The position numbers were made by a program, and so were the translations under genes. Source: a virus. Taken from it: a stretch of 20,880 nucleotides of DNA. Below, piece after piece: positions 1 through 20,880 of this stretch. The DNA lies in IMG/VR virus record IMGVR_UViG_3300021964_000692, positions 1 through 20,880 of that record; one strand, given 5' to 3'. Under the pieces are notes generated by a model. The model had not been told where the DNA came from. It searched no databases and worked only from the letters and a program-made list of their open reading frames with translations. Numbering within the stretch: the stretch's first letter is position 1; each line of letters begins with the position of its first letter.

Positions 1-181
1 CGAGCCTCGCGAGATTGCCATTTCTTTTCTCCAAGTAATCACCCCACAAGACAGTTAGTATCTCGTGGTTTTTGTCTACCTTCACAGCGATAACTGCCGT
101 GTCGGTTTTTAAATCCATGATTGAAACCCCAAGCCAGCCTAGAAAAGCCAGCAACGCTCCGGCAATGAGTTTGTTGTCCAT
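1..181 (-). CDS. Small membrane-anchored protein, C-terminus cut by window edge
   Basis: An open frame starts with ATG at 181-179 and runs without a stop to base 1 (60 codons seen). Residues about 4-22 (LIAGALLAFLGWLGVSIMD) form one hydrophobic segment close to the N-terminus. A polar stretch rich in charged residues follows (KVDKNHEILTVLWGDYLEKRNGN). One N-terminal membrane anchor with a soluble tail is common among small phage lysis-associated or virion-associated proteins, but I cannot name the family. The start codon shares its A with the TAA stop of the preceding basic-protein gene (TAATG), which indicates translational coupling and supports this start. It belongs to the leftward transcript downstream of the capsid terminator. 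Function is not known from what is visible. Confidence 0.6.
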   Translation of the reverse strand, partial: MDNKLIAGALLAFLGWLGVSIMDLKTDTAVIAVKVDKNHEILTVLWGDYLEKRNGNLARL

Positions 182-450
182 TAGCACTTCCATCTTCTTC
201 TCGCAGCGCAAATACGCTTTTTAGGGGTTTTGCTACAACTAATACCGTGCATCTTCATTTGCCCGGCTGACCTAGAACAGTAAGATTTCTTGCGCTTGCC
301 GCCGCCCGGCTGCGGTGCCTTGAGTTTTGAACCCGTGGCCCGGTTGTACTTAGCGCGGCCTTTGGCAGTTAATCCAGCACCTTGAGATGCTGGCAGCTTC
401 TCACCGCGTTTAACTGATAGACTAACAGATTTTTTCTTTTTTGTCGCCAT
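181..450 (-). CDS. Small basic DUF6321-like protein
   Basis: This 89-aa, very Lys/Arg-rich protein has the core GLTAKGRAKYNRATGSKLKAP, then KRKKSYCSRSAGQMK and the C-terminal RICAARRRWKC. I associate this arrangement with the DUF6321 family of small phage proteins; function is unknown and the assignment is from memory of the pattern. Three of its four cysteines sit in the basic C-terminal third, so metal or nucleic-acid binding is conceivable but unproven. I use ATG at 450 rather than the in-frame TTG at 453. The ATG overlaps the TGA stop of the upstream gene by one base (TGATG) and has AGGAGGT spaced correctly in front of it. Its own stop overlaps the next start by one base. Confidence 0.75.
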   Translation of the reverse strand: MATKKKKSVSLSVKRGEKLPASQGAGLTAKGRAKYNRATGSKLKAPQPGGGKRKKSYCSRSAGQMKMHGISCSKTPKKRICAARRRWKC

Positions 451-746
451 CAACGACCTCCTAACTGAATGAACACAGTTATAGAAGTATTTGCAGGTAG
501 AGTCACATATAAGCCATCTTGAAATATAATGCCGTCACCCGGTATCCGCATACCAAAAGTACCTACACTTTTTTCATCTACTTCCAGTACAACAGATCCA
601 GAAGCGGCAGAATCATTGTCGTACAATATGATGTTTCCAGATGTCCCGCTGCCGTGGTTTACTATAAAACCTTTAAAACGCCCCCGGCAGTTCGCGAGAA
701 CTCCGGAAGCGTGTAAGTGTTTTGCGGTGACTTCATTACCAGCCAT
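450..746 (-). CDS. Small beta-rich probable virion structural protein (paralogue of the 749-1021 gene)
   Basis: This 98-aa protein is rich in Gly, Ser, Thr and Val. It reads as alternating short beta strands: RGRFKGFIVNHGSGTSGNIILYDN, then SASG..VLE, then IPGDGII..GLYV and a C-terminal strand TSITVFI. The pattern SASG-(VL)L ... IP(G/D)DGII ... G(L/V)(Y/H)V ... T(I/L)x(V/I)F is shared with the gene directly upstream, so the two are probably tandem paralogues. Small beta-sandwich proteins of this type are common near capsid genes in marine phages and are usually classed as virion structural proteins. Head decoration or a short fibre is possible; neither is shown. No clear Shine-Dalgarno precedes the ATG, so expression may depend on coupling to the upstream gene two bases away. 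The last codons (LGGR) supply the AGGAGG ribosome binding site of the next gene. Confidence 0.7.
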   Translation of the reverse strand: MAGNEVTAKHLHASGVLANCRGRFKGFIVNHGSGTSGNIILYDNDSAASGSVVLEVDEKSVGTFGMRIPGDGIIFQDGLYVTLPANTSITVFIQLGGR

Positions 747-748
747 TA

Positions 749-1021
749 CTAGGCCAGAAAAATAGTCAGTGTTGTCGAGCCGCTAATCGCAGAAACATGC
801 ACCCCCTCAGTGGCAATAATGCCATCATCGGGGATATATACTTCATTGTACCCAGCGGGAAGAGTCTGAGTAAGCAGAGTCTCTCCTGACGCGGAGCCAT
901 TTTTTAGCGTAAACGAAGCTACACCCGAAGCAATGTAACAGCCAACAGAGCGTAAACGAGATCGACCGGGGCCGACATCACCTGTCGCTGTAGCTGAATA
1001 GGCTTTTAATGGACCAGCCAT
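749..1021 (-). CDS. Small beta-rich probable virion structural protein
   Basis: This 90-aa protein has a predicted all-beta composition. The segments are RSRLRSVGCYIASGVASFTLKNG, SASGETLLTQTLP, YIPDDGIIATEGVHVSAISG and TTLTIFLA. It is the probable paralogue of the next gene (450-746), with matching SASG, IPxDGII and terminal T-hydrophobic-F blocks. The start at 1021 has a strong AGGAGG six bases upstream. Position downstream of the major capsid gene and the absence of enzymatic motifs point to a minor capsid, decoration or fibre component. This is inferred from fold type and location only. Confidence 0.7.
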   Translation of the reverse strand: MAGPLKAYSATATGDVGPGRSRLRSVGCYIASGVASFTLKNGSASGETLLTQTLPAGYNEVYIPDDGIIATEGVHVSAISGSTTLTIFLA

Positions 1022-1033
1022 CTGAACCTCCTA

Positions 1034-1243
1034 TTAGCTAAGAGCAGCACCAACAGCAGTTACCCAAGCAGCACCTGTGTTGATTACGATGCAATACTCG
1101 TTGTTGCCCGCGCCGTTGTCGCTGACCATATAAGCTGTTCCAACAGCAACATCGCCAAAAGCTGGCAGATTTGCGGTAGTTACAACGGGGATTTGGAAAC
1201 CAGCGTTTGAACGTACTGGTCCTGAGAAAGTAGATAAAGCCAT
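1034..1243 (-). CDS. Short Ala/Val-rich probable structural protein
   Basis: This 69-aa protein reads FQIPVVTTANLPA, then AVGTAYMVSDNGAGNNEYCIVINTGAAWVTAVG. The arrangement (a xLPA turn, a strand, a D-N-G turn, then a strand ending near a Trp) resembles a short domain seen in many phage fibre or decoration proteins, where it reads roughly LPsA..G.xxyVsD...xxaysdG.xW. Here it stands alone as the whole protein. It is the first gene after the capsid terminator; CAGGAG lies at a normal distance from the ATG and a small hairpin lies in its leader. No catalytic residues are visible. A structural role is inferred. Confidence 0.65.
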   Translation of the reverse strand: MALSTFSGPVRSNAGFQIPVVTTANLPAFGDVAVGTAYMVSDNGAGNNEYCIVINTGAAWVTAVGAALS

Positions 1244-1269
1244 TTAGATCTCCTGTCGTGGCTAGTGTC

Positions 1270-1286
1270 AGCCCCACAATGGGACT
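1270..1286 (-). promoter_or_regulatory. Leader hairpin ahead of the post-capsid gene group
   Basis: On the minus strand AGTCCCA-TTG-TGGGGCT forms a 7-bp stem (one G-U pair) with a 3-nt loop, about 27 nt upstream of the ATG at 1243. It is bracketed by TGACA repeats. No U-tract follows, so it is not a second terminator. An RNA processing site or a stabilising 5' structure is possible. A TATACT box at about 1301-1306 could start transcription here, but I see no matching -35. Confidence 0.35.
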
Positions 1287-1311
1287 GTCAGGAATAAAGA
1301 TTAGTATACAC

Positions 1312-1341
1312 AAAAAAAGGGCGGCATGGAAGCCGCCCTTT
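1312..1341 (-). terminator. Rho-independent terminator after the major capsid gene
   Basis: On the minus strand the RNA reads AAAGGGCGGC-UUCCAU-GCCGCCC followed immediately by a run of seven U. The stem is 10 bp (seven GC-rich pairs plus three A-U pairs), with a 6-nt loop. It begins about 20 nt after the capsid stop codon at 1362. It should lower expression of the genes below 1243 relative to the capsid gene, or give the capsid mRNA a defined, stable 3' end. Confidence 0.9.
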
Positions 1342-1361
1342 CGTACTCATTTTGCCTACGC

Positions 1362-2273
1362 TTATGCGCCCGGTGAACCGAACACAGTGCGTGGGTCTGA
1401 GAAGCCGAAGCTGTAACGCTCACGAGCTTTAAACCGCATGTTGCCAGTGTCGAAGTCTGGATCCATTGCAGTTGACAAAGCCATGCGCTCAAAGTGCTTG
1501 AAGCCGTTTGGCGCATCAGTCTTGATGAAGAAGGCGTCAGTGTCGGTTAGGAAGTCGTTGACTACATAACCTTCTGGCAGCATTCCTGAAGACTTGATGG
1601 CGTTGATGTCGTTGTCGGCTGTACCAACCCGAAGGTTTGATACAAGCAAACGCTCGGCAACAAACTGAAGCTGGCGAGGAATGATCAGCTTCATGCCACG
1701 GAGGGCAACAATCAGGCCGCGCTCATCCACAAAGCCAGCGATGTTGATAAGAGCGTCTTCCAAGGAAGTTTCGTTCAAATCAGCAGCTACTGCTGGCTCG
1801 TTGGCAAAAGTACCGCCAGATGTAAGCGGGTGTGATGCGTCACACAGAGCAACACCGTCACCACCAGCAAATGCGCCGGCAGAGAATGCGTTGTTCAGGA
1901 TAGCCGCAGCTTTAACCTGCTTTGTGTGTGCCATCGAACGAGCGAGGGCACGAGTGTAACGAGATGCCAGACGATCATAAAGATTGTCTTCTACAGCTTC
2001 CTCAGTAATTGAGAAGGCCATAGCAACTGTCTCGTGGTTGTACCGAGCAGTGTAGGCTTCTTGTGCATCATCATATGATACACCTGTGCCTTCACCTTTA
2101 GTCGGTGCAGCCCCGAATCCAGACAACATTACCTCTTCTTCAAACGCACGGTCAGATGACTCTGTGTCGAAGATTTCGGAATGCTGGTTCTCGTACCGGT
2201 TGTATTCCATACCAAAGAGAGCATTTAGACCGGGCTCTAGTTCTTTGGCGAGTTGTGCGCGAGAAATAGCCAT
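1362..2273 (-). CDS. Major capsid protein (Mu gpT-like, HK97 fold)
   Basis: This 303-aa protein resembles the Mu-like major head subunit (gpT) group of HK97-fold capsid proteins. Its length is typical. The N-terminal arm (residues 1-60) is acidic and helical. The central part has the diagnostic pattern of a strand ending in AFSITEEAVEDN, followed by the long spine helix LASRYTRALARSMAHTKQVKAAAILNNAF, then ASHPLTSGG. The C-terminal third carries the P-domain strands (GMKLIIPRQLQFVAERLL, FFIKTD, FKHFERM, RFKARERYSFGFSDPRTVFGS). It would assemble into the procapsid with the scaffold encoded just upstream. GGGAG precedes the ATG. The gene is closed by a strong terminator, as expected for the most abundant virion protein. 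No processing protease is evident nearby. Confidence 0.88.
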   Translation of the reverse strand: MAISRAQLAKELEPGLNALFGMEYNRYENQHSEIFDTESSDRAFEEEVMLSGFGAAPTKGEGTGVSYDDAQEAYTARYNHETVAMAFSITEEAVEDNLYDRLASRYTRALARSMAHTKQVKAAAILNNAFSAGAFAGGDGVALCDASHPLTSGGTFANEPAVAADLNETSLEDALINIAGFVDERGLIVALRGMKLIIPRQLQFVAERLLVSNLRVGTADNDINAIKSSGMLPEGYVVNDFLTDTDAFFIKTDAPNGFKHFERMALSTAMDPDFDTGNMRFKARERYSFGFSDPRTVFGSPGA

Positions 2274-2285
2274 ATCTAAACTCCC

Positions 2286-2900
2286 TTAAGCGATTGCCGC
2301 TTCAGAATCAGCCTGAAGCAGTGCGTGGTTATTAAGCATCACAATCATAGGAATACCAGCGGCTGCGAAGTCTTGGTTCTCAACGTCATCAAGAATACCA
2401 ACGATCTTCAAAGGAAGAGAGGTATTTGATGAATCAAGAGTTGCGACATCGAGTTGCGCGCTAGAAATGCCAGTGGTTGTGCTGCCGCTTGCACCATTTG
2501 CGAACTGTGAGTTCTCAAAAATGGCAGCTACAGCAGTAGCTTTGTCTGTGATGGTAGCGTCTGTTGCAATTATAAAGCGCTGCATCGGGTTGTCGTACAC
2601 ATATCCGATAATATCGAAGTTTGTGTTCGCACCCGAACCGGGCCAATAATTTGAAAAGACCTTTTTACCAGTCACGGAAGAAACATACTCACAGCCAGCG
2701 AATACGCCTACGGGAGCTTCAGTGTCTCCGGATGCAGAACAAATAACGATTTCACCACCGTTATCCGCTTTCACCATTGACCCCTGATAGATCGCGCTTG
2801 CGCTGCTGTCGATGAAGTATGCGTTTGTACCGCTAGTAGCAGGTGTGCTACCGGCAGTATTTATCGGCTTGAGGCCGAAGGCAACATTAGTGTTTGCCAT
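2286..2900 (-). CDS. Probable capsid decoration/structural protein
   Basis: This 204-aa protein starts MANTNVAFGLKPI. It is rich in Ala, Ser, Thr and Gly and is predicted to be mostly beta: AYFIDSSASAIYQGSMVK, EAPVGVFAGCEYVSS, NFDIIGYVYDNPMQRFIIATD, PLKIVGILDDVENQ, PMIVMLNNH. The opening AFGLxPI and the YxGDxV-like turn recur in phage proteins encoded immediately before major capsid genes, usually called putative decoration or structural proteins. The gene lies 12 bp upstream of the capsid gene and shares its transcript. AAGGAG sits before the ATG. Function as a decoration protein is inferred from position and composition. Confidence 0.7.
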   Translation of the reverse strand: MANTNVAFGLKPINTAGSTPATSGTNAYFIDSSASAIYQGSMVKADNGGEIVICSASGDTEAPVGVFAGCEYVSSVTGKKVFSNYWPGSGANTNFDIIGYVYDNPMQRFIIATDATITDKATAVAAIFENSQFANGASGSTTTGISSAQLDVATLDSSNTSLPLKIVGILDDVENQDFAAAGIPMIVMLNNHALLQADSEAAIA

Positions 2901-2926
2901 TGCTTACTCCTTATCAAGTGTGGGGG

Positions 2927-3379
2927 TTAGTCCTTGCCCCCGAATGATACACGACTTTTCCGTTCATTATGAATCGGCATTGAGGGGTGTTGTTCCCTCA
3001 TCAGGTTATCGTCCACGGCTTTCATTTGATTGCGGGTCTGCTCCCGGTAATATTCAGTTCTTTCATCTACCGTTTCTTCTGGAATTCGAGCAAGCATTAG
3101 TCCGCCTACTCCGATAACTCCAGCATGTTTACCATCTTCAATTGTTGGATAACGGTCGGCCAGTTCAGGATATTCTTCTGCCCTTACTGGTTCCCACCCT
3201 TCCCGGATCTTTGCATTCACATTCAACTTGTCATCTTCACCACGAAGGGATGTACGAATCCAACGATGCTTGTAACCTGCTGGTGCTTCCGGTGCCTCCA
3301 ACTTAGAAGGCGGTGTCCACGGCTTACGCCGTGTAGTTTTTGCGCGAGTTGTTGCTTCGCGAGTTGTTCTATCAGCCAT
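2927..3379 (-). CDS. Conserved phage protein of unknown function, capsid-module
   Basis: This 150-aa protein has a basic, disordered N-terminus (about residues 1-30, many Thr and Arg). The middle part reads GYKHRWIRTSLRGEDDKLNVNAKIREGWEPVRAEEYPEL, then GKHAGVIGVGGLMLARIPEETVDERTEYYREQT and EQHPSMPI. The block KIREGWEPV(R) ... GVIGVGGLMLARIPEE is one I recognise as recurring between scaffold and capsid genes in marine phage contigs, but no function is assigned to it. The small globular core and charged tails would suit a head assembly factor or minor head protein. The gene sits 4 bp after the scaffold gene; AAGGA precedes the ATG. Confidence 0.7.
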   Translation of the reverse strand: MADRTTREATTRAKTTRRKPWTPPSKLEAPEAPAGYKHRWIRTSLRGEDDKLNVNAKIREGWEPVRAEEYPELADRYPTIEDGKHAGVIGVGGLMLARIPEETVDERTEYYREQTRNQMKAVDDNLMREQHPSMPIHNERKSRVSFGGKD

Positions 3380-3383
3380 TGTT

Positions 3384-4268
3384 TTAATCCTTCACATACT
3401 TTGCATATTCTTCAAGCGGAACATTCAGACGTTTCGCAATTGATATTTGCGAAGGAGTCAACTTAACTGTTCTGCGCCCCTTGGATGACGACTTAGAAGC
3501 CGTGGACTCAGCAGAAGCGACTCTGGGTCCCGCATCCCGTCTTGAGTTCTGAAACTTGTGTGGAAACTCAACACGGACTCTGCGATCTAACTCAGTATAG
3601 TACTCATCGGACGTTGGGTCAAACCCCTCATCCTCAATTAATTGACGATGTATGCCAAAAGCAGCATATGTCATGGTCTGATCTTGCCCAAACCAGTTGT
3701 TCTTTTCCGCCCAAGCCTCAGCTTTTGGATCTGGCCTAGCCGGCGCCGCTCTTTGTGGAGCTTGTGCTGGGACTTCTTGAGGAGCTTGTTGACGGGCGGG
3801 TGCTGCCTCATTACGTTGTTTGATTTGATCGTAGCGAGACCGCTCCATGGCAAGACGACTGATGTTTTCTTGCGCCTCAAACATGGCGTCAACATCACCC
3901 TCGTCATGAGCTTTTCTGTAAGCTTCTTTTGCTGCTATCACCTGAGACTCTAACCGCGTCCCAAACTCACCAACATAAGACTCATCTAATTTTGTTAGAC
4001 GATGCTGTAGCTCATCATTTTGTTTTTTTACCGCTTCAGCGTACTCAATAGCCGCCTGTCTCTGCCGCTCTTCTTCACGATACTTACTTGTAAGCTTACG
4101 AATACGGCGCTGAACAGACTCGGAATAATTCTCTAATTCATCATCATCGTCCTTAGACTCTGCTTGGTCTTCCGCCTTGAGCTCTTCCTTTTGCTCTTCA
4201 ACCTCACCACCTTCTTCGTCCTCGGCAATAACCTCTAGTTCTTCTTTTTCGGGTAGTTCTTCTTGCAT
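3384..4268 (-). CDS. Capsid assembly scaffold protein
   Basis: This 294-aa protein has the usual scaffold architecture. Residues 1-55 are strongly acidic (runs of E and D). Residues about 55-165 form a charged heptad-rich helix suited to a coiled coil (SVQRRIRKLTSKYREEERQ ... NDELQHRLTKLDES). Residues 165-190 are a Pro/Ala/Gln linker (APARQQAPQEVPAQAPQRAAP). The C-terminal basic region ends in a small helix-turn-helix-like element (RRTVKLTPSQISIAKRLNVPLEEYAKYVKD). Scaffolds bind the coat protein through such a basic C-terminal helical piece and leave the procapsid before DNA filling. Its place between portal and coat genes fits. The ATG is preceded by GGAG within the last codons of the co-chaperonin gene. 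No protease domain is fused to it. Confidence 0.85.
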   Translation of the reverse strand: MQEELPEKEELEVIAEDEEGGEVEEQKEELKAEDQAESKDDDDELENYSESVQRRIRKLTSKYREEERQRQAAIEYAEAVKKQNDELQHRLTKLDESYVGEFGTRLESQVIAAKEAYRKAHDEGDVDAMFEAQENISRLAMERSRYDQIKQRNEAAPARQQAPQEVPAQAPQRAAPARPDPKAEAWAEKNNWFGQDQTMTYAAFGIHRQLIEDEGFDPTSDEYYTELDRRVRVEFPHKFQNSRRDAGPRVASAESTASKSSSKGRRTVKLTPSQISIAKRLNVPLEEYAKYVKD

Positions 4269-4269
4269 A

Positions 4270-4701
4270 CTAAGCTCCGTATGTTTTTATATCGTCTGGA
4301 TCGACGATGGTTGCGATGACTTCATCATCGTTAATAATCCGGACTTCGCCACCCTCAATCTGGAATCGAGAACCAGCATACCTTCCGATACATACCCAAT
4401 CACCCTCAGAACACCACGGTCCAGCCTCGCCAAACTTATCCGCGTCCTTATATGCCAAAGGTCCTACCTTCAGTACATAAGCTACGACAGTGGCTCGTGC
4501 CTCACGCTCTCTTGCTTGATCAGGTACATAAACCCCACCTTCAGTCTTCTCACGACCCATATACGGCATGACGAGCAAACGCCAACCAGTGGGTTGCGGA
4601 ATTCTTTCTTTTAGGGTTTTTTGTTTTGCAGCCTCTTCGGCTTTCTTTTTTGCCTCACGTTGCGCGAGGATGTAGTCAGGTACTATCAGAGTCGTCGTCA
4701 T
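4270..4701 (-). CDS. Phage-encoded GroES-like co-chaperonin (Hsp10)
   Basis: From MTTTLIVPDYIL this is a 143-aa protein. After a charged N-terminal helix (about residues 8-33) comes a Cpn10-like beta barrel: PTGWRLLVMPYMG, then a flexible loop REKTEGGVYVPDQARERE equivalent to the GroES mobile loop (the GGVYV block replacing the GroEL-binding GGIVL), then ATVVAYVLKVGP and EGDWVCIGRYAGSRFQIEGGEVRIINDDEVIATI. The last segment matches the GroES VGDxVxF...YG..V...xEEVLIMxExDILAI pattern. It probably caps host GroEL during folding of phage proteins; the neighbouring scaffold and coat genes make the coat protein the likely client, as for T4 gp31. I use ATG 4701, which has AGAAGG upstream. The longer frame to 4764 lies inside the preceding gene and has no ribosome site. 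Confidence 0.85.
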   Translation of the reverse strand: MTTTLIVPDYILAQREAKKKAEEAAKQKTLKERIPQPTGWRLLVMPYMGREKTEGGVYVPDQAREREARATVVAYVLKVGPLAYKDADKFGEAGPWCSEGDWVCIGRYAGSRFQIEGGEVRIINDDEVIATIVDPDDIKTYGA

Positions 4702-4885
4702 AATTAACCTTCTGTAGCAGGGCGTAAAGTTCATCAAGTGCATAGGTGAGCCCCTGAATCTCACCTACGGATGCGCGGTAATTTTCCATGTTAGAAACAC
4801 TACCACTTGTTATAGAGACACTAATGTCTTCTATGCGGTTTTTCAAGGCTTTTCTGTACCTTGAAACAAAAAGAGATACGTCCAT
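4676..4885 (-). CDS. Small helical protein of unknown function
   Basis: This 69-aa protein reads MDVSLFVSRYRKALKNRIEDISVSITSGSVSNMENYRASVGEIQGLTYALDELYALLQKVNYDDDSDST (full length not repeated as a motif: key parts are the amphipathic helix LFVSRYRKALKNRIEDIS, the turn SGSVSNMENYR and the helix GEIQGLTYALDELYALLQKV). The pattern (Y...KNR(I/V)EDIS ... GGVxNMExY ... G ... L...L) recurs in small marine phage proteins near portal and scaffold genes. No function is known; size and helicity would allow a head-completion or connector role. GGAGAG precedes the ATG, which directly abuts the upstream stop (TAA ATG). Its 3' end overlaps the co-chaperonin start by 26 bp. Confidence 0.7.
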   Translation of the reverse strand: MDVSLFVSRYRKALKNRIEDISVSITSGSVSNMENYRASVGEIQGLTYALDELYALLQKVNYDDDSDST

Positions 4886-5290
4886 TTACTCTCCACAGTC
4901 GCAGTCGGGCTTACCACAAGCACATGTAGATCCGTGCTCGTCCGGCATGTCCGTCAATGGACCGCCTTCTTCCCATGCTGCACAACTGTTTTTAGCACTG
5001 CACATAAACTTAAGCAACTGACAATAACCGATTTCTCCGGTTTCGTCCTTCATGCACTGCTGCATATGCTCTGTAATGTTGAATACAGCACAGACAGCGC
5101 AGCTTTCTTCTGGATTAACCGCCGGGCCATACTGATGTTCTTTGATGGCAAGGCGTTTGTTCTCTTCATTCGTCTCAAGATCCTGCGTGGCGATAGGGCA
5201 TGCATCCTGCATCTTGTCTACAGGGATGCCATCTTGAATTGCTTTTCCTAGATCAAGCCCGTCAGGGATTAGTTTAATTTCAATTCTCAT
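4886..5290 (-). CDS. Cysteine-rich protein with an HiPIP-like iron-sulfur motif
   Basis: This 134-aa protein contains eleven cysteines. Residues 64-106 carry C64-x2-C67, C79, G-Y-C90, C97 and C103-x2-W106. The set C64, C67, C90 and C103 with the flanking F70, YCQL and CxxW resembles the four cluster ligands of high-potential iron-sulfur proteins (CxxC ... GxCxLF ... WCxxW). Spacing differs from the classical photosynthetic bacterial proteins, and C79 and C97 are extra. The tail has a second cluster, C123-x-C125-x4-C130-x-C132, typical of metal binding. There is no signal peptide, so it is not a periplasmic electron carrier of the standard kind. Virion-associated metal binding or a redox-sensing role is possible. 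Its ATG overlaps the preceding stop as ATGA. Zinc instead of Fe-S is an open alternative. Confidence 0.7.
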   Translation of the reverse strand: MRIEIKLIPDGLDLGKAIQDGIPVDKMQDACPIATQDLETNEENKRLAIKEHQYGPAVNPEESCAVCAVFNITEHMQQCMKDETGEIGYCQLLKFMCSAKNSCAAWEEGGPLTDMPDEHGSTCACGKPDCDCGE

Positions 5291-7032
5291 TGTCCAAAGC
5301 CTATGTAATCAAATAAAGATTGGGGTTTTTTAGCACCCGAATAGATCTGTGCGCTTGGCCCACTTGGCGACGCTTTCATCCCAAGAGACTCAAGTATACT
5401 ATCAAGCCTGCTGGTCTTAGGTCTAGCCTGATATAAATTGCCGCCGACGTTGGTAAGATTCGAGTAGTCTACTTGGGCAAGCTGGTTCGCGGTTGCTGGA
5501 CCACCGAGAGCGCTGGTTTGTGTGGCTCCTTGAATCAGGTCCATAATGTTTGGCTTTTCAGGTTCTGGTGTCGGTGTCTTGGGAGCGAACAAATCGTCAA
5601 TCGTCATACCTTTTTCTTTTAGTATCTCCCTAGCCTCTGGAGATATCATTGGATCTCTGAACATGCTGTCAAAAAAACTTCCTGCTAACTGTTCCCCGGT
5701 AGTAGAAGTCCTTGTTATTCCGGAGCTATAAGCGGGAGTTACTGGGTTTGTTTGTAACTCGGCAGGTATCGCACCATAGTTGTTTTTTATCATCTCTTCA
5801 ATAGCCGCCCGTTTTTCAGACAAAGACTTCCCGGACAAAGAGGGAGGAACGCTTACATCATACTGAGGCGGTGCGTTAAAACTGGAAGAAGGAGCAGAAA
5901 CCATTGTTGGATTAGTGGATCCAAAGCGCTGCTCAAACCCACTTAAGTCTAATGGAGCCGTCTGCACTGGGTTTGGTGCCGGTACATTCGGTGCAATCAA
6001 AGACTCAATACCTTGCTTGATTTGACCCGGTATCTGACTAAACGATCTTGCCATCCCGCCAGATGTCTGACCCTGCGCTATCATCTCAGGGGTGGGGGCC
6101 AACGCCGCCGCCGGTAAAGGCTGACCTTCAATACCAGTAACCTTGTTTGTTAAAGCTCTTGCAAGATGACCCATACCACCAAAGGCCGTCATTGCAAGGT
6201 TGTCCATGCCGCTATAGTTTCTGTCATATGTGGCAACAGGGCCTAGTTGAGTAGGTGTGCCAGACATGTCACTAAAAATACCGGACTGTAGACCCGGGCG
6301 CACTTCCCCCGCTCCAATGTTCTTTACGTCAGGGTTATACCCCAACTCTCCGGGTTTGTTGTATGGATTCATGTACTGATCATAGGCGCGGCTAAGAGCT
6401 CGTTCTTCTGGGCTGGAATAAGAAACACCATCTGGGCCCAAATACCCCTTATCCGAATATCTTGGCAACCCCTCGTATTTATTATCTAGGTCTTCTGCAC
6501 CATAATAAACATCAGAAGCGACACCCTGCATAACGCCGTTTTTTGAAATAACCCCGTCTTTAAAAACAGTGCCTGTGAGTCTTCCCGCCGTGGGATTCGC
6601 GCTTTTTACTTGACCAGAACCAATACCAACTCGTTGCAGTGCTTTTGCTGTGTCGTAACCGAGTGTGTTGATGCCGCCAAGGTTTGTTCTTGTAATATCA
6701 TAAGCGCGATTATAGGCATCGCGGGTAAGAGGGCCTCGTGTTGTGGTGTAGCGATTAATAAAAGAGTTTAAGGCTGGACGCATATTCCCGGAATACACGG
6801 GGTAACTTTGACGTATAGCCATTGCTGTACGAGCAGCAGCGTTAGGATCAGCCATAAATGAGTTTGTGATACCAAGTATGTCGGAGCTATAATCTGAAGG
6901 GTTGAAATTATCCCCAAAATCATAATTACCCATGTCAATCCCAACGGATTGCGCGGCAGCAGCAGCGATGTTCTGTTGAACATCTTGATCCATATCCTCA
7001 TCAGATAAATCGGAAGTGTTCCAATTGCCCAC
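5287..7032 (-). CDS. 581-aa low-complexity protein, possible internal virion/ejection protein
   Basis: The protein begins with GTG at 7032 (MGNWNTSDLSDEDMD), directly abutting the TAA of the preceding gene, with CGGAG seven bases upstream inside that gene. It is rich in Gly, Ser, Pro, Asn and Gln. Residues 1-150 look mixed helical (AAARTAMAIRQSYP, RPALNSFINRYTTTRG, RDAYNRAYDITRTNLGG). Residues 150-330 are Gly/Tyr/Asp-rich (YGAEDLDNKYEGLPRYSDKG). Residues 330-480 are proline-rich and probably disordered. Short conserved-looking ends include GSFFDSMFRDP and SLFDYIGFGQ. No transmembrane helix, enzyme or fibre motif is visible. Location among head/connector genes plus size and disorder would suit an internal virion or DNA-ejection protein; a tail component cannot be excluded. 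Confidence 0.6.
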   Translation of the reverse strand: MGNWNTSDLSDEDMDQDVQQNIAAAAAQSVGIDMGNYDFGDNFNPSDYSSDILGITNSFMADPNAAARTAMAIRQSYPVYSGNMRPALNSFINRYTTTRGPLTRDAYNRAYDITRTNLGGINTLGYDTAKALQRVGIGSGQVKSANPTAGRLTGTVFKDGVISKNGVMQGVASDVYYGAEDLDNKYEGLPRYSDKGYLGPDGVSYSSPEERALSRAYDQYMNPYNKPGELGYNPDVKNIGAGEVRPGLQSGIFSDMSGTPTQLGPVATYDRNYSGMDNLAMTAFGGMGHLARALTNKVTGIEGQPLPAAALAPTPEMIAQGQTSGGMARSFSQIPGQIKQGIESLIAPNVPAPNPVQTAPLDLSGFEQRFGSTNPTMVSAPSSSFNAPPQYDVSVPPSLSGKSLSEKRAAIEEMIKNNYGAIPAELQTNPVTPAYSSGITRTSTTGEQLAGSFFDSMFRDPMISPEAREILKEKGMTIDDLFAPKTPTPEPEKPNIMDLIQGATQTSALGGPATANQLAQVDYSNLTNVGGNLYQARPKTSRLDSILESLGMKASPSGPSAQIYSGAKKPQSLFDYIGFGQ

Positions 7033-7476
7033 TTACTTTACTCCGGTAAACTTCGTGCCTTGAATTGCTTTACCGTACCCACCGCAAGCCATATACTTTC
7101 CAGCATTAGCTTCAACAATGTCTTCGCTCTTTGTGACAAGAGGGCGGCCTTCACGGTTCATAGGATGATCTCGCTTTGACCGGGGATCATTCTTGTGAGT
7201 GGTTCCGTGCTTTTCGTAATACTCATCAAAAGCCTTACGCTTGGACTTTGGTTTTGAAGATGATTTTTCCATTTTTGTTCCGATCTTTGTGTCTTCTCTG
7301 AAAATACGCTCGGCATCCTCAAACCGTTTCATACGACCTTGAAGCTCCGGGGAATATTTTTCAATTACATTTGACCCGCCATCCTTGCGGCCTCGGGCTT
7401 TTTTTATAAGCTTCTTCGCTGACTTACGACTGACCCCAAGATCATCCGCAAACTGATTTATTCTTGGTCTTGCCAT
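7033..7476 (-). CDS. Basic HTH-like small protein with the shared Gly-rich C-terminal tail
   Basis: This 147-aa protein is strongly basic. Residues 1-30 (RINQFADDLGVSRKSAKKLIKKARGRKDGG) read as a short helix-turn-helix, with LGVS at the turn, so DNA or RNA contact is plausible. The middle is a charged Lys/Glu region (KMEKSSSKPKSKRKAFDEYYEKHG). The last 16 residues CGGYGKAIQGTKFTGVK parallel the endings of three small proteins encoded upstream (GGAVMKARGGTFKGTF type), suggesting a common C-terminal signal. The ATG is preceded by GGGAAAG and lies inside the end of the DUF1289 microgene. The ribosome binding site of the following gene is encoded within its final TGV codons. No established function. 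Confidence 0.65.
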   Translation of the reverse strand: MARPRINQFADDLGVSRKSAKKLIKKARGRKDGGSNVIEKYSPELQGRMKRFEDAERIFREDTKIGTKMEKSSSKPKSKRKAFDEYYEKHGTTHKNDPRSKRDHPMNREGRPLVTKSEDIVEANAGKYMACGGYGKAIQGTKFTGVK

Positions 7477-7589
7477 TTCTTTCCCCAGTTAATGATCTCG
7501 TCAATGGTACGTCCACAGCCAATACATCTTACACGTTCTTCGTCCAAGACACAAATACCTACGCACGGGCTAGTCTTTTTTGTGCTCAT
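7458..7589 (-). CDS. DUF1289-like four-cysteine microprotein
   Basis: A 43-aa frame from ATG 7589-7587 to TAA 7460-7458 encodes a protein containing SPCVGICVLDEERVRCIGC, followed by GRTIDEIINW. This matches the DUF1289 pattern SPCxxxCxx-D-xxxxCxGCxRTxxEIxxW, including all four cysteines (C9, C13, C22, C25), so a small zinc or iron-sulfur fold is likely. DUF1289 proteins are widespread in Proteobacteria and their role is not established. The gene is squeezed between neighbours, overlapping the membrane-protein gene before it by 20 bp and the HTH-like gene after it by 19 bp, in different frames. GGATGGG precedes the ATG weakly. Motif match makes this real despite its length. Confidence 0.82.
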   Translation of the reverse strand: MSTKKTSPCVGICVLDEERVRCIGCGRTIDEIINWGKKWQDQE

Positions 7590-7773
7590 GACCCATCCAA
7601 ATCCCAAAGACGCCAGTCATGACGCCCATAACCACACTTACGAAAGCCGACTGCTGTGAGCTAGGCTCCGGCAAAGCCATAAACCACTCAGCGCAGCGCC
7701 ACGACATTAACGTACTCATCAGCATCATAAAACGAGGTAGAATCTTCCATCTGAGGAAAGTCTCTACACTCAC
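7570..7773 (-). CDS. Small two-segment membrane protein, holin-associated
   Basis: This 67-aa protein starts with GTG 7773-7771, whose bases overlap the TGA of the holin gene as GTGA. It has an amphipathic N-terminus (ETFLRWKILPRFMMLMSTLMSW), a loop with PEPSSQQSA, and a clear membrane segment (FVSVVMGVMTGVFGIWMG) ending in HEHKKD. The pattern WFMAL..P..QQSAFVSVVMG...G.F..WMGHE recurs in small phage proteins beside holins. It could be a second holin, an antiholin or a spanin-like partner; the sequence alone does not decide. Coupled translation with the upstream holin supports a shared lysis role. Confidence 0.72.
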   Translation of the reverse strand: MSVETFLRWKILPRFMMLMSTLMSWRCAEWFMALPEPSSQQSAFVSVVMGVMTGVFGIWMGHEHKKD

Positions 7774-8165
7774 TTTGTTAAGCCCTTGGCCTTCTCGAAG
7801 CTACGCATCCCCCCAAGCCCAAGCATACCAAGTAAGACTGTCATTAAGCTGTCCATATCAAACTGAGGGTAGGCTACCGGCGCAACACCCATGTAGGCAG
7901 TCACCACATCCATAGTAGGGAAGACCAAAAAGTGAGCGAACAAAGCCAAGCTACAGCACCAGCCAACACTCGGGCGCCAACCCGCCACAAACAAGTTCCG
8001 TGACTTGGCTTCTTCAGCATTGATAGCCAACTGACCCTTGGCAAGCTCCTGTGCATGACGCTCCGCCATAGTGGCAATCTCATGCGCCAGCTTGTTCTTC
8101 TGGTCTTTGTCCTCAACAAACTTACCAATTAACTCGGTCGCTGGACCTATTAGTGCTTGGAGCAT
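7770..8165 (-). CDS. Holin, three-helix gene-transfer-agent type (GTA_holin_3TM-like)
   Basis: This 131-aa protein has a charged N-terminal helical half (LIGKFVEDKDQKNKLAHEIATMAERHAQELAKGQLAINAEEAKS, cytoplasmic coiled-coil-like). The segment NLFVAGWRPSVGWCCSLALFAHFLVFP follows, then VVTAYMGVAPVAYP and the hydrophobic DSLMTVLLGMLGLGGMRSFEKAKG. The motif (F)xAGWRPxxGWxC, together with the closing LLGxLGLGGMRSxEK, is characteristic of the 3TM holin family found in alphaproteobacterial phages and gene transfer agents. It would make the inner-membrane lesion at lysis. No endolysin is visible beside it in this window. AAGGA lies about 10 nt upstream of the ATG. Confidence 0.88.
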   Translation of the reverse strand: MLQALIGPATELIGKFVEDKDQKNKLAHEIATMAERHAQELAKGQLAINAEEAKSRNLFVAGWRPSVGWCCSLALFAHFLVFPTMDVVTAYMGVAPVAYPQFDMDSLMTVLLGMLGLGGMRSFEKAKGLTK

Positions 8166-8221
8166 CTTTTACGATTCCTTTTAGCTTGCTTTTTAGTCGT
8201 GCGGTTGTGCATATCCCACAT
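8150..8221 (-). CDS. Possible 23-aa basic microprotein between portal and holin
   Basis: A frame from ATG 8221-8219 to TAA 8152-8150 encodes MWDMHNRTTKKQAKRNRKRC and three more residues. It lies between the portal stop (8224) and the holin start (8165) and overlaps the latter by 16 bp. Every other gap in this cluster is only a few bases, so a 58-bp gap filled by a very basic peptide is suggestive. No clear Shine-Dalgarno is present, but the portal stop ends only 2 bp before the ATG, so reinitiation is possible. Recorded as a candidate only. Confidence 0.3.
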   Translation of the reverse strand: MWDMHNRTTKKQAKRNRKRCSKH

Positions 8222-8223
8222 GA

Positions 8224-10620
8224 TCACTGTCCACGGTTCCTTGCTAGATTAGCCTGAGTATTGATGCGATAGACGTTTACTTCATTACGATCATCGGCGA
8301 TACCTTGCTGTATCTGCATGCGTTGCATAGCCAGATCAGCGGCCTGCTGTAGTTTGGCCTGATCAATCTGGAAGTCCATGACGTCATTTTGCATCTTACG
8401 TTGAATTTCAACTTGATCATTTTGCAGTTCCTGTTGACGGATCTGAACAAGAGGATCTTGTTGTTGGGCTGTCTCTAACAATGGTGCAAGCTGTTCTAAG
8501 GTGTCTGCAATCTGCTGTGCTATAGCAGCATCTACAGCTTCTGTAGGCAATTGAGGGACTGGCTCCCCAACCATCTGAGATTTTTGAATTGCCTGCTTGA
8601 ACACTTCTTCAACAATATCTCTAGCAAACAAGGACACATGCTCCTGAATATGCGCCTGCAAGATAAGAAAAGCTTGCGGGTTAGCCTGAATAGCTGGCGA
8701 CTGAAGCAATGACGCATGCACACGAATATGTGCACGATGGTCTTGCTCTTTAAATGCCTGACTAGGGGCACCTTTAAGAGCCATTGAGTTTTCCATTCCC
8801 GGATCCATGGGCTGTGGTGGCTGCGGTGCCGGCAGAATTGCATCAATGTTCTTTACATCCAATGCGTCATACATCCGGCGATAGGCTTCATACTGGTTGT
8901 GAAGCTGCGGTGCTGCCTGAGCCAACTGAAGCTGAGTCTGCGCCAAAGACAAACGCTGGGACATTGAGAAGATGTTCGGGTCAGACACTGGTAAGATGTC
9001 AATTCGCCCATCAAAGTCCTGCTGCATAATCTCTGGTGGGATATTCTGCCCAACAAAGTAAGGATAAGGCATCGGGTTACTGGCAAAAACCTCCGCCAGC
9101 ATTCTAAACTCTTGCTTCTGTGCGTAATGCATACGCTTGTGAATGCTAGAGATTACCTTTGAACCCTGCTCAATTAATGCAACCGTAGTCCCAACAGGAG
9201 CCTGTGAGTTAACATCGGCTACCTTTGAGTCTGCCACCTGTGCAAAACGACGACCAGAATCTACAATTACACCAAGAAGCTGGGCAAGTGTAGCTGACGG
9301 CTCTTTGTAAGGCAGCGGGATAATAGAGTTTTTAAGATCGCCGCCGGGAGCGTCAATGTCACGAAACTCGCCGGGGGACAACGGCTCATCGTCATTACGA
9401 ATACGAACGCCCCTAGCTTTAAATCCAGCCGGCAGGTTCGACAAAGTTCCCGCATCAATTAACTGACGCAGAATTGAGGTCGCCGCACGAGACAATCCAC
9501 CGATTGTGTGCAGAAGACCAAAGCCGTAGAACCCAAAACCCGGCAAAAACTTATAGTGTGTGAAATATTGTCTGCGACGCCTTAAGGGATCCGCTTCACG
9601 ATAGCTTCTAACAAGGCTAAGAATTTCTCCAGAACCTTCATCAATGGTAACAATATAAGGTAGCCGAATGCCCGTGGGATCGCCCTGCATGTCAGTATCT
9701 TCAAACCCTTCAAGGTCGAGATCGACATGGACTTCATATAATGTATAGACATCGTCCCCATAATTAGGACGTATTCCCGTAAGCTCGTTAGCACGGTTAT
9801 GAATTTTTCCTTCATCTTCGCTCTCTTCAACTGGTGAAATATTTACGTCTTTGTAAATCCCTGCAAACTGCAGTTTTCTAATTTCGTTTTCAGTCATGCG
9901 GAAAACATGAGTTACCCGTTCTGCGGTTCGTAAATCGGACGCAGTGTAGGGTACAATCAAATCTTCTGCAGGCACAAATTTTGACACAGCGCGTTGTTTT
10001 GTGGGGTCAAAGTATACTTTCTTAAACGTAGAACCAGTCAGCGGCAGATAGTAAAGCATCTGATCAGTGTCTGGATCGAACTCTTCCATTACCTCAGTAA
10101 TCTGATAGTTCATAAAATCTTCAATACGCTGCGCCTGATCTTCCGTCTCTCTGGTTGGTGTGCCAAGAATTTGTGTCTTAACTGGACCACCAGAAGGCAG
10201 CATCTCTTTATACGACTGCGCCTGAAACTGTGTTACTGCTTCAGACAACAATGGATGATGCACACCAGACGCGCCTAAGAAAGGCTCGTTGCGCTCTTCG
10301 TAGTTAATACCAAGAAGGCCAAGACCTTTTGAAATAGCTTCTTCCCACTCATCGCGTGACTCTTGATCTTCTTTAATCTTAGCCCGTAAATCAGACGAAA
10401 TCTCCCGCAGGTCAGTGTCATCCAAAACCTCAGCAAGGTTGGCATTATGGTCGTACTCCTCAGTTTGGACCTCGACCATCTCTTCTTCACCTGCAATCTC
10501 AATGCCCGGTGGTAGCTCGTCCTCAAAACCCGGAAGTTCAACCTGCATTTCTTCAGGCATTAAGTCAGATGGGCCGCCCGGGCCCATTGCCATGTCAACC
10601 ATTTGTGGGGGTAGTGCCAT
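8224..10620 (-). CDS. Portal protein (large, P22-like size)
   Basis: This 798-aa protein forms the dodecameric DNA gate at the capsid vertex. Residues 1-60 are acidic and Met/Pro-rich. The core starts about residue 75 (DLRAKIKEDQESRDEWEEAISKGLGLLGI). It continues with PFLGASGVHHPLLSEAVTQFQAQSYKEMLP, DFMNYQITEVMEEFDPDTDQMLYYLPLTGSTFKKVYFDP and FVPAEDLIVPYTA, which together are the typical wing/clip start of long portals. The segment GFGLLHTIGGLSRAATSILRQLIDAGTLSN and KVISSIHKRMHYAQKQEFRML are the stem/crown-type helices. The C-terminal 180 residues are Gln-rich and helical (QIADTLEQLAPLLETAQQQ, QQELQNDQVEIQRKMQNDV), likely a barrel or coiled coil. Its ATG overlaps the preceding stop by one base and uses AAAGGAAC encoded in that gene's tail. 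Confidence 0.9.
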   Translation of the reverse strand: MALPPQMVDMAMGPGGPSDLMPEEMQVELPGFEDELPPGIEIAGEEEMVEVQTEEYDHNANLAEVLDDTDLREISSDLRAKIKEDQESRDEWEEAISKGLGLLGINYEERNEPFLGASGVHHPLLSEAVTQFQAQSYKEMLPSGGPVKTQILGTPTRETEDQAQRIEDFMNYQITEVMEEFDPDTDQMLYYLPLTGSTFKKVYFDPTKQRAVSKFVPAEDLIVPYTASDLRTAERVTHVFRMTENEIRKLQFAGIYKDVNISPVEESEDEGKIHNRANELTGIRPNYGDDVYTLYEVHVDLDLEGFEDTDMQGDPTGIRLPYIVTIDEGSGEILSLVRSYREADPLRRRRQYFTHYKFLPGFGFYGFGLLHTIGGLSRAATSILRQLIDAGTLSNLPAGFKARGVRIRNDDEPLSPGEFRDIDAPGGDLKNSIIPLPYKEPSATLAQLLGVIVDSGRRFAQVADSKVADVNSQAPVGTTVALIEQGSKVISSIHKRMHYAQKQEFRMLAEVFASNPMPYPYFVGQNIPPEIMQQDFDGRIDILPVSDPNIFSMSQRLSLAQTQLQLAQAAPQLHNQYEAYRRMYDALDVKNIDAILPAPQPPQPMDPGMENSMALKGAPSQAFKEQDHRAHIRVHASLLQSPAIQANPQAFLILQAHIQEHVSLFARDIVEEVFKQAIQKSQMVGEPVPQLPTEAVDAAIAQQIADTLEQLAPLLETAQQQDPLVQIRQQELQNDQVEIQRKMQNDVMDFQIDQAKLQQAADLAMQRMQIQQGIADDRNEVNVYRINTQANLARNRGQ

Positions 10621-10670
10621 TAAAATGTTCCTTTGAATGTTCCGCCACGAGCTTTCATAACAGCGCCGCC
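10614..10670. repeat. 57-bp direct repeat, copy 1 (portal start / small-gene tail)
   Basis: This copy matches 10889-10945 at 56 of 57 positions (difference at 10635 versus 10910). It covers the last 16 codons and stop of the 91-aa gene, the embedded ribosome binding site and the first codons of the portal gene. The second copy holds the same parts of the neighbouring gene pair, which indicates duplication or gene conversion. Confidence 0.95.
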
Positions 10671-10895
10671 TTTAGCTCTGCCGAGTTCTTTGTCGTGCTT
10701 TTTTCTAAGATTTCGTGCTTTGTTGCCCATGTAACCTAAAGCGCCCACGCCTAAAGCAGCCGTGCCGTGAGCAAGGTAATTAGCTATATCTTGTGCATGT
10801 GGCCCCACAGCCATAAACGCATCCATTGCAGCAGAGGTTTTTTTGATGTTCTTATCTTTTTTCTTTTCGGGAGCTTTTGGTTTTCTAGGTGCCAT
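10620..10895 (-). CDS. Small basic protein with possible membrane segment and shared C-terminal tail
   Basis: This 91-aa protein has a Lys/Pro-rich head (MAPRKPKAPEKKKDKNIKK). A moderately hydrophobic region follows (ANYLAHGTAALGVGALGYMGN) that could be a membrane or amphipathic helix, then a basic stretch (KARNLRKKHDKELGRAK) and the tail GGAVMKARGGTFKGTF. That tail is identical to the end of the gene upstream of it. The stop and the portal ATG overlap by one base (TAATG), and its start similarly overlaps the preceding stop. No family recognised. Small size, strong charge and location between terminase and portal would suit a minor virion or DNA-packaging accessory protein. Confidence 0.65.
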   Translation of the reverse strand: MAPRKPKAPEKKKDKNIKKTSAAMDAFMAVGPHAQDIANYLAHGTAALGVGALGYMGNKARNLRKKHDKELGRAKGGAVMKARGGTFKGTF

Positions 10896-10945
10896 TAAAA
10901 TGTTCCTTTAAATGTTCCGCCACGAGCTTTCATAACAGCGCCGCC
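10889..10945. repeat. 57-bp direct repeat, copy 2
   Basis: Second copy of the 10614-10670 repeat, offset by exactly 275 bp with a single mismatch. It encodes the identical C-terminal tail of the 103-aa gene plus the first two codons of the 91-aa gene (ATG GCA). The flanks on both sides are unrelated between the copies, so the repeat is bounded by the tail motif and the following start codon. Confidence 0.95.
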
Positions 10946-11206
10946 GTATTTTCTAGTATCCTCTTCAGAATAATAGTAAACATCTCGGTCACGCATTGTC
11001 TTGCCCTTAGACGCATCCGAGGTTAGACTATCCTTCTTTAACGCTCTTTTAGTTTTTTTATCTGTAGGACCAAATTTTTTGTTGTGTTCTTTACGAGCCG
11101 CTACTTCTTTTTTACCCTCGTCTGACCGTCTGTATCGTTTCGCATCCATACCTTTTCTTATCCGAACACCTGCGGGATGCTTAAATTTTTTACCGTCATC
11201 GCTCAT
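10895..11206 (-). CDS. Small highly basic protein with shared C-terminal tail
   Basis: This 103-aa protein is almost entirely charged (FKHPAGVRIRKGMDAKRYRRSDEGKKEVAARKEHNKKFG; KKTKRALKKDSL) and probably disordered. It ends KYGGAVMKARGGTFKGTF, matching its downstream neighbour exactly over the last 16 residues. No domain is recognised. Nucleic-acid binding is plausible from charge alone. Both ends use one-base stop/start overlaps. Its own start is served by AAGGGAG encoded within the last codons of the preceding gene. Confidence 0.65.
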   Translation of the reverse strand: MSDDGKKFKHPAGVRIRKGMDAKRYRRSDEGKKEVAARKEHNKKFGPTDKKTKRALKKDSLTSDASKGKTMRDRDVYYYSEEDTRKYGGAVMKARGGTFKGTF

Positions 11207-11403
11207 TAGAATACTCCCTTGAATCTCTGTGGACGGGCAATGGGGCTGAAGCCCTTGATCATCCCGCCCGCTGCTTTGCTGTTAGCAGATTTGCTCCATG
11301 CTTCCCACTGCTTATCCGTAAGCTTGGTCACATCTTCTTGCGCTATTTGCCTTATTTGTTTCATTGTACGTCCGTCAATGCGAACTTTGTCTTTGTCAGA
11401 CAT
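11206..11403 (-). CDS. 65-aa protein with related Gly-rich C-terminal tail
   Basis: The protein starts MSDKDKVRIDGRTMKQIRQIAQEDVTKLTDKQWEAWSKSANSK (described by parts: a short helix DGRTMKQIRQIAQEDV, then a helix with LTDKQWEAWSKSA). It ends AAGGMIKGFSPIARPQRFKGVF in which GGMIK and RFKGVF echo the GGAVMK and TFKGTF elements of the next two proteins. Function is unknown. The final codons carry AAGGGAG, the ribosome binding site of the following overlapping gene. AGGAGC near the end of the large upstream gene serves its own start. Confidence 0.65.
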   Translation of the reverse strand: MSDKDKVRIDGRTMKQIRQIAQEDVTKLTDKQWEAWSKSANSKAAGGMIKGFSPIARPQRFKGVF

Positions 11404-14400
11404 TACATTACGCTCCTAGCCATAGCACCAATGCCGCCACGGATATCAACGTGACCGCCCTTATTGTAAGCGCTAGGCACTTTTTTGGCAATGTCTTTTG
11501 TTTTTCCTGTTAGCTCAATTACGCGGGCAGGGCGTTTAATGTCACCAAACGGCTCTATTTTATTTTCTCTTGGGTTATATAAACCAAACGGTTTGTTTTC
11601 TACAGTAACACCTTCCGAAACTAATCGTTGTAATCCTGCGTCCAGAACATCACCGTAGTTTGTTTTGAAAGCTCTGTATTTTTTGGTTTGCTCTCTACCC
11701 GTGTCAAGAAGACCTTGAATTGTGTTTTTCATTACACCTACGTCAACTAAATCCTCCGCAATGTCGGGGTAATACTCACCTAATTCCTCACCACGGGCGT
11801 ATGATTTTAATGTGGTTTTTGCAAACTGATCTGAGGATGTGTTTGAAGGCATTAATCCAACTATTGCTTCTTTTTGTTTTGGGTCTTCAATGCTATCTAT
11901 TATTTCTTTTATGTCTTTTACAGGAAGATAGTTTTCGTCAGGTATATAATATGACCCCTCTTGTGTGTGAAAATCCGTTCGTTTTTTTACTGCCTCATCT
12001 ATTTTGGTCGCTACATCTGTGTAAATGGGAATGGTTACGTCAGTGTTTGTACCCATTGTAAACTCAGTGCTATCTAATCTTCCCGGCATAACAGACATGT
12101 CCGCCCAATCAGGCACCACAACTCCGTCTAAACCAAGTTTTTCAGCTTCCCGCACTGCTGCACGAAGAGCAAATTGATTAAATGCGCTTTGTGTTTTAAA
12201 CGGAACGTCTTGTATATACCCTGATGTACCACCAGAGCGGATGGTTTTGTCTCGAAGCTGAAGAACGTCAGCAACATTTTCTATGCCGCTTTTCTGAAGA
12301 ACGTCAGTATAAAAATCCTGCTTTGCCTCCTGTATGTCGATATCAGACGGACGTAGTCCGTCAATTTCACTAAGACGCTTTTCTGCAGCGTTAAAGTAGT
12401 TCTTTTTGTCCATCCAGTTTTTAAAGTTGGTGCCTAGCGTTCTAGCGCCAGTGAGCGTAGTCCCCGGTGCGTTACCCATGTAGTCAAGAACATCATTTAC
12501 CACAGCCTCGGCAGTCCTGCGAGTATTATTAGTGCCTATGTTGTTAACGCGCGAATATCCACGCATGTTTTTATATGGAAATTTACCTGAACCTATTTGC
12601 TTGTCTGTGGCTTTGTACTTTTCAACAAGATCGTTTACTGTTTTCTCATACCAGCCGTCCGGTAGCGCAGCCAAGACTTCGTCGCGGGACAGTTGCGAAC
12701 GAGCATTTTGAACCTTTTTACCACTTAGACCAATAACTATACTTGAGTTGTCCCCCTCAACACCCTTTAAAAATGCTTTGGTAAGGTCTTCCGAATAACG
12801 GGTAGCATCTTCTAACACTCTATTCATATCAAAAACGTTTTCAATTTGCTGAAGTTCGTCAAAAAGCGCTTCCTTCTGGAATTCAGCCAAGGTGTCTTTT
12901 TCCTTAATCATTTTACGCAACATGCCGGGCATGGCCGAGCCTATGCCCGCGTCAGACATCGCCTGTAAGCGCGATACTGCAGTTGCGTTTGATCGTCGCC
13001 ACATCTCGGTGAGGCCATCTCTAAGTATTGTGTTATCTGTGGTGTTGTCATCCCCTAAAAGTCTTAATAAAAACTCTTCTACCTGCTCCGGAGTTTTGCG
13101 ATCAGCAAGCCCTTCGTTAAGCGCACGAAGAGCGATATCAAATTTATTGCGTGACTGCGCTCTTTGACGAGATGGTGCGCCGTCTGCACGAAGACCTAAA
13201 CGATATTCCCCTTTTCCTTGAATTTGCCGTGCTTCCTCGTCTAGTTGCGTTGCTGTTTTTTCCATTTGAGAATAGTTAGATTTTTCTAGACTTGTATCTA
13301 TCTCCTTGAGAGCCAGTTTTTCGCCCGGGGTCAACGGTACACGCTGATCCTGAATCATTCTCCGGGCATATGATGTGTCACGCCCCTCCGCCAGATCGGT
13401 TAAACCTCTAATAAGATCAGCCTGAAACTCGTTTAGGCTCATGTATCTCCGACCGGAATCCGGGTTGTACGGATCCGGTACGATGCTAAAACGCACCTGA
13501 CCAAAGAAACCACTAATGTCATCTTTGAAATAGTCGTGACCCGGCACACCTTTTAGCTTTACACCACCAACCTGAGCACCTTTTCGGTTGCCAAACACAA
13601 TAACGCCGTGCCCGTCAAGGGCTGCAGCGTCAGTAACGCCGTCGGGCGTTTGATAAGCAAGACTTGGCACACCAGCAGTCTGCAGGTCTGTTTCCATGAC
13701 AGTCTTAACATCAATACTAGGCGCCACAGTGTCAAAAGTTTCGATTAGTTCTTCCCGCGAAAACTTTTTATCCGCATTCTTTGAAAAATAATCCACTAAA
13801 CCATACTGATCAAGTTCAATGTTTCTGCGATTACTTAACTGCTTACCTACCTGCTCTATCACAGACGACCCGGCTATACCCCCGGGAGGAATATCCATTT
13901 TTTTCAAAACATCAAGAAGTGGTGAATGTGCATCGCCAATCATCGATGCACCCTCTTCACTAATCATGTAGGTTTCCGGATTAGGGGCTAATGTCTTTTT
14001 AATCTTTTTTTCTTTAGGGCTGGCCCTGTACTGGTTTATCAGTTTGTACTGAGCGGACTTTTCTGCATACTCAAACTTGTCCTGACTTGGAAAATCTTCA
14101 GGATTTAAAATCCGGAAGTCAGGGAAAAAACTCTTTATATCTTCCGGAGTGTTGATATCGCCCTTAGAAATCAAGTCAACAAGTCTAGCGTCCGTGGACC
14201 CTGTACCACGAGCCTCATTTAACATTACAGAAGTTTCTGGGACAGGAGCCTTATCCATAGGAAACGTGGTCCGTGGATCAGGAGCCACCGTCACAGGGTT
14301 CAACTGCGGTCCGTTCGGAGGGAAAAAATCATTATCCCTGAGCCCCGATACAAGGTCCTGAAGTCCACGGCCCACTTTTGGCGCTAAGGTTGCAACCTTA

Positions 14401-14792
14401 GCATATAACGCGCCGGGAGCCAGAAACCTGCCCGCCATCTCTGGACGAAGTTCCCCCTGTTCATCAAAGAACTCGTCAGAAAGCTCTACACCAGCTTTTG
14501 CTGCAAGGCCCGATGCACCAAAATCTTTTGCAAACTGACTTACATTTTCCCTGACTTTAGGATTTGTGGCATAAAGAACGGGGCTTGAAATGACTGAAGC
14601 AGGCACCGCTAAATCCCCCAGTAACCCGGGAATGCCAAAAACCTCTTCCTTAACAAGACCAGTAGCCATCTGGGATAGCCGGTCCACCATACCTGATCCA
14701 GCCTCAGTGAGATTTTGCATGCGCTTGGAAAAACCAGCGGCTCTTTCCGCCTGTTGCTCATCTATACTTTTATCTATATAGCGCTTTGCCAT
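11403..14792 (-). CDS. Large 1129-aa probable internal virion protein
   Basis: This is the largest gene, between terL and portal. The N-terminus is helical and partly hydrophobic (GIPGLLGDLAVPASVISSPVLYATNP, residues about 50-80), followed by a Pro-rich linker. Residues about 425-465 (HDYFKDDISGFFGQVRFSIV ... RRYMSLNEFQADLI) resemble the block HVRF...G...LfIxExQSDxHQ found in very large marine phage proteins. Residues about 868-895 (FALRAAVREAEKLGLDGVVVPDWADMSVM) resemble its usual partner, a helix plus a GxDxVxxx strand. Here they are separated by roughly 400 residues. The end, YNKGGHVDIRGGIGAMARSVM, is Gly-rich. Size and neighbours suggest an ejection or internal head protein. ATG 14792 overlaps the terL stop by one base. 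Confidence 0.65.
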   Translation of the reverse strand: MAKRYIDKSIDEQQAERAAGFSKRMQNLTEAGSGMVDRLSQMATGLVKEEVFGIPGLLGDLAVPASVISSPVLYATNPKVRENVSQFAKDFGASGLAAKAGVELSDEFFDEQGELRPEMAGRFLAPGALYAKVATLAPKVGRGLQDLVSGLRDNDFFPPNGPQLNPVTVAPDPRTTFPMDKAPVPETSVMLNEARGTGSTDARLVDLISKGDINTPEDIKSFFPDFRILNPEDFPSQDKFEYAEKSAQYKLINQYRASPKEKKIKKTLAPNPETYMISEEGASMIGDAHSPLLDVLKKMDIPPGGIAGSSVIEQVGKQLSNRRNIELDQYGLVDYFSKNADKKFSREELIETFDTVAPSIDVKTVMETDLQTAGVPSLAYQTPDGVTDAAALDGHGVIVFGNRKGAQVGGVKLKGVPGHDYFKDDISGFFGQVRFSIVPDPYNPDSGRRYMSLNEFQADLIRGLTDLAEGRDTSYARRMIQDQRVPLTPGEKLALKEIDTSLEKSNYSQMEKTATQLDEEARQIQGKGEYRLGLRADGAPSRQRAQSRNKFDIALRALNEGLADRKTPEQVEEFLLRLLGDDNTTDNTILRDGLTEMWRRSNATAVSRLQAMSDAGIGSAMPGMLRKMIKEKDTLAEFQKEALFDELQQIENVFDMNRVLEDATRYSEDLTKAFLKGVEGDNSSIVIGLSGKKVQNARSQLSRDEVLAALPDGWYEKTVNDLVEKYKATDKQIGSGKFPYKNMRGYSRVNNIGTNNTRRTAEAVVNDVLDYMGNAPGTTLTGARTLGTNFKNWMDKKNYFNAAEKRLSEIDGLRPSDIDIQEAKQDFYTDVLQKSGIENVADVLQLRDKTIRSGGTSGYIQDVPFKTQSAFNQFALRAAVREAEKLGLDGVVVPDWADMSVMPGRLDSTEFTMGTNTDVTIPIYTDVATKIDEAVKKRTDFHTQEGSYYIPDENYLPVKDIKEIIDSIEDPKQKEAIVGLMPSNTSSDQFAKTTLKSYARGEELGEYYPDIAEDLVDVGVMKNTIQGLLDTGREQTKKYRAFKTNYGDVLDAGLQRLVSEGVTVENKPFGLYNPRENKIEPFGDIKRPARVIELTGKTKDIAKKVPSAYNKGGHVDIRGGIGAMARSVM

Positions 14793-16267
14793 TAATAGTA
14801 TTCTCTCTTACGAGGTGGGCCCCAGTCTTCAAGCTCTTCGCCGTCCAAACTAATGAAGCCGCCCTGCCGAAACCGCATAACAGCCATCGTCATACTGTCG
14901 CAGTAATCGTCATGATCTCCATTTGGAAACGAGGCAACTTCTTCTATTACTTCTTCAGCGAATTTACGTTCAGGATACCATACTTTTCCAGATTCGAATA
15001 TAGGGGCAACCATATGCATACGGGTTGTTTTGTCCAACCCACCCCCGCCTTTGCGCCGGCCCGGAGCAAAGGTAGTAACCGGCAAATTCTGCAGACGTAA
15101 CTCGTCCGCCAGCGGCATACCAGAAGCCTTCGCCTCAATTAACATCATGTCCGGTTCCCAATACTCATTTTCCTCTAAAGCAATCGCTTTTAACTCAGGA
15201 AAATTCCAGCGACCCTTCTTCGCATCAAGCAAGATCAGATGCTGATCCCCGTCCTCACGAGGCTGAAACACACCCCATGTAGTAATAGCAGAATAGTCAG
15301 CCGTCTCTTTTTTGCTGTACGCCGTATCGTAAGACTGAATCACATACTCTAGCTTAGGGGTGTCTTCTCGCTCCCACACGTTCCACCACTCACGTTTCAC
15401 TAACGCCGTAGCATCCGATGTAGGATTTTGTTGCCACTGGGCATTCCACTTTCCGGGAGACAGTGACGCCTTTACCTTAAGTAGCTCGTCCTTGTTCCAG
15501 AATTCAGGCCACAGTGGTTCCCCCGACGGCATGATTGCAGGGAATTCTACTACCTCCCACTGATCCGCCATTGTGTCCATGCCCTGCGCCTGCAGTAACC
15601 TGCCCGTAATGTCTTTCTTAGACCACCGCGTCTGGACAATAATGATGGCACCGCCCGGTTGAAGACGCTGTCTCGGACCAGATGTGTACCACTCCCACGC
15701 ATTGTCATAAGCACTTGGGGAAAGTGCGTCCTGCTCCGAGTGCGGATCGTCAATAATTAACAAATCCGCGCCACGACCAGTCATTGCAGCGCCCACCCCA
15801 GCCGCAAAATATTCCCCGCCAGCGCTAGTCTCCCAACGACCCGCTGCTTGGCTATCCGCTTTTAGATCTGTCTTAGGAAAAATATCTCTATATATAGGGT
15901 CCGCTATCAAGTCACGAACCTTACGACCAAACCTTACAGCAAGTTCCGTATTCATGGTAGCTTGAATAATTTTTAACTTTGGATTCCGGCCCAAAAACCA
16001 GCTAGGCATAAGATACGAAGCAAATTCTGATTTAGAATGCCGGGGTGGCATGTTTACAATCAAGCGTTTTAATTCACCACGCGCAATTTTCTCTAGCTTT
16101 TCTGCAATGATAATATGATGCCGGCCTTCAATGAAGCCATCATATACATGATGGACATACGGCATAAACTGTTCTTGGGCTTTATCGCGTGTCTCTAGGC
16201 GCTTGCGCTGTTCTTCCAGCAGCAAAACTTCCTGTAACACTTCTTTTGGCAGAGCATCTAGGTTCAT
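14792..16267 (-). CDS. terL: Terminase large subunit (ATPase and nuclease)
   Basis: From MNLDALPKEVLQE this is 491 aa, the usual length. The motor pumps DNA into the procapsid and cuts it. The N-terminal ATPase has RLIVNMPPRHSKSE (Walker A-type, residues about 70-81), GRGADLLIIDDPHS (Walker B, about 166-177) and VQTRW (coupling motif). The C-terminal RNase H-like nuclease shows YVIQSYDTAYS (D314), LIEAKASG (E378) and DDYCDSM (D457), the expected acidic triad. I prefer ATG 16267; a TTG at 16303 would extend the protein by 12 residues but would overlap the promoter region. A TATAAT box and flanking repeats lie upstream. Its small subunit partner is not adjacent but lies at 19531-20121. The stop overlaps the next start (TAATG). 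Confidence 0.95.
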   Translation of the reverse strand: MNLDALPKEVLQEVLLLEEQRKRLETRDKAQEQFMPYVHHVYDGFIEGRHHIIIAEKLEKIARGELKRLIVNMPPRHSKSEFASYLMPSWFLGRNPKLKIIQATMNTELAVRFGRKVRDLIADPIYRDIFPKTDLKADSQAAGRWETSAGGEYFAAGVGAAMTGRGADLLIIDDPHSEQDALSPSAYDNAWEWYTSGPRQRLQPGGAIIIVQTRWSKKDITGRLLQAQGMDTMADQWEVVEFPAIMPSGEPLWPEFWNKDELLKVKASLSPGKWNAQWQQNPTSDATALVKREWWNVWEREDTPKLEYVIQSYDTAYSKKETADYSAITTWGVFQPREDGDQHLILLDAKKGRWNFPELKAIALEENEYWEPDMMLIEAKASGMPLADELRLQNLPVTTFAPGRRKGGGGLDKTTRMHMVAPIFESGKVWYPERKFAEEVIEEVASFPNGDHDDYCDSMTMAVMRFRQGGFISLDGEELEDWGPPRKREYY

Positions 16268-16300
16268 GGTCCAAACGATAATACATTCGAATGAATTTAT

Positions 16301-16328
16301 CAATCAGTGTATTATACAGCCAATCAGT
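16301..16328 (-). promoter_or_regulatory. Late-operon promoter: TATAAT flanked by ACTGATTG direct repeats
   Basis: On the minus strand TATAAT lies at 16316-16311, about 44 nt before the terL ATG. It is the centre of an 11-bp palindrome (TGTATTATACA, 16308-16318). Two ACTGATTG repeats flank it at 16328-16321 and 16308-16301, 20 bp apart, i.e. about two helical turns. A third copy lies at 16392-16385. No good -35 hexamer is present at 17 bp. This suggests an activator-dependent or repressor-controlled promoter for the whole leftward packaging and structural cluster. Confidence 0.6.
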
Positions 16329-16426
16329 AACACCACACCCCAAAAATAAGGGGGTCCCCCCTAACGCGATGCCAAGCTGGTTGCCAATCAGTGGGAGTAA
16401 CCCCCGAGAAGAGACACGGAACGTGT

Positions 16427-16458
16427 GCCACAAACTCCGTTTGTGGCCTCGCTTTTTT
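16427..16458 (+). terminator. Hairpin with delayed T-run in copy A
   Basis: The 9-bp perfect stem GCCACAAAC/GTTTGTGGC with a TCC loop is followed by CTCGC and then TTTTTT. The five-base gap before the T-run makes it a weaker intrinsic terminator than usual. In copy A no rightward gene lies upstream, so here it may block stray antisense transcription out of terL or act as an RNA or DNA structure. Confidence 0.5.
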
Positions 16459-16470
16459 CAAGTCAGAAAT

Positions 16471-16524
16471 TTGACGTGTCAGAATCTTGACGTGTCAGAA
16501 TCTTGACGTGTCAAATAGATGACA
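16471..16524 (+). promoter_or_regulatory. Operator-like iteron array TGACGTGTCA, period 16 bp
   Basis: Three copies of the near-palindrome TTGACGTGTCA start at 16471, 16487 and 16503, separated by GAATC-type spacers. GTCA (16463-16466) precedes the array and TGAC (16520-16523) follows it, so TGAC/GTCA half-sites alternate throughout. Such arrays are typical binding sites for a phage repressor or replication initiator. The wHTH-like protein encoded next is an obvious candidate ligand, but this is inference. Confidence 0.65.
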
Positions 16525-16531
16525 AAATAAT
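16503..16531 (+). promoter_or_regulatory. Sigma-70-type promoter for the rightward regulator gene
   Basis: TTGACG (16503-16508), a 17-bp spacer and AATAAT (16526-16531) match five of six positions in each hexamer. The -35 is formed by the last iteron, so a protein bound to the array would occlude RNA polymerase. The expected start of transcription is about 16538, leaving a leader of nearly 80 nt before the ATG at 16616. In copy B the same -35 exists but the -10 position is degraded. Confidence 0.65.
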
Positions 16532-16567
16532 TGTTGTGGTCTGTCCTAGTAGGGGCTATTGTTGATT

Positions 16568-16603
16568 ATGGGATTTATCCCATGTTGTTAACGCCATTAA
16601 CAA
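16568..16603 (+). promoter_or_regulatory. Two perfect inverted repeats in the regulator leader
   Basis: ATGGGATTTATCCCAT (16568-16583) is a 16-bp palindrome with 7-bp arms. It is followed one base later by TTGTTAACGCCATTAACAA (16585-16603), with 7-bp arms and a 5-nt loop that ends two bases before the GGAGG ribosome site. The first contains the TGGGAT motif found upstream of two other rightward genes. The second could fold in RNA next to the ribosome site or be a DNA operator. Confidence 0.6.
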
Positions 16604-16615
16604 ACGGAGGTTACT

Positions 16616-17047
16616 ATGGACAACAACTACTATAACATCGAGAGCAAGCTCGATATCCTATCGGCTGCTGTGCGGATCAATGAACTGGCAAGCAAGTCTG
16701 ACAGTGTTAAGACAAGAGATGCTAACAGCATCGTGGCAAGAGTTGTGCTGGCTTATGTCAGAGGCGAAGTGTTCGAAGAGGCGCAAGCGGTCGAAGATCC
16801 TGAGCCGCAAACGACAGTCAGCAAGCGGCTTGGCGTGTCGTTATATAAGCTAGTCAAGGCGGAGCAATTCTTACGCCAAGGTTTCAAGTCTCGTGTCCAG
16901 ATTGCCAATCATCTGAGCATCACAACCGACACAGTAAAGACCAAGGTGCTGCCAAATCTGCGCCGGCTTCACAATGTCGAGCGTGAGCGTTTCGGTGTTA
17001 CAGGTAAATACAAATATCGCATCGCATCACTAACAGCATACAAATAA
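16616..17047 (+). CDS. Winged-helix-like DNA-binding regulator, family not recognised
   Basis: This 143-aa basic protein has an N-terminal helical region (residues 1-55, MDNNYYNIESKLDILSAAVR...). A second segment may contain an HTH (TTVSKRLGVSLYKLVKAEQFLRQG, about 66-90). A third, better one follows: SRVQIANHLSITTDTVKTKVLPNLRRLHNV (about 92-121), after which ERFGVTGKYKYRIAS could be the wing strands. The two HTH-like units suggest a transcriptional regulator or replication-initiator-type protein. It is the first rightward gene, next to terL but divergent from it, behind an iteron array, a promoter and two palindromes. Autoregulation is therefore likely. CGGAGG lies at ideal distance from the ATG. 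Confidence 0.7.
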   Translation: MDNNYYNIESKLDILSAAVRINELASKSDSVKTRDANSIVARVVLAYVRGEVFEEAQAVEDPEPQTTVSKRLGVSLYKLVKAEQFLRQGFKSRVQIANHLSITTDTVKTKVLPNLRRLHNVERERFGVTGKYKYRIASLTAYK

Positions 17048-17067
17048 TCCATCGCATAATGGCAACT

Positions 17068-17117
17068 GGCCGCGTCACTGCGATGGGTGTCTCCCAAGTG
17101 TGGCGCGGTCTCTTTTA
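17068..17117 (+). terminator. Possible terminator after the regulator gene
   Basis: GGCCGCG and CGCGGTC can form a 7-bp stem (one G-U pair) with a loop of about 30 nt. TCTCTTTTA follows and runs directly into the TTGGAGG ribosome site of the next gene. The large loop makes this a weak call. Confidence 0.35.
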
Positions 17118-17129
17118 TTGGAGGCAGGC

Positions 17130-17321
17130 ATGGCAGCAAGCATAGCAAAAGACGGAACAAAGTTTGTGGAGAAGCCACCCAAGACAGCCATGGGCTATAA
17201 AGACTATGGCACAGGCATCCCAGACAGGCTCGCAGGAGAGCCAAGCAGCTCACCAATCTTCGATCACTACAGCTTTCATGGCTGGCCTGACATGAGTGAC
17301 GAACAAACATGGGACGAGTGA
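17130..17321 (+). CDS. 63-aa hypothetical protein
   Basis: I start the protein at ATG 17130 (MAASIAKDGTKFVEK) because GGAGG lies five bases ahead; the upstream in-frame ATG at 17100 lies inside the presumed terminator. The sequence is polar and acidic toward the end, with KPPKTAMGYKDYGTGIPDRLAGEPSS and SFHGWPDMSDEQTWDE. No domain, membrane segment or cysteine pattern is present. Small acidic proteins in early phage regions often bind host proteins, but there is no specific evidence for that here. The gene is followed by a T-rich stretch and the next ribosome site. Confidence 0.55.
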   Translation: MAASIAKDGTKFVEKPPKTAMGYKDYGTGIPDRLAGEPSSSPIFDHYSFHGWPDMSDEQTWDE

Positions 17322-17337
17322 CGCTTGTTCTTTTTTA
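17301..17337 (+). terminator. Possible weak terminator overlapping the stop of the 63-aa gene
   Basis: GAACAA and TTGTTC can pair across about 22 nt spanning the stop codon, followed immediately by TTTTTTATT. The stem is short and AT-rich. The T-run merges into the TTGGAG ribosome site of the next gene, the same arrangement as at 17117. Confidence 0.3.
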
Positions 17338-17349
17338 TTGGAGATGATT

Positions 17350-17562
17350 ATGACATATGTATCTTGTGACACCAAAACATACGAGGCGTTTGAAAAAGCG
17401 TGTGATAGAAAACTACAAAGCATAATCGGCTTTGGCATCAACGATCTAGCTGATGCAACATGGCGCGACTATTATGATGCTGGTATGTCACCAATCGATG
17501 CAATCCACTGTGCTAACGATGACGCATGGGATGGTGAAATAAGTGAATTCCTACACGGTTAA
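17350..17562 (+). CDS. 70-aa acidic protein with DLxDxxxxDxYDxGxSPxDA motif
   Basis: The protein is MTYVSCDTKTYEAFEKACDRK, then a helix into GINDLADATWRDYYDAGMSPIDAIHCANDD and an acidic end. ATG 17350 is chosen because GGAG at 17340-17343 is spaced six bases ahead; ATG 17344 is too close. The pattern F...C...L......G(I/L)xxxDLxDxxxxDxYDxGxSPxDA resembles a class of short phage and plasmid proteins of unknown function that I know from several hosts, though I cannot give the family name with certainty. It is predicted to be two helices joined by the DLAD...D turn. It is followed by a strong terminator. Confidence 0.6.
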   Translation: MTYVSCDTKTYEAFEKACDRKLQSIIGFGINDLADATWRDYYDAGMSPIDAIHCANDDAWDGEISEFLHG

Positions 17563-17563
17563 C

Positions 17564-17593
17564 AAAAGGGGCGGCTGCGGTCGCCTCTTTTTT
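17564..17593 (+). terminator. Rho-independent terminator after the 70-aa gene
   Basis: AAAAGGGGCG-GCTGCGGT-CGCCTCTTTTTT forms a 10-bp stem (six GC-rich pairs with one G-U, then four A-U) with an 8-nt loop ending in six T. It starts two bases after the stop codon. Confidence 0.8.
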
Positions 17594-17633
17594 ATCCCGC
17601 CAAACTTCGAAGCGGGAGGCGCAGAGCGCAAGG

Positions 17634-17729
17634 GACACGGAACGTGTGCCACAAACTCCGTTTGTGGCCTCGCTTTTTTCAAGTCAGAAATTTGACGTGT
17701 CAGAATTTTGACGTGTCAAATAGATGACA
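17634..17729. repeat. Long direct repeat copy B: hairpin plus two 16-bp iterons
   Basis: This is the second copy of the 16413-16524 module, in the same orientation, with two TTGACGTGTCA units instead of three. It keeps the ACACG...CGTGT repeat, the GCCACAAAC hairpin with its T-run (hairpin 17648-17668) and the AAATAGATGACA end. After 17729 the copies diverge: copy A continues AAATAAT (-10) and copy B CCATGAACC. Confidence 0.97.
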
Positions 17730-17746
17730 CCATGAACCATGTTCCG

Positions 17747-17760
17747 TGTGCTATGATACA
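17747..17760 (+). promoter_or_regulatory. Extended -10 promoter for the 100-aa gene
   Basis: TGCTATGAT (17749-17757) matches the extended -10 form TGnTATaAT at all but one position. No good -35 lies 17 bp upstream, as is usual for extended -10 promoters. It lies about 40 nt upstream of the ATG at 17794 and just downstream of the copy B iterons, which could act as an upstream operator. Confidence 0.5.
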
Positions 17761-17793
17761 TGAACCATTAACTTTAACTTGGAGATTTTTATC

Positions 17794-18096
17794 ATGTTTC
17801 AACTTTCATATGTTTTGTTTATCGATGAGCGGTCTTATCGTGGCGAGCGCGAGTTTTTCACGCGGCAGTTTGCTACAGAGGCGGAAGCCCGCGCATTCGA
17901 GCTCGGGCTTCACGAGGGCTCGCGTTGGGATGTTCTCGACACTGATTCATGGCACGATGCCTTGCCGCGCGATGAGTCTATTTCGCTCGCTGATCACCAT
18001 CAGGCTTTTCTCGACATGTGGTCGGAGCGCGGCGAACGCGGCGAATGGGCGCATCTTTCCCCGTGCGATCCGCGCCATGAATCTGAATCACTATAA
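17794..18096 (+). CDS. 100-aa hypothetical protein, charged, GC-rich
   Basis: The protein starts MFQLSYVLFIDERSYRGEREFFTRQFATEAEARAFELGLHEG (a strand, then a basic strand, then an amphipathic helix ATEAEARAFELGL). It continues with SRWDVLDTDSWHDAL and a highly charged end. I use ATG 17794 with TTGGAG ahead of it; the TTG at 17779 is part of that ribosome site. The beta-beta-alpha start could belong to a small alpha/beta domain, but no family is recognised. The gene looks richer in G+C, with many CG-ending codons, than its neighbours, which may point to separate acquisition. It is closed by a UUCG-tetraloop terminator. Confidence 0.6.
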   Translation: MFQLSYVLFIDERSYRGEREFFTRQFATEAEARAFELGLHEGSRWDVLDTDSWHDALPRDESISLADHHQAFLDMWSERGERGEWAHLSPCDPRHESESL

Positions 18097-18106
18097 CAGA
18101 ACCAAA

Positions 18107-18136
18107 CCCGGGCTTTCGAGTCCGGGCTTTTCTTTT
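18107..18136 (+). terminator. Rho-independent terminator with UUCG tetraloop
   Basis: CCCGGGCT-TTCG-AGTCCGGG forms an 8-bp stem (one G-U) capped by a stable TTCG loop and followed by CTTTTCTTTT. It starts 11 bases after the stop codon of the 100-aa gene. Confidence 0.82.
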
Positions 18137-18147
18137 ATGGTCGCCCC

Positions 18148-18255
18148 TGACAGACAAGGGGCGCAGGCTGGGCGCGCAAAGCGCAAAGATCCAAGGCATT
18201 TGAACCATGAACCACGGTCTTTTGACAGAAAAAGGGCGCAGGCCAGACGCGCAAA
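18148..18255. repeat. Pair of 33-bp imperfect direct repeats in a non-coding spacer
   Basis: 18148-18180 and 18223-18255 match at 28 of 33 positions, 75 bp apart. Their shared core is TGACAGA...GGGCGCAGGC followed by CGCGCAAA. The spacer 18137-18443 holds no convincing gene: frames across it are open only in GC-rich shadow frames and lack ribosome sites. A small RNA or a protein-binding region is possible. Confidence 0.7.
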
Positions 18256-18380
18256 TGAATATAGAACCATCTGCCAAGGTGCACGATGCAAGAACCAAGG
18301 AAACCTGAAACAGCCGAAAAGCTTTAATCTGGGACAAATAATAGTTTTTCCCATTTCCAAGGCTTTCTTTTTTATTGCAT

Positions 18381-18401
18381 TAGCTGGGATTTTATGGGAT
18401 T
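18381..18401 (+). promoter_or_regulatory. TAGCTGGGATT operator-like element upstream of the 242-aa gene
   Basis: TAGCTGGGATTTTATGGGATT contains TGGGAT twice, 10 bp (one helical turn) apart, and lies 43 nt before the ATG at 18444. It matches 20343-20363 at 19 of 21 positions. Confidence 0.6.
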
Positions 18402-18443
18402 GTTATTTATCAGTTTATTTCTCAATGTTTAGAGGGCATTACC

Positions 18444-19172
18444 ATGAAACCACAAAATTCGATCATATACAAAGGCGCATCCGAAATAGACGGCTCGCCC
18501 ATTGTCGTTATTGCTATTGTGAAAAGCAGCAATCGCAAGACCGGCGACATGGTGCAAACATATATATTGAACGATAACGGCCTTGATCCTATGGAAAATA
18601 ACAAGCTTGGCAACGATTTTTCAATATGCGGGGATTGTAAACACAGAGGCGAAGCATTAACGCCGGCGCATCCGGATTTTGGAAAGTATAAAATGGCAAA
18701 GGGGCGGACATGTTACGTTGCTTTGTTCCAAGGTGTTTTGATCACTTGGAAACATTATATGAAAGGTGGCTATCCAACGGCGCAAGGTCATGATGCTATA
18801 GCCGCATTGGGTGCGGGTCGAATGGTTCGGGTCGGTACATACGGAGACGGCGCAGCCGTTCCAAGTTATATTTGGGACAGTCTTTTATCACAAGCTGAGG
18901 GTCATACAGGATACAGCCATCAATCAGGCTTGGTCGAAGTTGATCCAATGATTTATATGATCAGCGCGGACACAGAAGCAGAAGCCCGCCAAGCTTGGCA
19001 ATCAGGCAAGCGGACATTTCGCGTTATACAGAAAACGGAAGAACTTATAAAAGGCTCTGAGGCTTTATGCCCCGCCAGCAAGGAAGCAGGCCGGCGGGCA
19101 ACGTGCGACACTTGCAAGTTATGCGCCGGCGCATCAGTCAAAGCAAAATCAATCGCAATCGTTCAACACTAA
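18444..19172 (+). CDS. Cysteine-rich phage/plasmid protein of unknown function
   Basis: This 242-aa protein begins with SEIDGSPIVVIAI, then SSNRKTGDMVQTYIL. Next comes SICGDCKHRG (C62, C65), with RTCYV (C90). The middle reads AGRMVRVGTYGDGAAVPSYIWDSL and GHTGYSHQSG. The C-terminus has ALCPASKEAGRRATCDTCKLCAG (C209, C221, C224, C227). I recognise this order (NxKTGxMxQTxIL, CGDCxHRG, CYV, RxGTYGDxAAVP, TGYxHQ, CPAS.....C..C.LC) from proteins in phages and plasmids of many Proteobacteria, where no function is assigned. The cysteine sets suggest two metal sites or an iron-sulfur cluster. The GTYGD and TGYxHQ blocks could be active-site loops of an alpha/beta barrel. A radical-type enzyme is a guess. 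It has its own leader with an operator-like motif and a strong terminator. Confidence 0.78.
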   Translation: MKPQNSIIYKGASEIDGSPIVVIAIVKSSNRKTGDMVQTYILNDNGLDPMENNKLGNDFSICGDCKHRGEALTPAHPDFGKYKMAKGRTCYVALFQGVLITWKHYMKGGYPTAQGHDAIAALGAGRMVRVGTYGDGAAVPSYIWDSLLSQAEGHTGYSHQSGLVEVDPMIYMISADTEAEARQAWQSGKRTFRVIQKTEELIKGSEALCPASKEAGRRATCDTCKLCAGASVKAKSIAIVQH

Positions 19173-19183
19173 CAGCCCCGAAG

Positions 19184-19213
19184 GCCAAGCGGTTTATGCC
19201 GCTTGGCTTTTTT
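19184..19213 (+). terminator. Rho-independent terminator after the 242-aa gene
   Basis: GCCAAGCGG-TTTATG-CCGCTTGGC followed by six T is a perfect 9-bp stem with a 6-nt loop. The stop codon of the convergent nuclease gene lies inside the loop, so the hairpin separates two convergent transcripts. Confidence 0.92.
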
Positions 19214-19607
19214 CATTTACGGCTAAGGCATAGGCTCGCAGGCTCGCAGGGATTTCAGACATGACGCATTCACAAATCGGATCAGGCCATTTTGCGCGAG
19301 GCTCGCAGAGCGCAAGCGCGTCTGACGATGGAAAGAGAAGCGCAGATTTGCTGCCTGTCTCACGCATTAGGAAGAACGACAACCCGCCGCACCTATCATG
19401 CGAAAGATGCCATGCGATCTGTGATTGTGAGATTCGGACGCGGTTCTTGTTAATAACTTTTAATTCCACCCAACAAGCTACACCATCCATGACGAGGTAC
19501 ACATCAGGCGCACCAGTTCCGGTTCGGTTTTCAATCCTGTTCCAATGCGATTTTTTCGGCAGGGCTTGCTTGAATGAGTTCCAAAGGTTTTGTTCCGGTT
19601 TGGGCAT
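19194..19607 (-). CDS. PD-(D/E)XK nuclease, VRR-NUC-like
   Basis: This 137-aa protein has the catalytic core RIENRTGTGAPDVYLVMDG, then VACWVELK: D35, E48 and K50 form the PD-(D/E)XK signature, with R24 and R28 ahead. A second helix QSQIAWHLSHDRCGGLSFFLM and a strand ALLFPSS complete the typical small VRR-NUC-like fold, common in phages. Possible roles are Holliday-junction or branched-DNA cleavage, or helping the terminase mature DNA. The gene directly follows the small terminase and overlaps it by 77 bp in another frame. No internal ATG would shorten it without losing the core, and GAGG lies eight bases ahead of ATG 19607. Its stop lies in the shared convergent terminator. Confidence 0.82.
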   Translation of the reverse strand: MPKPEQNLWNSFKQALPKKSHWNRIENRTGTGAPDVYLVMDGVACWVELKVINKNRVRISQSQIAWHLSHDRCGGLSFFLMRETGSKSALLFPSSDALALCEPRAKWPDPICECVMSEIPASLRAYALAVNEKSQAA

Positions 19608-20121
19608 GTTCGATGGCCTCGCCTTCTATGAATGCTGCGGGGTGATTCTTTCGGATTTCGGAAAGCCGCGCTATGATCTCTTCTCTGCTGAGTTTGTCTA
19701 TCTGGTGAATGTGGTTTTGCTCTCGCCTGTCAATTGTAAGGCCGCCAAGCGCAGACCTTATCTTTTCAGCGTTGATTGCGGCAGAGAATTGACCAGATTC
19801 TTCAGCATTTCTAGAAAGATCAGACAGTCGTTTGAGTTGACCAATGAGCGTCACGCCGTATTTGCGTTCTTTTTCCTCTCGCAGTTGTTTGACCAGTTCG
19901 ACAACATGCGGAAAATCCCTGCCGTTCAGAAACAGGCTCGCAGTCTTAGCGGCCTGACCTTCAGCATAGCCGGCCTTGCGGGCGCACTCCGCGTTGGAGT
20001 AAATCCCTTCAACAATATACTTAGCAAACTCGCGCTGGCGGTTTGTCAAAATCTGACCGTTTGGTCGGCCTACCGTTCTTTTTTCGTCCTGTTCCATAAT
20101 TGCTATTATAGTTCCTGTCAT
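19531..20121 (-). CDS. terS: Terminase small subunit
   Basis: This protein of up to 196 aa recognises the packaging site and recruits the large subunit. Residues about 22-75 form a terminase-type DNA-binding domain: GQILTNRQREFAKYIVEGIYSNAECARKAGYAE, then QAAKTASLFLNGRDFPHVVELVKQL. This is the HTH pattern LTxxQxxFxxxxxxGxxxxxAxxxAGY. A helical oligomerisation core follows (YGVTLIGQLKRLSDLSRNAEESGQFSAAINAEKIRSALGGLTIDRREQ), then an acidic tail likely to contact TerL. Start 20121 has no clear ribosome site, and ATG 20097 (MEQDEKRTVGRP) is an alternative. The usual neighbour terL lies 3.2 kb away beyond oppositely oriented genes. It must have its own promoter in the divergent spacer. Confidence 0.88.
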   Translation of the reverse strand: MTGTIIAIMEQDEKRTVGRPNGQILTNRQREFAKYIVEGIYSNAECARKAGYAEGQAAKTASLFLNGRDFPHVVELVKQLREEKERKYGVTLIGQLKRLSDLSRNAEESGQFSAAINAEKIRSALGGLTIDRREQNHIHQIDKLSREEIIARLSEIRKNHPAAFIEGEAIEHAQTGTKPLELIQASPAEKIALEQD

Positions 20122-20180
20122 ATTTTATTAAAGTATAAACAAAGAAATATCGGGAAAAAGTCAGACTCCGACAGTACCAA

Positions 20181-20267
20181 GTGTAACGAGTGTAACCACA
20201 GTGTAACGAGCAGCCTTAATGATTACAACAGTTTAACACTACTCGTTACGCCGTTACGCTCGTTACG
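20181..20267. repeat. Inverted set of six GTAAC motifs
   Basis: The left arm GTAACGAG-tGTAAC-cacagt-GTAACGAG and the reverse complement of the right arm GTAACGAG-cGTAAC-ggc-GTAACGAG align with only the middle spacer differing. About 33 nt separate the arms. The whole can form a large cruciform or RNA stem, or serve as six protein sites. Confidence 0.85.
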
Positions 20268-20342
20268 CCTATTTTACAAAAATAAAAAACAAATTAAAAA
20301 AATATCACAGAAACACTATGTAGCGTGTTTTTTTGCTTTACA

Positions 20343-20363
20343 TAGCTGGGATTCTATAGGATT
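20343..20363 (+). promoter_or_regulatory. TAGCTGGGATT operator-like element upstream of the zinc-ribbon gene
   Basis: TAGCTGGGATTCTATAGGATT matches 18381-18401 at 19 of 21 positions and ends 33 nt before ATG 20396. TTGCTT (20333-20338) and TATAGG (20355-20360), 16 bp apart, could be a weak promoter overlapped by the element. TAGGATTATTCCTA (20357-20370) adds an inverted repeat. Confidence 0.6.
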
Positions 20364-20395
20364 ATTCCTAGACAACTTAACAAGGAGCATGGATC

Positions 20396-20605
20396 ATGGA
20401 TCGTGAATCAAAGACTAGATCAACGGCAATTCGCATTCAGTATGTGTGTGATGATTGCGTGGGTCATGGTTATGTGCCTGTCAGTGACAGGGAAGTTGAT
20501 GCCTGCCCCAAGTGTGAGGGTACAGGTTTAACGAATCAACCTGCGGTGTCGGGTTGGTATGATGATGTAGTTTATGTAAAGGGGCAGCGTTATGTCAGAG
20601 GCTAA
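20396..20605 (+). CDS. Small DnaJ-type zinc-ribbon protein
   Basis: This 69-aa protein has YVCDDCVGHGYV and ACPKCEGTGL. These two CxxCxGxG-like knuckles form one four-cysteine zinc site of the DnaJ central-domain type. No J domain or peptide-binding region is present, so it is a stand-alone zinc ribbon. Such proteins are frequent in phage early regions and may bind nucleic acid or unfolded protein. ATG 20396 is chosen because GGAG lies eight bases ahead; the ATG at 20389 opens a frame of only five codons. Its end overlaps the next gene by 14 bp. Confidence 0.8.
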   Translation: MDRESKTRSTAIRIQYVCDDCVGHGYVPVSDREVDACPKCEGTGLTNQPAVSGWYDDVVYVKGQRYVRG

Positions 20606-20864
20606 AGGATTTTTGGGTAGAGAGTTACCGTTTGAATGTATCGTGGGCGATGAGCCAGAGGTTTGTCAAAACATATTCAGTGGCGAGAAGGTGGGTTTGC
20701 CTGCCGATGCTGTTGCGGTCTATGACGTTATCATGGGTTCTCAATTAATAGCTGAGAAGACCAGTGACCCGAAGCTGCAGGAAAAGCTATATGAAGAAGT
20801 TCGTAAGGGCTGTCGTTGGTTCATGAAGCACGAGCCACATGCCTATATGGTTTTGTTGGATTAG
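20592..20864 (+). CDS. Conserved phage protein of unknown function
   Basis: This 90-aa protein reads CQNIFSGEKVGLPADAVAVYDVIMGSQLI, then a charged helix (DPKLQEKLYEEVRKGCRWFMKH) and the end EPHAYMVLLD. The pattern NxFSGExxxLPxDAVAVYDxIxGxxxx ... (V)xxGxxWFxxxxPxAYMVLLD recurs in small marine phage proteins, sometimes with replication genes, without a known function. It is probably a three-helix domain. The start lies within the last codons of the zinc-ribbon gene, with GGGGCAG upstream, and the two are cotranscribed. A GGGGGG stretch after its stop serves the next gene. Confidence 0.7.
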   Translation: MSEAKGFLGRELPFECIVGDEPEVCQNIFSGEKVGLPADAVAVYDVIMGSQLIAEKTSDPKLQEKLYEEVRKGCRWFMKHEPHAYMVLLD

Positions 20865-20876
20865 GGGGGTAGTAGA

Positions 20877-20880
20877 ATGA
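20877..20880 (+). CDS. Start of a further gene, cut by window edge
   Basis: ATG at 20877-20879 follows a GGGGGG ribosome-site-like run (20864-20869) at a suitable distance, continuing the rightward gene group. Only the start codon is visible. Confidence 0.35.

Follow-up and report, generated by a model that had tools for sequence, protein, structure and literature searches.

Arbiol in 2010 and Comeau in 2014 are said to have described the PeSL cassettes of T4-type phages. These promoter-early stem-loops are repeated intergenic cassettes in which a stem-loop terminator is combined with an early promoter (PMC4503421). In Cluster K mycobacteriophages, the SAS/ESAS are inverted-repeat elements found upstream of unrelated genes, with a consensus that differs by subcluster (PMC3203893), and the stoperators of Cluster A mycobacteriophages are repeated sites of one regulator, asymmetric, distributed genome-wide and bound by the immunity repressor (PMC9283540, PMC6550527). 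The FleQ boxes of Pseudomonas have the form GTCAAT-N2-ATTGAC (PMC10723142).

Here we describe two intergenic blocks, A and B, in a window of viral DNA (the whole stretch of 20,880 nt that was analysed, from IMG/VR record IMGVR_UViG_3300021964_000692). Judged by its sequence, the repeated block is a regulatory cassette like the PeSLs, though the phage family is unrelated; new to the type are a row of operators and the marks of concerted evolution. As in PeSLs, a stem-loop with terminator features (z -5.4, T6 at a 5-nt offset) is joined to a candidate promoter, similar copies (two to four) are repeated in a variable region of small genes, and the copies may act as recombination joints. The carrier is not a T4-type myovirus; its terminase and portal match HTVC023P-type podoviruses. 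Also unlike PeSLs, the cassettes number only two to four and lie near terL in the stretch examined, they have a built-in row of GTCA-N6-TGAC operators, and their core is homogenised within each genome; promoter and terminator are here predicted from the sequence. With SAS/ESAS the blocks share the arrangement of repeated upstream elements with inverted repeats in front of unrelated genes, but SAS are numerous and situated at translation starts, whereas the blocks precede candidate promoters and each has a hairpin; the SAS/ESAS sequence GGGATAGGAGCCC, located at the translation start, does not occur in the blocks, which are at least 64 nt upstream of start codons. Stoperators resemble the phage sites in being regulator sites repeated at several places, but the latter are palindromic and confined to the blocks, and neither an integrase nor an HTH_3 repressor was found in four related records. 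The phage operators have the 14-bp architecture of FleQ boxes (GTCA-N6-TGAC), which is a resemblance of motif only and serves as a lead, and they differ from FleQ boxes in their tandem arrangement at a 16-bp pitch.

Results

Genomic setting

The window is assigned to the genome of a podovirus related to the pelagiphages HTVC027P/HTVC023P, since its large terminase shares 60% identity with the Pelagibacter phage HTVC027P enzyme and its portal protein likewise matches the HTVC027P/HTVC023P group. Block A is situated at a point of divergence, with the structural arm running leftward from terL and the early arm running rightward (Table 1). Four related records contained neither an integrase (PF00589) nor an HTH_3 repressor; they are fragments, so that absence is not proof. 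The phage is probably lytic. Contigs L001-L005 were near-identical and were taken as one genotype, the nearest to the window (L005 hereafter). A search of 50,697 phage records gave no DNA similar to the blocks. In the structural arm, a separate 57-nt repeat (98%; window 10614-10670 and 10889-10945) encodes a common C-terminal peptide, GGAVMKARGGTFKGTF, in two adjacent small proteins.

Table 1 Predicted features of the block A-block B region, with positions in the window
Feature	Position	Strand	Remarks
terL	14792..16303	-	start of structural arm, divergent from block A
Block A	16413..16524	+	112 nt; hairpin and four tandem operators; flanked by terL (-) and gA (+), which diverge
Block A stem-loop	16427..16458	+	GCCACAAAC-TCC-GTTTGTGGC, then CTCGC, T6
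Block A operators (four)	16462-16475, 16478-16491, 16494-16507, 16510-16523	.	
Candidate promoter A1	16503..16531	+	TTGACG-17-AATAAT; only in window and nearest relative (L005)
Candidate promoter A2	16534..16562	+	TTGTGG-17-TATTGT; -10 is 33 nt after last operator
gA	16616..17047	+	143 aa; winged helix-turn-helix probable in the C-terminal part (model of low confidence)
Repeated joints flanking gB	17097-17123 and 17317-17343	+	27 nt, 78% alike, ending TTTTATTGGAG
gB	17130..17321	+	63 aa; no family; missing in L005 through deletion between repeated joints
gC	17350..17562	+	70 aa; resembles phrog_519 and, below the Pfam cut-off, DUF5419
Separate intrinsic terminator-like hairpin	17568..17593	+	GGGGCGGC-TGCG-GTCGCCTC-T6; just upstream of block B; read from sequence
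Block B	17634..17729	+	96 nt; hairpin and three tandem operators, between gC and gD
Block B stem-loop	17648..17679	+	stem-loop and T6 identical to block A
Block B operators (three)	17683-17696, 17699-17712, 17715-17728	.	
Candidate extended -10 of unit B	17749..17757	+	TG-C-TATGAT; 23 nt after last operator
gD	17794..18096	+	100 aa, no family; opens unit B

Structure of the repeated block

An earlier note, made from the sequence alone, had described A and B as a duplicated block, and the first 73 and last 22 nt are indeed identical between them. The difference was said there to be exactly one 16-bp unit; A does contain an extra 16-nt unit, but there is one C/T substitution besides. The likeness begins 4 nt before the blocks (AAGA/AAGG). 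No repeat of the window is longer than the A/B pair, and its counterpart ranks first among the repeats of the entire 55.7-kb record of the relative G004 (95 nt, 97%, E 8e-39), where the remaining repeats fall in apparent gene duplications.

The repeated unit had been called a 16-bp iteron. Its 16-bp pitch was confirmed, but a better description is a head-to-tail series of 14-bp inverted-repeat operators, GTCA-N6-TGAC. All seven such sites of the window are inside the blocks (0.2 expected), and G004 also has seven, all in its two blocks (0.7 expected). In three further relatives (L054, L137 and L202) the N6 architecture is kept and the 16-bp pitch is lost; L137 and L202 have three operators at the first position and one at the second, and L054 has the first copy only. 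A PhoB box consists of 11-bp direct repeats, and this identity for the operator array was dropped for that reason.

Viral contigs yielded 63 stretches with tandem operators of the GTCA-N6-TGAC type, which make up ~21 nucleotide groups with a G+C content of 26% to 64%, and several of these arrays are near terL of distant podovirus relatives. Array-bearing stretches in unrelated phages include L038, L044, L151 and L186; some of the array stretches, such as L162 and L163, also have GAAC-N7-GAAC, reminiscent of the alphaproteobacterial LexA box. No operator array was present upstream of terL in the cultured relatives HTVC027P, HTVC023P, DSL-LC04 and 023Pt_psg01, and the exact tandem pattern was not found in the bacterial genomes searched.

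The hairpin of each block (16427-16447 and 17648-17668) has 9 bp and a 3-nt loop (-15.5 kcal/mol, z -5.4), and the T-run begins 5 nt past the stem. The terminator proposed in the earlier note has a real hairpin and a T6 run, but such a role is doubtful for copy A, because the genes to the left of A all run leftward and no rightward transcript is expected there. Since block B is already preceded by the separate terminator-like hairpin at 17568-17593 and A has no expected incoming transcript, the block hairpin may be carried along with the cassette rather than required at each site. An intergenic word resembling GGCGCAGGCCGCAGAGCGCAAGG is located between terminators and promoters family-wide (window 17600-17633 and 18150-18260, and many relatives).

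Promoters and operator spacing

Among sigma70 matches in the region, candidate promoter A1, whose good -10 had been noted, scores highest (10/12), but it is absent in L054, L137 and L202. Copy B lacks an A1-type -10 and is followed by an extended -10, in agreement with the earlier description. In all five genotypes examined the -10 of the first copy (TATTGT or TACTGT) is exactly 33 nt past the last operator, and in four of four the extended -10 of the second copy is exactly 23 nt past it; the last operator is centred near -52 (A) and -42 (B). The 10-nt difference corresponds to about one helical turn, which fits a regulator bound on the same face at both promoters, and the arrangement suggests that this regulator works beside RNA polymerase at conserved promoters. 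It may be an activator, as the predicted promoter B has no -35. A second repeated promoter-like element (76%; window 18368-18404 and 20330-20366) has the sequence TTGCAT/TTTACA-17-GATTGT/GATTAT and is upstream of the genes at 18444 and 20396.

The restriction of all operators to the blocks and the fixed operator-to--10 spacing lend indirect support to the suggestion that both units share a regulator. The further suggestion that this regulator is the gene between the blocks was not borne out. The predicted structure of the gA product is of low confidence (pLDDT 57.6), with a winged-helix topology in the C-terminal half, and comparison of the model with the PDB gave no significant match, the best being to the MarR family (E 1.7). 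L057, L084 and L119 have relatives of gA but not these operators, and other phages have operator arrays but no gA; as the two do not co-occur outside the close clade, gA is a weak candidate for the operator-binding protein. A scan of 81 proteins neighbouring the arrays in other phages revealed no common regulator gene, with HTH families in only a few of them.

Comparison with the nearest relative

Substitutions between the window and L005 amount to 0-1% in the blocks, compared with 14.9% at four-fold sites, and the spacer between terL and block A is likewise nearly invariant. L005 has an extra gene, gZ, directly after block A and is missing gB. The L005 junction is a chimera of both 27-nt gB joints, with the crossover within the common TTTTATTGGAG; this exchange in the short repeated joint removed gB from the relative. 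The gene sets around the copies are gA-gB-gC in the window, gZ-gA-gC in L005 and L202, and gZ-gA in L137. Other parts of the two sequences also diverge in patches, and since this mosaic pattern reaches, for instance, into terL, the breakpoints of exchange are not confined to the blocks. Recombination between A and B had been predicted to delete 1.2 kb with the regulator and two small genes; the size is right (an interval of 1221 bp), but three genes, gA, gB and gC, would be removed, and no such deletion product was seen in any relative examined.

The module in the wider family

A matching intergenic module, in which a C-rich core (CCCACCCTCCCACCC or similar) replaces the hairpin, was identified in L054 (one copy), L137 and L202 (two copies each) and L057, L084 and L119 (two to three copies). 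In L054, L137, L057, L084 and L119 the CCCACCCTCCCACCC-type core reads on its opposite strand as a compact G-quadruplex motif, with two or more copies in each genome other than L054; cores of this type are absent from the window and G004.

In L057, L084, L119 and L137 at least two cores carry the genome's own variant, and their flanks resemble those at the same position elsewhere. In a comparison that covered a 50-nt core in a handful of genotypes, the cores at positions 1 and 2 were 0.92-1.00 identical within the window, L005, L137, L057 and L084, and the 5' flanks in these five 0.55-0.58. Copies 2 and 3 of L119 are alike (0.84) and its first copy has diverged (0.71-0.74), as has the middle copy of L084 (0.60). 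Across genomes, most positional counterparts had a core identity of 0.5-0.76, with the exception of the close pairs L057/L084 and L137/L054 (0.92-0.94). The core thus follows the genome and the flanks follow the position in five genotypes, which points to concerted evolution of the paired cores. The homogenisation surmised in the earlier note is upheld by this pattern, with paired cores 84-92% alike in four other relatives and 5' flanks sorted by position, and by the contrast between blocks and four-fold sites given above. A literature search on concerted evolution of phage intergenic DNA returned nothing relevant.

Among the 41 relatives with enough sequence, separated direct repeats were present within 3 kb upstream of terL in 32 and within 3 kb downstream in none, a contrast that is partly one of coding density, since the structural side has little non-coding DNA. 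The 85 repeat copies are non-coding over 80% of their length (background 33%) and have a median distance of 88 nt to the next start codon; by simple criteria that were applied equally to random positions, 71% contain a terminator-like hairpin (background 12%) and 29% a sigma70-like promoter match (background 11%). Repeated cassettes are thus a common trait of the family, and the copies of any one genome are kept alike, apparently by recombination.

Discussion

We propose, with moderate confidence, that A and B are copies of one regulatory cassette of early units that answer to a shared regulator, are kept alike by recombination and act as homology joints. A single intergenic cassette would stand in two copies at the start of successive early transcription units, consisting from 5' to 3' of a stem-loop able to terminate, three to four operators for binding of a dimer, and, immediately after these, a promoter. 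Both rows would be occupied by a dimeric DNA-binding protein, encoded by host or phage, which would so couple the two units; the extra operator would make A the stronger site, and in the lineage of the window promoter A1 would have its -35 and spacer covered by the bound protein as well. The copies would be homogenised by recombination (gene conversion), either inside one replicating genome or between several, and the cassettes would serve as homology joints for the gain, loss or swap of small gene cassettes. The sequences themselves show the anatomy of the cassette, its recurrence across the family, the concerted evolution and the indel at a nearby joint, whereas the regulator and the sense in which it acts, termination at the stem-loop and gene conversion as the process are inferred.

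Selection for a common regulator could by itself hold the copies alike, and an old duplication maintained in this way, together with its hairpin and without ongoing exchange, would fit both the near-invariance of the blocks and the terL-block A spacer between the window and L005 and the fixed spacing of operators and promoters. We nevertheless consider selection alone fairly unlikely, given that the hairpin half is replaced by the C-rich core in L054, L137, L202, L057, L084 and L119, and that a genome's own variant in at least two copies, as in L137, L057, L084 and L119, does not readily arise from parallel selection. Interpretation of block A as a replication origin, with iterons and a hairpin at a minimum of GC skew and B as a secondary copy, draws on the tandem repeats, typical of iteron origins, and on the cumulative skew, which has its minimum at ~39.0 kb in G004, where block A is at 39.1 kb, and at ~16.0 kb in the window, adjoining block A. 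This minimum is confounded, however, because gene direction also switches there; the repeats are palindromic operators, unlike iterons, which are directional; an operator array is missing at this position in most relatives, and copy B is located 1.2 kb inside the early arm, all of which makes an origin very unlikely.

Two insertions of a small mobile element without coding capacity, of the MITE or REP kind, are hardly credible as the source of the block. Two copies in the same orientation with sharp ends would suit such an element, but neither terminal inverted repeats nor a target duplication could be seen, there are just two copies in 55.7 kb, and relatives have other variants of the module at the same positions, indicating that the sites are old. 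Beyond the recombining regulatory cassette that we prefer, GTCA-N6-TGAC arrays in general might belong to one regulatory system that is widespread among phages but so far unrecognised, with a conserved host protein bearing a Fis/FleQ-type helix-turn-helix as its possible reader, and be placed on self-homogenising cassettes in this family, although we regard this extension as distinctly doubtful.

The defined operator is now available for seeking its binding protein. Mobile terminator-promoter cassettes, previously described as a feature of T4-type phages, are predicted here family-wide in unrelated, abundant marine podoviruses, which suggests that repeated regulatory joints are a general means of reshuffling early genes in phages.

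Follow-up and report, generated by a model that had tools for sequence, protein, structure and literature searches.

Tandem GTCA-N6-TGAC palindromes before two putative phage promoters as probable operators of a dimeric regulator

In phages, operator arrays such as lambda OR and OL consist of several dimer sites that overlap or flank promoters. Outside phages, one described box has the same half-site frame as the sites considered here, the FleQ box GTCAAT-N2-ATTGAC (PMC10723142), and an FlrA-like protein has the predicted site yGTCA-N6-TGACr (PMC4641369). Arrays of inverted repeats also occur at origins of replication; for instance, ori-lambda holds four iterons, each an imperfect 19-bp inverted repeat, which sit inside the initiator gene and next to an AT-rich region (PMC7466680).

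The locus described here lies in IMG/VR virus record IMGVR_UViG_3300021964_000692, a stretch of 20,880 bp that was analysed as a whole and is called the window below. It carries two arrays of GTCA-N6-TGAC palindromes. These share the 4-6-4 palindrome of the FleQ and FlrA boxes, which often occur more than once at a promoter according to the passages concerned. However, those boxes are read by enhancer-binding regulators that control motility and biofilm genes, and no such gene was seen in the window phage; moreover, stacking at 16 bp is absent from the passages of PMC10723142 and PMC4641369, and the inner bases differ, since the seven window units share the GTCA-N6-TGAC frame while the complete inner T and A of the FleQ box are found in none. 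The origin of lambda, as that source describes it with bound O protein, is alike in having four neighbouring inverted-repeat sites in a phage, but the window arrays are intergenic, duplicated and attached to promoter candidates, and among the features of a lambda-type origin the window has iteron-like units with a flank that is only mildly AT-rich. Compared with OR and OL, the window units abut without a spacer and are unrelated in sequence. The BetI box of alphaproteobacteria (ATTGACG*CGTCAAT) contains TTGAC-N2-GTCAA, which resembles a parse of the first array as TGAC-GT-GTCA, though comparative data reject TGAC-N2-GTCA as the window unit. Adjoining sites in a regulatory intergenic region have a possible precedent in Paenibacillus, beside genes that are presumably of LacI type, where two 16-bp TGTCA-N6-TGACA palindromes with the same half-sites abut between genes; these are mostly limited to two units and have other inner bases, and the window has no LacI-type gene. 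An operator with several sites is of an ordinary kind; its stacking is unusually tight here, and the spread over unrelated phages was unexpected.

Two arrays and their repeat unit

The setting of the arrays is as follows, P1 and P2 being the candidate promoters discussed below.

14792-16267, minus strand: large terminase subunit gene terL (phrog_38), divergent from the P1 operon
16427-16457, plus strand: terminator-like hairpin (16427-16447) and T run before array 1
16462-16523, no strand assigned: array 1, four GTCA-N6-TGAC units with 2-nt GT linkers and a 16-bp period, assessed by shuffles; units, read directly, at 16462-16475, 16478-16491, 16494-16507 and 16510-16523
16510-16523, plus strand: promoter-proximal unit of array 1, GTCAAATAGATGAC, identical in 4/4 aligned rows and in L007
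16616-17047, plus strand: gene of a 143-aa protein, the first after P1 and a candidate binder
17130-17321 and 17350-17562, plus strand: two short ORFs of the P1 operon, the latter phrog_519-like
17648-17678, plus strand: terminator-like hairpin (17648-17668) and T run before array 2, an identical copy within a duplicated module
17683-17728, no strand assigned: array 2, three GTCA-N6-TGAC units (17683-17696, 17699-17712 and 17715-17728) with linkers as in array 1
17794-18096, plus strand: first ORF after P2, without a family match
18444-19172, plus strand: gene of a phrog_2554 protein downstream of P2, its function not assigned by the family

Array 1 lies in the interval that separates terL from the 143-aa gene and reads GTCAGAAATTTGAC-GT-GTCAGAATCTTGAC-GT-GTCAGAATCTTGAC-GT-GTCAAATAGATGAC, while array 2 follows the short 143-aa operon and precedes another ORF and the phrog_2554 gene. 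A preliminary description of the window had placed an array at 16463-16523; this array is real and far beyond chance, though it begins one base earlier, and both its exact 16-bp spacing and three copies of TTGACGTGTCA (TGAC-GT-GTCA), at 16471, 16487 and 16503, are present as described. Array 2 was absent from that description. GTCA-N6-TGAC occurs 7 times in the window, whereas 1000 shuffles that preserve dinucleotides have a mean of 0.30 and a maximum of 3; of tandem pairs with a 16-bp spacing the window has 5 and none of these shuffles has any. The two modules share 73 identical bp, and in G004, a relative of 55,711 bp, all 7 occurrences of the palindrome are confined to the two arrays (0.83 expected). 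The hairpin of the module was considered as a mobile element and dropped, being seen in only five contigs, all of one group.

Elsewhere in the window there is an Rfam match to Mu-gpT-DE RNA near the capsid genes (1241-1293, minus strand; 68.7 bits against a gathering threshold of 49). Two adjacent small proteins (10620-11206, minus strand) share a C-terminal GGAVMKARGGTFKGTF tail, which the tail of a third (11206-11403) loosely resembles.

The repeat unit can be determined from relatives of the 143-aa gene. Seven were detected, of which five share 92% identity with it, one 78% and one 69%. Four of these have the tight form of both arrays. In L007, which is the same contig as L083, the last two units before P1 are visible at the contig edge as GTCAGTAATTTGAC-9-GTCAAATAGATGAC with a 23-bp spacing, and the array before P2 is tight, with a 16-bp spacing. 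Three units re-form with other linkers before P1 in L088 (GTCAAACGTTTGAC-6-GTCAGTAATTTGAC-9-GTCAAATAGATGAC) and in L089 (GTCAAACATTTGAC-6-GTCAGTAATTTGAC-9-GTCAAATAGATGAC), the linkers being 6 and 9 nt compared to 2 in the window and the spacings 20 and 23 bp; before P2, L089 keeps one unit and L088 has no array. Since GTCA-N6-TGAC is kept in L088, L089 and L007 although the linkers change, it is the unit, and the TGAC-GT-GTCA first taken for one is the junction of abutting units, which is lost wherever linkers vary; we therefore dropped the TGAC-N2-GTCA palindrome. Nor does a strict 16-bp period hold as a rule, as close relatives have spacings of 20 and 23 bp before P1.

The bases flanking the unit extend it. 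Array contigs supplied 245 distinct units. On those sides of a unit where the next one is absent or more than 17 bp away, the base preceding GTCA is Y in 101/118 cases and the base following TGAC is R in 102/119, and the linkers of 16-bp pairs are R-Y in 78/92. These frequencies indicate that the full site is YGTCA-N6-TGACR, a symmetric 16-bp palindrome, so that the 16-bp period is the length of one unit. Spacings in array contigs from other phages range from 14 to 19 bp and include 16 bp, the share of which is biased because the contigs were preselected for a 16-bp pair. Repeated symmetric sites of this kind fit a dimer. As 16 bp is about 1.5 turns, successive sites lie on opposite faces of the helix, as had been pointed out before, with alternate sites (32 bp) back in phase. 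The preliminary description took this to suggest a binder that wraps DNA or forms filaments, or an initiator; of wrapping or filaments the sequences give no sign, nor any against them.

Candidate promoters, module exchange and a candidate binder

Three promoter candidates were considered.

16503-16531, plus strand: the promoter first described, TTGACG (16503-16508), 17-bp spacer, AATAAT (16526-16531)
16524-16583, plus strand: conserved core promoter region P1, from the alignment, with boxes picked by eye: candidate -35 TTGTGG (16534-16539), spacer 17, candidate -10 TATTGT (16557-16562)
17749-17757, plus strand: candidate extended -10 of P2, TGC TATGAT, separated by 23 nt from the final unit of array 2

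After the unit at 16510-16523 about 60 bp are nearly invariant across the four aligned rows, whereas the upstream side of the array gives no alignment between lineages. The candidate -35 of P1 is not invariant (TTGCAG in L087). A palindrome, ATGGGATTTATCCCAT, lies within the conserved region at 16568-16583, with arms identical in the aligned rows. At P2, L089 has TGC TACGAT and retains the 23-nt distance from the unit. The arrays thus keep a fixed position relative to the putative promoters, with the last unit centred near -52 at P1 and near -42 at P2 if these are placed correctly, ten bases or one turn apart.

The promoter first described, whose -35 overlaps the last array junction, is present in the window with 10 of 12 consensus bases, in a scan that gave 3 promoter-like sites compared to a mean of 2.3 in shuffles. 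Its -35 becomes ATGAAG in L088 and GCATGT in L089, so it is not the conserved one. An overlap with a -35 is no general feature of arrays either, for outward-facing TTGAC at the ends of arrays is not followed unusually often by a -10 hexamer: those with 5 of 6 matches at distances of 16-18 bp were found at 0, 0 and 2 of 95 ends.

The upstream parts of the modules tell of exchange. The window has one upstream sequence common to both modules, and L089 has a different one common to its own two (40 identical bases), with at most 9 identical bases upstream between the window and module 1 of L089. In L007 the modules are of differing type, loose (23 bp) before P1 and tight (16 bp) before P2. Sequence that is shared within a genome, differs between genomes and is mixed in L007 argues that modules are copied and swapped as blocks, whether by conversion inside one genome or by recombination of one phage with another.

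The preliminary description had proposed a regulatory array beside the gene of a candidate DNA-binding protein, which the present data support. The 143-aa protein has nothing reliable in Pfam or PHROGs; its best hint in Pfam is a weak match to the CI-repressor helix-turn-helix (E 0.045, below the cut-off). Its C-terminal half is strongly conserved in the alignment, and a structure model of low confidence (mean pLDDT 59.9) is helical, with helix-turn-helix-like residues at about 67-121, though a fold search of the model against the PDB gave no usable match (best E 0.62). A tblastn search with the protein against phages gave no hit. The family and GTCA-N6-TGAC units occur together in 7/7 relatives found, which may reflect plain descent because the seven are few lineages. 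The aligned protein rows of L083 and L084-L087 are identical and yet the spacing of the P1 array differs, so tight stacking would not be needed if this protein is the binder. No homologue is detectable in other array contigs, and so the family was rejected as a binder common to all arrays, barring repeated independent origins of the motif; the other array phages would then have either readers of their own or one host protein in common. The likeliest single reader in the window, which we name tentatively and at rather less than even confidence, is the 143-aa protein acting as an autoregulator; failing that, the sites would be read by a protein of the host or by a different one of the phage.

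Occurrence in other phages and in bacteria

Searching IMG/VR for a pair of tandem units spaced by 16 bp yielded 77 stretches, compared to 1 for a control with the same letters read backwards and hence the same composition. By nucleotide similarity these fall into 38 dissimilar contig groups (clustering gave 39, but L021 and L029 are one contig). Many contigs have more than two units, with up to 8 in one array and 13 in L156, and GC skew rises across the array in 22/32 loci, which are not all independent; among the loci of this comparison one place was entered twice (L049 and L158). Four GC-rich cases with two units (L009, L017, L032 and L058) may be unrelated or due to chance. The terminases of array contigs differ, some being of the phrog_38 type and others of the phrog_979/phrog_2 type, of which one has Acidovorax phage AP1 and Bordetella BPP-1 as its nearest relatives and another has Vibrio phages that we take to be T5-like. 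For two other array groups a search for the nearest phage, as a clue to the host, gave no match. The tandem element is recurrent in phages and patchily gained, and in the open-licence texts searched for the exact unit strings there was no phage paper on them.

No common helix-turn-helix regulator family could be named among array phages when 1132 ORFs from 26 record sets were compared all against all, most families being unannotated; those that could be named were terminase, portal, other structural proteins, polymerase and C5-methyltransferase, and a separate set of 1030 ORFs gave a similar picture. Two families recur near arrays, phrog_2554 in 3 groups (window 18444-19172) and GP88 (PF17338) in 6 groups (L036 10293-11075). 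Parallel motifs are seen between them by eye, and homology is not supported by hhalign (probability 0.5%, E 0.11). Both were rejected as array partners, as GP88 and phrog_2554 also occur in array-free terL relatives (2 and 5 of the best 80, respectively). In 4/40 representative loci an array has LexA-like GTTC-N7-GTTC boxes no more than 400 bp away. In L016, GTTC occurs about six times with an 11-bp period at 4513-4571, adjoining GTCA-N6-TGAC arrays, and LexA-like boxes are also near arrays in L008, L035 and L036.

In bacteria, tight tandem pairs are rare, with 45 stretches in the GTDB collection. Over half, 25/45, come from Paenibacillus, Cohnella and one Bacillus sp. (L107-L149) and consist of the intergenic TGTCA-N6-TGACA pair at 16 bp beside a sugar-binding-protein gene; the gene on the other side is presumably of LacI type, judging from the N-terminus in 19 of the 25. 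Four acidobacterial stretches adjoin one gene type that looks to us like flgB, a neighbour that recalls the FlrA-like site yGTCA-N6-TGACr and the FleQ box as given in the passages cited above.

A different picture emerges for relatives chosen by terL. The top annotated relatives of the window terminase are pelagiphage HTVC027P (60% identity), phage DSL-LC04 and phage 023Pt_psg01, and no array was found at one mismatch or fewer in these or in HTVC023P. Among the best 80 of 599 terL relatives (58-86% identity, 46/80 with more than 1.5 kb upstream) there is no array, even in the nine at 82-86%; 200 kb of sequence upstream of their terL genes contain 1 unit, where 2.6 are expected, and none of the 80 has the 143-aa gene. 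Conservation of the array together with terL was therefore dropped, and of the enrichment sought earlier in related genomes it is the unrelated phages that show it (77 vs 1), not the terL relatives. The same place is occupied otherwise elsewhere: L178 has a LexA-like GTTC-N7-GTTC, and L181 has two tandem TTCACGTTTCGTGAA palindromes with a 23-bp spacing (4139-4182), upstream of a good sigma-70-like promoter, TTGACT-17-CATAAT. From these sequences the place before terL looks like a regulatory slot filled by different operators in different phages.

Independently of the arrays, an element consisting of GGGGTTACTG, a C-rich run and TTGATAAATTCATT-N6-TATTATCRTTYGG (...TATTATCRTT) is conserved before terL, at 16268-16400 in the window and in L176, L178, L179, L181, L182 and L184; it is a candidate terL promoter or packaging signal.

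Possible roles of the arrays

We consider that the arrays are probably operators in tandem, bound by a dimeric helix-turn-helix regulator and serving two promoters in the block of genes that is transcribed away from terL. Each 14-bp GTCA-N6-TGAC palindrome would hold one dimer, and as neighbouring dimers would lie on opposite helix faces they could pack without clash and may fill the array jointly. Each array would set the activity of the putative promoter just downstream, P1 for the 143-aa operon and P2 for the phrog_2554 operon, both of which point away from terL. Either a repressor or an activator would fit a unit near -52 or -42.

The same arrays could instead be sites for a host regulator, recruited for phage promoters or serving as a decoy to sequester it. 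We consider this unlikely, though a tandem unit in 38 dissimilar groups with several terminase types and no shared regulator family is what one host reader could produce, FleQ and predicted FlrA-like boxes do have the frame in the passages at hand (PMC10723142, PMC4641369), and both the LexA-like boxes near 4/40 loci and arrays of up to 13 units agree with it. However, few bacterial genomes carry tight tandem pairs and most of the 45 stretches are the Paenibacillus/Cohnella site, the inner T and A of the FleQ box are mostly absent from the units of the window, and a pure decoy would not need the promoter-adjacent position that is fixed in the window lineage. A broader form of this idea, which we regard as doubtful, takes tight YGTCA-N6-TGACR arrays as an undescribed recurrent control element, which unrelated tailed phages would have acquired repeatedly close to the terminase end of the genome and which a single, widespread protein of the hosts would read. 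In this view the phages either recruit that reader at the divide between their gene blocks or titrate it, and the window's two arrays are swapped and copied between modules by recombination.

A replication origin, in which the units would be iterons for an initiator as for O on the lambda iterons and the DNA would melt nearby, is a fainter prospect still. Four abutting palindromes do resemble ori-lambda as described in part of PMC7466680, and the arrays of G004 lie at its cumulative GC-skew minimum, in line with the skew rise across the partly dependent loci; but this minimum is also the point where transcription diverges, which alone yields one. There are two arrays, each tied to a putative promoter, and beside array 1 no stretch is clearly AT-rich (GC about 0.37-0.40 compared to 0.47 for the window). 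No initiator-type gene was recognised among the Pfam and PHROGs annotations or in G004, and an origin would hardly be missing, as the array is, from the best 80 of 599 terL relatives.

That the arrays are a cos or pac site bound by the small terminase subunit is highly improbable. The array lies on the 5' side of terL in 14/15 and 8/10 groups, or 22/25 of those with terL in the locus (one-sided binomial about 8e-5, a bias that phage gene order makes easier), and terS is 2-3 kb away in the window. Against this, the unit accompanies unrelated terminases and no array is present in the best 80 of 599 terL relatives, 46 of which were covered for more than 1.5 kb upstream, the putative promoters point away from terL, and the element conserved before terL is another one. 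The varied operators in the slot before terL likewise speak for an operator rather than a packaging site and, less strongly, rather than an origin. An ordinary -35 box multiplied by local repeat expansion without a special binder is just as improbable: TTGACG-17-AATAAT is there, but the symmetric Y/R flanks, the units conserved at variable linkers, the loss of the -35 in L088 and L089 and the lack of a -10 excess at array ends all speak against it.

Whichever protein binds, the operator reading would matter beyond this phage. If one protein reads the palindrome in many unrelated phages, the arrays would be a shared handle with which hosts or phages time the phage gene blocks, and even with a separate binder in each phage they would show where regulation is centred in phage genomes with poor annotation.
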